A stretch of 64,000 bases of DNA from Tepidiforma thermophila (GTDB lineage: Bacteria; Chloroflexota; Dehalococcoidia; Tepidiformales; Tepidiformaceae). Under the pieces are notes generated by a model. That model was not told the DNA's origin, made no database searches, and saw only the letters and a list, made by a program, of their open reading frames with translations. The stretch is from positions 1,674,001-1,738,000 of the forward strand of contig NZ_PDJQ01000001.1 of the NCBI RefSeq assembly GCF_002563855.1, given 5' to 3'. This document shows, piece by piece, positions 1 through 64,000 of this stretch; position 1 is the stretch's first letter, and the number at the start of each line of letters is the position of its first letter. Made by a program: the position numbers and the translations under genes.

Positions 1-1
1 G

Positions 2-571
2 GAGCGCTGGGGGCTCGATGTCGTCGTCTCCGGGTCGCAAAAGGGCTGGATGGTGCCGCCGGGCCTTGCCTTCGTGTACATGAGCGAGCGCGCCTGGGCC
101 GCCAACGCCGAGGCGAAGATGCCACGCTTCTACTTCGATGCAGCAAAAACGCGTGACTCGCTTGCGAAACTCCAGAATCCGTGGACCCCGGCCATGTCGG
201 TCTACTACGCACTCGACAAGGCGTTCGAGCTGATGCGCGCCGAGGGGCTCGAGGGGATCTTCACCCGCCACGAGGCGGTCGCGAACTATACCCGCGAACG
301 CGTGAAAGCCATGGGCCTGAAGCTCGTCCCAGTCGATGAGCGGTACGCATCGAACACCGTGACCGCCGTCTGGTGGCCGGAGGGTGTGGACGGCAAGGCG
401 ATCAGCCGCCGCGCCCGCGAGGAGTTCGGGGTCGTTCTCGGCGGCGGCCAGGGCAAACTCGAGGGCAAGATCTTCCGCGTCGGGCATCTCGGCTGGGTGC
501 ATCAGGCCGATGTCGCTGAGGCGCTCGACGTCGTCGAAAAGCTTCTCGCTGAGGCTCGCGCCCGGGTCTAG
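2..571 (+). CDS. Class V aminotransferase (serine-glyoxylate / phosphoserine type), 5' truncated
   Basis: The gene enters from the left edge, so only the C-terminal 189 residues are present. The first codons read through GSQKG; the Lys at 41-43 fits the PLP-binding lysine of alanine-glyoxylate/serine-pyruvate aminotransferases (fold type I, class V). The rest (PALSVYYAL-like helix, FxVVLGGGQGKLEGKIFRVGHLG near the end) matches the family C-terminal domain, where the GxFRIGHLG element contacts PLP. In many bacteria and archaea such an enzyme sits next to serA and acts as phosphoserine or serine transaminase. That arrangement is seen here, with the SerA fusion starting 81 bp downstream. The substrate is inferred from context. 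Transcription probably ends at the 14-bp-arm hairpin at 597-627. Confidence 0.88.
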   Translation, partial: ERWGLDVVVSGSQKGWMVPPGLAFVYMSERAWAANAEAKMPRFYFDAAKTRDSLAKLQNPWTPAMSVYYALDKAFELMRAEGLEGIFTRHEAVANYTRERVKAMGLKLVPVDERYASNTVTAVWWPEGVDGKAISRRAREEFGVVLGGGQGKLEGKIFRVGHLGWVHQADVAEALDVVEKLLAEARARV

Positions 572-596
572 CTGCACCCGCGCGGCCCTGCCTCCG

Positions 597-627
597 GGCC
601 CGGTCATGCAGTTTGCATGACCGGGCC
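597..627 (+). terminator. Perfect 14-bp inverted repeat, terminator-like, containing operator copy 1
   Basis: Arms GGCCCGGTCATGCA (597-610) and TGCATGACCGGGCC (614-627) are separated by GTT. It lies 26 bp after the aminotransferase stop and could form a strong RNA hairpin, followed by TTCGTC rather than a U-tract. Its core ATGCA-GTT-TGCAT (606-618) recurs 28 bp downstream, so it may also be a protein-binding site. Confidence 0.7.
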
Positions 628-646
628 TTCGTCATGCATACTGCAT
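606..646 (+). promoter_or_regulatory. Tandem operators ATGCA-N3-TGCAT over the serA promoter
   Basis: Two copies of the same 13-bp palindrome are visible: ATGCA-GTT-TGCAT at 606-618 and ATGCA-TAC-TGCAT at 634-646, with centres 28 bp apart. They cover a candidate promoter with -35 TTGCAT (613-618), an 18-bp spacer and -10 CATACT (637-642). The start codon of the XRE-SerA fusion is at 653. The position fits an autoregulatory operator for the XRE domain encoded immediately downstream. Binding is inferred, not shown. Confidence 0.6.
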
Positions 647-652
647 AGCGCC

Positions 653-2425
653 ATGACCCCCGAACAGTTCATCGCCGAGCGTAACGCGCTTGGCCTCTCG
701 CAAAGCGCTCTCGCCGAGGCCCTCGGCGTCGACCAGGGCACTATCAGCCGCTGGGAAGCCGGCAAGACCCGCATTCCGCCCGCCATCGAACTCGCCCTTG
801 CCACCCTAAAGGAGAAGCTGCACCCAATGACCGCCCCTCGCCGTCCCCGCGTCCTCGTCGCTGACCCTGTCGCACCGGAGGGTATCGAACTGCTGCGCCG
901 GGTGGCCGACGTTGACGTGCGCACCGGCCTCCAGCAGGACGCACTCATCGCTGCCATCCCTGACTACGAGGCCCTCGTTGTGCGCAGCGAGACGAAGGTC
1001 ACCCGGCCGGTCATTGAGGCCGCATCGAAGCTCCAGGTCGTCGGCCGCGCAGGTGTCGGCGTTGACAACATCGACCTCGACGCCGCCACCGAGCGGGGCG
1101 TCATCGTCGTCAACGCCCCCCAGGGCAACACCATCGCGGCGGCTGAGCACACCATCGCCCTCCTCCTGGCGCTCGCCCGCCACATCCCCCAGGCAGATGC
1201 ATCGATGCGCGCCGGCAAGTGGGACCGGAAGAGCTACATCGGCACCGAAGTGCGCGGCAAGACCCTCGGCATTGTCGGCCTCGGGAAAATCGGCTCCGAA
1301 GTTGCGCGGCGGGCCGTTGCCATGGAGATGCGCGTCCTCGCCGTCGATCCCTTCGTGCCGGTCGAGCGGGCGCGCGCGCTTGGCGTTGAATCAGTCGATT
1401 TCGAGCAGCTCCTCATGCTTTCCGACTTCATCTCGGTTCACCCGCCGCTCACCGCCGCCACCCAGGGGATGATCGGCGCTGCCGAGATCGCCCGGATGAA
1501 GGACGGCGTACGCATCATCAACGTGGCCCGTGGCGGCATCATCGATGAGGCGGCGCTCGCCGAGGCGGTCCGCAACGGTAAGGTTGCCGGCGCCGCGGTC
1601 GATGTGTTCACTGCCGAGCCGCCGCCACCCGATAACCCCCTGCTCGGGGACCCGCGCATTATCACAACTCCGCACCTCGGCGCCTCGACCGCCGAAGCGC
1701 AGGAGCGCGTTGCCATCGATGTGGCCGAGCAGATTATCGACGTGCTCGAAGGGCGCCCTGCCCGGTACGCCGTCAACGCCCCGCTCCTCGCCCCCGAGAC
1801 GCTGCAGGTGGTCGGCCCGTACATGGGCGTCGCCGAGCAGCTGGGCATGGTCGCTACCCAGCTCGTGACCGGCAAGCTGGAGGCGATCGAAATCGAGTAC
1901 TACGGCGAGATCACGGAGCATGACACCACGCCCCTCCGCGCGGCCGTCATCCGCGGCCTGCTCCGGCCCATCAGCGAAGAGAACGTCAACATCGTCAACG
2001 CCCACCTCGTTGCGGCCGGGCGCGGCTGGGATATCCGTGAGACGACGCGCGCGTCCCACGAGGTCTTCCACAACCTCGTCAGCGTCAGGGTTCGCACCAC
2101 CCAGGCCGAGGTCGCCGTCTCCGGCACGGTCGAGCGCGGCCAGCCGCGCATCGTTCTCATCAACGGGCTTGATGTCGACATTGCCCCCGAGCGCGGGATG
2201 TGCATCATCGTCTGCGACAACGAGGACCGGCCCGGGATGATTGGCCGCGTCGGTACGCTCCTCGGGCAGTTCGACATCAACATCCAGTCCATGCAGGTCG
2301 GCCGCCGGGCGCGCCGGGGGAGGGCACTCATGCTCATCGCTGTCGATGAAGAGCCCACGCCGGACCAGCTGGCCCAGGTCGAGGCGATCGACGGCATCTA
2401 CAACGTCCGCCTTGTGCGCCTTTAA
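653..2425 (+). CDS. serA: XRE helix-turn-helix fused to D-3-phosphoglycerate dehydrogenase
   Basis: SerA oxidises 3-phosphoglycerate to 3-phosphohydroxypyruvate with NAD+, the first step of serine synthesis. Residues 59-590 form a normal long-type SerA: NAD-binding GLGKIG near residue 210, catalytic NVARGG (Arg) and TPHLGAST (His), an intervening ASB domain, and a C-terminal ACT domain (about 515-590, DNEDRPGMIG) that usually binds serine. Residues 1-58 are an XRE/Cro HTH (SQSALAEALGVDQGTISRWE), joined in frame with no stop codon. Start 653 lacks an SD and may be near-leaderless. An internal AAAGGAG (808-814) lies 12 nt before ATG 827, which would give a plain 532-residue SerA. An upstream in-frame ATG at 617 lies inside the operator and is less likely. 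The upstream gene is the probable pathway transaminase. The stop overlaps the convergent SEDS gene by 4 bp. Confidence 0.9.
   Translation: MTPEQFIAERNALGLSQSALAEALGVDQGTISRWEAGKTRIPPAIELALATLKEKLHPMTAPRRPRVLVADPVAPEGIELLRRVADVDVRTGLQQDALIAAIPDYEALVVRSETKVTRPVIEAASKLQVVGRAGVGVDNIDLDAATERGVIVVNAPQGNTIAAAEHTIALLLALARHIPQADASMRAGKWDRKSYIGTEVRGKTLGIVGLGKIGSEVARRAVAMEMRVLAVDPFVPVERARALGVESVDFEQLLMLSDFISVHPPLTAATQGMIGAAEIARMKDGVRIINVARGGIIDEAALAEAVRNGKVAGAAVDVFTAEPPPPDNPLLGDPRIITTPHLGASTAEAQERVAIDVAEQIIDVLEGRPARYAVNAPLLAPETLQVVGPYMGVAEQLGMVATQLVTGKLEAIEIEYYGEITEHDTTPLRAAVIRGLLRPISEENVNIVNAHLVAAGRGWDIRETTRASHEVFHNLVSVRVRTTQAEVAVSGTVERGQPRIVLINGLDVDIAPERGMCIIVCDNEDRPGMIGRVGTLLGQFDINIQSMQVGRRARRGRALMLIAVDEEPTPDQLAQVEAIDGIYNVRLVRL
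808..829 (+). promoter_or_regulatory. Internal ribosome binding site and start for a short SerA isoform
   Basis: AAAGGAG at 808-814 precedes an in-frame ATG at 827 by 12 nt. That ATG is where ordinary SerA proteins begin (MTAPRRPRVLVADP). The spacing is long but usable. It suggests either dual translation of HTH-SerA and SerA, or a recent fusion that kept the old RBS. Confidence 0.5.
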
Positions 2426-3717
2426 GGGGCAGGCGAAACCGATTCTGCCCTGGCGGTGTGCGAAAGTCCCAGAAGCAGCCCGACCAGGCCGAGGTTAACC
2501 ACGAGGCTCGACCCGCCGTAGCTGACGAACGGCAGCGTGATGCCTGTCGTTGGGATCAGCCGCAGGTTGCCGCCAATGATGACGGCCGCCTGGATTCCGA
2601 CGAGCAGCGCAACCGCCGCCGCGAGCAGCCGGCAATAGCTATCGCGTGCCTCGGCAGCCACCCGCAGCCCGGCGTGCAGCAGCGCCAGGTAGACCAGGGC
2701 GACGCCGGCCGCGCCGGCCATCCCCAGCTCCTCGGCAACTGCAACATAGACATAATCAGTCGATGATGCCGGGACCACGTCCGGCATCCCCCGGCCGAGG
2801 CCGATGCCCAGGATCCCCCCGGCGTTGATGGCATACGTCGCCTGGAGCGACTGGTAGCCGGACCCCGCGGGGTCAGCCATGGGGTCAAGCCAGGCGTCGA
2901 TGCGCGCCTGGACGTGCCCGAACGCCGCATATCCGATCACCCCGGTTGCGACGACCAGCCCGGCGCCGGCGGCGGCGAACGCCACCCTCCCGGTAGCAAG
3001 GTACACCAGCGCCACGGCCAGCAAGAGCAGCAGCGCAATCGACCCGAGGTCGCGGAGCAGCGCCAGCGCCAGGATGGCCCCCGCCAGGACGAGCGCCAGC
3101 GGCAGCACGTAAACCGCACCCGGCACGGCCGCACTGCGAACCCTGGGCAGCGGCCGGCTGAGCGCACCGCCGGCGTCCGCGAGGTAGCCGGCAAGGAACA
3201 GGACGAGGAACGCCTTGATGAACTCGGTGGTCTGCACCGACTGCCCCGCAACCCGCACCCACAGGCGGGCACCGTTGATGGTCTCCCCGAAGAGGCCGGT
3301 CGCAACAAGCACCAGCACTGCCAGCAGGCCGCTCGTGTACGTCAGCGAGCGGAGACGGTTGGGCATGCGGCCGGCTGCCAGCCCCATCGTGAAGGCGGCA
3401 AACCCGACAGTGAGCCAGTTCGCCTGCTGCGATGCCGAAGCCGGCGCCAGCCGGCTTACCATCACGATGCCCAGCAGAGCGACCAGCGCGACGAGGGGCA
3501 ACGGCTCGGGCCGGGCCCGCGGCGCAACCAGGCGCGACGCAGCGTGCATCCCGATCACGCAAAGCGCTGCCTGCGTTACGATGCGAGCCATGCTCCCGGG
3601 CAGCTCAAACCCGGCGGCCGCGAGCGACCGCCATCCGATCCCGAGCAGCAGCAGCGGTCCGGTGAGGAGCGCGAGCTCGACCGCCCGTTCCCGGGAGAAC
3701 GCGTGCCGGAGGATCAC
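2422..3717 (-). CDS. SEDS family peptidoglycan glycosyltransferase (FtsW/RodA/SpoVE)
   Basis: A 431-residue polytopic membrane protein with about ten hydrophobic segments. SEDS proteins polymerise lipid II into glycan strands together with a class B PBP. The family signature near the C-terminus is clear (IPTTGITLPFVSYGGSSLVVN), as is the FIKAFLVLFLAGYLAD segment where the catalytic-loop region normally lies. The start is a GTG at 3717, with only a weak GAGAG upstream; starting later would remove the first membrane span. The 5' end overlaps the 5' end of the divergent kinase gene by 15 bp and the 3' end overlaps serA by 4 bp. I cannot decide between a division (FtsW) and elongation (RodA) role. 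No PBP gene is adjacent, whereas a Ser/Thr kinase is, as in actinobacterial pkn-rodA clusters. Confidence 0.88.
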   Translation of the reverse strand: MILRHAFSRERAVELALLTGPLLLLGIGWRSLAAAGFELPGSMARIVTQAALCVIGMHAASRLVAPRARPEPLPLVALVALLGIVMVSRLAPASASQQANWLTVGFAAFTMGLAAGRMPNRLRSLTYTSGLLAVLVLVATGLFGETINGARLWVRVAGQSVQTTEFIKAFLVLFLAGYLADAGGALSRPLPRVRSAAVPGAVYVLPLALVLAGAILALALLRDLGSIALLLLLAVALVYLATGRVAFAAAGAGLVVATGVIGYAAFGHVQARIDAWLDPMADPAGSGYQSLQATYAINAGGILGIGLGRGMPDVVPASSTDYVYVAVAEELGMAGAAGVALVYLALLHAGLRVAAEARDSYCRLLAAAVALLVGIQAAVIIGGNLRLIPTTGITLPFVSYGGSSLVVNLGLVGLLLGLSHTARAESVSPAP

Positions 3718-5013
3718 CTGACGCTCTCAGCAGCGGACATCATTGAGGGACGATACCGCCTCGAGCGGCTGCTCGGAACCGGCGGCATGGCCGAGGTCTG
3801 GCTCGCAGAGGACCTCCGTCTCGGCCGCTGGGTCGCGGTCAAGGCGCTCCACTCCGCGCTCACCGAGGCAATCGACCCCGAGGCCGTGGCTGCCTTTGAG
3901 CGCGAAGCCCGCGTGGTCGCCCGGCTCCAGCACCCGAACATCGTCGCAGTGTACGACGCGGGTGAGTTCGCCGGGCGCCGCTACATCGTGACCGAATACG
4001 TCCACGGCTACACGCTGCGCCAGCTCATCGCCACCCAGGGCCGGCTGACTGAGCGCGAGGTTGTGCGGCTTGGCCGCCAGGTGGCATCTGCGCTCGCCTA
4101 CGCCCACGCACAGGGCGTCGTCCACGGCGACGTCAAGCCGGAGAACATCCTGCTCAATGAGCAGGGCGTCGCCAAGCTCGCCGATTTCGGCGTGGCCGAA
4201 ACGCTCGGGCGCACCCTTTCGCCGGCGATGGCGAACGACATCCTGGGTACCATCGCCTACCTCGCCCCGGAGGTGATCCAGGGCGAGCGGCCCTCGCCCG
4301 CAGCCGACCAGTACGCCCTCGCGCTCACCCTTTACGAGGCTGCCGCGGGTCGCCTCCCGTGGTCGGGGGTCAGCCCGGCCGCCGTCGCCGGGCAGCGGCT
4401 CGCTGCGCCCGCCCCTCCGCTCCGGCGGTTCGCGCCCGGTGCGTCCGCCGCTCTCGAAGCCGTCCTGGCCCGCGGGTTGGCGATCGAACCGGCTGCCCGC
4501 TTTCCGGGTATGGAGACCTTTGGAGCAGCACTCGCCGGGGTCAACCCTCCTGCTGCCGCAGGGAGCGCGCCTCCTTCCGTGCCGCCGGGCCGGCCACCGC
4601 GGCTGCGGGGGCATCCGACCGCCAGGGTTCCGCGAGGGTCCGCCTCGCCGCACCGCGGGCGCAGCGGCCCGGCCTGGTACACCGTTCTGGCAGTGACCGG
4701 CGTGGTCCTGTTCGCAATCGGCCTGGGTGTTCTCGGAGCCGCCCTGATTACCGGAGATGAACGCCCCTCCGGGCCGACCCCGGTCCCCACCCCGGTCCCG
4801 ACGAGTGTGCCGGAGCCGACGGCGACCCCGACGCCGCGACCCGAGCCGACAGCCACGCCCACCCGGGAGCCGTCCCCTGTCCCCTCTCCCTCGCCGGCTC
4901 CCTCGCCGAGCCCGACGCGCACACCAGCGACAGGCACCCCGCCGCCGACGTCCACCCCGACCGGTCCTGCGGGGACCGTGACCCCAGTGGCGACCCCCAC
5001 GCCAACACCTTGA
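3703..5013 (+). CDS. Membrane-anchored serine/threonine protein kinase with Pro/Thr-rich extracellular tail
   Basis: A Hanks-type kinase domain fills about residues 17-280: glycine loop GTGGMAEV, VAVKAL (ATP lysine near residue 47), HGDVKPEN catalytic loop (near 142), ADFG and LAPEV. The usual HRD arginine is Gly, making it a non-RD kinase. A single membrane span (about 327-350) is followed by about 80 residues of repeating Pro-Thr-x, probably a wall-spanning extracellular stalk. No PASTA or other sensor domain follows before the stop at 5013. Start GTG 3703 has GGGAG five bases upstream; the frame stays open much further left, but that region is antisense to the SEDS gene. Its neighbour suggests control of cell-wall synthesis or division (inference). 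Confidence 0.85.
   Translation: MPEDHLTLSAADIIEGRYRLERLLGTGGMAEVWLAEDLRLGRWVAVKALHSALTEAIDPEAVAAFEREARVVARLQHPNIVAVYDAGEFAGRRYIVTEYVHGYTLRQLIATQGRLTEREVVRLGRQVASALAYAHAQGVVHGDVKPENILLNEQGVAKLADFGVAETLGRTLSPAMANDILGTIAYLAPEVIQGERPSPAADQYALALTLYEAAAGRLPWSGVSPAAVAGQRLAAPAPPLRRFAPGASAALEAVLARGLAIEPAARFPGMETFGAALAGVNPPAAAGSAPPSVPPGRPPRLRGHPTARVPRGSASPHRGRSGPAWYTVLAVTGVVLFAIGLGVLGAALITGDERPSGPTPVPTPVPTSVPEPTATPTPRPEPTATPTREPSPVPSPSPAPSPSPTRTPATGTPPPTSTPTGPAGTVTPVATPTPTP
4771..5010 (+). repeat. Low-complexity Pro/Thr-rich coding repeat
   Basis: Imperfect repeats of PTP, PTA and PSP codons encode the extracellular stalk of the kinase. A shorter Thr-Pro repeat of the same style links the domains of the secreted CAP protein at about 10215-10300. 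Confidence 0.75.
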
Positions 5014-5085
5014 CGTCTGTCAAAAATTCGCATCACCAGTATTGAACACGGCTATCGTGTGCTAGGCTCGCCGGCGGAGGTGACC

Positions 5086-6183
5086 ATGCAACTCGGACTC
5101 TTCATGATGCCTACCCATCCGCCGGAGCGCTCTCCATACGACGGCGCCCAATGGGACCTGCAGATGATCCGGTGGGCCGACGAGCTGGGCTTCGACGAGG
5201 CCTGGATCGGCGAGCACTTCACGGCCATCTGGGAGCCTGTCCCCGCACCGGACCTGCTCATCGCGCAGGCCCTCCTCCAGACCAGCCGCATCAAGCTGGC
5301 GCCGGGCGCGCACCTGCTCCCCTACCACCACCCGGCGGAGCTCGCCGCGCGCGTCGCCTACCTGGACCACCTCGCCCGGGGGCGATTCATGTTCGGGATC
5401 GGGTCGAGCGGCCTGCCCTCCGACTGGCACCTCTTCAACGTGGACGGTGCGGCCGGTGAAAACCGCAGGATGACCGCCGAGGCCCTCGAGATCATCCTCC
5501 GCATCTGGGAGGCCGAGGGCGAGATGCGCTACGAAGGCCAGTACTGGACCGTGCACGTTCCCCCGCCAATGGTTGATGGCCTGCTCTACCACCACCTCAA
5601 GCCGTTCCAGAAACCCCACCCGCCGATCGGCATCGCAGGGTTGAGCCCCCGCTCAGATACCCTCAGGCTGGCCGGCGAGCGAGGCTTTATCCCCATGAGC
5701 CTCAATCTCAGCCCTCACTACATCTCCACCCACTGGGAGGTGTACGAAGAAGCCGCGCGAGCGGCCGGGCGCGACCCCAACCGTGCCAGCTGGCGCATCG
5801 TTCGCGAGGTGTTCGTCGCTGAGACGGATGCCGAAGCCCGGCGCTGGTGCCTCGAAGGGAACATGGGGCGGCAGGAGCGCGAATACCTGCTGCCCCTCTT
5901 CCGCGCGTTCGATTTCGCGCAATGGATGACGTCCGACCCGAACGTCTCCCCTGCTGACCTCACGCCCGAGTATTTCGTCGACCACGGCTGGCTGGTCGGT
6001 TCGGTCGAAACGGTTACCGAAAAGCTGCTGGAAATGGACCGCCAGGTGGGCGGCTTTGGGACGCTGCTCGTCCTCGGGTTCGACTACGCCGACCAGCCCG
6101 GGCCGTGGCGCCAGTCGATGGAGGTCCTCGCCCGCGAGGTCATGCCGCGTGTGAACCGGGCGCTCCAGCCTGCGCCCGCCTGA
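5086..6183 (+). CDS. LLM-class flavin/F420-dependent oxidoreductase
   Basis: A 365-residue protein of the luciferase-like monooxygenase TIM-barrel family. It starts MQLGLFMMPTHPPERS and has GFDEAWIGEHF (strand 2 and following residues), the PGAHLLPYHHPAELAARVAYLDHLARGRF block and GSSGLPSDW, typical of large LLM alpha-subunit-type enzymes. These use FMN or F420 to oxidise or reduce small substrates; the F420 pathway gene fbiC is in this window. The start at 5086 was chosen because GGAGG (5076-5080) lies five bases before it; a possible start at 5059 would add nine unconserved residues. It is probably monocistronic, ending at the bidirectional terminator at 6221-6243. The substrate is unknown. 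Confidence 0.85.
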   Translation: MQLGLFMMPTHPPERSPYDGAQWDLQMIRWADELGFDEAWIGEHFTAIWEPVPAPDLLIAQALLQTSRIKLAPGAHLLPYHHPAELAARVAYLDHLARGRFMFGIGSSGLPSDWHLFNVDGAAGENRRMTAEALEIILRIWEAEGEMRYEGQYWTVHVPPPMVDGLLYHHLKPFQKPHPPIGIAGLSPRSDTLRLAGERGFIPMSLNLSPHYISTHWEVYEEAARAAGRDPNRASWRIVREVFVAETDAEARRWCLEGNMGRQEREYLLPLFRAFDFAQWMTSDPNVSPADLTPEYFVDHGWLVGSVETVTEKLLEMDRQVGGFGTLLVLGFDYADQPGPWRQSMEVLAREVMPRVNRALQPAPA

Positions 6184-6220
6184 TACTGCCTCGTCCTGCC
6201 GGTCGCCGGGCAACCAGAAA

Positions 6221-6243
6221 GGGGGCTCCACCATGGAGCCCCC
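6221..6243. terminator. Bidirectional hairpin terminator
   Basis: Perfect 10-bp arms GGGGGCTCCA / TGGAGCCCCC with loop CCA, flanked by AAA on the left and TTA on the right, lie between two convergent genes. The A/T flanks give short U-runs on both strands. Confidence 0.85.
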
Positions 6244-6278
6244 TTACGGTGAGGTCAGCTCCGCACAATCTTCCGACG

Positions 6279-7290
<1,012 letters not shown>

Positions 7291-7307
<17 letters not shown>

Positions 7308-8292
7308 CGGGCACCTCCCGGCGGACACGTTCAGATTCCCAGCAGGCGGCGTAGTGCTTCTCGCCTACGAGGTTGAAGGGCGGATACTCTTCGCGGCAGC
7401 GGTCCACCCGCCACGCGCAGCGCGGGTAGAACGGGCAGCCCGGCGGGAGATGCGCGAGGTCCGGCGGAAGGCCTTCGATCGGAATGAGCTTCTCTTTGCG
7501 CCGCTCATCGAGGCGCGGCACGGAGTTGAGCAGCCCGACCGTGTACGGGTGCTTCGGATTCCGGTACAGCTCCACCGCGGAGGCGGTCTCGATGACCCGG
7601 CCCGCGTACATCACATTCACCCGGTCGGCGTAGCGTGCCACCACGCCGAGGTTGTGGGTGATGATGATGACCGCCGTCCCGAACTCCCGGCTCAGCCGGT
7701 TCATGACTTCGAGGATCTGCGCCTGGATCGTCACGTCAAGCGCCGTCGTCGGCTCGTCGGCGAGGAGCAGCTTGGGGTTGCAGCTCATCGCCATGGCGAT
7801 CATGACGCGCTGGCGCATCCCACCCGAGAACTGGTGCGGGTAATCGTCCAGGCGGCGTTTCGCCTCAGGGATGCCGACCATTTCCAGCAGTTCCGCGGCG
7901 CGGTCGCGAGCCGCCTGGCCGTGGAGGTTCATGTGAAGCTCGAGCGTCTCCGTCAGCTGGCGCCCGATGGTGAGGACCGGGTTGAGCGAGGTCATCGGCT
8001 CCTGGAAGACCATCCCGATCTCATTGCCGCGGACCTTCCGGATTTCGTCCTCGTCGAGCTTCAGGAGGTCGCGCCCTTTGAAGATGATCTCGCCGGAGAC
8101 GATTTTGCCGGGCGGCTGCGGAATAAGCCGAAGGATCGAGAGCGCCGAAACGCTCTTTCCGCACCCGGATTCCCCGACGAGCCCGAGGGTCTCCCCCTCT
8201 TCGACCACGTACGAGGTGCCGTCGACCGCCTTGACGACGCCCTCCTGCGTGTAGAAATACGTGCGCAGGTCTTTGACCTCGAGTAGCGGCAT
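7291..8292 (-). CDS. Oligopeptide/dipeptide ABC transporter ATP-binding protein (OppD/DppD type)
   Basis: A 333-residue ATPase, partner of the OppF-like protein. It has Walker [24 protein letters not shown] signature, [12 protein letters not shown] Walker B and the C-terminal [17 protein letters not shown] cysteine segment of the family. The start at 8292 follows AAAGGAG closely. The reading frame continues further upstream but would run through the tRNA-Leu gene, so longer starts are rejected. It begins 65 bp downstream of tRNA-Leu on the same strand. The missing permeases must be encoded elsewhere. Confidence 0.9.
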
Positions 8293-8357
8293 CCCTTCTC
8301 CTTTCGCGCCCGGCATTGCCGGCAGTGACCGGTACTCGCCGCCCGGCTGAGCTCGAG

Positions 8358-8442
8358 TGGTGGGGAAGAGGAGACTCGAACTCCTACGCCTTGCGGCACA
8401 TGATCCTAAGTCATGCTCGTCTGCCGATTCCGACACTTCCCC
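8358..8442 (-). tRNA. tRNA-Leu (UAG)
   Basis: Acceptor GGGGAAG pairs with CTTCCCC; A73 and an encoded CCA follow. The anticodon loop reads CTTAGGA (anticodon TAG) in a CATGA/TCATG stem. The gene has the long variable arm of class II tRNAs, 85 nt in all. Confidence 0.95.
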
Positions 8443-8491
8443 ACGAAGTGCCCGGGCGGCCCCGTGGCTGCCCGGCGGTCGTACAGGGAGC

Positions 8492-8567
8492 TGGTGAGCC
8501 GCGGAGGACTCGAACCTCCAACCGGCTGATTAAGAGTCAGCTGCTCTGCCAGTTGAGCTAGCGGCCC
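8492..8567 (-). tRNA. tRNA-Lys (CUU)
   Basis: Acceptor GGGCCGC pairs with GCGGCTC (one G-U); A73 and CCA are encoded. The anticodon loop is CTCTTAA (anticodon CTT). It lies 49 nt upstream of tRNA-Leu and the two are probably cotranscribed. Confidence 0.96.
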
Positions 8568-8583
8568 CCTCAGGACGCGCGGG

Positions 8584-8614
8584 AGTATATCACGGGCCTT
8601 TCGCGTCGCGGCAA
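8584..8614 (-). promoter_or_regulatory. Promoter of the tRNA-Lys/tRNA-Leu unit
   Basis: On the minus strand TTGCCG (8614-8609) and TATACT (8589-8584) are separated by 19 bp, and the -10 lies 16 bp before the tRNA-Lys 5' end. Confidence 0.6.
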
Positions 8615-8725
8615 CTCGCGACGTGCCGATACCGCTGCCTTTACGTTACCTCGCCCCGCTATCCGGGTCCAGCATCCCGCCCGGGTGGGTGCGGCATTAT
8701 CCTCGTTCGTTAACCCCCGCCGGCG

Positions 8726-8731
8726 TAGGCT
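8726..8731 (+). promoter_or_regulatory. -10 element for a leaderless GDPD transcript
   Basis: TAGGCT ends exactly 6 nt before GTG 8738 and there is no SD. The same geometry recurs before genes at 49849, 50355 and 62211. Confidence 0.5.
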
Positions 8732-8737
8732 GCTACC

Positions 8738-9664
8738 GTGGACGGCGACGACGAAGGGTTGCGGCGCGCATTGCTCCCCGGGGTCGCGGGCCGGCAGCGC
8801 ACCATCTGCTGCCATTCCGCCACGCTCTCCGGAGACCACGCCCCCAACTCGCTCGAAGCTGTCCAGGAGTGTGTTGCCGCCGGCGTTCCACGCCTCGAGG
8901 TCGATGTCCGCTTCGCAGCGGACGACGGCCTCGTCTGTTTCCACGACGCGTCGCTCGATGCGCAGACCACCGGCGCTGGCCGTATCGCCGACCACACCAC
9001 CCTGGAACTTCGCGCGCTCACCTATCGCTCCGCCGGAGAAAGTCTTGCGCTCCTCGAAGAGGTCGTCGATGCAATCCGGGGCTCGTCGACCATGCTGCAG
9101 GTCGACCTCAAGCTGAGCCGCCCAATCTCGCCGGACCGCGTCAAGCGGCTCGAGCAGGCCCTCGCCCCCGTTGCGTCGCAGGTGGTCGTCGGCTCCCAGT
9201 CACCCTGGAACCTGCGCAAGTTCTCGCGTGTCCCGGTTGCCTTCGACCCGACCCTTTTCCTCAACTACACCCCCGGCCGGCGCCAGGCGCCGTATCCGCG
9301 CCAGCGCGGAATTCATGGCTTCTGGGACGATTCGCCTCTCGCCCGCAACCCATACACAACACCTCAGGATTACCTCGAAGCCCGCTTAGAAGAGCTGCGC
9401 GGTCTCGTACCGGCGGCCATCGAGTGGATGGTCGACATCGGGACGGTGCTCCGTATCGCCGACCTGGGCATTGCGCTCGGCGACGAATTGGCCCGGCACG
9501 GCATCGAACTCGCTGCATGGACGCTGCAGGAGCGCGATCCGGTGCAGCCGACGCTCGAGCGGCTGTGGGCCGCCGGCGTGGCCACGGTTATCACCGATGT
9601 CCCGATTGCGGTGGCGGCAGCGCTCCGGGCTTACTCCGCCCCGGTTGATGTAAACCCCAGGTAA
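8738..9664 (+). CDS. Glycerophosphodiester phosphodiesterase family protein
   Basis: A 308-residue GDPD-type TIM barrel. Near the N-terminus is the family start (ICCHSATLSGDHAPNSLEAVQECVAAGVPRLEVDVRFAADDGLVCFHDASL). It has the HxxxxNSxxA block, ExDV metal ligands and the HD pair that hydrolyse glycerophosphodiesters to glycerol-3-phosphate and an alcohol. Here the first His sits in CHSATLSG rather than the usual HRG, so the Arg of the HRGxxxxxPENT motif is not obvious. No signal peptide is seen, so it is probably cytoplasmic. The GTG start follows a TAGGCT box by 6 nt without an SD, suggesting leaderless expression. It ends about 110 bp before the pilin gene. Confidence 0.82.
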   Translation: MDGDDEGLRRALLPGVAGRQRTICCHSATLSGDHAPNSLEAVQECVAAGVPRLEVDVRFAADDGLVCFHDASLDAQTTGAGRIADHTTLELRALTYRSAGESLALLEEVVDAIRGSSTMLQVDLKLSRPISPDRVKRLEQALAPVASQVVVGSQSPWNLRKFSRVPVAFDPTLFLNYTPGRRQAPYPRQRGIHGFWDDSPLARNPYTTPQDYLEARLEELRGLVPAAIEWMVDIGTVLRIADLGIALGDELARHGIELAAWTLQERDPVQPTLERLWAAGVATVITDVPIAVAAALRAYSAPVDVNPR

Positions 9665-9772
9665 ACCGGGTTCACGGCTGCGTTACGCAATCTCTCCCGG
9701 CCCCGCCCGGCTCCAACCGTCGGGAAGGGCCGAACTTCTTTGCAGGGAGAGACTACCCGGGGGGTTGCCTGC

Positions 9773-9958
9773 ATGAAACGACTCGCTACCTGGCTCGCTG
9801 CCCGCTCCGCTGCGCACGCCCGCGAAGAAGGGCAGGGACTGGCCGAGTACGCCCTCATCCTCGCTCTCATCGCCCTCGTGTGTGTCGCTGCCCTGGCGAC
9901 GCTCGGCCAGGCCATCGCGAACTCCCCCGGGTTTACGGTGCTCCCCGGCTCCCTGTAG
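9773..9958 (+). CDS. Flp/Fap-type pilin
   Basis: A 61-residue small prepilin. A basic N-terminus with charged residues (AHAREEG) precedes GLAEYALILALIALV. The Glu-Tyr pair after the EEG cleavage site (Glu+5, Tyr+6) is the type IVb Flp signature, cut by a TadV-type prepilin peptidase. The mature protein would be a single hydrophobic helix ending in a short tail, assembled into Tad pili. Start 9773 (MKRLATWL) is preferred over a TTG 33 bp upstream, since it gives a normal leader; a G-run precedes it. The Tad assembly genes are not in the window. Confidence 0.85.
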   Translation: MKRLATWLAARSAAHAREEGQGLAEYALILALIALVCVAALATLGQAIANSPGFTVLPGSL

Positions 9959-9970
9959 CTCATCCCCGAG

Positions 9971-10921
9971 TCAGAGCAGGATCAGTCCGCAGTTGGCCAT
10001 GGTGCCGGCGACCCAGGCCGGCCCGCCGTCAAGTACACGCAGCGAATTGACGTACCCCGGCGCCCCCGGGATGTACCTCCGCCACTGCTCCCCGTCGAAC
10101 CGGTACACCGCCGCGTAACACCCCGAAGCCCTGGCGAGCACCTGCTCGACCGGCCCGGCTGGAAGCATCACCAGGTTCCACCCCTGCCAGATCGTGACTG
10201 ACGCGCCGTCGCCCCGCGGGCCCGGTGTGGGCGTGGGTGATGGTGTCGCGGTGGGCGTTGATGTCGGCGTCCGGGTCGGAGTCGGCGTCGAGGTGACGCT
10301 CGGCGAAGCCGGGGGCAGGGTCACTGCTCCCGGGCACGGCTGGTTTGCGGGGTACTGCGCGATCACGATGACCCAGGCAACCCGCCGGCCGTCCGCGCTG
10401 GATGCCCTGGCTGCCCCAACGCATTTGAACGGGAGCGACGACGATGGCGTTGACGCCCAGGCTCCGCTCCCCGGATAGGTAATGTCCGCTGCCGCCTGGG
10501 CCGCGCTGATGACCAGCGGCTGGCTCGCCGCGTACGCGCGGATGCCTTCGCCGCTCCCGTACGCGTAAGGCGTACCTGACGAGGTCGTGCCCGAATAGCC
10601 GCAGTCGAGGGCCCGCTGCGGCCAGGAGCGCCCGAAACCATCGGTGTGGCCGCCCGGCGCGCCGTTGTCGACCTGCCACTGCGCGAACCATGCCGCGGCG
10701 GCGTTCAGGGCGCCCGAAACCTGGAGCGGCGTCGACGGCGAGACGCGCTGGTCCCGCCAAGCCTGCACGAGCTGGATGAACTGCGTCTCCTCGGCGTCGA
10801 GGGCGTCGTGACTTGTGCCGCAGGGGCCCGCCGCCCTGGCCGGTGCGTGGAGGGCGGCAGCGGCAGCGAGCAGGGCCGTCCCGGCAGCGAGCGCAGGCAG
10901 AAACAACCATCGCATGGGCAT
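9971..10921 (-). CDS. Secreted CAP (SCP/PR1) domain protein with Thr-Pro linker
   Basis: About 316 residues. The N-terminus is a signal peptide (MPMRWLFLPALAAG..., cleavage after APARAA). Residues about 35-200 resemble the CAP fold: a helix with ALNAAAAWFAQWQVDNG, then GGHTDGFGRSWPQRALDCGYSG with the metal-site-like His, then GSGEGIRAY and paired cysteines. A linker of repeating TPTPTRTP follows, then a C-terminal domain beginning VTIWQGWNLVMLPAG, a Trp-rich module that I do not recognise with certainty. It is probably exported and surface-attached or released. Start 10921 or 10915 gives a good signal peptide; ATG 10954 is also possible. It is divergent from the BTAD regulator, with a palindrome between them. 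Confidence 0.72.
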   Translation of the reverse strand: MPMRWLFLPALAAGTALLAAAAALHAPARAAGPCGTSHDALDAEETQFIQLVQAWRDQRVSPSTPLQVSGALNAAAAWFAQWQVDNGAPGGHTDGFGRSWPQRALDCGYSGTTSSGTPYAYGSGEGIRAYAASQPLVISAAQAAADITYPGSGAWASTPSSSLPFKCVGAARASSADGRRVAWVIVIAQYPANQPCPGAVTLPPASPSVTSTPTPTRTPTSTPTATPSPTPTPGPRGDGASVTIWQGWNLVMLPAGPVEQVLARASGCYAAVYRFDGEQWRRYIPGAPGYVNSLRVLDGGPAWVAGTMANCGLILL

Positions 10922-10960
10922 CACCAACAGCGGGGGCGCTGGCGCTCTCACCATAACACC

Positions 10961-10989
10961 CGGTTGACGATCAACGTCAACGGAAACCG
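10961..10989. promoter_or_regulatory. Nested palindrome between the CAP gene and the BTAD regulator
   Basis: GTTGACG (10963-10969) and CGTCAAC (10975-10981) form a perfect inverted repeat with a 5-nt spacer. An outer pair CGGTT (10961-10965) / AACCG (10985-10989) and an inner GTTGA-N3-TCAAC overlap it. TTGACG on the minus strand (10980-10975), 19 bp from TATGGT (10955-10950), could be the CAP promoter, so a bound protein would control it. Confidence 0.55.
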
Positions 10990-11031
10990 TCTGGCGACCC
11001 GCCGTTTGCCGGCGTACCATTGCGCAGGAAC

Positions 11032-14000
11032 ATGACGGCAACGCTCACGACCTCGACGCGGCCCCGCGCAAACCCCGGTGGGCGGATTGCCGTTCCTCGC
11101 CTCCCGCGTCGTCTCGTCCCAAGGCCGCGCCTTGTTGGCCGCATCCAGGAAGCGATAGGCAATGGCGTCATTGGGGTCATTGCCCCGGCGGGCTACGGCA
11201 AGTCGACGGCCGTGGCCCTCGCGCTGGAGGAAGTCGACTACGAACCGCGATGGGTGTCGCTCGACAGCACCGCCCACGCGCCCGAGGCGCTCGCCCACCA
11301 GCTCGGCTGCGCGCTCTACCGCAACCGGCTTGCTCCCCCTCCGCCGACCGCCCTCCGGCTGAGCGACCTGCAGGCATATATCGGAGCCGCTGTGCACGAC
11401 GTCGCCGCATCGACGCCGCGCCCGATCCTTCTCGTCATCGATAACGTGCACGAACTCGCCGACTCGCACGAGTCCCTCCATCTCCTCGGCTGGCTCATCG
11501 AGGCGATGAGCGATGGACATGAGGTCGTGCTGGTCGGCCGCGAACTCCCGTTCCTCCCGTCGATAAACGAACGGGTCGCGACCGGCGAGGTAACGGTCAT
11601 CGATGCCACCGTGCTCGCCTTCTCGGCCGATGAGGTCCGGGCCGCCATCGATGTCACCGGCGCCAGGGCGGACCCGCGGCACGTGCTCGAGCAGACCGGG
11701 GGCTGGCCGGTTGGCGTGATGGCGACCCTTGCCGGTGATGCCGTCCCAGGGGTTTCCCCCGCTGATTTCCATCGGTACCTCGCCAGCGAAGTCTGGTCCC
11801 GCGTCCCGGCCAACCTCCGCCAGATGCTTCACCGCCTGGCGCTTCAACCCTCGATTGAACGCTCCTTCGTCGAAATCGAGTTCGGCCTCCGCGCCTGGCG
11901 GGACCTCGTCGCGTGGCTGAACCGGCGCGACTTCCTCTGCGAACACCTCTCGGCCCGGGAGTTCCGCCTGAACCCGCTCCTGCGCCAGTTCATCGCCGAC
12001 GACTTTGCTGCCACCGACCCCGAAGGATTCCAATCGGCCATGGAGGGCGTGCTCTCCTCCCTCACCAGGATGGCGCGGTACGCCGAGGCGGTGGAGATGG
12101 CCCGGGTCCAGGGCACGGAGCTGCAGCTCGCCGACCTGCTGACCCGCTACGGGCACCACCTGATCATTCGCGGCTCCTTCTCCCTCCTGAAGGAAGCGTT
12201 TGCCTCGCTCGGACATGCCACGCTTGAACGGTCTCCTCTCCTGCATGCCCTGAAAGCGCGGGTCGAAGCCCACATCGGCGACCCCGATGAGGCGCTTCGT
12301 CTCGCGGCGCAGCTGATTGCCGCACCGGGGGCGTGTGGCCCGGCCCGCATCCATGCACACCTTGCCCGCCTGCGTGCTCTCCGCCTCCTCGGCCGACACG
12401 AGGAACTGCTTGCCGAGGCCGAACATCTCCGTGCCATCGACTGGTCCGGCGATGCGGCACTCCGCGCCGAAGTCGTTTTCCAGCGCGCCGAGATAGAGCT
12501 CAGTGTTACCCGGAACTTCCAGCGCGCCGAAGAGCTCCTCCGCCTGGCTATCGATGAGGCCGAGCGTCACCAGGTCTCACCCCTCGACCTGCTCGCCCGT
12601 TCAACGCTCGGCCAGGCCCTCGCCATGCACGGCGACGCGCCCGCAGCGGTAACGATGCTGACTCGTGCGGCCCAGGGCTGGCGTGCCCTTGGGCGCTCGT
12701 CCAATCTCGGCTGGACCCTGAACAACCTCGGGATGGCGCATCTCGACGCCGGTGATTTCCGGAGCGCCGTCGCCGTCCTCGAAGAGGCCGTGGCCGAAGG
12801 CATCGCCTGCGGCAACCGCCGGAACGTCGCGTATGCTACCGGGTCCCTCGGGGATGCCGAACTCGCCCTCGGACATTTCCGCAAGGCGCAGGAGCACTTC
12901 GAGGAGGCTATTCGCATCTGCGCCAACGAGGCCCTCGACGAGACACTTGCAGCGCTCGCCATTGCTGGCCTGTCTGCTGCGTACCTTGGCCAGGGCGACC
13001 TCCAGCAGGCCGACTTCTTCGCGCGCCGGGCAATGCTCGTGGCGCTCGCCTCTGGCAACCCCTACGAAATCGCGTACTGCCGGCTTCGCCAGGCCGCCGT
13101 CGATCTCGCGGCCGGGAACGCCGCCTCAGCTGTCTCCCTGGCCCGTGAAGCCGCCGAGGCGTTCGAGCAGATGGACGTCGCGCCGATGGCGGCCGCCGGC
13201 TGGTATCGGGTGGCCATGGCCCAGTTCCGCGCGAACCGGCGCGCCGAAGCCCAGGATTCACTCGCGAAGTGCGCTGAAGCGATCCGCCAGCCGTGGATGA
13301 CGCAATCCCTCATCCCGCTCGTCCGCGAGAACCCGATGTTCGCCCAGTGGGCTGCTTCCCGCCCTGCTGCAGGTCGCTGGTTCCGCGACATCCTCGAGCG
13401 ACAGAGCTTCCTCGTCAGCGGCGATGCCGCCGAACCCGAGCCCGAGCCCGGCACTGGCCGGTTCCCACGCGTGGTGGCGCGGAGTCTTGGGCGCGTGGCG
13501 GTCACCGTTGGCGGGCGGCAGGTAAGCGACGAGCAGTGGGCCAGCATCCGTGCGAAGGAGCTGTTCTTCCTTCTCCTCGCGCACCGCGATGGCATCCGCA
13601 AGGAGCAGGCGGTTGAAATGCTCTACCCCGAGCTGCCGCGGGAGAAGTGCAACTCTGCCTTCCACTCCAACCTCTACCGGGTCCGGCGTGCTCTCTACCA
13701 GGATTGCGTCATCAAGCAGGACGGTGCATATCTCCTGAACCCTGAGGGCCAGTTCGAGTGGGACGTCGAGAAGTTCGAGGCTGCCGTCGAGCGGGCCCAC
13801 CGGGCGCAGCCGGGCAGCAAGGAGCGGGCCCTCGCCTTCCAGGAGGCGCTCGAGCTCTACGAGGGTCCGTTCGCGGAGGTGTTCGAGTCCGAATGGGCGG
13901 CGGGGGTGCGCGCGCGCCTGCACGAAGCGGCGCACGCGTCCCTTGCTGCGCTCGCCGGGTACTTCGCCGCGCGGAACGATTTCGAGTCGGCCGTTCTCTG

Positions 14001-14205
14001 CCTCGAACGCATCCTCCGCAACGATCGCTTCAACGAAGAGGCCGCCTACGAGCTTGCCCGCTACCGGAGCCGCGCCGGGCAGGCGGTCCAGGCGCTGCAT
14101 TTCATCGACCAGTATGCCGAGCTGTACGAGCAGGAGCTGGGCGAGCCCCTGCCCGAGCGCTTCTTCGAGCTGCGCGCTGCCATCGCGGCCGGCGTAGCGG
14201 TGTAA
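11032..14205 (+). CDS. Large STAND-ATPase/TPR transcriptional regulator with C-terminal OmpR-type HTH and BTAD
   Basis: A 1057-residue regulator. An N-terminal MalT-like NTPase (Walker A APAGYGKST at about 50-58, VLLVIDNVHELAD-type Walker B near 140) is followed by a long helical repeat region rich in TPR-like segments (A-L-x-G motifs, about 330-780). From about residue 819 there is a winged-helix DNA-binding domain (GRVAVTVGGRQVSDEQW...AKELFFLLLAHRDGIRKEQAVEMLYP). It is followed by a bacterial transcriptional activator domain (FEAAVERAH...ALELYEGPFAEVFESEWA). Such proteins switch on genes after ATP-dependent oligomerisation in response to an unknown ligand. ATG 11032 is chosen. A -10-like TACCAT (11015-11020) lies 11 bp upstream and only a weak AGGAA is nearby. 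The divergent CAP gene is the nearest candidate target. Confidence 0.85.
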   Translation: MTATLTTSTRPRANPGGRIAVPRLPRRLVPRPRLVGRIQEAIGNGVIGVIAPAGYGKSTAVALALEEVDYEPRWVSLDSTAHAPEALAHQLGCALYRNRLAPPPPTALRLSDLQAYIGAAVHDVAASTPRPILLVIDNVHELADSHESLHLLGWLIEAMSDGHEVVLVGRELPFLPSINERVATGEVTVIDATVLAFSADEVRAAIDVTGARADPRHVLEQTGGWPVGVMATLAGDAVPGVSPADFHRYLASEVWSRVPANLRQMLHRLALQPSIERSFVEIEFGLRAWRDLVAWLNRRDFLCEHLSAREFRLNPLLRQFIADDFAATDPEGFQSAMEGVLSSLTRMARYAEAVEMARVQGTELQLADLLTRYGHHLIIRGSFSLLKEAFASLGHATLERSPLLHALKARVEAHIGDPDEALRLAAQLIAAPGACGPARIHAHLARLRALRLLGRHEELLAEAEHLRAIDWSGDAALRAEVVFQRAEIELSVTRNFQRAEELLRLAIDEAERHQVSPLDLLARSTLGQALAMHGDAPAAVTMLTRAAQGWRALGRSSNLGWTLNNLGMAHLDAGDFRSAVAVLEEAVAEGIACGNRRNVAYATGSLGDAELALGHFRKAQEHFEEAIRICANEALDETLAALAIAGLSAAYLGQGDLQQADFFARRAMLVALASGNPYEIAYCRLRQAAVDLAAGNAASAVSLAREAAEAFEQMDVAPMAAAGWYRVAMAQFRANRRAEAQDSLAKCAEAIRQPWMTQSLIPLVRENPMFAQWAASRPAAGRWFRDILERQSFLVSGDAAEPEPEPGTGRFPRVVARSLGRVAVTVGGRQVSDEQWASIRAKELFFLLLAHRDGIRKEQAVEMLYPELPREKCNSAFHSNLYRVRRALYQDCVIKQDGAYLLNPEGQFEWDVEKFEAAVERAHRAQPGSKERALAFQEALELYEGPFAEVFESEWAAGVRARLHEAAHASLAALAGYFAARNDFESAVLCLERILRNDRFNEEAAYELARYRSRAGQAVQALHFIDQYAELYEQELGEPLPERFFELRAAIAAGVAV

Positions 14206-14295
14206 TCCCGGGCCGGCTGTGCAGCTCGCGAGAATTTCGCGATAACCGGGTGCTTACCTTCGGGCCCGACAACACGGTCCTGGAGGAACCCGCTC

Positions 14296-14385
14296 GTGAC
14301 TCGCCGCCTCGTTTCCCTCGCCATCTCCGTTTCGGCGCTCGCCATCATCGCCCTCGCTGGCGCGGCCCCCTATCAGTCCTGGTAG
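14296..14385 (+). CDS. 29-residue hydrophobic secreted peptide candidate
   Basis: A GTG start at 14296 lies nine bases after a strong SD (GGAGG, 14282-14286). The product is M-T-R-R followed by a continuous hydrophobic stretch (LVSLAISVSALAIIALAG) and ends AAPYQSW. It looks like a signal peptide with an A-x-A site and only a few residues beyond it, or a one-span micro-membrane protein. It could also be a decayed leader of a lost gene. It stands alone between the BTAD regulator and the DUF5317 gene. Confidence 0.45.
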   Translation: MTRRLVSLAISVSALAIIALAGAAPYQSW

Positions 14386-14442
14386 TCCGCGGGGGTAACG
14401 GGGCCCCTGCAGCCGGTCAGGAAATTCGCGACAATCGCCCGC

Positions 14443-15006
14443 ATGAAACGCCATGCGGGCGATTTGGCTGTCCTCGGGGTCGCTGCCGCCATCTTCCTCG
14501 CCCAGCAGCTCGCCATCTCGTACATGCCGCTCGACGGCGCCGCCGGAGCCGCCCGGCGGCTGCTCTTCCTCGTCACCACCATCGCCCTTGCTGGCCTTGC
14601 GCTTCATTTCCGCCGCTTCATCGGTGCCTGGCTCGTTGCCGCCGGCATCCTGTTCAACCTCATTCCGATGATGGCTCACGGGGGAGCGATGCCAATCGAT
14701 TACGCCATCATCGAGCGCTCCGGCGCCTTCCCGGAAGTCACCGAAGCTGACATCGGGCGCCAGACCAACCACGGGAAAGACATCGTCCTTCGGCGCGACG
14801 AAATCCGCTTCTTCTGGCTCTCCGACCGATACATCGTCGACCTGCCGCTCTACGGGACCAACATCTACTCCCTGGGCGACTTTGTTCTTTTCGCCGGGCT
14901 GGGCCTCATCGTGCTGCAGGCGGCCTTCGAGGCGCTCCGGCCGGCCCCGGTTCCCCGGCCCGCGGCCGATCTGCCCCCCGACCACGCCGGGGGAAGCGAG
15001 CGGTGA
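14443..15006 (+). CDS. DUF5317-like membrane protein
   Basis: A 187-residue protein with four to five hydrophobic segments. The middle contains NLIPMMAHGGAMPIDYAIIERSG and, further on, SDRYIVDLPLYGTNIYSLGDFVLFAGLGLIV. This pattern of N-x-x-x-M-A-x-G-G-x-M-P and a late L-G-D matches the DUF5317 family of unknown function, common in Chloroflexota, Actinobacteria and Firmicutes. A GACAAT box lies 7 nt before the ATG without an SD, suggesting a leaderless message. The stop overlaps the next gene by GTGA, so the two are coupled. Confidence 0.7.
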   Translation: MKRHAGDLAVLGVAAAIFLAQQLAISYMPLDGAAGAARRLLFLVTTIALAGLALHFRRFIGAWLVAAGILFNLIPMMAHGGAMPIDYAIIERSGAFPEVTEADIGRQTNHGKDIVLRRDEIRFFWLSDRYIVDLPLYGTNIYSLGDFVLFAGLGLIVLQAAFEALRPAPVPRPAADLPPDHAGGSER

Positions 15007-15992
15007 CCCGCTTCGTCGTCTATGGTGCCGGCGCCGTCGGAGGGACCATCGGCGCCCGCCTGTTCGAAGCCGGGCACGAGGTGGTCCTCATTTGCCGCGG
15101 CAGTCACCTCGATGTCATCCGCTCGGAAGGCCTGCTGTTCCGCACGCCGGAGGGCGAACGGCGGCTGCGCATCCCTGCTGCGGGAAGCCCCGCAGAGGTG
15201 GCGTGGCGCGCTGGCGACGTTGTCCTCCTGTGCATGAAGACCCAGGACACCGCGGCCGCACTCGTCGAGCTGGAACGATGGGTCGGCTGCCGGGTTCCGG
15301 TAATATGCGCCCAAAACGGCGTCGAGAACGAGCGCCTCGCAGCACGCCGGTTTACCGATGTCTACGCAATGCTCGTCGCGCTCCCGGCCGTGCACCTCGA
15401 GCCGGGAGTCGTTGTCGCCTCTGGAGCGCCGCTCAGCGGCTGCCTCCACGCTGGGCGCTACCCCCGGGGCACCGACCCGCTGATTCGCGCTGTTTGCGGC
15501 GCGCTCGACGGTGCCGGCTTCCGCAGCGAGGCCGTCGACGATGCCCTGGCCCTCAAGTACCGCAAACTGCTGCTGAACCTTGGCAATGGGCTCGACGTCA
15601 TCCTCGGGACCAGCTCCTGGGGTGCAGGGGGCGAGGTCGGCGAATTCCTTGCCCTGCTGCGCGCCGAAGGCGAGGCCTGCTACCAGGCTGCCGGCATCCG
15701 CGCGGTTTCCCCCGCCGAATACGCCGAGCGTGTCACCCGCCATTACCGCTCGGTAACGGTCACGGGCGAAGGCCGGGCCGGGAGTTCGACCCTTCAGAGC
15801 GTGCTCCGAGGGCACACCGTCACCGAAGTCGACTACCTCAACGGCGAGATCGTCCTGCTCGGTGCGCTCCATGGCGTCCCGACCCCGGCGAACCGCCTCG
15901 TCCGGGAACTCGCGACCCGGATTGCCGCCGCCGGGGGCGACGGCCCGCACGCCGCCATCGGCGACCTTCGGCGGATGCTCGCCGGAGGCTAG
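15003..15992 (+). CDS. Ketopantoate reductase family protein (PanE/ApbA)
   Basis: A 329-residue NADPH-dependent 2-dehydropantoate 2-reductase fold. The N-terminal Rossmann motif GAGAVGG begins at about residue 8. A KTQDT loop follows, with the family lysine in KYRKLLLNLGNGLDV and the C-terminal EVDYLNGEIVLLGALHGVPTPAN substrate-binding block. Canonical enzymes reduce ketopantoate to pantoate for CoA synthesis; many paralogues act on other 2-oxo acids. No pan gene is adjacent, so the specific activity is uncertain. The GTG start overlaps the upstream stop by 4 bp. Confidence 0.85.
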   Translation: MTRFVVYGAGAVGGTIGARLFEAGHEVVLICRGSHLDVIRSEGLLFRTPEGERRLRIPAAGSPAEVAWRAGDVVLLCMKTQDTAAALVELERWVGCRVPVICAQNGVENERLAARRFTDVYAMLVALPAVHLEPGVVVASGAPLSGCLHAGRYPRGTDPLIRAVCGALDGAGFRSEAVDDALALKYRKLLLNLGNGLDVILGTSSWGAGGEVGEFLALLRAEGEACYQAAGIRAVSPAEYAERVTRHYRSVTVTGEGRAGSSTLQSVLRGHTVTEVDYLNGEIVLLGALHGVPTPANRLVRELATRIAAAGGDGPHAAIGDLRRMLAGG

Positions 15993-16139
15993 CCGCCAAA
16001 TCCACGCGGCGCCCATGCCTCGTACAGGTGCACAGCGCCGCCGAAGACCGTGTACGATGCCGACGGCGCCCGTCGCCCGGTCTCCACGCAAGACTGTCAA
16101 CGACCGACGGCAAGTACGGGCTTTGGCCCGGGCTGGGTC

Positions 16140-16793
16140 GTGGGCCTCAAAGCGAAACTCCATGCGCTGTGGGTAAGTACCGGGATGAGCATCGCCGACC
16201 TCCCTGGGTTCGAAGACTGGCTCGAGGGGCTTCTCGGACCCGACCACGGCCGGCGCCTCGCAGCAGTCGGTGGCGAACGTATCGTCCTCTCGAAAGTTCC
16301 GCCCGGGCTGCCCGGGTCCGTGCTGGATGCGGTCGAACGGGTCCCCGCGCTTTCGTCTCCCGGAGCGCTCCAGCTCCTCGCGCCGGAGGGCGTCGGCGGC
16401 GTTCGTGCGTGGCGTGCCGCCGCTGACCGCGCGCTCGAAGACGCCCGGCACTCCGGTGCGATCGATGATGACGGGTTCGCCGCCATCCGCATTGGCATCG
16501 ATGCGGTCGAGGCGCTCCTCGCGTCCTGCTGCTGGACGGATGACGGCAGCCCCGGCTGGGCGCCGGGCCCCGCCGAGCGGGCGGCCCTCGCCGAAGTGTC
16601 TGCGCGGCTTGCTCCTGGCCGCGATAGCCTGTTCACGCGCTACTACGGCGAGTTCGAGGGGCGCCCGGTTGAGTCCCACTGCCCCGGTGCACCCGTCGCC
16701 CGGCGCATCTTCGACGCGGCCCGTGAGGTCCTCGAAGCCAGCGTTCCCGGGGCAAACTCGGCTTGCCCGGGAGCCGGCGCGACCGTAACATGA
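16140..16793 (+). CDS. Hypothetical protein, 217 residues
   Basis: I do not recognise this protein. From GTG 16140 it has an amphipathic N-terminal helix (GLKAKLHALW), a segment LPGFEDWLEGLLGPDHGRRLAAVGG and mixed helical content with several Asp/Glu-rich loops; no signal peptide or membrane span. The frame is open from 16050, but no convincing RBS marks any start; ATG 16185 is another choice. The codon usage matches the neighbours, and it ends just before the tRNA-Asp promoter, part of which lies within its last codons. Confidence 0.55.
   Translation: MGLKAKLHALWVSTGMSIADLPGFEDWLEGLLGPDHGRRLAAVGGERIVLSKVPPGLPGSVLDAVERVPALSSPGALQLLAPEGVGGVRAWRAAADRALEDARHSGAIDDDGFAAIRIGIDAVEALLASCCWTDDGSPGWAPGPAERAALAEVSARLAPGRDSLFTRYYGEFEGRPVESHCPGAPVARRIFDAAREVLEASVPGANSACPGAGATVT
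16763..16791 (+). promoter_or_regulatory. Promoter of tRNA-Asp
   Basis: TTGCCC (16763-16768), a 17-bp spacer and TAACAT (16786-16791) lie 10 bp before the tRNA 5' end. Confidence 0.65.
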
Positions 16794-16801
16794 GCGAGTC
16801 T

Positions 16802-16878
16802 GGCCCCGTGGTGTAGTGGTCTAACATGCCACCCTGTCAAGGTGGAGATCGGCGGTTCGAATCCGCTCGGGGTCGCCA
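16802..16878 (+). tRNA. tRNA-Asp (GUC)
   Basis: Acceptor GGCCCCG pairs with CGGGGTC; G73 and CCA are encoded. The anticodon loop CTGTCAA gives GTC. Length is 77 nt. Confidence 0.97.
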
Positions 16879-16893
16879 GGTCAGCCGCACAGG

Positions 16894-16918
16894 AGCCCGG
16901 GAAAGCCCGGGCTTCTTC
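16894..16918 (+). terminator. Terminator after tRNA-Asp
   Basis: Stem GCCCGGG (16895-16901) / CCCGGGC (16906-16912) with loop AAAG, followed by TTCTTC, lies 15 nt after the tRNA. Confidence 0.75.
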
Positions 16919-16958
16919 GTGCTCACCAGCAACGCTGCCCATTGCTCTGGCGCGAGTG

Positions 16959-17810
16959 CTACCCCAGCCGCTGGTGGCCCGGCTCGGTCTCCCACGGCGG
17001 GGCGATCTGATGGTAGCCGCCGCCTGCAGTCCAGCCGCCGTCCACGTACAGGATGTGCCCGGTCACGAACTTCGAGGCATCCGAAGCCAGGTAGATAATC
17101 GCTCCCTCAAGGTCCTCCGGCTGGCCGAGCCGCCCCATCGGCGTTCGGGAAATCGCGTGGTCCCGCGTGCCCGGGGTCGATTCAAAAACCTTGCCCATCA
17201 GCTCCGTGCCGTCAAAGTACGACGGCGCGATGGCGTTCACCCTGATGCCTTCCCGTGCATACTCCAGCGCCAGCACCCGGGTGAGCGCGTCGACGCCGCC
17301 CTTGGCCGCGTGGTAGGACGCTGCCCGGAACTCGCTTCCAACCCGCCCAAGGATGGAGCTGATATTGATGATGACCCCGCCAGTGCCCTGCGCCAGCATC
17401 TGCCGGGCAGCGAGGCGGCAGCCGTTGATGGTCGCAAGCAGGTCCAGCTCGACCACGGACCGCATCCGCTTGAAGCTGCCGAGGTCGTGCCGCAGGCCGG
17501 AGCGGTCGGTGTAGCCGGCATTGTTGACCATAATGTCGATCCGCCCGAACCGCTCGACGGTCCGTTCGAACAGCCGCTCGAACTGCTCCTCGTCGGTGAT
17601 GTCCGCCGGGTACGCCTCGGCCTCAACGCCGTATCGCCGCAGCATCGCAGCGGTTTGCTCGATGAGCTCCTGTCGCCGCGCCGTGACGACGACATTCGCC
17701 CCGGCCCGGGCGAGCCCCCGCGCGAAGGCTACCCCAAGCCCGCTCGACGCCCCCGTCACCAGGGCGACTTTGCCGTCAAGGCTGAACAGCTGGGCGAGCG
17801 CAGGGTCCAT
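16959..17810 (-). CDS. Short-chain dehydrogenase/reductase (SDR) family oxidoreductase
   Basis: A 283-residue classical SDR. It has the nucleotide-binding TGASSGLG near residue 19, NNAG near 96, catalytic Ser in NISSILGRVGS, and YHAAK (Tyr/Lys pair). It uses NAD(P)H to interconvert an alcohol and a ketone; the substrate cannot be read from sequence. The extended C-terminus (VTGHILYVDGGWTAGG) is the usual end of the family. The ATG follows GGAGA by about seven bases. It is the last minus-strand gene downstream of tyrA-aroA-gmk, separated from gmk by 57 bp, so it may share their transcript. Confidence 0.88.
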   Translation of the reverse strand: MDPALAQLFSLDGKVALVTGASSGLGVAFARGLARAGANVVVTARRQELIEQTAAMLRRYGVEAEAYPADITDEEQFERLFERTVERFGRIDIMVNNAGYTDRSGLRHDLGSFKRMRSVVELDLLATINGCRLAARQMLAQGTGGVIINISSILGRVGSEFRAASYHAAKGGVDALTRVLALEYAREGIRVNAIAPSYFDGTELMGKVFESTPGTRDHAISRTPMGRLGQPEDLEGAIIYLASDASKFVTGHILYVDGGWTAGGGYHQIAPPWETEPGHQRLG

Positions 17811-17867
17811 CGGTGCGTCTCCGGGTGCAGGGGTTGCGCGGATCTTACGTGCCTTCCCGAGGCGGGG

Positions 17868-18467
17868 TCACCCGATGAGCCGCGCGGGCGGCCGATTCGG
17901 ATTCGCCTTCTCCCGCCGGATGATTTCTGCAATCTCGTTCACCGTGTCCTGGAGCCGCCCGTGCCGGTTAATGACGACGTAATCATTGTTCTCGATGTCG
18001 TCGAGCTCGTCTTCGAGGGCCGCGATGCGCCTGGCCAGGCTCTCCGCATCCTCACTGCCGCGCCCGAGGAGCTGCGCCCGAAGCGCCTCCCTGTCCTCCG
18101 CCATCAGGAAGATGAACACGGCGCCTTCGAGCTTCTTCCGCCACGTCCGCGCCCCCTGGACGTCGGTGCGGATAATGACGTCCCGGCCCTCGGCGAGCGG
18201 ACCTTCGATTTCCGACCGCTCCAGCCCCTTTAGATCGCCGTACACCTCCGCCCATTCTGCGAACTCGCCGTTCGCAATCTTCTGGCGAAACTCGGCGTCG
18301 CTGATGAAGTAGTAGTCGACGCCGTGGCGTTCGTCGTCCCGGGGTGCGCGATTGGTCGAACTTGTGGCCCGGTGGATGCCGAGACGCTTTTTCAGCTCGG
18401 CAATCACGGTGTCTTTGCCAGCACCGGAAGGACCATGCAAAACAACGACGAGCGGCTTGTCGCTCAT
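17868..18467 (-). CDS. gmk: Guanylate kinase
   Basis: A 199-residue enzyme that phosphorylates GMP to GDP with ATP. The P-loop is GPSGAGKDT, and TSSTNRAPRDDERHGVDYYFIS is the GMP-binding region (S, R, Y). Length and spacing match bacterial Gmk. The ATG overlaps the aroA stop by ATGA, so it is coupled to the aromatic operon; this is an unusual partner, since gmk normally sits with rpoZ. Confidence 0.93.
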   Translation of the reverse strand: MSDKPLVVVLHGPSGAGKDTVIAELKKRLGIHRATSSTNRAPRDDERHGVDYYFISDAEFRQKIANGEFAEWAEVYGDLKGLERSEIEGPLAEGRDVIIRTDVQGARTWRKKLEGAVFIFLMAEDREALRAQLLGRGSEDAESLARRIAALEDELDDIENNDYVVINRHGRLQDTVNEIAEIIRREKANPNRPPARLIG

Positions 18468-19762
18468 CCCGAGACTGCCTCGCTTGAAGTGGCCGTCCGG
18501 AGGTCGTCCCAGAACGTCCGGTAGGAGACGCCCACCGCATCGTCGAGCACTTCCGTCTCGCCCTCGGCGAGGCAGCCGGCGATTGCGCCCAGCATGCCGA
18601 TGCGGTGGTCGCCGTGCGCATGGACGCGCGCTCCACGGAGCCGGACCGGGCCATCGACTTCGAAGCCGTCCTCGCGTTCCCGGATTTCGGCGCCGAGCCG
18701 CCCGAGCGCATCGACGACGGCCTTCACGCGATCAGACTCCTTGACCCGGAGCTCAGAGGCATCTCGTACAACGGTTGTCCCTTCAGCGAAACACGCCGCC
18801 AGCGCCACGAGCGGAAGCTCGTCGATTGCCCGCGGGACGAGCTCACCGCTGACCGACGTCGCCCGGAGCTGGCTCGACCGCACGACGATGTCGGCGACCG
18901 GCTCGCCCCCGGAGGTCCGCTCCTCGACCAGTTCGAGGTCGGCCCCCATCGCCCGCAGGATGTCGAGGATGCCGGTCCGCGTCGGGTTGACGTTGACGCC
19001 TTCGAGCACGATCTCTGCATCCGGATGGCACACGCCGAGCACCAGCCACGGCGCAGCGCTGGAGATGTCCCCGGGCACCCGGACCGATACAGCGCTCAGC
19101 CGCTCTGCCGGCCGCACCCGGACCGTCAGCCCGTCGATCGCCAGGGGCGCGCCCATCGCGGTGAGCAGTCGTTCGGTGTGGTCACGCGAGCGGCTGGGCT
19201 CGGTGATTGCGGTCTCCCCCTCGGCGTAGAGCCCCGCGAGCAAAACGGCCGACTTCACCTGTGCGCTTGCGACCGGCGAGTGGTAGGCGATTCCGCGGAG
19301 ACTGCCCCCCTTGACGACGACCGGTGCGAGAGTATCGCCCCGGCGAGCCGCCAGGCTCGCTCCCATCGCCCGGAGCGGCGCAATGACCCGTCCCATGGGC
19401 CGAGACCGGAGCGAGCTGTCTCCCGTGAGGACTGAAAGGATCGGATGCCCGGCGAGCAGGCCGAGCAGCAGGCGCATCGTCGTCCCGCTGTTGCCGCAGT
19501 CGAGGACGTCCTCGGCCTCGAACAGCCCGTGAAGCCCCTGCCCGGTCACGTGCGCAACCTGGGAGCCTTCCGGCCACTCGATCGGCACGCCGAGGGCCGC
19601 GAGGCACTGCGCTGTCGACCGGACGTCATCGGAATCGAGAATCCGCTCAATGGTTGCCCGCCCGGTTGCGACCGCGTTGAAGATGAGCGCCCGGTGCGAG
19701 ACCGACTTATCGGGCGGGACGTGAATGGTGGCCCGCACGCGGGCCGGCCGGCTCACTCTCAC
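18464..19762 (-). CDS. aroA: 5-enolpyruvylshikimate-3-phosphate synthase
   Basis: A 432-residue EPSP synthase, joining shikimate-3-phosphate and PEP. Visible are PPDKSVSHRALIFNAVA at the start, GNSGTTMRLLLG (PEP loop), DSSLRSRPM, SPVASAQVKSAVLLAGLYAEG and LRVKESDRV near the C-terminus. The NSGTTMR form of the loop is the type found in Bacillus-like enzymes. The start is GTG, overlapping the tyrA stop by 4 bp; the 3' end overlaps gmk by 4 bp. Confidence 0.95.
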   Translation of the reverse strand: MRVSRPARVRATIHVPPDKSVSHRALIFNAVATGRATIERILDSDDVRSTAQCLAALGVPIEWPEGSQVAHVTGQGLHGLFEAEDVLDCGNSGTTMRLLLGLLAGHPILSVLTGDSSLRSRPMGRVIAPLRAMGASLAARRGDTLAPVVVKGGSLRGIAYHSPVASAQVKSAVLLAGLYAEGETAITEPSRSRDHTERLLTAMGAPLAIDGLTVRVRPAERLSAVSVRVPGDISSAAPWLVLGVCHPDAEIVLEGVNVNPTRTGILDILRAMGADLELVEERTSGGEPVADIVVRSSQLRATSVSGELVPRAIDELPLVALAACFAEGTTVVRDASELRVKESDRVKAVVDALGRLGAEIREREDGFEVDGPVRLRGARVHAHGDHRIGMLGAIAGCLAEGETEVLDDAVGVSYRTFWDDLRTATSSEAVSG

Positions 19763-20796
19763 AGCCGGTCGTCCTCAATGCCAAGCTTGCGCTTGAGGTC
19801 AGCATCATCGCGCGGTGTGGCCGGTAGCCGCTCGGTGGTCTCCTTGATCTTGTCGTAGAGACCGCCCACGAACATCCGCCCGATGGCGTCGCGGGCCGAG
19901 GGCGGCTCGATCCCCTCGGGGCGCCGCCGCTGCGGCGGGTTCTGGATGAACGTATCCCGATCAAGCTGCGTGGACTTGAAAAGGTCGAAGACTGGTTCCG
20001 GCCCGGCTTCGAGCGCCGCCCTGATCGTGGAGAGTTCCTGCTGGAGCCGCCCGATCCAGTGGAGAACCGCCTCACGATTCGTGAGCATGATGTCCCGGGC
20101 CATGGTCGGGTCGCCGCTCGCGAGCCGGGTGACATCCCGGAAGCCCGGGCCTGCCAGGAGTGCGGCATCTTCCCAGCCCTGGCTGTCGCGCACCATGCGG
20201 AAGAGCGCGACCGATGCGAGGAGCGGCACATGACTGACGGCGGCTGCGTACTGGTCATGTTCTGCCGGGTCGATGTACAGCGGGACTGCCCCGAGCGCTT
20301 CGACCAGCCCGAGGACGGCCTGCACCGCGCGCTCGTCGGCACGCGGTGACGGGGTCACGGCCCACGTGGCCCCTTGAAAGAGCGTCGCAGAGGCCGCCTC
20401 CGGTCCGCTTTTCTCCCGCCCGGCCATCGGATGGCCGCCAACAAAGTGCACGTTCTCCGGGAGATATTCGGCCGCCCAGCGCATCACCTCCGCCTTGGTG
20501 CTGCACACGTCAGTCACGACGGCTCCCGGCACCAGGTAACGCCCGACGTCTTCGAGGATGCGTCGCGCTGCCATCACCGGCGTGGCAACGATGACCATCC
20601 CTGCCCGGTCGACGGCCTCCTCCAGTGACCCGACCTCGCGGTCGAGTGCTCCGAGCTTCTTCGCCGTCCGGGCGTGGCTGCGGTCGCGGTCGACGCCCAC
20701 AATTTCGTAGTTCCGGTTCGGCCGCGCTGCGAGGCCAAGCCCGATCGAGGCGCCGATGAGGCCGGTGCCGATAATGGCGATGCGATTCTCAGCCAT
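19759..20796 (-). CDS. tyrA: Prephenate dehydrogenase
   Basis: A 345-residue NAD(P)-dependent enzyme making 4-hydroxyphenylpyruvate for tyrosine. The Rossmann motif GTGLIGAS is at about residue 9; GGHPMAGREKSGPEAA is the family active-site block with the catalytic His, and DPAEHDQYAAAVSHVPLL follows. It lacks the C-terminal ACT domain found in some relatives; the tail instead carries a charged segment. Start ATG 20796 (MAENRIAIIG) is preferred over a GTG 57 bp upstream on structural grounds. It heads the coupled tyrA-aroA-gmk set; a TAGCCT box (about 20845) is a possible -10. Confidence 0.92.
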   Translation of the reverse strand: MAENRIAIIGTGLIGASIGLGLAARPNRNYEIVGVDRDRSHARTAKKLGALDREVGSLEEAVDRAGMVIVATPVMAARRILEDVGRYLVPGAVVTDVCSTKAEVMRWAAEYLPENVHFVGGHPMAGREKSGPEAASATLFQGATWAVTPSPRADERAVQAVLGLVEALGAVPLYIDPAEHDQYAAAVSHVPLLASVALFRMVRDSQGWEDAALLAGPGFRDVTRLASGDPTMARDIMLTNREAVLHWIGRLQQELSTIRAALEAGPEPVFDLFKSTQLDRDTFIQNPPQRRRPEGIEPPSARDAIGRMFVGGLYDKIKETTERLPATPRDDADLKRKLGIEDDRL

Positions 20797-20888
20797 GGAA
20801 CCCACCCGCGAACGCGCAGGCCGTGCCTCCTGCCGCTCCCTGTAGGCTACCACAACGGCGGTTCTCGACGGTTCCCCTGGTCGCGCCG

Positions 20889-21584
20889 TCAGCTGCCGAC
20901 GATGACCCGGAGCACGTCGTCATATACCAGCCCAATCAGCCAGCCGAGCGGGCTGAACCCGGTCAGAAAGCCGAACGCGATGAGTGTCATCAGGATGCCC
21001 GGGCCCCAAGGTGCGAGCTGCTCGAGCGCCTGCGCGACCTCGCGGGGAGCGATGCCGGTGACCACTTTGAACCCATCGAGCGGCGGGATAGGAATGAGGT
21101 TGAAAATCCCCAGCAGCACGTTCAGTGTGATGATGAACGACAGGAACAGCCAGAGGTAATCCTCGCCGGAGCCCCGCCGGATGACGGCTTCGATGCTTGG
21201 AAAGGCGGTCTCGACGAGCCCGAAACGAATCGGAATCGCCGCCAGCGCCGCGAAGAAGAAGTTCGAGGCCGGCCCCGCAAGCGCAACCAGCGCGAACCCC
21301 TGCCGGGGCCCGGTCCGCAGCCGCCAGGGGTTCACCGGGGTCGGCTTGGCCCACCCGAACCCGAAGAGGAGCAGGAGCGTCGATCCGACCGGGTCAAGGT
21401 GGGCGAGCGGATTGAGCGTCAGTCGGCCGTTCCGCTGCGCCGTGTCATCACCCAGCTGGTAGGCGGTCCAGGCGTGGCAAAACTCATGGAACGCGAGGCC
21501 GGTGAGAATCGCGACCAGCCACGCCGCAACGTAGACGAAGAAAACTGCAGGGTTGTCCTGGAGCGCGTTGAGATACCAAATCAT
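20889..21584 (-). CDS. Site-2 protease family (M50) membrane protein
   Basis: A 231-residue polytopic zinc metalloprotease of the short Rce1-independent S2P type. HEFCHA (HExxH) sits in the second membrane segment; NPLAHLDPVG and IPPLDGFKV carry the third ligand (Asp). No PDZ or CBS domain. Such proteins cleave membrane-bound regulators, but no anti-sigma factor is nearby, so the target is unknown. The ATG at 21584 lies 12 nt after a -10-like TATGCT (21602-21597) and has no SD, consistent with a very short leader. It is separated from tyrA by 92 bp on the same strand. Confidence 0.9.
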   Translation of the reverse strand: MIWYLNALQDNPAVFFVYVAAWLVAILTGLAFHEFCHAWTAYQLGDDTAQRNGRLTLNPLAHLDPVGSTLLLLFGFGWAKPTPVNPWRLRTGPRQGFALVALAGPASNFFFAALAAIPIRFGLVETAFPSIEAVIRRGSGEDYLWLFLSFIITLNVLLGIFNLIPIPPLDGFKVVTGIAPREVAQALEQLAPWGPGILMTLIAFGFLTGFSPLGWLIGLVYDDVLRVIVGS

Positions 21585-21652
21585 CAGGCGAACGCTAGCA
21601 TACGGCAGGGCTACACTGGCCGCCGTCAGGAAAACGTTGTGGGAAATCCGCA

Positions 21653-21681
21653 TTGACGGGACCGGGGGCCCTTGTTACGTT
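21653..21681 (+). promoter_or_regulatory. Promoter for the envelope operon
   Basis: TTGACG (21653-21658), a 17-bp spacer and TACGTT (21676-21681) predict a start near 21688, about 160 nt before the first gene. Confidence 0.5.
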
Positions 21682-21687
21682 CGCCCC

Positions 21688-21846
21688 ACGGCCCTTCCGT
21701 ACGAGGGGTGCTGGCACGCCTCTCGGGGCGTACCCGGCGGTACTGCGGGGTGTACCGACCGCCTTGCCAGGTGGCCGAGCGCCGGGGTGTCGAGACCCGG
21801 TGTAAGACCAGGGCGGACTATCCGCCCGCAAGCGCGAGGTTGCCGC
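21688..21846 (+). promoter_or_regulatory. Long folded 5' leader of the envelope operon
   Basis: At least three to four hairpins can be drawn: GAGG-G-GTGC/GCAC-G-CCTC (21703-21722), CGGTAC/GTACCG (21738-21757), a weaker CCGGG/CCCGG (21782-21800) and a perfect GGGCGGA-CTA-TCCGCCC (21811-21827). The last ends nine bases before the SD GAGGT (21836-21840). No ORF is convincing here. I could not match it to a known riboswitch consensus by eye. Confidence 0.5.
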
Positions 21847-22959
21847 GTGCTCGCTCCCGGGTTGCGTCGAATTCCCGGCTCGTCCCGAACGCTCGTTCCC
21901 TTCGTGCTCACCGTCCTCGCGGTGGTCGCGGGGATCGGCGCATGGGTGGCGTCGTCCTCCCGGCCTGTCTCAACCGACGGGCCAGCACTCCCGGCCATCC
22001 CCGCATCGGAGATCCGCGCCGTCGCCTACCTTGAGCCGGACCCCGCCCTGCGTGCCGACCATCTCCGCGTCCGCGCCCTGGCGCAGGGCGCCCCCGCCCG
22101 CATCATCGCCACCTTTCCGTACACCTTCACCGGGCTCCACGCGCGCGGCGCAGCCTCGCCAGCCGGTGACCGCATAGCCGTTCTCGCCGTCGACGGCACG
22201 CGGGGGAGCGCGGCGACGCTCTCGCTGGTCGAGCTCGATGGCACCGTACGCGTGGCGGACGGCGGGTTCGACTACCTTTCCTCGCTTGCCTGGGCGCGCG
22301 ATGGCTCGAAATTCGCTGTCACCGCGACCGCCGAACCGGGAGCGGTGCGTGTCATTGAGGTCGACCCCAGCACGCTGCGCCTGTCCGAGCTTGCCCGCTT
22401 TACTGGTGCGTTCCAGGTTGTCCCGCTGGGCTACAGCCTCGATGGCGGCCGGCTCTACATCGTCGTCGTCGACCAGTCCGGTTCGAGCCTTTGGATGGCC
22501 AGAGGCGGCGTCACCGAGCGAGTCGCAGAACTCTCGCCCGGCCGAACCCGCGACTGGGCGCTCAGCCCCGACGGCTCGCGCGTCGCCTTTGTGGACATCC
22601 TGAGCGCTTCCTCGCGGACCTATATCGGCAAGACGCTGACCATCGCCACCGGCGCGGTGACGGCGCTCCCATCCGGCAGGAACCAGGTCGGCGCCGCGTG
22701 GCAGCCGGGCAACCCGCTCCCGGTTTTCGGTGGGCCCGGGGGTTCCCTCCAGCTCGAAGACCCGAACCCTTCTGCAGCTTGGGTCATTCCCCACGCCTAT
22801 GCCCCGCTCGGCGATTACGTTGTCATCTCCACCGTCGGCGCCGGCACCGACCCTTCCTCCCGCCCGGAGGCGGCCCTCTGGATAGCCTCGCCTGAATCCC
22901 GGGAGTTGCTTACCGACGTCCCGGCCGCGTCGTTCGTTGGCTGGGTGAGGGGAGAGTAA
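21847..22959 (+). CDS. Membrane-anchored beta-propeller-like protein (first paralogue)
   Basis: A 370-residue protein from GTG 21847, six bases after SD GAGGT. A single N-terminal membrane span (about 15-37, LVPFVLTVLAVVAGIGAWV) anchors an extracellular domain. That domain has repeated strands ending in motifs such as LAWARDGSKFAV, LGYSLDGGRLYIV and WALSPDGSRVAFV, typical of WD40-like/TolB-type propellers. The function is not known. It is followed with a 1-bp overlap (TAATG) by a paralogue with the same design and then by a lysozyme-like secreted protein. This suggests an envelope complex. Confidence 0.68.
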   Translation: MLAPGLRRIPGSSRTLVPFVLTVLAVVAGIGAWVASSSRPVSTDGPALPAIPASEIRAVAYLEPDPALRADHLRVRALAQGAPARIIATFPYTFTGLHARGAASPAGDRIAVLAVDGTRGSAATLSLVELDGTVRVADGGFDYLSSLAWARDGSKFAVTATAEPGAVRVIEVDPSTLRLSELARFTGAFQVVPLGYSLDGGRLYIVVVDQSGSSLWMARGGVTERVAELSPGRTRDWALSPDGSRVAFVDILSASSRTYIGKTLTIATGAVTALPSGRNQVGAAWQPGNPLPVFGGPGGSLQLEDPNPSAAWVIPHAYAPLGDYVVISTVGAGTDPSSRPEAALWIASPESRELLTDVPAASFVGWVRGE

Positions 22960-24101
22960 TGGCATCGACACCCGTCTCCCCCGTCCGTTACCGAACCCGG
23001 CACCAACCCGGCACGGGTCGCCTGGCACGGCTCGTCCTTGTTCTGACGGGGCTCGTCGCTGTGCTCGCCATCGGCCCTATCCTCTGGGGCATAATCGCCG
23101 GCGATGCGAAACAGGGGCCCGGCTCGGCCTTTGCAGCCGCGCCGCCCGGCACCTACGCCCTCGTCACGCGGACCGAAGGCTCGGTCGATGTCATCGCGGC
23201 CGTACGGGTCGATCAGCCGGCCAGTCCCATCGAAATCGCCCGCGTCCCCCACCTCGAGGGTTTTCGGACCCGGGGGGCCGTCGACCCCTCCGGGCGTTTC
23301 GCAGCCCTCGTTGTAGTCGACGGCGGCTCGCCGGTTCAGCCCCACGCGTCGCTTATTGTCGTCGATCTCCAGCGCGGGGTCGCGGAACGCCTCGTCTCCG
23401 GTATCGACCCTCTACAAATGCCGCTGTGGACCACCACCGGGGACGCCGTCATCGTGACCCGCCCAAGTGCTGCCCCCTCGAGCGGCGGCGCAGCAGTCGA
23501 CCTGCTCGAAGTGCGCCTCGACGGCGCGGTCCGCCTCCGCTGGTCACAGGCCGCCCTGGCGCTGGCGCCGGTCGGCTGGAAGGACGGGCGGTTGCTGGCG
23601 GTGGCAGTTGACGCGCGCGGCTCCACGCTCCAGGCCGACGGACAGGACCTGCTCCACCTGTCGACGTCGATTACCCGCGACTGGGCGCTTGCCCCGGATG
23701 GTTCAGCCATCGCCTTCGTCGAGGTCTCGACCGACTCGGGTGTCAGGTACAGCGCGCGGGTGGCAGTGCTCGATGGCGCGGTCGCGGCGCGGGCACAGGC
23801 GCTTTCCGCTCCCGGCATCGAAGCTCTTGGAGCTGCCTGGGCGCCCGGCGGAAGCCCGACATTCGGCGCTGTGCCACGCCACGACGTCGTTATGGGCGAT
23901 GCCTCTGCCCAGTCACTTCGAGACGCTCCCGGTTTCGACGTGCCCCTCGGCTACAGCCCCGACGGCTCGCACCTGGTTGTGATGCACTGGAACGGCTCGA
24001 GTTTCGCGTCGCCCGGGCGGCCGGAGCTGCAGGTCATCGGGCCCGCCGGCCGGGCCGCCATCCCTGGGTTCGAAGGATTCCTCGGATGGGCGCGGCGTTG
24101 A
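22959..24101 (+). CDS. Membrane-anchored beta-propeller-like protein (second paralogue)
   Basis: A 380-residue protein with a short cytoplasmic basic tail, one membrane span (about 25-47, LVLVLTGLVAVLAIGPILW) and a propeller-like exterior: GAVDPSGRFAALVV, WALAPDGSAIAFVE, LGYSPDGSHLVVM and a final FLGWARR. These match the layout of the preceding protein (FVGWVRGE at its end), so the pair arose by duplication. The start overlaps the previous stop by one base with GGGGAGAG just upstream; the 3' end overlaps the next gene by 16 bp, giving coupled translation of all three. Confidence 0.68.
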   Translation: MASTPVSPVRYRTRHQPGTGRLARLVLVLTGLVAVLAIGPILWGIIAGDAKQGPGSAFAAAPPGTYALVTRTEGSVDVIAAVRVDQPASPIEIARVPHLEGFRTRGAVDPSGRFAALVVVDGGSPVQPHASLIVVDLQRGVAERLVSGIDPLQMPLWTTTGDAVIVTRPSAAPSSGGAAVDLLEVRLDGAVRLRWSQAALALAPVGWKDGRLLAVAVDARGSTLQADGQDLLHLSTSITRDWALAPDGSAIAFVEVSTDSGVRYSARVAVLDGAVAARAQALSAPGIEALGAAWAPGGSPTFGAVPRHDVVMGDASAQSLRDAPGFDVPLGYSPDGSHLVVMHWNGSSFASPGRPELQVIGPAGRAAIPGFEGFLGWARR

Positions 24102-25912
24102 GGTCCGTATTGCTGGGCGGACTGCTCGGCCTCCTGGCGCTGGCTGCGACGGTTCCACGCCAGTCCGCCCATGCCGACCACTATCCGTGTCACGTGCCGA
24201 ACTACGGTTTCGGATTTGATACCTACGAGTACGAAGACTACGTCACGGTGTACAACCACATGATTGAGCTGGCCGCCGCCGGCCTGGCTGTTCCCCCGCC
24301 ATACCGGCTGCCCTCGGGCGAGTGGGTCGACGTCAGCTATCCCGGGCTCGAAACTGGCCCGCGCAATGCTCGTCAGCCTCGAAGTCACGAAGCCACTGTC
24401 CCGCCGAGCCTCTACAAGGCGATGGTCTGGGTCGAGTCCGGCTGGGCACACGCCGGTGGCTCCGTCCCGTACGGCGGAGTGGGCCCGGTCCTCGTGGCCA
24501 TCGACTGCGGATACGGGCTCGGCCAGATCACGACGGGAATGGGCCACCTCGCCTCGCCGCCGGCCCTCGACATCCGGGTTCCGTCGGCCCGCCAGGCGAT
24601 GATCGGCACGCACCCGCTCTTCAACCTCGCCGAAGGGGTGCGCATCTTCGCCGACAAATGGAACTCCGCGCCGGAATTCCGGCCCGTGGCCGGCAATGGC
24701 GACCCCGCTGCACTCGAGGACTGGTACTACGCAGTCTGGAGTTACAACGGTTTCGCATTCATCAACCACCCGCTCAATCCAAACCGTAACCCCCTCCGGG
24801 GTGAGGTCTGGCACTGCAACGATCCCAACGCGCCCGGCTTCGGCACCTTCACCTGGGGCGATTACACCTACCAGGAGAAAGTCTACGGCTGCGTCCGCTA
24901 CCCTCCGGTGCCGAAAGGCCAGAGCTACCCGCCGCCGCTCGCCCCGGGGGGGCCGGACCAGCCCCCGTCCTCCCCGTCCCTGGCTGTTGGAGACACCGCC
25001 GTCGTCCGCGCCGATGGCCAGTGTCTCAACGTCCGTCCGGCCCCGGCCGCAAACCCGCCGCTCACCTGCCTCCCCGAGGAGACCCGAGTCACCATCGTCG
25101 GCGGACCGCAGGAACTGGACGGCATCACCTGGTGGCAGGTGACGAACGGGCAGGTCACCGGTTGGTCGGCGGGGCAATACCTGGTCAAGGTGCAGCCGCC
25201 CCCGGCCGCCGATGCACCCGTCAACCCCGCCGGCCGCATGTGGCCGCCACTCGAGGTTGCGATGCCCTCCCTCTCGGTGCCCGCGGTCGCAGCGGCGTTC
25301 GCGCCCGCCGCCTACAGCGAGTGCGCTGACCGAGGTTTCGCCGGCGGCTGTGCCGCCATGGATTTCCCCACCACGATTCCTGAACTGGGCATCACGCCGC
25401 ACACGGACCCGACCCCGGCGCCTGCCCCACCGCTGGCCGGTGCCTTCCTCGGCGCACCGAAGCTCCAGGTCATCGGCGAGCGAGCGGTGACGCTCCAGGT
25501 GACGGCGAGCAGCTCCACGGCGGCGTCACTGACTGTTCGTAATCTCGGGACGGGCATCGGCCCATTCCGGGTGCGCACGTCAGCGGCCTGGCTCGTGGTC
25601 CGCCACCCGAACGATCCGCCAGGCCGCGTCGTCGATGGCGGAGTCGCTATCGGAAAAGACCTCCCGGTCGTCGTGTCAACGAGCCCGCGGTCTGTCCAGG
25701 CCGGTCTGGACTCCGTGCTCGAAATCCGCATTAATCCGGCTCTCCTCCCACAGGGGGCGACGGGCGGGACGGTCCTCATCGAACCGCTCCTCGGCACGCT
25801 TCAGCCGGTCACCATCACGGTGACAGTACAGCGCTCCGGCTCCGCCAGCGGCCCGCCGCAGTTCCCGTTCAGGCGCATCCTGCCGAACGTTACTGCCGAA
25901 GGCAGTCCCTGA
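24086..25912 (+). CDS. Secreted lysozyme/transglycosylase-like protein with SH3 and BACON-like domains
   Basis: A 608-residue exported protein. A signal peptide (about 1-30) precedes a lysozyme-like domain. SLYKAMVWVESGW carries the expected catalytic Glu, followed by YGLGQIT and, further on, WYYAVWSYNGF. A Pro-rich linker (about 280-300) leads to an SH3b-type domain (LNVRPAPAANPPLTCLPEETRVTIVGG...WWQVTNGQVTGWSAGQYL). The last 150 residues have the ASLTVRNLGTGIGPFRV...AWLVV pattern of BACON/Ig-like carbohydrate or wall-binding domains. A peptidoglycan-cleaving role is inferred from fold. It forms an operon with the two propeller proteins. Confidence 0.75.
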   Translation: MGAALRSVLLGGLLGLLALAATVPRQSAHADHYPCHVPNYGFGFDTYEYEDYVTVYNHMIELAAAGLAVPPPYRLPSGEWVDVSYPGLETGPRNARQPRSHEATVPPSLYKAMVWVESGWAHAGGSVPYGGVGPVLVAIDCGYGLGQITTGMGHLASPPALDIRVPSARQAMIGTHPLFNLAEGVRIFADKWNSAPEFRPVAGNGDPAALEDWYYAVWSYNGFAFINHPLNPNRNPLRGEVWHCNDPNAPGFGTFTWGDYTYQEKVYGCVRYPPVPKGQSYPPPLAPGGPDQPPSSPSLAVGDTAVVRADGQCLNVRPAPAANPPLTCLPEETRVTIVGGPQELDGITWWQVTNGQVTGWSAGQYLVKVQPPPAADAPVNPAGRMWPPLEVAMPSLSVPAVAAAFAPAAYSECADRGFAGGCAAMDFPTTIPELGITPHTDPTPAPAPPLAGAFLGAPKLQVIGERAVTLQVTASSSTAASLTVRNLGTGIGPFRVRTSAAWLVVRHPNDPPGRVVDGGVAIGKDLPVVVSTSPRSVQAGLDSVLEIRINPALLPQGATGGTVLIEPLLGTLQPVTITVTVQRSGSASGPPQFPFRRILPNVTAEGSP

Positions 25913-25937
25913 CGCCCGACGGACTCCGGGCAGTCAG
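25909..25937. terminator. Bidirectional hairpin between convergent genes
   Basis: CTGAC-GCCCG and CGGGC-A-GTCAG pair (10 bp with a one-base bulge, 8-nt loop), overlapping both stop regions of the converging lysozyme and EF-G-2 genes. Confidence 0.5.
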
Positions 25938-27997
25938 TGGGCGTGGGCCTCCTCAAGCGCTTTCTTGTGCTCGGAAATGACACGCTGGGCGATGTTCGCC
26001 GGCACCTCGCCGTAGTGGTCGAAGGTAAGCTCAAACACCCCGCGGCCCTGGGTGAGCGACCGGAGGTCGGACGCATACCGCTGCACCTCCGCCAGCGGGA
26101 CCTCTGCCTCGATCACGCTCATGCCGCCGTCCGGGTTGATGCCATGAATGCGGGCGCGCTTCGTGTTCAGGTCGCCCACGATGTCGCCGGCAAATTCGTC
26201 CGGGACATACACCCGAATCAGCATAATCGGCTCGAGGAGAATCGGCCCCGCACCCTGCACGGCCTCCTTCAGTGCCTGGGACGCGGCGAGCTTGAATGAC
26301 ATCTCGTTGGAGTCCACCGGATGGTGCTTGCCGTCGACCAGGGTGACCTGGCAGTCCGTCAGTTCGTAGCCGGCGATGATGCCGCCGGCAGCTGTCTCCA
26401 TGACGCCCTTTTCGACTGCCGGAATGAACTCCTTCGGCACCGCGCCGCCCACGACCCGTTCGGCAAACCTGATGCCGGAGCCACGCGGCAGCGGCTCAAC
26501 TTCGAGCAGCACACGGCCGTACTGGCCATGGCCGCCAGTCTGTTTCTTGTGGGTATACTCCGCCGAGGCCTTCTTCGTGACGGTCTCCCGGTAGGGGACG
26601 CGCGGCAGCGCCAGTTCAACTTCGACATTGAACTTCCGTTTCAGCCGTTCAACGGTGACTTCGAGGTGGGCGTCGCCCAGGCCTGAGAGGATGAGCTCAC
26701 CGGTCGCGGGGTCGCGGTCGAGGCGGAGACCGGGGTCCTCTTCGACCATCCGCTGCAGGCTCGGTCCGAGCTTATCGACCGCGGCCTTGCCGACCGGCCG
26801 GACGGCCATGCTGAATACCGGTGCGGGGAACTGCATCGGGGGAAGCGTGACCGGCCGCTCCCGGCTGCCGAGCGTGTCGCCGGTCCCCGTATGCGCAAGC
26901 TTGGCGACGACGCCAATATCGCCGGCGACAATCTCTTGCACCGGGACCTGTTCCTTGCCGCGCTGCATGTACAGCGTTCCGAGCCGCTCATCGGCCTGCC
27001 GATTCGCGTTCCACAGGTGGGAATCGGCGGTCACCCGCCCCGAAAAGACGCGCAGGTAGCTCAGCCGGCCCACGAACGGATCCGCCGCTGTCTTGAATAC
27101 CAGCGCGACCGGCGGCGCCGAGGGGTCGGCCGTGACCTTGATGCCGCCGGCCTCGATCGGGTCACGGTCGGCGGGCGATGGGCCGCTGAATGCGATGGTG
27201 TGGAGCAGCTGCCGCACACCGATGAGTTTCGTTGCCGAGACACAGACCACCGGAAAGATCAGGTTGTGGTCCAGGCCGCCGTGGAGCACCCGGCGAAGTT
27301 CGTCCTCCGAGAGCTCCTCATCGGCAAAGTACTTGGTCATCAGCTCTTCGTCGGTTTCGACGATGCCCTCGATCAGCTGCGCCCGGAGCCGCTCCGCTTC
27401 CTCGCGCAGCTCATCCGGCACGTCAACTTCGTCGGCCTGCTCGTTCACGTAGCCCTTCATGTGGAGGAGGTCCACGACGCCCCTGAACGAATCGTGCGCC
27501 CCGATGGGGAGCTGGAGCGGCATCACACGGTGCCCCCATCGCTGCTGGAGTGCCGCGAGGACGTGTGCAAAGTTTGCGTTCTCCCGGTCCATCCGGTTGA
27601 TGACAATGAGGCGCGGCAGCCCCAGCTTCTCGGCGATGCTCCACACCCTGTCGGTTCCAACCTCCGGGCCCGCCACCGCGTCAACTACCACCACCGCCAG
27701 GTCCGCGGCATGTGCCCCGCAAATGACCTCCGTCACGAAATCGGCGTACCCGGGGGTATCGATGATGTTGATTTTGCGGCCCTCCCACTCGAGCGGCGCC
27801 AGCGCAAGGTTCAGGCTGAACTTCCGTCGGTGCTCATCGTCGTCGTAGTCGGTGACCGTATTCTGGTCCTGGACGGAGCCGAGCCGGGTGATGGCGCCGC
27901 TCTCATAGAGCGCTGCTTCGGCAAGGCTCGTCTTGCCGACGCTCCCGTGGCCCACCAGGACCACATTACGGATGGCTTCGGTGGGATACACCTTCAT
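25934..27997 (-). CDS. Elongation factor G paralogue (EF-G-2 type)
   Basis: A 687-residue translational GTPase with all five EF-G domains. The P-loop is GHGSVGKTSL and the switch II segment is DTPGYADF, in which Tyr replaces the catalytic-site His of canonical EF-G (DTPGH); NRMD is the base-recognition motif. This Tyr form is typical of the EF-G-2 class, whose members hydrolyse GTP weakly or act in recycling or stress. Domain IV (VPYRETVTKKASAEYTHKKQTGGHGQYGRV) is intact. It is not next to rps12/rps7/tuf, so it is not the main EF-G. Start ATG is followed by a normal N-terminus. Confidence 0.88.
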   Translation of the reverse strand: MKVYPTEAIRNVVLVGHGSVGKTSLAEAALYESGAITRLGSVQDQNTVTDYDDDEHRRKFSLNLALAPLEWEGRKINIIDTPGYADFVTEVICGAHAADLAVVVVDAVAGPEVGTDRVWSIAEKLGLPRLIVINRMDRENANFAHVLAALQQRWGHRVMPLQLPIGAHDSFRGVVDLLHMKGYVNEQADEVDVPDELREEAERLRAQLIEGIVETDEELMTKYFADEELSEDELRRVLHGGLDHNLIFPVVCVSATKLIGVRQLLHTIAFSGPSPADRDPIEAGGIKVTADPSAPPVALVFKTAADPFVGRLSYLRVFSGRVTADSHLWNANRQADERLGTLYMQRGKEQVPVQEIVAGDIGVVAKLAHTGTGDTLGSRERPVTLPPMQFPAPVFSMAVRPVGKAAVDKLGPSLQRMVEEDPGLRLDRDPATGELILSGLGDAHLEVTVERLKRKFNVEVELALPRVPYRETVTKKASAEYTHKKQTGGHGQYGRVLLEVEPLPRGSGIRFAERVVGGAVPKEFIPAVEKGVMETAAGGIIAGYELTDCQVTLVDGKHHPVDSNEMSFKLAASQALKEAVQGAGPILLEPIMLIRVYVPDEFAGDIVGDLNTKRARIHGINPDGGMSVIEAEVPLAEVQRYASDLRSLTQGRGVFELTFDHYGEVPANIAQRVISEHKKALEEAHAH

Positions 27998-28134
27998 CGA
28001 CGTGAACCTCCTCCGGCCCGCGAAGTGGCCCGTAGTCTACGCACCGCCGATCCGCCCCTCAATGCGCGATGCGGCAGCAGGTGTCGTCCGCGGGGAAGAA
28101 GCTGGTTAACGTCGCGCCTCTCAATTCCGCCCGG

Positions 28135-28140
28135 TAGACT
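28135..28140 (+). promoter_or_regulatory. -10 element ahead of a leaderless uORF
   Basis: TAGACT lies 5 nt before ATG 28146, the same geometry as other leaderless candidates here. Confidence 0.45.
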
Positions 28141-28145
28141 GGGCG

Positions 28146-28175
28146 ATGCCATCAGTACGGATGTTCGAACCATGA
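28146..28175 (+). CDS. Nine-residue upstream ORF coupled to dinG
   Basis: The mini-ORF MPSVRMFEP begins near the predicted transcript 5' end and its TGA (28173-28175) overlaps the helicase ATG (28172-28174) as ATGA. The helicase start has no SD of its own, so reinitiation after this uORF could be how it is translated. Function inferred from layout only. Confidence 0.4.
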   Translation: MPSVRMFEP

Positions 28176-30907
28176 CAACCTATGTGGCGCTCGACCTCGA
28201 AACCACCGGCCTCGAGCCCGAGCGCGACCGCATCATCGAGGTGGGCGCCGTGCGGTTCACGGCCGGCGGCGTCGAAGCCGAGTTCAGCACCCTCGTCAAT
28301 CCCGGCCGGCGGCTCACGCCGTTCATCGAGCGCCTGACCGGCATCTCGAACGCCCTCGTCGCGTCCGCGCCGCCGCTCGACCAGGTCCGCGACGACCTCG
28401 TGCGGTTCCTCGATGGCGCCGTGATTATTGGACATAATATTGAATTTGACCTCGAGTTCCTTCGCAACTCGGGCGTGCTGCAGCACGCTGATGCCATCGA
28501 CACCGCGGAGTTTGCCCGCCTCCTCCTGCCCGACCTGAAGAACTTTACCCTTGGCGAGGTAGCTGCAGCCCTGGGCCTTCCGGTGACCGACCAGCACCGC
28601 GCGCTGGCCGATGCCCGCCTGGCGGCCAGGGTCTTCCTCGAGCTCAGCAAGCTCGCCGAACGCCTCGACCCGGCCCGGCGCGCGCAGCTTGGCCGGCTGG
28701 TGCTCACCGATGCGCCGGCGCTCGGGCGCACCCTTGGCGGCGCCGAGGCATCGCCGGCACCCCGCAGTGGGCTGCCGGCGCCTCCGCCATTCCGTCCCGT
28801 CCCCGTGCTTACCTCGCGGAATCCGCCGCAACCGATCCGGCGGCAGGACCTGGAGGCGGCCTTCGGCGGCCTTGCGCGCGTGGTGCAGGGGTTCGAGCAC
28901 CGCGATGAGCAGCTCGCCATGGCCGAGGCGGTCCGCGAAACATTCGTGGAGGGCGGACACCTCCTCGTGGAGGCCGGGACAGGCGTCGGGAAGTCCCTCG
29001 CCTACCTCGTGCCAGCCGCGCTGGATGCCATCCGGAACGGCCGCCGGGTCGTGGTCAGTACCAACACCATTGCGCTCCAGGAGCAGCTCATCCAGAAGGA
29101 CATCCCCGTGCTCCGCCGGGCGCTGGCTGCAGCAGGCTTCATCAATGCACCAGAGGACCTCCGGGTCGCTCTCCTGAAGGGACGCGGGAACTACCTGTGC
29201 TACGCCCGCTGGGCGGCAAGTTACGTGGCCGGCACGCGCGACCCGGACGTCGCCCGGCTCAGCGCCAGCATCCTCCTCTGGCTGGAACAGACGGAAACGG
29301 GCGACCGGTCTGAACTCCGGCTCGGTCCTGAGGAGTCGGCCGCCTGGGCTCGCCTCTCCGCATCCGAGGCTGATTGCCTTTCACGCCAGCATCGCCACGT
29401 CCGCGAAGGCAACTGCTTCCTCTGGCGGGCACGAAAGCTCGCGGAATCGGCGCACTTGGTTATCGTCAACCACGCGCTGCTGCTCGCCGACCTCGCATCG
29501 GAAGGCAGCGCGATTCCCGAATTCGACCACCTGGTTGTTGATGAGGCGCACAACCTCGAGGACGTCGCGACCCAGCAGTTCGGCGGAACGCTCACGCTTC
29601 GGAAATTGACCGAGTCCCTCGACGCTATCCATCGGCCCGGCACTCGCGACCACCGGGAGGGCGGCGCCGTCATGCTCCTGCGCTCTTTCGATGGCGAGCC
29701 GTACGCATCCTCTGCCAGGGCGCTGGCCGGGCTCGTCGCTGCGGCCCGCGAGGCAGCCCGCCCGTTTTTCCGGGCGGTGGGAGCCCTCCCTGCCCGTGAC
29801 GGCGACGGCGACCGCCTTCTGCTGACACCCCTCGTCAGGCGCGAGCCCGCCTGGGAAGAGGCCGAAGAGCGCTGGCAGGCGCTCCATGCCCAGCTCGAGC
29901 GCATCGAACGCGCCGGCGAAGAGGCTGCGAAGCTGCTTGCCAAGGCGCCGGTTGAACTGTCCGACGAGCTCGCCGCCGAGTTCCGGGCAGCCTTCCGGAA
30001 GATCGGCGATGTTCGCGCGCTCGGTGAGGTGCTCGTCAACCCGGCCGGCCCGGAGACGATCACCTGGGCCGCCCGTGAGCCCGAAGGGATCGGCTCGCTT
30101 CATATGGCGCCTCTGGATGTCGGACCGCTCCTCCGCGAACAGCTTTTCGAACCCCGCCGCGTCGTGGTCGCAACCAGCGCAACCCTGAGCGCCAATCACG
30201 ACATGTCGTTCGCGGCCGGCCGCCTCGGCCTTGACTCGCCGCGCATGCTCGAACTCGGGTCCCCGTTCGACTACGAGCGCGCCGCCCTGCTCGCTGCAGT
30301 CGACGACCTTCCCGAGCCGAACCATCCTGACTTCCCCGGCAGGCTCGCCCGCGCGATCGGGACGCTCGCCCTCGCCTCCCGCGGCCGCGCGATTGCGCTC
30401 TTCACCTCAAATGTGCTCCTGCGGCATGTCTCCGGGCTCGTCCGCCCGATGCTCGAGCCGTCCGGCATCGTGGTCCTCGCCCAGGGCATCGATGGCACCC
30501 CCAGGTGGATTACCGAACAGCTCCGCGAAAATCCCGAAACCCTCGTCCTCGGAAGCGCCAGCTTCTGGGAGGGTGTCGATATCCGCGGCGATGCGCTCTC
30601 GCTTGTGATGATCACCCGCCTGCCCTTCGATGTGCCGACCGACCCCGTCGGCCGCGCCCGCGCCGAGCAGTACGACGACCCGTTCAACCAGTACCAGGTC
30701 CCGGCGGCCATCCTCCGTTTCCGCCAGGGGTTCGGCCGGCTCATCCGCGACCGGCGCGACCGCGGCGTTGTCGCAGTATTCGACCGCCGTCTCTGGGAGA
30801 AGCGGTACGGGCGCCAGTTTATCGATTCGCTCCCGCGGTGCACCCGCTTCCGTGGCTCGACCGATGAAGTCGCCTCCGCCATTGAGGAGTGGCTCTCACG
30901 TGGCTGA
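28172..30907 (+). CDS. dinG: DnaQ-type 3'-5' exonuclease fused to DinG-family helicase
   Basis: A 911-residue protein. Residues 1-170 are a DEDDh exonuclease: DLETTG, HNIEFDLEFL and HRALADARLA. The rest is an XPD/DinG superfamily 2 helicase: Walker A EAGTGVGKSLAYL, NTIALQEQL, VVDEAHNLED and the C-terminal FWEGVDIRG, followed by QGFGRLIRDRRDRG. The iron-sulphur region shows Cys at about 343, 402 and 415. At the usual fourth Cys position there is a His-rich stretch (QHRHVR, His407/409). Such fusions are standard in Gram-positive-like lineages and repair or remodel DNA structures. The start at ATG 28172 is the first in frame; no SD is present. Its 3' end overlaps the GNAT gene by 8 bp. Confidence 0.9.
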   Translation: MTTYVALDLETTGLEPERDRIIEVGAVRFTAGGVEAEFSTLVNPGRRLTPFIERLTGISNALVASAPPLDQVRDDLVRFLDGAVIIGHNIEFDLEFLRNSGVLQHADAIDTAEFARLLLPDLKNFTLGEVAAALGLPVTDQHRALADARLAARVFLELSKLAERLDPARRAQLGRLVLTDAPALGRTLGGAEASPAPRSGLPAPPPFRPVPVLTSRNPPQPIRRQDLEAAFGGLARVVQGFEHRDEQLAMAEAVRETFVEGGHLLVEAGTGVGKSLAYLVPAALDAIRNGRRVVVSTNTIALQEQLIQKDIPVLRRALAAAGFINAPEDLRVALLKGRGNYLCYARWAASYVAGTRDPDVARLSASILLWLEQTETGDRSELRLGPEESAAWARLSASEADCLSRQHRHVREGNCFLWRARKLAESAHLVIVNHALLLADLASEGSAIPEFDHLVVDEAHNLEDVATQQFGGTLTLRKLTESLDAIHRPGTRDHREGGAVMLLRSFDGEPYASSARALAGLVAAAREAARPFFRAVGALPARDGDGDRLLLTPLVRREPAWEEAEERWQALHAQLERIERAGEEAAKLLAKAPVELSDELAAEFRAAFRKIGDVRALGEVLVNPAGPETITWAAREPEGIGSLHMAPLDVGPLLREQLFEPRRVVVATSATLSANHDMSFAAGRLGLDSPRMLELGSPFDYERAALLAAVDDLPEPNHPDFPGRLARAIGTLALASRGRAIALFTSNVLLRHVSGLVRPMLEPSGIVVLAQGIDGTPRWITEQLRENPETLVLGSASFWEGVDIRGDALSLVMITRLPFDVPTDPVGRARAEQYDDPFNQYQVPAAILRFRQGFGRLIRDRRDRGVVAVFDRRLWEKRYGRQFIDSLPRCTRFRGSTDEVASAIEEWLSRG

Positions 30908-31286
30908 GCTTGCACAGCAGCTTGCCATCCGAGGTGAACGGGTTGCACTCGAGCCGGCCGGTCTCGGCAGCCTGGCAATTGTCCGGCTGCAGGATGGTTG
31001 CCGTGTCGGCCGCCTGGACGTGCTGCCTGGCGGACCGGGCGAACTGATCGCCTGGGAGCTTTGTATCGACGAAGCGGAGCGCGGCTATGGCGCCGGCTCG
31101 GAGGCAGCCCGGCTCTTTGCCCTCGCCGCCGGGCAGGCGGGCTGGACCCGTCTCCGGGCGCGCGCGCACCCGCGGTTCGGACTCTCCGTCTACTTCTGGA
31201 TGCGAATGGGCTTCCGGCCCCTCCATGGTGAGGGGCCGGAAGGGGGAATCTGGTTCGTCCGCCAGCTGGCAGGAGGACCAGCTTAG
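30900..31286 (+). CDS. GNAT family N-acetyltransferase
   Basis: A 128-residue protein with the GNAT core: [40 protein letters not shown] contains the acetyl-CoA loop form R-G-Y-G-A-G-S and helix, followed by [12 protein letters not shown]. It transfers an acetyl group to an unknown amine. The start is a GTG overlapping the end of the helicase gene, with GAGGAG ten bases upstream. The stop overlaps the convergent icd gene by 4 bp, and a strong inverted repeat lies inside the last 25 codons. Confidence 0.8.
31212..31241. terminator. Perfect 12-bp inverted repeat inside the GNAT coding sequence
   Basis: TTCCGGCCCCTC (31212-31223) and GAGGGGCCGGAA (31230-31241) flank a 6-nt loop. With GNAT and icd ending in overlapping stops there is no intergenic room, so this may terminate icd transcripts reading in from the right, or both. 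Confidence 0.5.
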
Positions 31287-32512
31287 GCGTTCGTCCAGGC
31301 TGCCATTTTCGCCCGGAGGCCACGGTCGAGTTCGTCGAGGAACTCTTCGGTGGTGAGCCACGGTGTGTCCGGCGAGATGAGCATGGCGAGGTCTTTCGTC
31401 ATCTTGCCGCTCTCGACCGTCTCGACGCAGACTCGTTCGAGCGTCTCCGCGAACCGCGCGACCTCTGGCGTGCCGTCCAGCTTCGCCCGGAAGGCAAGGC
31501 CGCGGGTCCATGCAAAGATCGACGCAATGGGGTTGGTCGAGGTTTTCTCACCCCGCTGATAGGCCCGGTAATGCCGGGTCACCGTCCCGTGGGCGGCTTC
31601 CGCCTCGCAGGTCTTTCCGTCCGGCGTGAGCAGCACCGACGTCATCAGTCCGAGTGACCCGAACCCCTGGGCCACGGTGTCGGACTGGACGTCACCGTCG
31701 TAGTTCTTGCACGCCCACACGTAGCCGCCCTCCCATTTCAGCGCTGAGGCGACCATATCGTCGATTAGCCGGTGCTCGTAGGTCAGACCGCGCGCCTTGA
31801 ACTTTTCCGCAAACTCGGTGTCGAACACCTCCTGGAAGATGTCCTTGAAGCGGCCGTCGTATGCCTTCAGGATCGTGTTCTTCGTAGAAAGGTAGACCGG
31901 GTAGTTTCGCTCCAGGCCGTAGCGGAACGAGGCGCGGGCGAAGTCGCGAATCGAGTCATCAAAGTTGTACATGCCCATCGCCACGCCTGGGCCGTCGAAC
32001 GTTGCGACCTCGAACTGCATCGGTTCGCCGCCGTCCGCCGGCGTCCAGCTGATCGTGACCGTACCCGGCCCTGGCACCCGGAAATCGGTCGCGCGGTACT
32101 GGTCGCCATGCGCGTGGCGCCCGATCACAATCGGTTTCGTCCAACCCGGTACGAGCCGCGGGATATTCCGGCAGATGATCGGCTCACGGAAGACCACACC
32201 GCCGAGGATGTTGCGGATCGTCCCGTTCGGAGACTTCCACATCTGCTTCAGGTTGAACTCTTTGACCCGTGCTTCGTCCGGCGTGATCGTGGCGCACTTC
32301 ACCCCGACGCCGTACTTCTTGATGGCGTACGCAGCTTCGACGGTGACCTGGTCGTTGGTCGCGTCCCGGTTCTCGATGCCGAGGTCGTAGTACTCGAGCT
32401 TGATGTCGAGGTACGGCAGGATGAGCTTTTCTTTAATGAAGCGCCAGATGATGCGCGTCATCTCGTCGCCGTCGAGCTCGACGACCGGACTGAGGACTTT
32501 GATCTTCTCCAT
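31283..32512 (-). CDS. icd: NADP-dependent isocitrate dehydrogenase
   Basis: A 409-residue enzyme converting isocitrate to 2-oxoglutarate. It is of the eukaryotic-like class: [14 protein letters not shown] at the N-terminus, [32 protein letters not shown] (substrate serine), [20 protein letters not shown] and [11 protein letters not shown]-like metal site ([23 protein letters not shown]). Usual length for this class is about 400-410. The gene begins 15 bp after acnA ends, so the two consecutive TCA enzymes are cotranscribed. Confidence 0.95.
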
Positions 32513-32527
32513 GGTGCTGCTCCCGGG

Positions 32528-35221
<2,694 letters not shown>

Positions 35222-35485
35222 TGTGACCTCCAGGGTGAGTCGCGGCGAATTGAGGACGGAATCGGCCGGCAGGTTGAGCGGCCGGCGGGCTGCGAATCAC
35301 CGGGTATTGCGTGGCGGACCGGTGCCCATGTCCCAAGCCTCCTTCCACGTTGCGTGTGGCGGTACTTGGGCCCTTTCCCGCGCTGCCTCCGCGGGGGGCC
35401 ATCCGGCCGGAGTCCGCGACTTCTCCCCAGGAGGAGACCGTTGGGCCCGGAGCGGCACTGAACGAGATGGCCAATCGCAAGTATA
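35222..35485 (-). promoter_or_regulatory. Long leader and promoter of acnA-icd
   Basis: A -10 TATACT (35485-35480) predicts a start near 35473 and a 250-nt untranslated leader. It contains GC-rich hairpins, two copies of the self-complementary GGGCCC about 70 nt apart, and a small ORF with a strong SD. A -35 is not clear. Together with 35486-35680 this is the largest gene-free stretch in the window; I see no other gene in it. Confidence 0.45.
35297..35329 (-). CDS. Ten-residue leader ORF in the acnA leader
   Basis: Perfect SD AAGGAGG (35344-35338) lies eight bases before ATG 35329; the product is MGTGPPRNTR, ending with TGA 75 bp before acnA. The SD is better than that of most genes here, so ribosome binding is likely. 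Codon or peptide-based control is a guess. Confidence 0.4.
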   Translation of the reverse strand: MGTGPPRNTR

Positions 35486-35680
35486 CGCCCGGAGCAGCGT
35501 TCCGGCCGAATTGCCGGTCCTCGCGGGCTGCTGGCGGCTCGCGCTAATGACACGCTCCGCCTGAACCTGTTACCCTCCAAGCGGTAACCAGGTTCCATCG
35601 GCCTCACGGAGAGGTCATTCTCGCCAGTCCCGGAAACGCTCGATGACCGCAGGTTCCACCACATCTTGGAGGGTCATCGA

Positions 35681-36133
35681 GTGTCGTTTGCCGACAAGTC
35701 GCTCGCCTGCATCGATTGCGGAGCGTCCTTCACCTTTACTGCTGGCGAGCAGGAGTTCCACGCATCCAAGGGGTTCACGCAGGAACCGCGGCGCTGCCCG
35801 TCCTGCCGTCGAGCCCGCAAGGCCCAGCAGGGCGGAAGCTCAGCTGCTGCCGACTCCCGGCCGCCGCGTCAGCTCTACGACGCCGTCTGCGCCTCCTGCG
35901 GCAAGGTCGCGAAGGTCCCCTTCGAGCCGACCACCGGGCGTCCCGTCTATTGCAGCGACTGCTTCCAGCCCCAGCCCCGCGGCCTCGCATCTTCCGGGGG
36001 CCGCAGTGCTCCCCGGGAGCCTCGCTCGAGCGGCTTCGGGAGCTGGGGCGATTTCGAGCCGATGGACCGTGGCGGCGGCCGCGGTGGACGCGGCTGGAAC
36101 GACCGCAAAGGCGGCAAGGGCCGTCGCTGGTAG
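35681..36133 (+). CDS. Zinc-ribbon protein with CxxC pairs and Gly/Arg-rich tail
   Basis: A 150-residue protein with two zinc-ribbon-like units. The first (SLACIDCGASFTFTAGEQEF...RCPSCRRARKAQ) matches the probable zinc-ribbon domain common in Chloroflexota. The second is CASCGKVAKVPFEPTTGRPVYCSDCF. The last 30 residues are low-complexity and basic (MDRGGGRGGRGWNDR...GRRW), similar to RGG boxes that bind RNA. The start is GTG 35681 with GGAGGG seven bases upstream. It stands alone between the acnA promoter region and a tRNA. A nucleic-acid-binding role is inferred. Confidence 0.78.
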   Translation: MSFADKSLACIDCGASFTFTAGEQEFHASKGFTQEPRRCPSCRRARKAQQGGSSAAADSRPPRQLYDAVCASCGKVAKVPFEPTTGRPVYCSDCFQPQPRGLASSGGRSAPREPRSSGFGSWGDFEPMDRGGGRGGRGWNDRKGGKGRRW

Positions 36134-36182
36134 CCCGCCCGGCCAGCTCCGGCCAGGCGCTGCTGCTATCATGCCCGGCGGA

Positions 36183-36258
36183 GGGCCCGTAGCTCAGCGG
36201 TGAGAGCAGTCGGCTCATAACCGATCGGTCCCGGGTTCGAATCCTGGCGGGCCCACCA
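36183..36258 (+). tRNA. tRNA with CAU anticodon (Met elongator or Ile2)
   Basis: Acceptor GGGCCCG pairs with CGGGCCC; A73 and CCA are encoded. The anticodon loop CTCATAA gives CAT. The GAGCAG...GGTC pattern around the anticodon arm resembles tRNA-Ile2 (lysidine-modified) more than elongator Met, but I cannot be certain. It is not the initiator, as acceptor pair 1-72 is G-C. Confidence 0.85.
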
Positions 36259-36265
36259 CTCGACG

Positions 36266-36288
36266 TTTCGCTGCGGTCAGGAGCGAAA
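36266..36288. terminator. Hairpin after the CAU tRNA
   Basis: TTTCGCT and AGCGAAA (7-bp arms, 9-nt loop) lie 8 nt after the tRNA. No clear U-run follows. Confidence 0.4.
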
Positions 36289-36411
36289 TGCCGCCCGGCG
36301 CGCGAAACTGTGCCGGCCCGGACACGCGTCACGAGCAAAATCCTTCGGGAGACGCTAACCTTTCCGCGGAAGCACCGCGGCCCCGGCCGCCGTGAGAAGG
36401 AGACAGCACCG

Positions 36412-38355
36412 ATGCCTATCAGCCGCCCCATTGAACCGCTCGTCGCCACCGATGATGAACTGCGCGCCGCCCTCGAGGACGCCTTCCTCCCGGCGCTGCT
36501 GCCTGCCCTTGCACAGGCTACCGGTGACTTTTCCATCCTGCGTGAATCCCTCCGGCCGCCGGGCGTTGCACCGGGAGTCCAGCAGGGCGGCATGACGCCC
36601 GCCCAGCAGGCCGAGGCGAAGGAGGTCGCCTTCGAAGCGCTCAAGCGGCTCCGGGACGGCCAGGTCTCCGGCGAGGTCCCGGTCGAGGAGGCGCTGCTCC
36701 GGATTACGGCGTGGATGACCGGCTCTCCGGTTTCCGAGGACTACGTCCCGCTCCTGCTCGAAGAACTCGCGCCCGAGGGCCAGGACCCCCGCGCTCCCGC
36801 CTGGCGGAAGGACCCCTCGGTTCCGTTCAGCGTCATCATCATCGGTGCAGGGATGTCCGGCATCCTCGCCGGCATCCGTCTCAAGCAGGCGGGCATCCCC
36901 TTCACCATCCTCGAAAAGAACCACGACATCGGCGGCACCTGGCTGGAGAACACCTACCCGGGCGCGCGTGTCGACGTTTCGAACGCGTTTTACAGCTACA
37001 GCTTCGCCCAGAAGAACGACTGGCCGACCCACTACTCCACGCAGCCCGTGCTCCTCGAGTACTTCCAGGAATGCGCCCGCGAGTTTGGCGTTCGCGAGCA
37101 CGTCCAGTTCAACACCGAGGTCACCCTCCTGCAGTGGGACGAGGACCGCGCCGAGTGGGTCGTCCATGTCCGCCGGGCTGATGGCACCGAAGAAGAGCTC
37201 CGCGCCAACGCGGTCATCAGCGCCGTCGGCCAGCTGAATCGCCCCAAGATACCCGATATCCCGGGCCTCGAGCGGTTCCGCGGTCCACAGTTCCACTCTG
37301 CCCGCTGGGACCACTCCGTCGACCTCGCCGGCAAGCGGGTCGCCGTCATCGGGACCGGGGCGAGCGCCGCCCAGTTCATCCCAGAAGTGGCAAAGGTCGC
37401 CGGCGAAGTCACGATCTTCCAGCGAACGCCCAACTGGTACGTGCCGGTGCCGCACTATCACGATGAGGTCCCGGCTGGCCTCCGGTGGCTCTTCACGCAC
37501 GTGCCCCATTACGCCCACTGGTACCGGTTCTGGCTGTTCTGGAACACCACCGACGGCCTCCTCGCTGCCGCAAAGGTCGACCCTAACTGGCCCGACAAGT
37601 CCCGCTCGGTCGGCCCTGAGAACGAGAATCTCCGCCAGCTGCTGACCGCCTACCTGCAGATGCAGTTCGCGGACCGGCCCGACCTGCTGCCCAAGGTGAT
37701 GCCGGACTACCCGCCCGCCGCCAAGCGCCTGATCCTGGATAACGGCATCTGGGCGGCGACGCTCAAGCGTCCCAATGTCCGCCTCATCACCGACAAGATC
37801 CGCGAGGTGACCGAGGCCGGCGTCGTAACCGCGGACGGAACCCTCTACGAGGCCGACGTGCTCATCTACGGCACCGGATTCCAGGCCTCGAAGTTTCTTA
37901 CGCCCATGCGCGTGCTCGGCCGCGGCGGGAAGGACCTCCACCGCGAATGGGACGGCGACGCCCGCGCCTACCTCGGCATCACCGTGCCGGGCTTCCCGAA
38001 TTTCTTCATGCTCTACGGCCCGAACACCAACATCGTCGTCAACGGCAGCATCATCTACTTCTCCGAGTGCGAAGTGCAGTACGTCATGGGCTGCCTCAAG
38101 ATGCTCTTCGACCGCGGCGAGCGCGCCCTGGACGTCCGCAAGGATGTCCACGATGCCTATAACGAGCGAATCGACCGCGGCAACCTCGAGCGCGTCTGGG
38201 GCGTGGCCACGGTCAACAGCTGGTACCGCAACGAGAAGGGGCGGTCGGCCCAGAACTGGCCGTTCAACCTCATCGAGTACTGGCAGCAGACGCGCGAGCC
38301 GAACCCCGACGATTACGAGTTCATCCGTCAGCCTGCGCTCGCCGGCGGCGACTAA
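36412..38355 (+). CDS. Baeyer-Villiger-type FAD-dependent monooxygenase
   Basis: A 647-residue flavoprotein of the class B monooxygenases. FAD motif GAGMSG (about residue 144) is followed by LEKNHDIGGTWLENTYPGARVDV. The BVMO fingerprint FxGxxxHxxxWD is exact (FRGPQFHSARWDHS), then GTGASA for NADPH. It inserts oxygen next to ketones using NADPH and O2. The first 135 residues are an extra helical N-terminal domain, as in the long 4-hydroxyacetophenone-monooxygenase-like group. Start 36412 follows AAGGAG by nine bases. It is monocistronic, convergent with proS. Substrate unknown. Confidence 0.9.
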   Translation: MPISRPIEPLVATDDELRAALEDAFLPALLPALAQATGDFSILRESLRPPGVAPGVQQGGMTPAQQAEAKEVAFEALKRLRDGQVSGEVPVEEALLRITAWMTGSPVSEDYVPLLLEELAPEGQDPRAPAWRKDPSVPFSVIIIGAGMSGILAGIRLKQAGIPFTILEKNHDIGGTWLENTYPGARVDVSNAFYSYSFAQKNDWPTHYSTQPVLLEYFQECAREFGVREHVQFNTEVTLLQWDEDRAEWVVHVRRADGTEEELRANAVISAVGQLNRPKIPDIPGLERFRGPQFHSARWDHSVDLAGKRVAVIGTGASAAQFIPEVAKVAGEVTIFQRTPNWYVPVPHYHDEVPAGLRWLFTHVPHYAHWYRFWLFWNTTDGLLAAAKVDPNWPDKSRSVGPENENLRQLLTAYLQMQFADRPDLLPKVMPDYPPAAKRLILDNGIWAATLKRPNVRLITDKIREVTEAGVVTADGTLYEADVLIYGTGFQASKFLTPMRVLGRGGKDLHREWDGDARAYLGITVPGFPNFFMLYGPNTNIVVNGSIIYFSECEVQYVMGCLKMLFDRGERALDVRKDVHDAYNERIDRGNLERVWGVATVNSWYRNEKGRSAQNWPFNLIEYWQQTREPNPDDYEFIRQPALAGGD

Positions 38356-38376
38356 CCCCGGCCTACCCCGGACGAT

Positions 38377-40092
38377 TCAGCGGCCCGCTTCGATCGCCTT
38401 GGAGCGGGCCGCGGCGATCGCGGCTGCCGCATCGGCAGGGCTGAGCACCCGGGTTTCGCCCGTCGCGCGGTCGCGTACTTCGACGCCGCCGCGCTCCAGG
38501 GCCCGCGGGCTCACCGTCACCCGCATCGGCATGCCGAGGAGGTCCGCGTCCTTGAACTTGATGCCGGGCGACTCGTCGCGGTCGTCGATGAGCGGCTCGA
38601 GGCCCGATCTCTGGAGCGCCTGTTCAAGCTCAGAAAGCGCGGCATCGACCGCCGCCTCCCCGGCGCCGATAACAACGACATGGACGTCGAACGGGCTGAC
38701 CTCCCACGGCCAGCGGATGCCGTCGGCGTCATGGTTGGCTTCGATGATCGCCGCAAGCAGGCGCTCCACGCCGATGCCGTAGCAGCCCATCACGCACGGC
38801 CGGCGCTCCCCGTGCTCGTCGAGGTAGTACACCCCCATCTTCTCGGCGTAGAGCGTGCCGAGCTTGAAGACGTGGCCCATTTCGATCCCCCGGCGGGTCT
38901 CGAGGGCCTGGCCGCACGTGCGGCACGCGTCGCCCGTCCGCGCCAGCGCGATCTCGGCGACCAGCGTCGCCTGCCAGTCGCGGCCGTGGTTCACGTTCCG
39001 GAGGTGGTAATCCGGCTCATTCGCCCCGCCGACCAGGTTCGGGGAATCGACGGCGCTCCGGTCGGCGATAACCGGGATGCCTGAAACGCCGACCGGCGAA
39101 GCGCTCCCGGCGACCAGCCCGAGCTCCCGGACAGTTGCCTCGTCCATCGGCTCAACCTCGCGCGCACCGAGGGCGTTCTTCAGCTTGACCTCGTTCACCT
39201 CGAGGTCGCCGCGAATTGCCACGAAGACCGGCTTTCCGTCGGCTTTGTAGAACACCGCCTTCAATGTCTGCCGGGGCTCCACACCGAGGAACTCCGCGAC
39301 CTCGGCAATGGTCCGCCTGCCCGGGGTGTGCACGCGCTCCATCGGCGCCGGCTCGCCGGGGACGGCAGGGGCCGGGACAAACTCAGCCTTCTCGGCGTTC
39401 GCGGCATACCCGCAGCCCGGGCAGAGCAGGATCGTGTCCTCGCCGCTTTCGGTCAGGAAGACGAACTCCTGCGAGTCCTTACCCCCGATGGCGCCCGAGT
39501 CGGCAGCAACCGGGATGACCGGCACCCCGGCCCGGCGGAAGATGCGCTGGTAGGCTGCGAAGGCGGCATCGTACGAGGCGTCGAGGGTGTCCCAGCCGGT
39601 ATCGAAGCTGTAGGCGTCCTTCATGGTGAACTCGCGCAGCCGGATCAGCCCGCCGCGCGGCCGCGGTTCGTCGCGGAACTTTGTCTGAATCTGGTAGAGC
39701 GTGACCGGCAGGTCGCGGTAGCTCTGGATAGCGCGCGACGCGAGGTATGAAATGACCTCCTCGTGAGTCGGTCCGAGGGCGAACTCTCGCTCCTTCCGGT
39801 CGAAGAGACGGAACAGCGTCTGGCCCATGAGCGCCGCCCGGCCGCTCTGCTCCCAGAGCTCGATTGGGTGGAGCGCAGGGAGGTGGACTTCCAGCGCGCC
39901 GGAACGGTTCATCTCTTCCCGGATAATCCGCTCGATGCTCCGGACCACGCGCCAGCCGAGCGGTGTGAAGCAGTACAGCCCGGCCGCGAGCGGCACCACC
40001 AGCCCCGCCCGCAGCAGCAGGCGGTGACTGGGCAGCTCAGCCTCTGCCGGCGCCTCGCGCAAGGTCTTCACGAGCAGCTGGCGTATGCGCAT
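38377..40092 (-). CDS. proS: Prolyl-tRNA synthetase, bacterial type with editing insertion
   Basis: A 571-residue class II synthetase. Motif 2 is TKFRDEPRPRGGLIRLREFTMKDAYSF, and the insertion between motifs 2 and 3 (about 235-385) is the INS/YbaK editing domain that clears Ala-tRNA(Pro). A CPGC and CRTCG pair suggest zinc or structural cysteines. Motif 3 (GIGVERLLAAIIEANHD) and an anticodon-binding C-terminal domain follow. Length matches E. coli-type ProRS. dtd lies 66 bp upstream on the same strand, another quality-control factor. Confidence 0.95.
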   Translation of the reverse strand: MRIRQLLVKTLREAPAEAELPSHRLLLRAGLVVPLAAGLYCFTPLGWRVVRSIERIIREEMNRSGALEVHLPALHPIELWEQSGRAALMGQTLFRLFDRKEREFALGPTHEEVISYLASRAIQSYRDLPVTLYQIQTKFRDEPRPRGGLIRLREFTMKDAYSFDTGWDTLDASYDAAFAAYQRIFRRAGVPVIPVAADSGAIGGKDSQEFVFLTESGEDTILLCPGCGYAANAEKAEFVPAPAVPGEPAPMERVHTPGRRTIAEVAEFLGVEPRQTLKAVFYKADGKPVFVAIRGDLEVNEVKLKNALGAREVEPMDEATVRELGLVAGSASPVGVSGIPVIADRSAVDSPNLVGGANEPDYHLRNVNHGRDWQATLVAEIALARTGDACRTCGQALETRRGIEMGHVFKLGTLYAEKMGVYYLDEHGERRPCVMGCYGIGVERLLAAIIEANHDADGIRWPWEVSPFDVHVVVIGAGEAAVDAALSELEQALQRSGLEPLIDDRDESPGIKFKDADLLGMPMRVTVSPRALERGGVEVRDRATGETRVLSPADAAAAIAAARSKAIEAGR

Positions 40093-40158
40093 GGAACTCC
40101 TCCGGGCAGCAGGTGCGAAGTGAATGAAGTGAACGTTGGGCGCCGGGCTGCGTTCCGG

Positions 40159-40623
40159 TCAAGCCCGGCGCGGCCGCTCGAGGTCGGCGGAGTCGACAAT
40201 GAGGGTCACCGGGCCGTCGTTGACCAGCTCGACCTGCATCTCCGCACCGAAGACGCCCGTCTCACAAGGGATGCCGGCCGCGCGAATGGCAGCGACGAAC
40301 GCCTCATAGAGTGGCCTGGCCTGCTCCGCAGGCGCAGCAGCCTCGAATGATGGACGGCGCCCCCGGCGCACATCGCCGTAGAGGGTGAACTGGCTGATGC
40401 AGAGTACGGCCCCGCCGATACTGGCCAGGTCGAGGTTCATGTGCCCGGCACCATCATCGAAGATTCGGAGCCCTGTAACTCGCCCGGCCAGTCGCGCGGC
40501 CGTCGCCGCGTCGTCATGGCGGGCGATGCCGAGCAGCACGACCATCCCCGGTCCGATACTGGCAACCTGCTCCCCGGCGACCGACACCGCTGCCCGCCGG
40601 ACGCGCTGGATCACCGCCCGCAT
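40159..40623 (-). CDS. dtd: D-aminoacyl-tRNA deacylase
   Basis: A 154-residue Dtd that removes D-amino acids (and Gly from tRNA-Ala). The signature SQFTLYGD and the C-terminal [15 protein letters not shown] (usually NxGPVT; here NDGPVT) are both present. Length is standard. It overlaps the upstream TetR gene by one base, so it may be transcribed with TetR and proS. Confidence 0.94.
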
Positions 40624-41258
40624 CAGCCGGCAGCCGCGGGTTCGCCGGGTGCTACCGGGAGGAGCCGCTGGACCGCGCGGATGACCCGTCCCTGGAACCG
40701 CTCATCGCGCACGGCCTCCGGGAACGCGTCGCCCGTTTCGATTTCCAGCCGCAACAGGTACCCGGTGACTGCAGCTGCGAACGTTTCGACGAGTTCTGCG
40801 GCGTGCGGCCCCGCTGCCTGGAAATGCTTCATGAGCGCCGTCCGCCACCGAGCGCGCGACGCGTTGCGGAGCGCAATCGCCGTTTCATCGGAGCTCAGCG
40901 CCTGCCGTGCAACCAGCCGGAGGTACGTAAAGTTTTCGGCCGAGATGTGAATCGTCGCGCGCACCAGCTCCGCCAGCCGTTCGGCGGTCAGCGGAGCCCC
41001 GGGCTCGCCAACCGGGAACGACCCTGCCGGAGCCTCGTTCCAGAGCGCCTCGAGGAGGTGACGCTTTGTCGGGAAGTAGTAGAACACGCCGGCGTCCGAT
41101 ATGCCGCAGCGCCGCGCGATCGAGCGCACGGACGTCCCGTCGAAGCCGTCCCGGGCGAAGGCCTCCATCGCTGCCGCCAGGATGCGGGCACGCGTGTCGT
41201 CCCGCGGTGTATCGTTTGCGTGGGCCTCGAACCCGCGTGCCTCGCGTTCACCCGCCAC
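40623..41258 (-). CDS. TetR family transcriptional regulator (downstream copy)
   Basis: A 211-residue repressor. The N-terminal HTH ([48 protein letters not shown]) is followed by a ligand-binding helical domain. GTG 41258 has GGAGGG five bases upstream, inside the end of the preceding TetR gene (11-bp overlap). The Arg-rich tail suggests nothing further. Target unknown; dtd is directly downstream. Confidence 0.85.
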
Positions 41259-41856
41259 AGCAGCCCTCCATCCCGAGGGCGCAGCGGATGGCGAACCGGA
41301 TACGGTCCTTGAACACGGGCTGGGCCAGCACCTCCCTTGCGGCGTTGCCGTACGTCATGACCGCATCCCACATGAACCCCGAGAGGGTATGAAAAAGGAG
41401 GTCCGCCGCTGTCTCGCAATCCCCCTCGTACCCGGCCGAGCCTAGGATGGATGCCACCTCGGCCCGGTAACGGGCCTCGCCGTCGTGAAAGTACTCGATG
41501 GCTTCCGGGTCGCCCCGGAGCTGCTGCTGGGTGAGGATGCGGACAAGCGGAGCGTTCTCCGCCCACCAGTCGAACATCGCGGAGAGCACGTCGACCGCCT
41601 CATCCAGCGAGCGTGCCACCGGCGGGGTGCGGTAGTCGGGCTGAACCATCAGCGCCCGGAAGAGGTCGTACTTGCTGGGGAAATAGTAGTGAACGGCCGG
41701 GTCGCTCACGCCCGCCCGGTTCGCGATCATCCGCACTGACGTACCATCGAAGCCGCGTTCGCTGAACAGTTCGCGCGCCGCCTTGAGGATTCGGTCGCGG
41801 GTAGCGATGGCCTCGGGGGTCCTGGGAGTGCGGACCGGCTGGACCTCACGCGCCAT
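41248..41856 (-). CDS. TetR family transcriptional regulator (upstream copy)
   Basis: A 202-residue repressor with [50 protein letters not shown]. The C-terminal domain ends with two Cys (MEGCCGG). Its HTH is closely similar to that of the next gene, suggesting tandem duplication followed by divergence in the ligand domain. Overlapping by 11 bp, the two are cotranscribed. Ligands and operators are unknown. Confidence 0.85.
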   Translation of the reverse strand: MAREVQPVRTPRTPEAIATRDRILKAARELFSERGFDGTSVRMIANRAGVSDPAVHYYFPSKYDLFRALMVQPDYRTPPVARSLDEAVDVLSAMFDWWAENAPLVRILTQQQLRGDPEAIEYFHDGEARYRAEVASILGSAGYEGDCETAADLLFHTLSGFMWDAVMTYGNAAREVLAQPVFKDRIRFAIRCALGMEGCCGG

Positions 41857-41913
41857 GGGCGGAGTATATCCGCCGCCGGGGGCATGACAGAAGCGTCGAC
41901 CTCCGCAACCAGC

Positions 41914-42189
41914 TTAGGACGCTGCCGCCGCCTCTCCGGTCGACTCCGATGCCGAGCCGACTGTTGCCTCGCTGCCCGAGGACTCGCTGTCGTTCACCGC
42001 CGATAACTTGTTCCGGCTATCAGTGATGTACCAGCCGCTACCCTTGAACACGATCGGGGGGGCGTGAAGCACGCGCTTGGCCGTGCCCTTGCCGCATTCT
42101 TCGCACGGGTGCGTGGTAGGCGCATCGAAACCCTGGCGCAGCTCATACGTCGCATCGCAGGCCGGGCAGTGGTACTCGTAGGTCGGCAA
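41914..42189 (-). CDS. FmdB-family zinc-ribbon protein
   Basis: A 91-residue protein. The first 55 residues are the FmdB regulatory zinc ribbon (MPTYEYHCPACDATYELRQGF...PCEECGKGTAKRVL, four Cys, then PPIVFKGSGWYITDSR). The tail is Ser/Glu/Ala-rich and probably disordered. The TTG start follows GAGGTG by five bases. It is preceded by a perfect CIRCE element and a promoter, so heat-shock control by HrcA is predicted. Its cellular role is not known; FmdB was named from amidase gene clusters. Confidence 0.85.
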   Translation of the reverse strand: MPTYEYHCPACDATYELRQGFDAPTTHPCEECGKGTAKRVLHAPPIVFKGSGWYITDSRNKLSAVNDSESSGSEATVGSASESTGEAAAAS

Positions 42190-42223
42190 CGGCGCACCTC
42201 GAGATGGGGATCAACGTGATCCA

Positions 42224-42253
42224 ATGTTCGGCCGGTTAGCACTCACGTGTCAA
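42224..42253 (-). promoter_or_regulatory. Promoter of fmdB overlapping CIRCE
   Basis: Minus-strand TTGACA (42253-42248), a consensus -35, lies inside the CIRCE spacer; an 18-bp spacer separates it from -10 GAACAT (42229-42224). Confidence 0.55.
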
Positions 42254-42266
42254 GAGTGCTAACCGG
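42232..42266. promoter_or_regulatory. CIRCE heat-shock operator (HrcA binding site)
   Basis: TTAGCACTC-N9-GAGTGCTAA (42236-42262) matches the CIRCE consensus exactly. The arms extend to 13 bp (CCGGTTAGCACTC / GAGTGCTAACCGG). It lies 43 bp before fmdB on one side and 34 bp before tRNA-Ser on the other. Confidence 0.88.
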
Positions 42267-42287
42267 GCGCCTCGGGCCGCCCATCGG

Positions 42288-42293
42288 TACAAT
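42288..42293 (+). promoter_or_regulatory. -10 of tRNA-Ser
   Basis: TACAAT lies 7 nt before the tRNA 5' end. No convincing -35; the region adjoins the CIRCE right arm. Confidence 0.5.
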
Positions 42294-42300
42294 GGTGGAT

Positions 42301-42388
<88 letters not shown>

Positions 42389-42442
42389 CCACGCCGACAC
42401 GGTTTCGCGCGGAACCCGCTGCCAGCGTACCCTTGTCGGCAG

Positions 42443-42519
42443 CGGGGTGTAGCTCAGCTTGGCAGAGCGCCTGGTTTGGGGCCAGGAGGTCCCGCGTTCG
42501 AATCGCGGCACCCCGACCA
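42443..42519 (+). tRNA. tRNA-Pro (UGG)
   Basis: Acceptor CGGGGTG pairs with CACCCCG; A73 and CCA are encoded. The anticodon loop is TTTGGGG (TGG). A TACCCT at 42428-42433 may be a -10, or it is cotranscribed with tRNA-Ser. Confidence 0.97.
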
Positions 42520-42579
42520 CTGGATATGCGGCCGGGCCGCCGACAACGGGCGTCCCTGGGCCGCCCGCGGGGCTTGAAG

Positions 42580-43023
42580 ATGAGTGACGAGTACGGCGTC
42601 GACCTCGACGAAGTTTTCCGGGTCATCGACACGGCCGATGTCCTCGTCGTTCGCTTCCACTTCATTGATCGTCGCCTGCTCGTCGATTTCCGCACTCGCC
42701 CAGGCATCGAACCGCTTATTAGGGTCGTGCCCCGCGCCGAGTCGGTCGAAGAGCGGTTCCGTTCCATCAAGCGCCTGCGCCCGGAGTTCCCGCTTCCTGA
42801 ACGTGTTATGACGTTCCACTGGCCGAGGTCGGTCCCCGTCCTGCTAGCGAGCGGAGCCTGGCAGCGCCTCGTCGACCGCGCCTCCTCGCTCGGCTCCGAT
42901 GAAACGACGGACGCCTGCGCGCGTGCACTCGAAGAGCTCATGGCACTCGAGCGTAAGGAAGTCATCGCCGCCATCACCGGGGCGTCACACTATCAGACCC
43001 TCTGGGAGCGCCGCTCCCGGTGA
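42580..43023 (+). CDS. Conserved-looking hypothetical protein, 147 residues
   Basis: I do not recognise a family. The protein is acidic at the N-terminus ([38 protein letters not shown]), with alternating strands, then [32 protein letters not shown], then a helical end. No signal peptide. The stop overlaps the threonine aldolase start (GTGA). The frame is open far upstream through the tRNA genes, so a start at 42580 (or TTG 42574) is the only reasonable choice; no clear SD. Confidence 0.68.
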
Positions 43024-44057
43024 CCAGGGTCATCGACCTGCGCAGCGACACGGTCACACGGCCGACGCCGCCCATGCGTGCGGCGATGGCTGCTGCCGAA
43101 GTCGGCGACGATGTTTTCGGCGATGACCCGACGGTCAACCGCCTCGAGGCCCGCGCCGCAGCACTGGTTGGCAAGGACGCCGCGCTCTTCGTTCCCAGCG
43201 GTACTATGGCGAACCTGGTCGCCCTCCTCGCGCACACCACCCCGGGCGATGAAGTTATCCTGGGCGACCAGTCCCACATCTTTCAGTACGAGGTCGGGGG
43301 CGTTGCACGCGTCGCCGGGCTCGTGACCCGTACCCTGCCCAATCTTGCGGACGGAAGTCTCGCGCCCGATGAGGTCGAGCGGGCCATCCGCCCGCAGACG
43401 ATCCATTCCCCCGGAACCCGCCTGCTCTGCCTCGAGAACACCCACAACCGCTGCGGCGGCGCGGCGCTCTCCGCTGCCGCCACGGCCGAACTGGCCGGGG
43501 TCGCCCGTGCCCGCGGCGTGGCCGTGCACCTTGATGGCGCCCGCATGTTCAATGCCTCGGTTGCGCTGGGGACGCCTGTCGAGCTTCTCGCGGCGCCATG
43601 CGATTCAGTCTCCTTCTGCTTCTCCAAAGGACTCGGGGCGCCCGTCGGGTCCGTCCTTTGCGGGAGCCGCGAGTTCATCGCCCGTGCCCGGCGGTTCCGC
43701 AAGCTGCTGGGCGGTGGCATGCGGCAGGCAGGCGTGCTTGCTGCGGCCGCATTGTATGCGCTGGACCATCACATTGGCCGGCTCGCTGATGACCACGCTA
43801 ACGCCCGACACCTCGCCAGCGGACTCGCAGCCATCGGGCCGTTCCGCCCTGTTCCTCCGCAGACCAACATCGTGGTTGTCGAGGTCCTCCAGGGCGACGT
43901 CGACGACTGGCTGCGGAAGTTCGAACAGGCGGGCGTTCTCGCCGTCAGCTTCGGTCCGGGCCGCTTCCGCATGGTGACGCACCTCGACGTCAGCCGCACA
44001 GACATCGACGAGGCGCTCGCCAGAATTTCACGTGTCGCTGGAGCAACGGTACATTGA
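43020..44057 (+). CDS. ltaE: Low-specificity L-threonine aldolase
   Basis: A 345-residue PLP enzyme cleaving L-threonine/allo-threonine to glycine and acetaldehyde. The N-terminus [39 protein letters not shown] is diagnostic. The PLP lysine lies in [14 protein letters not shown] and the [10 protein letters not shown] motif holds the Asp contact. Its GTG start overlaps the previous stop by 4 bp and its TGA overlaps the next TTG as TTGA, so three genes are coupled. Confidence 0.93.
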
Positions 44058-44824
44058 ATCGTCTTCCCTCTCTTGCCCTGCCCCTCGCCCTGGCCGGCGC
44101 CCTGCTCGCTGCCTGCACCGCCTCCGAAGACCCGCCGGCCGAGCGGGTCTTCCTCGGCCCGCCATGGACCGCCGACGAGCGGTTTGTCTACGACCTGCTC
44201 GCCAGCGGGCGCGAACCGTACGGGACCTGTGTCCTCGAGACCGACGTCGAGTTCGAGCCGGGCGTGACCAGGCTCAGCCGGCTTTGCTCCGATGAGCCTG
44301 GGCCCCATCGCGATGACGGCATCGCCACCGTCGAGGCCCAGACCCTTGAACCAATCTCGTCAACGCGCGTGCAGACCGACGCCGAAAAAAATCGCCGCAT
44401 CTCGTTCACAGCGACGTACGCATACCCTGTAGTGAAGTTTGAAGCGAACGACAACGGCAAGGTCCGCCAAACTGAGCGCGACCTGCCCCGGGCGACGGAG
44501 AAGAACCCCGACCCGGCCTATTACGACGATGAATCCATGCTCTGGCTGGTTCGCGGGATCGACCTCCAGACCGGCTACGAGGGCACCTACCGAAACGTTT
44601 CGGCCGCGACCGGTGCGGTCTTCGATGTCAGGCTGCGTGTCGAGGGCGAAGAAGAAGTCACCGTACCTGCGGGCACCTTCCGTACCTGGAAGGTGCGCAT
44701 CAGCACCTCCACCATAACCCAGTTCGCCTGGGTCGAACGAGATGCGCCGCACCGCATCATCAAGGCCCGTGTGCACGGGCTCCAGGACGTTGACTACGTG
44801 CTGAGCGGAGCCAGCGCACCCTAA
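44054..44824 (+). CDS. Lipoprotein with DUF3108-like domain
   Basis: A 256-residue exported lipoprotein: a signal with lipobox LLAAC (Cys near residue 21), then a beta-rich domain. The VTVPAGTFRTWKVRI segment resembles the DUF3108/TapB-type group of exported proteins. There is a His/Asp-containing loop but no recognisable enzyme motif. TTG start, coupled to ltaE by a TTGA overlap. Function unknown. Confidence 0.7.
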   Translation: MNRLPSLALPLALAGALLAACTASEDPPAERVFLGPPWTADERFVYDLLASGREPYGTCVLETDVEFEPGVTRLSRLCSDEPGPHRDDGIATVEAQTLEPISSTRVQTDAEKNRRISFTATYAYPVVKFEANDNGKVRQTERDLPRATEKNPDPAYYDDESMLWLVRGIDLQTGYEGTYRNVSAATGAVFDVRLRVEGEEEVTVPAGTFRTWKVRISTSTITQFAWVERDAPHRIIKARVHGLQDVDYVLSGASAP

Positions 44825-44825
44825 T

Positions 44826-44939
44826 GAAAGCATGCAGGACCCGGCAAACGCCGGGGCGATATGCTCTCACCCGCAGTTGGCCCGGCCCCCGGCCGACACG
44901 CCTGTGACCTCGCGGTGCTGCCGTCGGGAGGAGTCGTTG
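44826..44939 (+). other. GC-rich hairpins after the lipoprotein gene
   Basis: CCCGGC-AAAC-GCCGGG lies shortly after the stop and could end the lipoprotein transcript. More G/C stems follow. I found no match by eye to a known riboswitch. Confidence 0.35.
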
Positions 44940-45041
44940 ATGATGTTCTGGCTTGGGGCTTCCGTTAGCTTGACACCGGCCTGCCCGGTCACGAAGATGC
45001 GTCAACTCCTTTACCAGCCGGTCGGCCAGGTCGGCGAATAA
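44940..45041 (+). CDS. 33-residue small ORF with strong SD upstream of the response regulator
   Basis: GGGAGGAG (44926-44933) lies six bases before ATG 44940; the product starts MMFWLGASVSLTPACPVTKMRQ and ends GQVGE. The stop is 5 bp before the response regulator ATG. It looks translated by SD quality, yet it resembles no known protein and has no long hydrophobic stretch. It may serve translational coupling. Confidence 0.45.
   Translation: MMFWLGASVSLTPACPVTKMRQLLYQPVGQVGE
44970..44998 (+). promoter_or_regulatory. Candidate promoter of the response regulator
   Basis: A consensus -35 TTGACA (44970-44975), 17-bp spacer and weak -10 GAAGAT (44993-44998) lie inside the small ORF. Confidence 0.35.
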
Positions 45042-45046
45042 CAGCT

Positions 45047-45721
45047 ATGCCATCGGTATTTGTCATAAGTCGTGAGCCGCGCACCCGGTCTGCTATCGCC
45101 GACTACGTGCGGGCTCGGGGGTATGATGCGGCGACGGCCGACAGCTACGACCGTGCCATGGAGACGTTGGGCAGTTCCGTTTTCGATGCGCTCATCGTCG
45201 ATGTGCAGGGGGTACCGCGGGGCGAGAACGGGGCCAGCTTCGCGCAGTTCAACCAGTGGCTCGCCCAGGTCCTCCAAAAGCAACCGCCGGCGATGATCTA
45301 CCTGCTCCACAAGGGGGCACGCCGTCCCCATTTCCGCATCGAAGGCGCAGTCGTAAAGAAACCTTTTCCCCTCGAGGCCATCGGCGAGGCATTGCGCGAG
45401 CGGATCGGTCTGCCGCGCCACCGCGGCAACGAGCGTGGCCTCGACCTGGACCTCGCCTCCAACACCCTGCGCTGTGGCGAACGGCAGGTGCACCTCACGA
45501 ACATCGAGGCGACGCTCCTCGCCTACCTCATGGAACACGAAGGCGAGACGCTTCATCCGCGCGACCTCCTGGTCGATGTATGGCAGTATCACGACGCTGC
45601 AGGCGCCAGCACGCTCGTCCGTGCCCACGTCAGCAACCTCCGGCGCAAGCTCCGCGAGGTGCTCGGCACCTCCGACGCGATTCAGACCATCCGGGGCAAG
45701 GGCTACCGGTTCATCGCCTGA
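45047..45721 (+). CDS. OmpR-type response regulator with atypical receiver
   Basis: A 224-residue protein. The receiver domain (1-125) keeps the probable phosphoacceptor Asp52 (LIVDVQG) and the KKPF lysine. The acidic pair before it is degenerate (ISREPR in place of VDDE), so phosphorylation may be impaired. The C-terminal winged helix (about 130-224, LDLASNTLRCGERQVHLTNIEATLLAYLMEHEGETLHPRDLL...IRGKGYRF) is intact. No histidine kinase lies nearby. It has no good SD; a small ORF with one precedes it. Confidence 0.82.
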   Translation: MPSVFVISREPRTRSAIADYVRARGYDAATADSYDRAMETLGSSVFDALIVDVQGVPRGENGASFAQFNQWLAQVLQKQPPAMIYLLHKGARRPHFRIEGAVVKKPFPLEAIGEALRERIGLPRHRGNERGLDLDLASNTLRCGERQVHLTNIEATLLAYLMEHEGETLHPRDLLVDVWQYHDAAGASTLVRAHVSNLRRKLREVLGTSDAIQTIRGKGYRFIA

Positions 45722-45782
45722 TCGGTCAGGATTACCAGCCGATTTCTTGGATAGCTGACCGAAGTGTGAAAAGATTGACGCC

Positions 45783-46829
45783 ATGAAACTTGGCATCAAC
45801 ATCGGCTACTCCGGCTCCCGCATCGACCTGCCCATCGACCTCATCCGTTACGCCGAATCGCTCGGCTATGACTCTGTCTGGACGGCTGAGGCGTACGGCT
45901 CCGACGCCGTCACGCCGCTGGCATATATCGCCGCCCTGACGACGCGCATCCGCCTCGGCACCGCTGTCATGCAAATCCCGGCCCGTACCCCGGCGATGAC
46001 AGCAATGACCATGTCGACCCTCGACGCCCTTTCCGGCGGGCGCGTGATGGTCGGCCTCGGGCTGAGCGGTCCCCAGGTCGTCGAAGGCTGGCACGGAGTG
46101 CCGTACGGCAAACCGGCTGTTCGGATGCGCGAATACGTCCAGATTCTGCGAAAAATCTGGGCTCGCGACGAACCGGTCACCTTCGACGGCGAGGAGTACC
46201 AGCTGCCCTATCGCGGTCCCGGCGCCACCGGGCTCGGCAAGCCGCTGAAGAGCATCCTCCACGGCCGGCAGCTCCCCATTTACCTGGCGACGATGGGGCC
46301 CGTGAACATCCGTGCCACCGCGGAACTTGCCGATGGCTGGCTCCCCATCTGGTTCTCGCCGCGCCGCATGCCGATGTTCCGGCCGCATCTTGAAGAAGGA
46401 TTCCGCCGCGCCGGCAATGGGAAGAGCTGGAAGGACTTTGACATCGCAGCCGGCTGCACGGTCGCCATCGGCGACGACGTCGGCGCCCTGCTCGCCGCGC
46501 AGAAGCCGTTCCTTGCCCTCTACATCGGCGGCATGGGCGCCCGCGAGAAGAACTTCCACAATGAGATGGCCGTGAAATACGGCTACGGTGACGCCGCGAA
46601 GCGCATTCAGGAGCTATACCTCGCCGGCCGAAAGCGCGAGGCTGAGGAGGCGGTGCCCGACGAGCTCGCCGACGAGATGTCGCTCGTTGGACCGGTGGCC
46701 CGCATTCGGGAGCGCTTCCGCGACTGGGAAGATGCCGGCGTCACCACGCTGCTCGTCCAGTCGCGCGACCCCGAGGCGCTGAAGCTCATGGCCGAGCTGA
46801 CCGGCGCCAGCCGAGGCGCAACGGTTTAA
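45783..46829 (+). CDS. LLM-class F420-dependent oxidoreductase
   Basis: A 348-residue TIM barrel of the luciferase-like family, closest in pattern to F420-dependent enzymes (Rv-type): [74 protein letters not shown], and the [10 protein letters not shown]...ADGWLP block. The gene immediately downstream, convergent with a 4-bp overlap, makes the F420 chromophore. TTGGAT-N17-AAAGAT is a promoter candidate, with the -10 seven bases before the ATG, implying a leaderless message. The substrate is unknown. Confidence 0.87.
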
Positions 46830-49288
46830 TCGCCCGCTCCGGCTGCTGCCGGCTTTCGTTCGTACTTCTTGACCGGGGTGAGCACGATGGGGGCCAGCGG
46901 CGGTGCCCCGAACGACGCGATCACCCGCTCCTCGGGCGCACTCCCGTAGGTCGTCGTGCGCTGCCGGGGTGTCCGGCCCATCTCCCGGATGGTGCGCTCC
47001 ATCTCCTCCGGCGGCAGCTCCTGCCCGAACCCGGCGCCGGCGGCGCGCGAGATGCTTTCGTTCATCAGCGTCCCGCCCATGTCGTTCACGCCCGCATTCA
47101 GGCAGGCGCGGACGCCCTCCACGCCCATCTTCACCCAGGAGACCTGGATATTCGTGATGTACGGGTGGAGGGCGAGCCGGGCGACAGCGTGCATCAGCAC
47201 CGCCTCACGGAACGTAGGACCCCGGCGTGCCCGCCCCTTCAGGTAAATGGGCGCCTCCATGTGGACGAACGGCAGCGGCACGAACTCCGTGAACCCCCCG
47301 GTGCGTTTCTGCAGCTCCCGGAGCCGCACAAGATGGCGCGCCCAGTTCCGCGGCCGGTCGATGTGCCCATACATGATGGTCGATGTCGTCTTGAACCCGA
47401 CCCGGTGGGCCTCCTCCACGACGCGGAGCCACTGCTCGGTCGAAAGCTTGTCCGGGCAGAGGGTCACGCGAACTTCATCATCGAGGATTTCGGCCGCGGT
47501 ACCGGGGAGCGTCCCCAGCCCCGCCTCACGCAGGCGGAGCAGGAACTCGCGAACGGAGATGCCCAGCGTCTCCGCACCCTGCGCAACCTCGAGCGGGGAA
47601 AACGCGTGGATGTGCATCTCCGGGACGGCCGATTTTGCCGCCCGCACCAGATCCAGGTAGGTCTCGCCGGTGTACTCCGGGTGGATGCCGCCCTGCATAC
47701 ACACCTCGGTGGCGCCGCGTTCCCAGGCCTCTCGCACCCGGCGGGCGACCTCCGCCGTGTCCAGGTCGTACGGGACGCCCCGCAGGCTTTCGCTCAGCTT
47801 TCCCTTCGCAAAGGCGCAGAACTGACAGCGGAAGTAACAGATGTTCGTATAGTTGATGTTCCGGTTTACGACATAACTCACAACGTCGCCGTTGACTGCA
47901 CGCCGCAGCTCGTCGGCCGCTTCGCAAACGAGGTGGTAGTCATCTCCGCGGGCGCGGAACAGGCGCTCGATTTGTGCTTCGGTCAGGTCATGGCCCGCCG
48001 CCCGCCACGCGAGAATCTCGCCCACCTCCGCCGTCGACGTATCGATCTGCCGGGCCGGGTCGAGCCGGCGCGGGATGTCGGCTTCAGGCGGGCGCGTTGT
48101 GGCATCGCCCGGTGACCAGGACTCCGTGCGTGCAAACCCGTCGGCGTCAATGGCGCGGATGACGGACGTCCGCAGCGCGGGGTCCAGCCACCGGTCGGCG
48201 TCTAGCGCATAGGCCGGGTAGACCGGCAGGCGCTCGACGAGGACCTTGCCGCATTCCGCCGTCCGCCGGCGGAGCTGCTCGAGGTGGGGCCACGGTGCCT
48301 CGGGATTGACGTGGTCAGGAGTTACTGGCGAGACCCCGCCCCAGTCGTTCAGTCCTGCTGCGACCAGCCGCGGGTAGTCGTCGTAGCTCAGATTCGGCGG
48401 AGCCTGGATGTTCATCTCCCCGCCAAACACGATCCGGGCCACGGCGATCGTCCAGAGCAGGTCGTCAAGGTCCGGCTCCGGCGCGTTCGCCATCCTGGTG
48501 TCCGGCTTGGCGCGGAAGTTCTGGATAATCACCTCCTGGAGGTGCCCGTACTCCTCGTGGAGCCGGCGCAGCGCGAGCAACGACTCGATCCGCTCCCGGC
48601 GGGTCTCGCCGATACCGATGAGGATGCCCGAGGTAAACGGCACCTGCTGGCGTCCGGCCTCGGCAATCGTGGCCAGCCGGACCGACGGGCGCTTGTCGGG
48701 CGAGCCGTAGTGAACTGCGCCCTTCTCCGTGAACAACCGCTCCGCCACGCTCTCGAGCATGATGCCCTGGGAGACGGACACGCGGCGGAGCATCGCAATC
48801 TCGTCCGGCGTCATGACGCCCGGGTTCGCGTGGGGGAGCAGGCCCGTCTCGCGCTGGACCAGCTCAGCCATGGCGGCAAGGTAGGAGATGGTCGACGGGT
48901 AGCCCATCTCGTCGAGCTCCCGGCGCGCGACCCGGTACCGCAGCTCGGGCTTGTCGCCGAGCGTGAAGAGCGCCTCGTGGCAGCCGGCGGCTGCCCCGGC
49001 ACGGGCGATCTCCAGCACCTCCTCCGGGGTCATGTAGGCCCGCTGGCCGGGCCGCGGCGGCTTCGCGAACGTGCAGTAGTGGCAGACATCCCGGCAGAGC
49101 TGGGTCAGCGGGATGAACACCTTCCTCGAGTAGGAAATCACGTTCAGGTGAGCGCGGTCGCGGAGCGCTGCGGCCGTCTCGAGCAGCGGCCCGAGGTCGG
49201 TCTCATCGGCGAGGGCGAGCGCCTCGGGCTCTGTCGGGAGAAGCCCGTCGAGCGCACGGTCGAGGATGGTGCGGGTGGATGGCAGCAT
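46826..49288 (-). CDS. fbiC: Fused CofG-CofH radical SAM enzyme (FO synthase)
   Basis: An 820-residue bifunctional enzyme that makes 7,8-didemethyl-8-hydroxy-5-deazariboflavin (FO), the chromophore of coenzyme F420, from tyrosine and 5-amino-6-ribitylaminouracil. The N-terminal half is Cof[15 protein letters not shown] holds the CxxxCxxC cluster. The C-terminal half is Cof[19 protein letters not shown] holds the second. The fused order is that of actinobacterial FbiC. Divergent HxlR and convergent LLM genes flank it. ATG 49288. Confidence 0.94.
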
Positions 49289-49328
49289 GGGGCGGTCTCT
49301 GCGCCGGGATTGGGGGTCACTTCATTAT

Positions 49329-49357
49329 TTGAACTTACCCCTGCGCGCGCGTAGCAT
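49329..49357 (+). promoter_or_regulatory. Promoter of the HxlR gene
   Basis: TTGAAC (49329-49334), 17 bp and TAGCAT (49352-49357). It lies in the 95-bp space between divergent fbiC and the HxlR gene. Confidence 0.6.
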
Positions 49358-49383
49358 AACGCAACCAACCCCGGGAGGCTACC

Positions 49384-49833
49384 ATGGCCGACGCCGTCCG
49401 CTGCCCTGTTGCTGCCACGCTCGAGCTCGTCGGCGACCGCTGGACGCTCCTCATCGTCCGTGACCTCCTCCGCGGGCGCCGGCGATTCAATGAACTGCGC
49501 GAATCGGTGGAGGGCATCCCTCCAGCAGTGCTGACCGCCCGCCTCCGCGCGCTTGAGGCTGCCAGAGTCCTCGAACGCCGACCGTACAGCGACCACCCGC
49601 CCCGCTACGAATACCGCCTGACCGCCAAAGGCCACGCTCTCGGTGTCGTGGTCGGGGCGCTCGCTGACTGGGGCCAGCGCTACGCGGACGCCGACCTCGC
49701 CCTGGTCGACGGCGAATGCGGCCACGGCATCAGCGTCGTCTACCACTGCCCAACCTGCGAACGGCAGGCACCGCGACGGCGGGTCCGGATTGTGGAGCGT
49801 CCTGGGGCGCGGTTGCCAGCCGCCGATCATTAG
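49384..49833 (+). CDS. HxlR family transcriptional regulator
   Basis: A 149-residue winged-helix regulator: CPVAATLELVGDRWTLLIVRDLLRGRRRFNELRESVEGIPPAVLTARLRALEAARVLERRPYSDHPPRYEYRLTAKG is the full HxlR domain. The Cys at residue 7 is the conserved redox/aldehyde-sensing position of several family members. A C-terminal CGHG...CPTC adds a possible zinc site. ATG follows GGGAGG by five bases. It is divergent from fbiC, so control of F420 synthesis or of itself is plausible. Confidence 0.86.
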   Translation: MADAVRCPVAATLELVGDRWTLLIVRDLLRGRRRFNELRESVEGIPPAVLTARLRALEAARVLERRPYSDHPPRYEYRLTAKGHALGVVVGALADWGQRYADADLALVDGECGHGISVVYHCPTCERQAPRRRVRIVERPGARLPAADH

Positions 49834-49842
49834 GGCTACGCT
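49813..49842 (+). promoter_or_regulatory. Promoter of the leaderless gene at 49849
   Basis: TTGCCA (49813-49818), 18 bp and TACGCT (49837-49842), which ends 6 nt before GTG 49849. Confidence 0.55.
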
Positions 49843-49848
49843 GCCCCG

Positions 49849-50289
49849 GTGACCCAGCCATCTCGCATCATTTACCTGCCCCCGGGCGTGGCCGCCATCC
49901 CTGCCGCCGCGCCAGTCGCCGCAAATGGCGCACCGTTCGATCGAAATTTCTTCGAGAAGGTTCTCCCGCCGGCCATTGCCGCCTTTTGCACGCAGGTCAA
50001 CTGCGAAGTCCCTGTCGTTGAACTCACAACCATTGACGGTGTCACCCACTACGTCAACGGCATCAGCGGTGTCGGCGACCAGTGGGTCGCCCTGCAGACC
50101 TCCAGCCCCGACCACGACCATCCGACCCAGGTCTTCATCCCGTACCAGACCATCTTCCGCGTCGAAATCCACCCTGAGCACGATGTCCGGCGCCACCGCC
50201 TCGGCTTCATCACCGACGCCATAACGTCCAAATCGGCAAAATCCGCGCCCGACCGCGCCAGGCCAAGACCCGCGGCCGAACAGCAGTAG
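49849..50289 (+). CDS. Hypothetical protein, 146 residues
   Basis: Not recognised. The first 25 residues are Ala/Pro-rich (PPGVAAIPAAAPVAANG). A central beta-type region (VPVVELTTIDGVTHYVNGISGVGDQWVALQTS) and VFIPYQTIFRVEIHPE suggest an SH3- or Sm-like small barrel. The tail is basic and disordered. GTG 49849 is six bases after a TACGCT box, with no SD. It stands between HxlR and the Lhr helicase. Confidence 0.7.
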   Translation: MTQPSRIIYLPPGVAAIPAAAPVAANGAPFDRNFFEKVLPPAIAAFCTQVNCEVPVVELTTIDGVTHYVNGISGVGDQWVALQTSSPDHDHPTQVFIPYQTIFRVEIHPEHDVRRHRLGFITDAITSKSAKSAPDRARPRPAAEQQ

Positions 50290-50342
50290 GGTTTCCGCCC
50301 TCGCCGCATGGCGAACATCTGTTCGGTACCGGGTAGTTCTGG

Positions 50343-50348
50343 CACAAT
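50343..50348 (+). promoter_or_regulatory. -10 element for leaderless lhr
   Basis: CACAAT ends 6 nt before ATG 50355; no SD is present. Confidence 0.45.
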
Positions 50349-50354
50349 CGTCCC

Positions 50355-53300
50355 ATGGTCAGGTCCCCGGCCGCCGACCCCCTCGCAATCTTCAGCCCGG
50401 CCACCCGGTCCTGGTTTACCTCAGCCTTTGCCCGGCCGACGCGCGCACAGGAGCTTGGCTGGCAGGCAATCGCGACCGGCGAACATACGCTCCTTCTCGC
50501 GCCGACTGGGTCGGGGAAGACGCTCGCCGCGTTCCTTGCCTGCCTCGACCGCCTCGTCCAGCGCGAACCCCTCCCGCGCGGCCGCGACGGGCGCCCGGTG
50601 CGACCCGGTGTGAGCGTCGTCTACGTCTCGCCGCTCCGGGCGCTTTCCTACGACATCGAGCGGAACCTCCGCGCGCCGCTCGCCGGCCTGCGCCTCGCAG
50701 CCCTGCGCGATGGACGACCCGACCCGGAAATCGACGTCGCAGTGCGGACCGGCGACACGCCTGCCCGTGAACGCGAAGACCTCCGCCGCCATCCGCCTGA
50801 CATCCTGATCACGACGCCCGAATCGCTCTATCTGATGCTCACCTCGGCCGCCCGCGAGGTCTTGGCTACGGCGGAAACGGTCATCATCGACGAAATCCAC
50901 ACCCTGGCAGCCACGAAGCGCGGGGCGCATCTTGCGCTGACCCTTGAGCGCCTCGAACGGCTCACCGGGCGGGAGTTTCAGCGCATCGGCCTCTCTGCGA
51001 CGCAGCGCCCGCTCGACGAAATTGCCCGGTTTCTCGGCGGCGACCGCCCGGTCCGCATCGTCGACGCTGGCAGCGGCCGCCCGCTCGACCTGCAGGTCGT
51101 GGTTCCGCTCGAGGACCTGAGCCGGCCGGCGGAATTCGCCGGTCCGGTCCCGGAAAGCGAACTGTCCCCGGAGCAGCGAAGCTCAGTCTGGCCCGCCTTC
51201 TACCAGGAGATCCTCGAACAGGTCCGGGCACACCGATCGACGCTCATCTTCGTCAACAACCGCCGGCTTGCGGAGCGCATCGCAGCCCGGGTCAACGAAC
51301 TCGCCGGGGCGGAGCTCCTCCGCGCCCACCACGGCTCCGTCGCGCGCGAACAGCGGCTGGCCATCGAAGAGGAGCTGAAGGCCGGCCGCCTGCCGGGTAT
51401 CGTCTGCACAAGCTCGATGGAGCTGGGCATCGATATGGGTGCGGTCGACCTCGTCATCCAGGTCGAATCGCCGAAATCGGTCGCCAGCGGTCTCCAGCGC
51501 GTCGGGCGGGCAGGCCACCAGGTGGGCGCAGTCAGCCGGGGCAGGTTCCTGCCGAAACACCGCGGCGACCTCCTCGAATGTGCGGTGGTGACCCGGCGCA
51601 TGCGCGAGGGCCTGATCGAGGAAACCCGGGTCCCGAAAAATCCACTCGATGTCCTCGCCCAGCAGATTGTCGCGGCGTGCGCCGTCGAGGAGTTCAGCAT
51701 CGAAGATCTGCTCGGGATGGTCCGCCGGGCGTACCCCTTCGCTTCGCTGAGCCGTGAGCAGCTCGAAGGCGTCCTCGCGATGCTGGCCGGCCAGTACCCG
51801 TCGGATGAGTTCGCCGAGCTTCGCCCGCGCATCACCTGGGACCGCGAGACCGGCACCATCAGCGCCCGCCGTGACGCCCGGACCCTTGCCATCGTCAACG
51901 CAGGGACCATCCCCGACCGCGGCCTGTACGGCGTGTTCCTCGGAGATGGGGGACCGCGTGTCGGCGAACTCGACGAGGAGATGGTCTACGAAAGCCGCCC
52001 GGGCGAAACGTTCGTCCTCGGCGCGAGCACGTGGCGGATTGAACAGATCACCCGCGACCGCGTGATCGTTTCACCGGCCCCTGGGCAGCCGGGCAAGATG
52101 CCGTTCTGGCGGGGCGATGGTATCGGGCGGTCCGCAGAGCTCGGCGAGGCGGTCGGCGCCTTTACCCGTCAACTCGAGCGGTTCCGAAGCCCGGACGAGG
52201 CCATTGGCTGGCTCACCACAGAGGCCGACCTCGACGAGCGCGCCGCCCGGAACCTCGTCGACTACCTCGTCGAAGAGCGCGAGGCCACCGGCTGTCTTCC
52301 GACCGACCGCCGCATCGTGGTCGAACGGTACCTTGACGAACTCGGCGACTGGCGGGTCGTTATCCTCTCGCCGTACGGCGGCCGCGTCCACGCGCCGTGG
52401 GCGATGACGATCGAGGCCAGGCTTGCGGAGGCCGGCTTCCCGGAGTCGCAGGTCATCTGGGGTGACGATGGCATCGCCATCCGGCTCGGCGGCGGCGAGG
52501 ACGTCCCGCCACTCGATGTGTTCTTCCCGGCCCCCGACGAGCTCGAGGACCTCCTCCTCTCGCGCCTTGGTTCGACCGCGCTGTTCGCCGCCCGCTTTCG
52601 CGAGAACGCCGCGCGCGCGCTCCTGCTCCCGCGCCGCAGGCCCGGCGCGCGCTCGCCCCTCTGGCTCCAGCGGCTCCGCGCAGCCAACCTCCTTGCGGTT
52701 GCCAGCCGGTACGGCTCCTTCCCCATCATCCTCGAGACCTACCGCGAGTGCCTCCAGGATGTCTTTGACCTCCCCGCGCTCCATCGCCTGCTCCAGCGGG
52801 TGCAGCAGCGCGAGGTTGAGGTGCGCGAAGTGGCCGTTCGCGATGCCTCGCCCTTCGCCCGCTCGCTCGTCTTCGAATACGTCGCCGCTTTTATGTACGA
52901 GGGCGATGCCCCACTGGCCGAGCGGCGGGCCCAGGCGCTGACACTCGACCGGTCGCTCCTCCGCGACCTCCTCGGCGAGGCCGACCTGCGCGACCTCCTC
53001 GACGCGCGCCTCATCGACGAGGTCGAACTCGAGCTCCAGGCCCTGGCGGCGACCCGGAAACCAGCCGATGCCGACACCCTCCACGACCTCCTCCGCCGCC
53101 TCGGCGACCTTACGGCCGACGAGGTTGCGGCCCGCATCGCCGAGCCCGGGCTTGCCGGTGCGCTGCTTGCCGAACTCGCTCGCTCCGGCCGGGTCTGCGC
53201 CGTCCGCATCGCCGGCGAAGATCGCTGGATTCCCGCAGAAGATGCGGCGCGCTACCGGGATGCACTCGGGGTTGCGCTGCCGCAGGGTGTGCCGGGCGCG

Positions 53301-54806
53301 TTCGCGCCCCCTGCCGAGGGCGCACTGGCGTCGCTCCTGGCGCGGTACGCCCGCACCCACGGACCCTTCGACACCGGGCAGCCCGCCTCCCGCTGGAATC
53401 TGCCCGTCGCCCTCGTTGCCGATACCCTTCGGCAGCTCGAACGGGAGGGCCGCGTGGTCGCCGGGACGTTCAGGCCGGGGACCGGCGGCTCCGAGTGGTG
53501 CGACGTGGGGGTGCTGCGGACCATCAAACGGCGCGCCATCGCCCGCCTGCGCGAGGAAGTTGAGCCGGTCGACGCTGCGACGTACGCGCGCTTCGTCGTC
53601 GGCTGGCACGGCCTGCTTCGGCCCCGCCGCGGATTGGATGCGCTCCGGGATGCCATTGCCCAGCTCGAGGGGTACCCGCTCCCCGCATCGATGCTCGAGC
53701 GCGTGATACTGCCCGCGCGGGTCGAGGACTACACACCAGCGATGCTGGATACGCTCTGCGCCACCGGCGAAGTCGCATGGTTCGGGGCCGGGCGGCTACG
53801 GTCCGAGGACGGGAAGGTTGTGCTGGCGGCCCGTGAGCGCTTACCAGCCTTCGTCCCGCCCGCTCCCGAACCGCCGGACGACCCGCTTGCCCGGGCAGTC
53901 CTCGACCTCCTGCGTCAACGCGGCGCCCTCTTCTTCACGGACATCGTCGCCGCTACCGGCGCCCCGCTGCGGGACGTCCTCGGAGTGCTCTGGGACCTCG
54001 TCTGGGGCGGGTTCATCACCAACGACACGCTCGCTCCACTCCGCGCGTGGGCGCGGCGCGGCCGGGATGGCGCAGCCCCCGGCGGCCGCCTGCGCGGCCT
54101 TCCCCCGGAGGCCGCCGGTCGGTGGTCTGTCCTCCCGCCCCCGCTCGGCCGGACCCGGGCGCTCCACGCCTGGGCCTCCGCCGTGCTCGAACGCCGCGGC
54201 GTTGCGGCCCGCGAGGCGGTGAACGCTGAGGCACTCCGCGGCGGGTTCTCGGCGCTCTACCCGGTCTTCCGCGAGATGGAAGAGCGCGGCCGCGTCCGGC
54301 GCGGATATTTCGTCGAAGGACTTGGCGGCGCCCAGTTCGCACTGCCCGGCACCGTCGACCGCATCCGTGCGGAGCGGGAGCCCGCGGACCGGCTGCAGGC
54401 CGTTATCCTTGCCGCGGTCGACCCGGCCCAGCCCTACGGCGAGCTGCTGCCCTGGCCCGCGGCTGGCGATGCCGCCGCCCGCGGACCTGCCCGCACTGCC
54501 GGGAACTTCGTGATCCTGGTGGATGGCCGGCCCGTGCTCGCCCTCGAGCGGTGGGGAAAGTCGCTCCTGCAGCTGCCGGCTGATGACCCCGACGGCGAGG
54601 AGCGGCTGGATGCCGCGCTCGACTGCCTCTGCCGGGCCGCCCCATGGCTCGCCCCGCGCGGCCTGGCCATCGAACGCATCGACGGGGCGCCCGCCGCCGA
54701 ATCCCCGCTGGCGGAGCACCTCGCCCGGCGCGGCTTCGCAGCAGGCTACCGGGGCCTCACGCTCCGCCCAGCTGCTCTGGGGACCATGACCTATGCCCGA
54801 GGGTGA
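50355..54806 (+). CDS. lhr: Lhr-type large DEAD/H-box helicase
   Basis: A 1483-residue helicase. The N-terminal half is the Lhr-Core: PTRAQELGWQAIATGEHTLLLAPTGSGKT (Walker A), TPESLYLMLTS, DEIHTL (Walker B), SATQRP, then the second RecA domain with SMELGIDMGAVDLVIQVESPKSVASGLQRVGRAGH. A winged helix and the beta-barrel/DUF-type Lhr C-terminal region follow. Lhr proteins translocate 3'-5' on ssDNA and are tied to repair. Start ATG 50355 appears leaderless. The Nei/Fpg glycosylase gene overlaps its end by 14 bp, the same pair as in Actinobacteria, supporting a joint repair role. Confidence 0.93.
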   Translation: MVRSPAADPLAIFSPATRSWFTSAFARPTRAQELGWQAIATGEHTLLLAPTGSGKTLAAFLACLDRLVQREPLPRGRDGRPVRPGVSVVYVSPLRALSYDIERNLRAPLAGLRLAALRDGRPDPEIDVAVRTGDTPAREREDLRRHPPDILITTPESLYLMLTSAAREVLATAETVIIDEIHTLAATKRGAHLALTLERLERLTGREFQRIGLSATQRPLDEIARFLGGDRPVRIVDAGSGRPLDLQVVVPLEDLSRPAEFAGPVPESELSPEQRSSVWPAFYQEILEQVRAHRSTLIFVNNRRLAERIAARVNELAGAELLRAHHGSVAREQRLAIEEELKAGRLPGIVCTSSMELGIDMGAVDLVIQVESPKSVASGLQRVGRAGHQVGAVSRGRFLPKHRGDLLECAVVTRRMREGLIEETRVPKNPLDVLAQQIVAACAVEEFSIEDLLGMVRRAYPFASLSREQLEGVLAMLAGQYPSDEFAELRPRITWDRETGTISARRDARTLAIVNAGTIPDRGLYGVFLGDGGPRVGELDEEMVYESRPGETFVLGASTWRIEQITRDRVIVSPAPGQPGKMPFWRGDGIGRSAELGEAVGAFTRQLERFRSPDEAIGWLTTEADLDERAARNLVDYLVEEREATGCLPTDRRIVVERYLDELGDWRVVILSPYGGRVHAPWAMTIEARLAEAGFPESQVIWGDDGIAIRLGGGEDVPPLDVFFPAPDELEDLLLSRLGSTALFAARFRENAARALLLPRRRPGARSPLWLQRLRAANLLAVASRYGSFPIILETYRECLQDVFDLPALHRLLQRVQQREVEVREVAVRDASPFARSLVFEYVAAFMYEGDAPLAERRAQALTLDRSLLRDLLGEADLRDLLDARLIDEVELELQALAATRKPADADTLHDLLRRLGDLTADEVAARIAEPGLAGALLAELARSGRVCAVRIAGEDRWIPAEDAARYRDALGVALPQGVPGAFAPPAEGALASLLARYARTHGPFDTGQPASRWNLPVALVADTLRQLEREGRVVAGTFRPGTGGSEWCDVGVLRTIKRRAIARLREEVEPVDAATYARFVVGWHGLLRPRRGLDALRDAIAQLEGYPLPASMLERVILPARVEDYTPAMLDTLCATGEVAWFGAGRLRSEDGKVVLAARERLPAFVPPAPEPPDDPLARAVLDLLRQRGALFFTDIVAATGAPLRDVLGVLWDLVWGGFITNDTLAPLRAWARRGRDGAAPGGRLRGLPPEAAGRWSVLPPPLGRTRALHAWASAVLERRGVAAREAVNAEALRGGFSALYPVFREMEERGRVRRGYFVEGLGGAQFALPGTVDRIRAEREPADRLQAVILAAVDPAQPYGELLPWPAAGDAAARGPARTAGNFVILVDGRPVLALERWGKSLLQLPADDPDGEERLDAALDCLCRAAPWLAPRGLAIERIDGAPAAESPLAEHLARRGFAAGYRGLTLRPAALGTMTYARG

Positions 54807-55638
54807 CGCCCTCTACCGGTTCGCTGGCCGGGTCCACGGCGCCCTGGCCGGGAAGGTGATCCGAGCCGCGCGATCGCACGGCCCCGGGCCGGTTCCGCAG
54901 GTGGAGCGGCTGATCGGTGCGACCTGCCTGGGTGCCCGGTCCGTTGGGAAGAACCTCGTGATCGAGTTCGATAACGGGCTCTCGCTCCGCGGCCACCTGC
55001 GGATGTACGGCACCTGGCACGTCTACCGGCCGGGCCAAAGGTGGTCCCGCCCTGAGCGGGAGGCCCGCCTCGTCCTCGAAGTCGACGACGCCGTCGTCGT
55101 CAACTTCAGCGCGCCCGTGGTCGAGCTGCTCGAAACACGCGCGCTTCCAGTCTACCGGCCGCTTGCCGGTCTCGGTCCCGACCTCCTCGCCGAGGAGTTC
55201 GATGCGGCCGAGGCGCTTGCGCGGTTCCGCGACCCGCTCCGTGCCGACCTCACCATCGGCGACGCGCTCATGGACCAGCGGGTGATGGCCGGGGTCGGCA
55301 ACATCTGGAAGCACGAAACGCTCTTCCGCTGCCGCCAGTACCCGTGGGCCCGCGTCCGGGACCTGAGCGACGAGCAGCTGCTGAAGCTCATCGAGACGGC
55401 CCGCAACCTGCTGCTGGCCAGCGTCGGCCGGCCGAACGCCTTCGGCCTTCAGCGCAGGCCGGCGATGTACGTCTACATGCGCGCAGGCCAGCCGTGCCGT
55501 CGCTGCGGCACCCGGCTCCGCTCCGCGCGGCAGGGGGTTGATATCCGCTACACCACCTGGTGTCCGACCTGCCAGGCGCCTGCTGCCGGTTCGGTCAGCG
55601 CACCGCCGCCGCCGGAGGCTCCGCACCGGCCGGGGTGA
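54793..55638 (+). CDS. Fpg/Nei family DNA glycosylase
   Basis: A 281-residue base-excision enzyme. Met is followed by PEGD (Pro is the Schiff-base residue, Glu the catalytic acid), typical of the Nei/endonuclease VIII branch. The H2TH region (AEALARFRDPLRADLTIGDALMDQRVMAGVGNIWKHE) and the C-terminal zinc finger (CRRCGTRLRSARQGVDIRYTTWCPTCQ) are complete. It removes oxidised pyrimidines or related lesions. It overlaps lhr by 14 bp (coupled) and converges with the HemA-like gene with a 44-bp overlap. Confidence 0.91.
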   Translation: MPEGDALYRFAGRVHGALAGKVIRAARSHGPGPVPQVERLIGATCLGARSVGKNLVIEFDNGLSLRGHLRMYGTWHVYRPGQRWSRPEREARLVLEVDDAVVVNFSAPVVELLETRALPVYRPLAGLGPDLLAEEFDAAEALARFRDPLRADLTIGDALMDQRVMAGVGNIWKHETLFRCRQYPWARVRDLSDEQLLKLIETARNLLLASVGRPNAFGLQRRPAMYVYMRAGQPCRRCGTRLRSARQGVDIRYTTWCPTCQAPAAGSVSAPPPPEAPHRPG

Positions 55639-56698
55639 TATGGGACTCGAGCGCTGCAGCGAGCCTGAGCGCCCGGTCATACGCGCGCTCCCGGCGCAGC
55701 TGCTCGGTGAGGTCATGAAACTGCCGATTGACCGCCGAGCGCAGGGTCCGGTCGAGGGCATCACGGTCGGCCGTGGGCTGTTCCGCCAGGGCGGCGGCAA
55801 GCGCTGCCTGGCGCACGCGCTCGAGGGCCAGGCGGAATCGCCCAATCGGGTGCTGGGAGTCCTCAGTAACCCGTGCCAGCCGCCGGTCGACTGCTGCCCG
55901 GACTGCCTGCGCCAGGCGGGACCGCAAGGCGACCGCGTGAGGCCTGCGGGATTCGTCTGCCAGGAGGTCGGCGAGCCGGATAACCATCCCGGCGGGTTCT
56001 CCGGTGAAATTCCGCGGAGTTCCCAGGTCGATCGCGAGACGCGCCGGGGGCAGCGCCTCGAGCCGGACCGCGCCGGCGCCGGACCCGAGACAGCCGGCGA
56101 GGACGTCGACCGGTCCCAGCCCGGAAACGTTTGCCAGCGGCAGGAAGGGGACGCCAATCTCCGGGTCGCGCCGGCCTGCGAGCAGGACCTCGAATCCGAG
56201 TTCGCGCCCGCGCGCGGCGATGAGCCGACCCATCGCGCCCGTGCCGAGCACCAGCAGCCGTCCGCCGGGCTGAGCCTGTGCCGTGGCCAGGGCCCGGTCG
56301 AGCAGGTGGCCGGCATGGCTCCGCTTGGGAAACGCCCGGCGGGCGTCGCGGGCTGCGGCCAGCGCCACATCTGCGGCAGCCCGGAGCGGCCCGCGCGTCC
56401 CGCGGAAGGCAGCACGAACCTGCCCCGCGATCTGCGCCTCGCCGATGACCACCGAATCAAGCCCGGCCGCAACACCCGCGAGCCGCTCGAGCGCCGCCAA
56501 CCCTTCGAGCCGTACCGGAGCGCCGCATTCGCACGGTTCGAACCCGTACACCTCCAGCCGCTGGCAGCTGGTCACGATGGCGGCGCCGGGGTGCGCGGTC
56601 CGTACATCGCCCTCGAGGGCAGCCATGGTGACAGCGTCGAGCGAGACGACTCGCCAGGCGCAGACGCGGAACCCCAGGAGCCAGGAGGGGCCTTCCAT
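55595..56698 (-). CDS. hemA: Glutamyl-tRNA reductase-like protein (divergent HemA)
   Basis: A 367-residue protein. TSCQRLEVYG carries the catalytic Cys of HemA (S/T-C-N-R-x-E-x-Y in the family, Asn replaced by Gln). LAGVAAGLDSVVIGEAQIAGQVR matches the GLDSxxxGExQIxGQ block, and GTGAMGRLIA the NADPH motif. The conserved N-terminal strand with LGLNHxTAP is missing or highly altered (LLGFRVCAWRVVS), and the protein is about 50 residues shorter than usual. It may still make glutamate-1-semialdehyde or be a paralogue. ATG 56698 is 10 bp after TAGACT. No other hem gene is adjacent. Confidence 0.75.
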   Translation of the reverse strand: MEGPSWLLGFRVCAWRVVSLDAVTMAALEGDVRTAHPGAAIVTSCQRLEVYGFEPCECGAPVRLEGLAALERLAGVAAGLDSVVIGEAQIAGQVRAAFRGTRGPLRAAADVALAAARDARRAFPKRSHAGHLLDRALATAQAQPGGRLLVLGTGAMGRLIAARGRELGFEVLLAGRRDPEIGVPFLPLANVSGLGPVDVLAGCLGSGAGAVRLEALPPARLAIDLGTPRNFTGEPAGMVIRLADLLADESRRPHAVALRSRLAQAVRAAVDRRLARVTEDSQHPIGRFRLALERVRQAALAAALAEQPTADRDALDRTLRSAVNRQFHDLTEQLRRERAYDRALRLAAALESHITPAGAEPPAAAVR

Positions 56699-56720
56699 TT
56701 GTCGAGCAAGTCTATCAACT

Positions 56721-58163
56721 TCAGGGAGTTGGCGGAATGTCGCCCCGCATTCGCTGCCAGCGCAGCAGGTGCCCGAGGGCAACCCCCGCCCGCGCGATCG
56801 ACGGGTAGGTGGCCAGGCCTGCCCGCCAGCACAGCTCCTGGAAGTCGAGCGACTGCTGGAATCCCTCGACGTTCGTGGCCGGGCGGATCGCCACCACGAC
56901 CGGCTTGCCAGATTCGCGCTGGACCCGCCCGAGCGTTTCCGCCTGGCGCGCCATCCGGGTGCGCACGTCGCCCACGCGTGCCATCGGGCCGGTGCCGAAG
57001 CCGGTGTGGTAGAGGATGACGTCGACGTTCGGGGCCTCGGCCACCGGCCGGAAGGTGGCCTCAAACCCCTCGTCCTCCCAGACCGAGGTCGTGTCGATCG
57101 GGTTCCGGATGCTCGTGCCAGCCTCGTCGGTGACCTTTGCCAGCGCTTCCTGCGTCTCGGGCAGGAGCTGAGGGAGCACCAGCCCGGCGGCAGCGAGGTC
57201 ATCGGCGGCCAGCACACTCGCGCCGCCGCCTCCGCCGACGACGACGATATTCGGCCCGCTGAGCCGCTTCACGAACTGGAAGGTCACGGCCATGTCGGTC
57301 AGCTCTTCGAGGCTCTCGACCCGGATGGCTCCCGCCTGCCGGCACAGGGCGTCGAACACCTGGAGCGAACCGGCGAGCGAGGCGGTGTGGGAGTTCGCGG
57401 CCCGGGAGCCCGCCTCAGTCCGCCCGCTCTTGAGGATGACCAGCGGCTTCAGGGCCGCCGTCCTCCGGATCACGCGCGCCAGCCGGGGCCCGTCCTGGAT
57501 ACCTTCGAGGTAGGAAACGATGATGCCCGTCTCCGGGTCGTCGGCGAGGTACTCGAGGAAGTCGGCAGCCTTGAGGTCAGCGCCGTTGCCGAAGCTGATG
57601 ACCTTGGAGCAGCGCACGCCCCGCGGCGTGGCGTACCGCACGAACTCGCCGGCGTTCATCCCGGATTGCGAGACCATGCCCACCGGTCCCGGCTCGGGCG
57701 GCTGGCCCGGCATCATCGCCAGCCGCGAAGCCGGCACGTAGAGCCCCATGCAGTTCGGCCCGATGATGCGAATCCCGGCCTCGCGCGCCCGGGCGACGAT
57801 GGCCTGTTCCATCTTGGCCCGCTCCGCATCGCCGGTCTCGGTGAACCCGGCCGTGAACAGGTGGAGCACCCGCACGCCCTTCGCGATGCAGTCCTCGAGG
57901 AGCTGCGGCACAAACCGGGCCGGGACCGAGGAAATGACGTAGTCCACATCGTCGGGGATATCACGGAGCGACGGGTAGCACTTCAGGCCGCGTATCGCCG
58001 GCGCCGTCGGGTGGATGAGGTAAATCGGCCCGCGAAAGCCGATTTCCTGCAGCGAAGCCACAAACCCCCCGCCGCCAAACCCGGCGCCCTCCTTCGCCGA
58101 GACGCCGGCGATGGCGATGGACTTCGGGTGGAAGATGAAATCGAGGGCGGGGGCGTCTGGCAC
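56721..58163 (-). CDS. ADP-forming acyl-CoA synthetase-like protein (alpha-type, CoA-binding)
   Basis: A 480-residue protein resembling the alpha subunit of ADP-forming acetyl/acyl-CoA synthetases. The N-terminal CoA-binding Rossmann domain (FHPKSIAIAGVSAKEG) is followed by two succinyl-CoA-ligase-like domains. The GPNCMGLY motif and NSHTASLAGS (phosphorylatable His) are intact. The beta/ATP-grasp part is not fused, as it is in many long versions, and no partner gene is nearby. The GTG start follows GGAG, seven bases away. A hairpin precedes it. Confidence 0.82.
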   Translation of the reverse strand: MPDAPALDFIFHPKSIAIAGVSAKEGAGFGGGGFVASLQEIGFRGPIYLIHPTAPAIRGLKCYPSLRDIPDDVDYVISSVPARFVPQLLEDCIAKGVRVLHLFTAGFTETGDAERAKMEQAIVARAREAGIRIIGPNCMGLYVPASRLAMMPGQPPEPGPVGMVSQSGMNAGEFVRYATPRGVRCSKVISFGNGADLKAADFLEYLADDPETGIIVSYLEGIQDGPRLARVIRRTAALKPLVILKSGRTEAGSRAANSHTASLAGSLQVFDALCRQAGAIRVESLEELTDMAVTFQFVKRLSGPNIVVVGGGGGASVLAADDLAAAGLVLPQLLPETQEALAKVTDEAGTSIRNPIDTTSVWEDEGFEATFRPVAEAPNVDVILYHTGFGTGPMARVGDVRTRMARQAETLGRVQRESGKPVVVAIRPATNVEGFQQSLDFQELCWRAGLATYPSIARAGVALGHLLRWQRMRGDIPPTP

Positions 58164-58196
58164 GTCGCTTCTCCGGGTGGTTCTTGGCGCACGAAA

Positions 58197-58226
58197 GCCC
58201 GGCTCGGGCCGGGCGGGCAAAGTCTA
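58197..58226 (-). promoter_or_regulatory. Promoter with 5'-terminal hairpin upstream of the CoA-synthetase gene
   Basis: Minus-strand TAGACT (58226-58221) predicts a start near 58214, where a perfect hairpin begins (GCCCGGC-N4-GCCGGGC, 58214-58197) followed by TTTC. It could be an attenuator or a stabiliser. Confidence 0.4.
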
Positions 58227-58316
58227 CCAGAGGTCCGTCCTTGCTGCCCCCGTAGCTCCGGGCCGCGGTACACTGGCGAGCGGCGCGCAGCGACCTACCC
58301 TTGGAGCCCTGGAGAC

Positions 58317-60177
<1,861 letters not shown>

Positions 60178-60178
60178 C

Positions 60179-60685
60179 ATGCACGTCATCGTCCGTTCGG
60201 CCGTCGACCGCCTGATGTACGAGCAGGCCGTCACCATCCGCCTGCTCAGCCTGGCCCCGCCCGATGCCTGGCAGCGGCCGGTACCGGCCCGCGGTACGAC
60301 GGTAGCCGGGCTGGTGGGGCAGCTGGCCGCGGATGAGGAGGCGCTGGCCGGGTGGCTCGGGGATGGTATGCCTGCCGAACTCCCGTGCGCCCCCGCGGAG
60401 TCCGGGGGTTCGGCCACCCTCGATTCCGCGCTCGAACGGCTCCGCGCTGCGCTCCGTGCCGCCGCTGCCGCGGCCGGCCAGCTCCCGGAGACGCTCCCGG
60501 CCGGTCCGCTCGCAGAGCTGTGGAAGCGCGCTGCCCTCTTCACCCGCGAGCGCGATGCCCTGCTTGAGGCCCTGCCCGAGGCGGCCGACGACGCCATCGT
60601 TGCGAGGTGGAAGAAGGCCCCTGAGCCGCCTTCCGAGCCCCGGCTCGCGAATGCCCAATCCGATGCCGTTGCGCCGGGCGGGTAG
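60179..60685 (+). CDS. DinB-like four-helix protein (tentative)
   Basis: A 168-residue protein starting MHVIVRSAVDRLMYEQ one base after the eno stop. LLSLAPPDAWQRPVPARGTTVAGLVGQLAADEEALAGWLGDG recalls the DinB/MDMPI fold (helix, W, then a His-like metal position), but the usual His residues are not evident, so an enzymatic role is doubtful. Ala-rich helices follow. It is probably coupled to eno. Confidence 0.55.
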   Translation: MHVIVRSAVDRLMYEQAVTIRLLSLAPPDAWQRPVPARGTTVAGLVGQLAADEEALAGWLGDGMPAELPCAPAESGGSATLDSALERLRAALRAAAAAAGQLPETLPAGPLAELWKRAALFTRERDALLEALPEAADDAIVARWKKAPEPPSEPRLANAQSDAVAPGG

Positions 60686-60719
60686 AGTACGCGGAAACGA
60701 CAGAACCGGAGGCTGCGCA

Positions 60720-61292
60720 ATGAGCCAGCTGGACGCCATCGTGGCTGAACTGGATGCCCATCGCACACGGTTCGAGCACTTCTGCCTCTCGCTGACCGCG
60801 GAAGAGCTTGAGCGGCCCGTTCCGGGTTCAACCTGGCTCATCCGCGACTTTATCGCCCACCTTGCCACCATTGACGCGCCGGTTGCCGAGATGTTCCGCG
60901 CCGTCCGGCGGGGCGAAGACGCCGGCCTCCGCACTGCCGATGGCAACCGGTTCGATGTTGACGCGTGGAACGAGCACCGCGTCCGGGAGCGTCGGGAACA
61001 TTCGGTCGCAGCGCTCCTGGAAGAGGCCCGGCGGGAGCGCGACCTGCTCAAGCGGGACCTCCTTGCACTAACCGACGATGACCTGGGGCGACCGATCCGG
61101 TTCGCCGGCGACACGAAACGTCCCCCGGCCACAGTATCCCTTGGCGCCTACCTCCGCGGCTGGTGCAAACACGACCCGATGCATGTGGTCGACATGTGCC
61201 GGGCGCTGCCGGGCCGGGCCGAACAGCTCGGCGCGTGGCTGGAGGACCCCGTAGTGGCCCGCTACCAGGCGGCGATGAACCCGGGACCATGA
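60720..61292 (+). CDS. DinB/MDMPI-family protein
   Basis: A 190-residue protein with the DinB-superfamily layout: LTAEELERPVPGSTWLIRDFIAHLATIDAPVAEMF. The conserved W and the D-x-x-x-H metal-type residues are present, and a later KHDPMHVVDMCRALPG gives a His pair. Members include mycothiol-dependent maleylpyruvate isomerase and bacillithiol transferases. GGAGG lies seven bases before the ATG. The stop overlaps the next start by ATGA. Confidence 0.7.
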   Translation: MSQLDAIVAELDAHRTRFEHFCLSLTAEELERPVPGSTWLIRDFIAHLATIDAPVAEMFRAVRRGEDAGLRTADGNRFDVDAWNEHRVRERREHSVAALLEEARRERDLLKRDLLALTDDDLGRPIRFAGDTKRPPATVSLGAYLRGWCKHDPMHVVDMCRALPGRAEQLGAWLEDPVVARYQAAMNPGP

Positions 61293-62146
61293 GCGCCCGC
61301 AGGATTTCGCCGCCGCGCGTCAACGGCCGGGCCGCCCGCGCTCCGCGGCCGCCCGCTGACCTGCCCGGGAGTAGCGATGCGTACCGCCAGACGTCCTTCG
61401 TCCTCGGGGAGGACGTCGCTCTCGTCCTCGAAGGTCTGGAGATCGAAGGGCAGCACGCCGAGGCCTGCGCCGGCGCGAAGTACCGAAACCGCGTAATGGC
61501 AGCGTCCTTGGGCCCGTGGTCACGCGGCTGGCTCGCACGCCTCCAGGCTCTCCATGCCCTCGAATGGGGCGACTACTCCTCGGCGGCCGTGCTGGTGCGG
61601 GCAGCAGCCGACTTCGAGGCTGCCGCGCTGTCGCACCTCCAGTCGGCGGCCGAAGAGTGGTCCGGCTGGCTGGACGGGGACGGGATCGGCGAAGCGCCCG
61701 ACCTCCACGCGGCAGAATTTCGGCTTCACCCCTTCCGCTCCGCCGAGTCGCTGGCGCGCGTCCCGCCGCTGGGCGAGGTCTACCGGGAAGCTTCTGATTT
61801 CGCACTTCCACACCTTGGTGCGACTGCCCTGCTGACTGCCTCCGATTCGAACCGCGAGCGCTACCTTGCGACCTTCGGTGACCGTGACTTCCATCTCGGG
61901 CTGGCCGAGCTCATCCTCGGCTGGTTGCTCCGGCTCGGCGTGGCGCACTGGGAAGGCTTCCCGGGCGATGCGCCGCTTCCAGCGGCCCCTGAGGGTGCCG
62001 CGGCATGGTGCGGGCGCGCAGCAACGGCGCTGGCGCGCCGGGACCGCTGCCGCATCGAGCGGGTCGAGCGGGACGGTGTCGAACGGGCGCTCATCGTCAA
62101 CTGGCGCCGGGAGCCGCGCTCGGCCATGAAACGCATCCTGCTGTGA
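61289..62146 (+). CDS. Hypothetical protein, 285 residues
   Basis: Not recognised. A Pro/Arg-rich N-terminus is followed by a mostly helical protein (AACAGAKYRNRVMAASLGPWSRGWLARLQALHALEWGDYSSAAVLVRAAADFEAA) with repeat-like ALHALEWGDYSSAA and several Trp residues. ATG overlaps the DinB-family stop by 4 bp, so they are coupled. Confidence 0.68.
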   Translation: MSARRISPPRVNGRAARAPRPPADLPGSSDAYRQTSFVLGEDVALVLEGLEIEGQHAEACAGAKYRNRVMAASLGPWSRGWLARLQALHALEWGDYSSAAVLVRAAADFEAAALSHLQSAAEEWSGWLDGDGIGEAPDLHAAEFRLHPFRSAESLARVPPLGEVYREASDFALPHLGATALLTASDSNRERYLATFGDRDFHLGLAELILGWLLRLGVAHWEGFPGDAPLPAAPEGAAAWCGRAATALARRDRCRIERVERDGVERALIVNWRREPRSAMKRILL

Positions 62147-62198
62147 CAAGGTCTCGCGGGCGTCAACGGGCCTGAACGCCCGCATCCGGTGGACGGTG

Positions 62199-62204
62199 TA
62201 CCAT
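62199..62204 (+). promoter_or_regulatory. -10 element for a leaderless lipoprotein transcript
   Basis: TACCAT ends 6 nt before GTG 62211, the chosen start. Confidence 0.5.
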
Positions 62205-62210
62205 GCCTCC

Positions 62211-62633
62211 GTGCGTTCGCAATTCGTTGCCGCCGTCCTCCTCCTGGTGCTCCTGGTTGCCGCTGCGTGCGGCGGCGACGACGAGGGCAGCGAGCCCCGC
62301 GGAACCGGCAACGACACCGACTACCTCCGGGCGGTTTGCATTGGCATTGACCGCGTCACCGATGCACTCATCAGCGCGACCACGCCCGAGGCCATCGCCG
62401 CGGTCATTGAAGAATTCGCGGCGACCATGCGGCAAATCGACCCGCCGCCGGACCTCACCGAGTACAACCGGCAGTTTGTCGCCTATCTCGAGGCAGCGTT
62501 GAAAGACCCGACGTCGGTCGTTACTACACCGCCGCCGCTGCCGCCCGACGACGTCCGGCGGCGGCTGGCACAGCTCGAGCCGCAAATCCCGGAGTGCCGG
62601 GAGCCCACCTTCTTCAGCCGCGGGCTCGAGTAG
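62211..62633 (+). CDS. Small lipoprotein
   Basis: A 140-residue exported lipoprotein: signal with lipobox VAAAC (Cys near residue 20), a GGDDEGS spacer, then a mostly helical domain (DYLRAVCIGIDRVTDALISA...FAATMRQIDPPPDL). GTG 62211 is preferred over GTG 62196 because of the -10 spacing and because the lipobox then lies in a normal position. Function unknown. Confidence 0.72.
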   Translation: MRSQFVAAVLLLVLLVAAACGGDDEGSEPRGTGNDTDYLRAVCIGIDRVTDALISATTPEAIAAVIEEFAATMRQIDPPPDLTEYNRQFVAYLEAALKDPTSVVTTPPPLPPDDVRRRLAQLEPQIPECREPTFFSRGLE

Positions 62634-62699
62634 GGCGCCCCGAAACGGAACGCAGGCGTATACTTTCGGAAACCCCGGGCCGCCGGGACGAGGAGACCC

Positions 62700-63626
62700 A
62701 TGCCGACACCGTACGCGTACTTCCAGGGAAAAATCGTGCCGCTGAGCGAAGCCAAGATCGGCGTCATGACCCACGCCTTCAACTACGGTACGGCGGTATT
62801 TGAAGGGATCCGGGGAAACTGGAACGAAGAGGACCAGACGGTTTACCTCTTCCGCATGCGCGAACACTTCGAGCGGCTCCAGCAGAGCGCCAAGATCCTC
62901 ATGCTCCAGATGCATGACTCGGTCGACCGCCTGTGCGAAATCGCGGTCGAGCTCGTCGAACGGAGCGGCTTCACTGAGGACGTCTACCTGCGGCCGATGG
63001 TCTACCTGTCGAGTGAGCAGCTCGGCGTGCGCCTGCATAACCTTGAAAGCGACACCCTCATCTTCCTCACGCCGTTCCCGGCCTACCTCCCCGAGGTCGC
63101 GCGCTGCCATACCAGCACGTGGCGCCGCGTCCAGGATACCGGCATCCCGCCCCGCGCCAAGGTGACGGGCATCTATGTCAACAGCGCCCTCGCCAAGACC
63201 GAAGCCAACGCCAATGGCTTCGACGAGGCCATCATGCTCAACGAAAACGGCCATGTGTCCGAGGGCAGCGGCGAGAACATCTTCATCGTGCGCAACGGTC
63301 GGCTGATTACGCCCACCCCGGCCGATAACGTGCTCGAAGGCATCACCGCGAAGAGTGTGATCGAACTCGCCCGGAACGAACTCGGCATCGAGCTGGTTGA
63401 GCGGGAGATTGACCGCACGGAGCTCTACATCGCCGATGAGGTCTTTATGACCGGCACGGCCGCGCACCTCACCCCCGTCGTCGAAATCGACCGCCGTCTC
63501 ATTGGGGACGGCCGGCCCGGCCCTATCACCCAGAAGCTCAGCCAGCTCTACTACGACTGCATCCGGGGCAAGAACGAAAAGTACCGCGCATGGTGCACGC
63601 CGGCACGCATCCGCGTCGCGAACTGA
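62700..63626 (+). CDS. ilvE: Branched-chain amino acid aminotransferase
   Basis: A 308-residue fold type IV PLP enzyme. HAFNYGTAVFEGIRG opens the small domain; NSALAKTEA carries the PLP lysine; GHVSEGSGENIFIV and EVFMTGTAA are the phosphate-binding and C-terminal motifs. It transaminates Val/Leu/Ile with 2-oxoglutarate. GGAG is six bases before the ATG. No other ilv genes are adjacent. Confidence 0.94.
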   Translation: MPTPYAYFQGKIVPLSEAKIGVMTHAFNYGTAVFEGIRGNWNEEDQTVYLFRMREHFERLQQSAKILMLQMHDSVDRLCEIAVELVERSGFTEDVYLRPMVYLSSEQLGVRLHNLESDTLIFLTPFPAYLPEVARCHTSTWRRVQDTGIPPRAKVTGIYVNSALAKTEANANGFDEAIMLNENGHVSEGSGENIFIVRNGRLITPTPADNVLEGITAKSVIELARNELGIELVEREIDRTELYIADEVFMTGTAAHLTPVVEIDRRLIGDGRPGPITQKLSQLYYDCIRGKNEKYRAWCTPARIRVAN

Positions 63627-64000
63627 CTGCGACCGTTTTTCGGCCGCCCCGCGCAATGGGCGTCATCATTGGTGGCGCCTTCGCAGCCTGGGCGGCAGCC
63701 GTCGCGGTGATTGCCGGCAATATCGCGTGGGGCGCCTCGCCAGAGTTCAAGACATTTCTCGCCTGGCTCGTGGCGGCAGGCGCCTTCCTGCTGGCGTTGT
63801 TGTTCGCCGCCTGGGCCTATGCGGTAGGTTCGCTGGCCTACACCATCCGTCCAGACGCCCTCGAGATCCGCTGGGGGTGGCGCCGGGTCGTCGTACCCAT
63901 CGCCTCCATCCAGCGGCTGGTCCCCGGCCGGACCCTTGAGCCGCCGGAGGTACAGGGGCTCAACTGGTGGGGCTGCCACGTCGGCGCTGGCGACGTGAAG
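63590..64000 (+). CDS. Membrane protein with bacterial PH-like domain (3' truncated)
   Basis: The gene runs off the right edge with 137 codons visible. From ATG 63590, overlapping ilvE by 37 bp, it has MVHAGTHPRRELTATVFRPPRAMG, then two membrane spans (about 23-42 and 58-80). YTIRPDALEIRWGWRRVVVPIASIQRLVPG then resembles the PH-like (bPH_10/DUF-type) domain of membrane proteins. ATG 63656 is a second possible start. The end is not visible. Confidence 0.65.
   Translation, partial: MVHAGTHPRRELTATVFRPPRAMGVIIGGAFAAWAAAVAVIAGNIAWGASPEFKTFLAWLVAAGAFLLALLFAAWAYAVGSLAYTIRPDALEIRWGWRRVVVPIASIQRLVPGRTLEPPEVQGLNWWGCHVGAGDVK

What the first reader, a model, noticed from the sequence alone, without database searches (positions are those of the whole stretch)
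42224..42293. Perfect extended CIRCE controlling an FmdB zinc-ribbon gene
CIRCE normally precedes groESL or hrcA/dnaK. Here a 13-bp-arm CIRCE has the -35 TTGACA inside its spacer and directs a small FmdB protein on one side and abuts the tRNA-Ser promoter on the other. It suggests FmdB is a heat-shock protein in this lineage.
Basis: partly seen in the sequence, partly recalled or inferred. Interest (0 to 1): 0.66.

Follow-up and report, generated by a model that had tools for sequence, protein, structure and literature searches.

The report
HrcA-controlled FmdB/Ruc chaperone gene
A Chloroflexota bacterium of the genus Tepidiforma keeps a small zinc-ribbon protein gene under the same heat-shock repressor switch as its main chaperones, an arrangement already shown for the related chaperone Ruc in Mycobacterium tuberculosis and conserved across this bacterial family.

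Summary
A perfect CIRCE (HrcA operator) lies at 42236-42262, between divergent fmdB and tRNA-Ser genes, with the fmdB -35 TTGACA inside its spacer. The genome (genus Tepidiforma, Chloroflexota) encodes HrcA and has only five CIRCE sites. The other four precede groEL, hrcA-grpE, groESL and dnaJ, so fmdB sits in a textbook HrcA regulon. The link is conserved: 33 of 34 family genomes with fmdB have the site just upstream, as do five other families of the class and many Actinomycetota. In 26 of those 33 the spacer carries TTGAC, with a -10 (xAxxAT) 18 bp on. HrcA binding should therefore block the -35 of fmdB until heat or misfolded protein relieves it. The 'extended' 13-bp arms are not conserved and are probably incidental. 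The FmdB has cysteines at 8, 11, 29 and 32 and a disordered hydrophilic tail, like M. tuberculosis Ruc (Rv0991c), an HrcA-repressed, heat-induced, redox-activated holdase (PMC7448276). This is therefore a new member of a known kind. Less expected is that fmdB heads a co-directional tetR-tetR-dtd-proS cluster, with fmdB-dtd conserved across the class. No expression data were available.

The parts
42236..42262 (.). CIRCE operator, 27-bp core TTAGCACTC-N9-GAGTGCTAA, perfect; arms pair out to 42232-42266
42248..42253 (-). -35 TTGACA of the fmdB promoter, inside the CIRCE spacer
   Evidence: TTGAC in the spacer of 26 of 33 family fmdB CIRCEs
42224..42229 (-). -10 of the fmdB promoter (GAACAT), 18 bp from the -35; conserved pattern xAxxAT
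41914..42189 (-). fmdB (TTG start, 91 aa): FmdB-family zinc ribbon with C8, C11, C29, C32 and a disordered tail; Ruc homologue
   Evidence: PF09723 1.3e-12; TIGR02605 1.9e-15
42301..42388 (+). divergent tRNA-Ser(TGA); its -10 TACAAT is at 42288-42293, outside CIRCE
41248..41856 (-). tetR1, downstream of fmdB on the same strand, with a possible promoter of its own (41890-41863)
40623..41258 (-). tetR2
40159..40623 (-). dtd, D-aminoacyl-tRNA deacylase; fmdB-dtd order conserved in the class
38377..40092 (-). proS, prolyl-tRNA synthetase; end of the co-directional cluster

Best explanation
The site is a functional HrcA operator that controls fmdB as one of five members of a classical HrcA/CIRCE heat-shock regulon in a Tepidiforma species. 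HrcA dimers bind CIRCE and cover the -35 of the fmdB sigma-A promoter, which lies inside the operator spacer, so RNA polymerase is excluded. When heat or misfolded protein engages the chaperonin that keeps HrcA active, repression is lifted and FmdB is made together with GroEL, GroES, GrpE and DnaJ. FmdB is most likely a Ruc-type holdase: a zinc ribbon holds it inactive, and oxidation of its four cysteines releases zinc and frees the disordered tail to bind unfolded protein for DnaK. Shown here: the operator, the promoter geometry, the presence of HrcA, the regulon membership, the conservation, and the family and cysteine pattern of FmdB. Inferred from M. tuberculosis and B. subtilis work: repression, heat induction and redox-activated chaperone activity.
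For: Perfect CIRCE with 0.00 expected in the window. HrcA present (E 1.3e-43). Five CIRCE sites in 2.74 Mb, the others before groEL, hrcA-grpE, groESL and dnaJ. In five other genomes of the genus every CIRCE whose locus was examined precedes fmdB, hrcA or groEL. CIRCE (up to 3 mismatches) 37-78 bp upstream of fmdB in 33 of 34 family genomes with an fmdB, and with at most 1 mismatch in five other families of the class. TTGAC in the spacer in 26 of 33, with A/A/T of a -10 conserved at an 18-bp spacing. A scan of GTDB genomes for CIRCE plus an fmdB start gave at least 117 stretches, mostly Actinomycetota, where I estimate about one by chance; 52 of 74 complete proteins have Cys 8, 11, 29 and 32. 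Model: folded residues 1-48, low confidence after residue 50. M. tuberculosis ruc: HrcA-repressed, heat-induced, oxidation-activated chaperone with C8, C11, C29, C32 (PMC7448276).
Against: No binding, transcript or heat-shock data exist for this organism. The -10 of the window copy (GAACAT) is weak. Genus g13 keeps the CIRCE but lost the TTGACA, and one family genome (G017) lacks the CIRCE. Redox chaperone activity is shown only for the M. tuberculosis homologue; FmdB-family proteins may vary in function.
Confidence: 0.88

Rival explanations
1. CIRCE is the head operator of a longer heat-shock operon fmdB-tetR1-tetR2-dtd-proS, so that D-aminoacyl-tRNA deacylase and prolyl-tRNA synthetase are also HrcA-controlled.
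For: All genes lie on one strand: fmdB-tetR1 gap 57 bp, tetR1-tetR2 and tetR2-dtd overlap, dtd-proS gap 66 bp. The order is conserved in the family, and fmdB-dtd in 16 of 20 loci from other families of the class. No terminator-like site was found between fmdB and tetR1.
Against: tetR1 has a promoter-like site of its own directly before its start. Two regulators interrupt the cluster. CIRCE stays with fmdB in loci that lack dtd downstream (L042, L047, L056), and fmdB-dtd is often found without CIRCE, so the operator follows fmdB and not dtd.
Confidence: 0.2
2. HrcA at this site regulates the divergent tRNA-Ser instead of, or as well as, fmdB.
For: The tRNA-Ser -10 is conserved 25 bp or so from CIRCE in the genus, so its -35 region abuts the operator edge.
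Against: No -35 motif on that strand. The CIRCE-tRNA distance varies from 25 to 82 bp, and tRNA-Ser was not detected within 600 bp in several family members that keep CIRCE-fmdB. The TTGACA in the spacer serves fmdB.
Confidence: 0.06
3. A chance or relic CIRCE-like palindrome with no regulatory role.
For: None beyond the lack of expression data.
Against: Zero expected in the window; conserved in 15 genera while flanking DNA is not.
Confidence: 0.01

Closest known systems
M. tuberculosis ruc (Rv0991c), HrcA regulon member (Becker et al. 2020, PMC7448276)
   Same: FmdB-type protein with C8, C11, C29, C32 and a disordered C-terminus; HrcA operator upstream overlapping the promoter element; shares the regulon with groES/groEL.
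   Different: M. tuberculosis uses SigH in addition to HrcA, with overlapping SigH and HrcA sites; here a housekeeping-type TTGACA promoter lies inside the CIRCE spacer. The M. tuberculosis operon partner is rv0990c (PMC8557902); here the neighbours are tetR-tetR-dtd-proS. Chaperone activity is not tested here.
Classical HrcA/CIRCE heat-shock operons (groESL, hrcA-grpE-dnaKJ)
   Same: Same operator sequence TTAGCACTC-N9-GAGTGCTAA, HrcA encoded, groESL and hrcA-grpE controlled in the same genome.
   Different: Target gene is fmdB; the operator lies upstream of the inferred start of transcription, over the -35.
M. xanthus groEL2 promoter (PMC9040617)
   Same: CIRCE overlaps the -35 region, so promoter overlap as such is known.
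   Different: Target is groEL2 and sigma-32 is involved.

Membership tests
HrcA/CIRCE regulon | Operator matching TTAGCACTC-N9-GAGTGCTAA near a promoter | tested here: met
   0 mismatches, -35 in the spacer
HrcA/CIRCE regulon | HrcA encoded in the genome | tested here: met
   PF01628, E 1.3e-43, itself behind a CIRCE
HrcA/CIRCE regulon | Core chaperone genes share the operator | tested here: met
   groEL, hrcA-grpE, groESL, dnaJ (dnaJ site has 2 mismatches)
HrcA/CIRCE regulon | Derepression on heat shock or on loss of HrcA | not testable with these tools
   needs RNA data
FmdB/Ruc family (PF09723, TIGR02605) | N-terminal zinc ribbon with four cysteines at 8, 11, 29, 32 | tested here: met
FmdB/Ruc family (PF09723, TIGR02605) | Hydrophilic disordered C-terminal tail | tested here: met
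   alignment; mean pLDDT 46-57 after residue 50
Ruc redox chaperone | Oxidation-dependent holdase activity and DnaK cooperation | not testable with these tools
   shown for M. tuberculosis only (PMC7448276)

The most novel reading that the evidence does not exclude
In Tepidiformales the HrcA regulon reaches beyond chaperones into translation quality control: readthrough from the CIRCE-embedded promoter makes dtd (D-aminoacyl-tRNA deacylase) and proS heat-inducible together with the Ruc-like holdase.
Probability: 0.18. Interest if true: 0.45.

Novelty: new member of a known kind. Interest (0 to 1): 0.32.

Why it matters
It extends HrcA control of the Ruc/FmdB redox chaperone from mycobacteria to Chloroflexota and, by the genome scan, to many Actinomycetota. 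This suggests that the pairing is old or has arisen repeatedly, and it gives a functional label (heat-shock holdase) to a very common protein usually annotated only as an FmdB zinc-ribbon or regulatory protein. The conserved -35 inside the CIRCE spacer gives a simple, testable repression geometry.

Tried and rejected
The 'extended 13-bp CIRCE' as a special feature: rejected, because the extension is not conserved. tRNA-Ser as the main target: rejected on variable distance and absence near several conserved CIRCE-fmdB sites. A palindrome before tetR1 (GGCGGA-N5-TCCGCC) as a conserved TetR operator: found only in the window copy. A strict CIRCE-plus-fmdB pattern over 400 genomes of the phylum found only three; it misses imperfect arms and variant start codons seen, so it is a lower bound and was not used as a negative. 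No solved structure matches FmdB by sequence. Literature searches for CIRCE+HrcA+FmdB found nothing; the link came through Rv0991c.

Full report
What is there. The window holds one CIRCE, with no mismatch, at 42236-42262 (none expected in shuffles). Its arms pair over 13 bp (42232-42244 and 42254-42266), and its 9-bp spacer contains, on the minus strand, TTGACA at 42253-42248. Eighteen bases further lies GAACAT (42229-42224), then a 5' leader with GAGGTG and the TTG start of a 91-residue ORF (42189-41914). That ORF is an FmdB-family zinc ribbon (PF09723, E 1.3e-12; TIGR02605, E 1.9e-15). On the other side tRNA-Ser(TGA) starts at 42301 with its -10 TACAAT at 42288-42293.

Which organism. Loci L132 (Tepidiforma flava) and L146 (Tepidiforma sp.) align with the window collinearly over about 8 kb at 76-83% DNA identity. 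The window is therefore a Tepidiforma or a very near relative (Chloroflexota). The genome is one contig of 2.74 Mb, 98.6% complete.

The regulon. The genome has an hrcA (E 1.3e-43). With up to 3 mismatches there are five CIRCE sites; the reversed control pattern gave one match at that level, and none at up to 2 mismatches. The other four precede a solo groEL (L001), hrcA-grpE (L002), groESL (L004) and dnaJ (L005, 2 mismatches), as read from the ORFs and confirmed by Pfam. In five other genomes of the genus, every CIRCE whose locus was examined lies before fmdB, hrcA or groEL. An operator shared only with chaperone genes is the strongest sign that fmdB belongs to the HrcA regulon.

Conservation. 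In the family, 34 of 37 genomes have a clear fmdB, and 33 of these 34 have a CIRCE with up to 3 mismatches 37 to 78 bp before it, in 15 genera. In 26 of the 33 the spacer begins TTGAC, and the columns that fit a -10 hexamer (A at position 2, A at 5, T at 6) are conserved at an 18-bp spacing; the table counts 27 because it includes L071. Bases outside the 9-bp arms carry little information, and the number of extra paired bases ranges from 0 to 6, so the 13-bp arm of the window is probably incidental. Genus g13 has lost TTGAC but kept the CIRCE. Outside the family, five further families of the class have CIRCE with at most 1 mismatch before fmdB (L042, L047, L052, L055, L056), and many do not.

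Breadth. By my estimate about one would be expected by chance. Most of the 80 listed are Actinomycetota (Acidimicrobiia, Solirubrobacterales, Nanopelagicales), with a few Chloroflexota, Ignavibacteriales, Myxococcales and Armatimonadota; MAG taxonomy is as deposited. All have the MPxYE(Y/F) start and most have GSGFY-type FmdB sequences. Of 74 complete proteins, 52 have cysteines exactly at 8, 11, 29 and 32. The list is truncated and is not a census.

What it probably does. In M. [quoted passage not shown] Ruc rises strongly at 45 C and in an hrcA mutant. It holds zinc through C8, C11, C29 and C32, is disordered in its C-terminal half, and when oxidised prevents aggregation and aids refolding by DnaK (PMC7448276). 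That paper reports the family in all 22 Chloroflexi genomes examined and next to chaperone genes in several phyla. The Tepidiforma protein has the same four cysteine positions, the same VFKGxG(W/F)Y junction, and a hydrophilic tail that the model leaves unstructured. The best reading is therefore a Ruc-type holdase gene under HrcA. The geometry says that HrcA occludes the -35; the steps of heat-triggered release are inferred from work on other bacteria (the GroE-HrcA cycle of B. subtilis, from general knowledge).

Novelty. CIRCE over a -35 is known (M. xanthus groEL2, PMC9040617) and HrcA control of ruc is known. What is added is the extension to Chloroflexota, the depth of conservation, and the promoter embedded in the spacer across about 14 genera. 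The one open lead with more surprise is the co-directional tetR-tetR-dtd-proS cluster downstream. fmdB-dtd is adjacent in 16 of 20 loci from other families of the class. Since CIRCE is retained with fmdB where dtd is absent, and fmdB-dtd often lacks CIRCE, fmdB is the more likely target, and co-regulation of dtd and proS remains a minority hypothesis.

Noticed in passing
window 42189-38377 (minus); L008-L060: fmdB is followed on the same strand by dtd (D-aminoacyl-tRNA deacylase), in the family usually with two tetR genes between and proS after; fmdB-dtd adjacency occurs in 16 of 20 loci from other families of the class.
   Followed up: partly
L072, L089, L091, L123, L131: CIRCE-linked FmdB homologues in Solirubrobacterales lack all four zinc-binding cysteines while keeping the rest of the domain. 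Cys-to-Ser Ruc variants are active without oxidation in vitro (PMC7448276), so these could be redox-independent natural versions.
   Followed up: no
L001 1501-1527 and relatives: The CIRCE before the solo groEL also carries TTGACA in its spacer (ATTGACAGG), and that exact spacer recurs in other genera, so the embedded -35 is a shared design in this lineage.
   Followed up: partly
window 41863-41890 (minus): Promoter-like CTGTCA-16-TATACT directly before tetR1, inside a GGCGGATATACTCCGCC palindrome; the palindrome was not found in other genus members.
   Followed up: partly
G007, G010, G013: Three family genomes lack a clear fmdB; all are 78-86% complete, so absence may be due to gaps.
   Followed up: no
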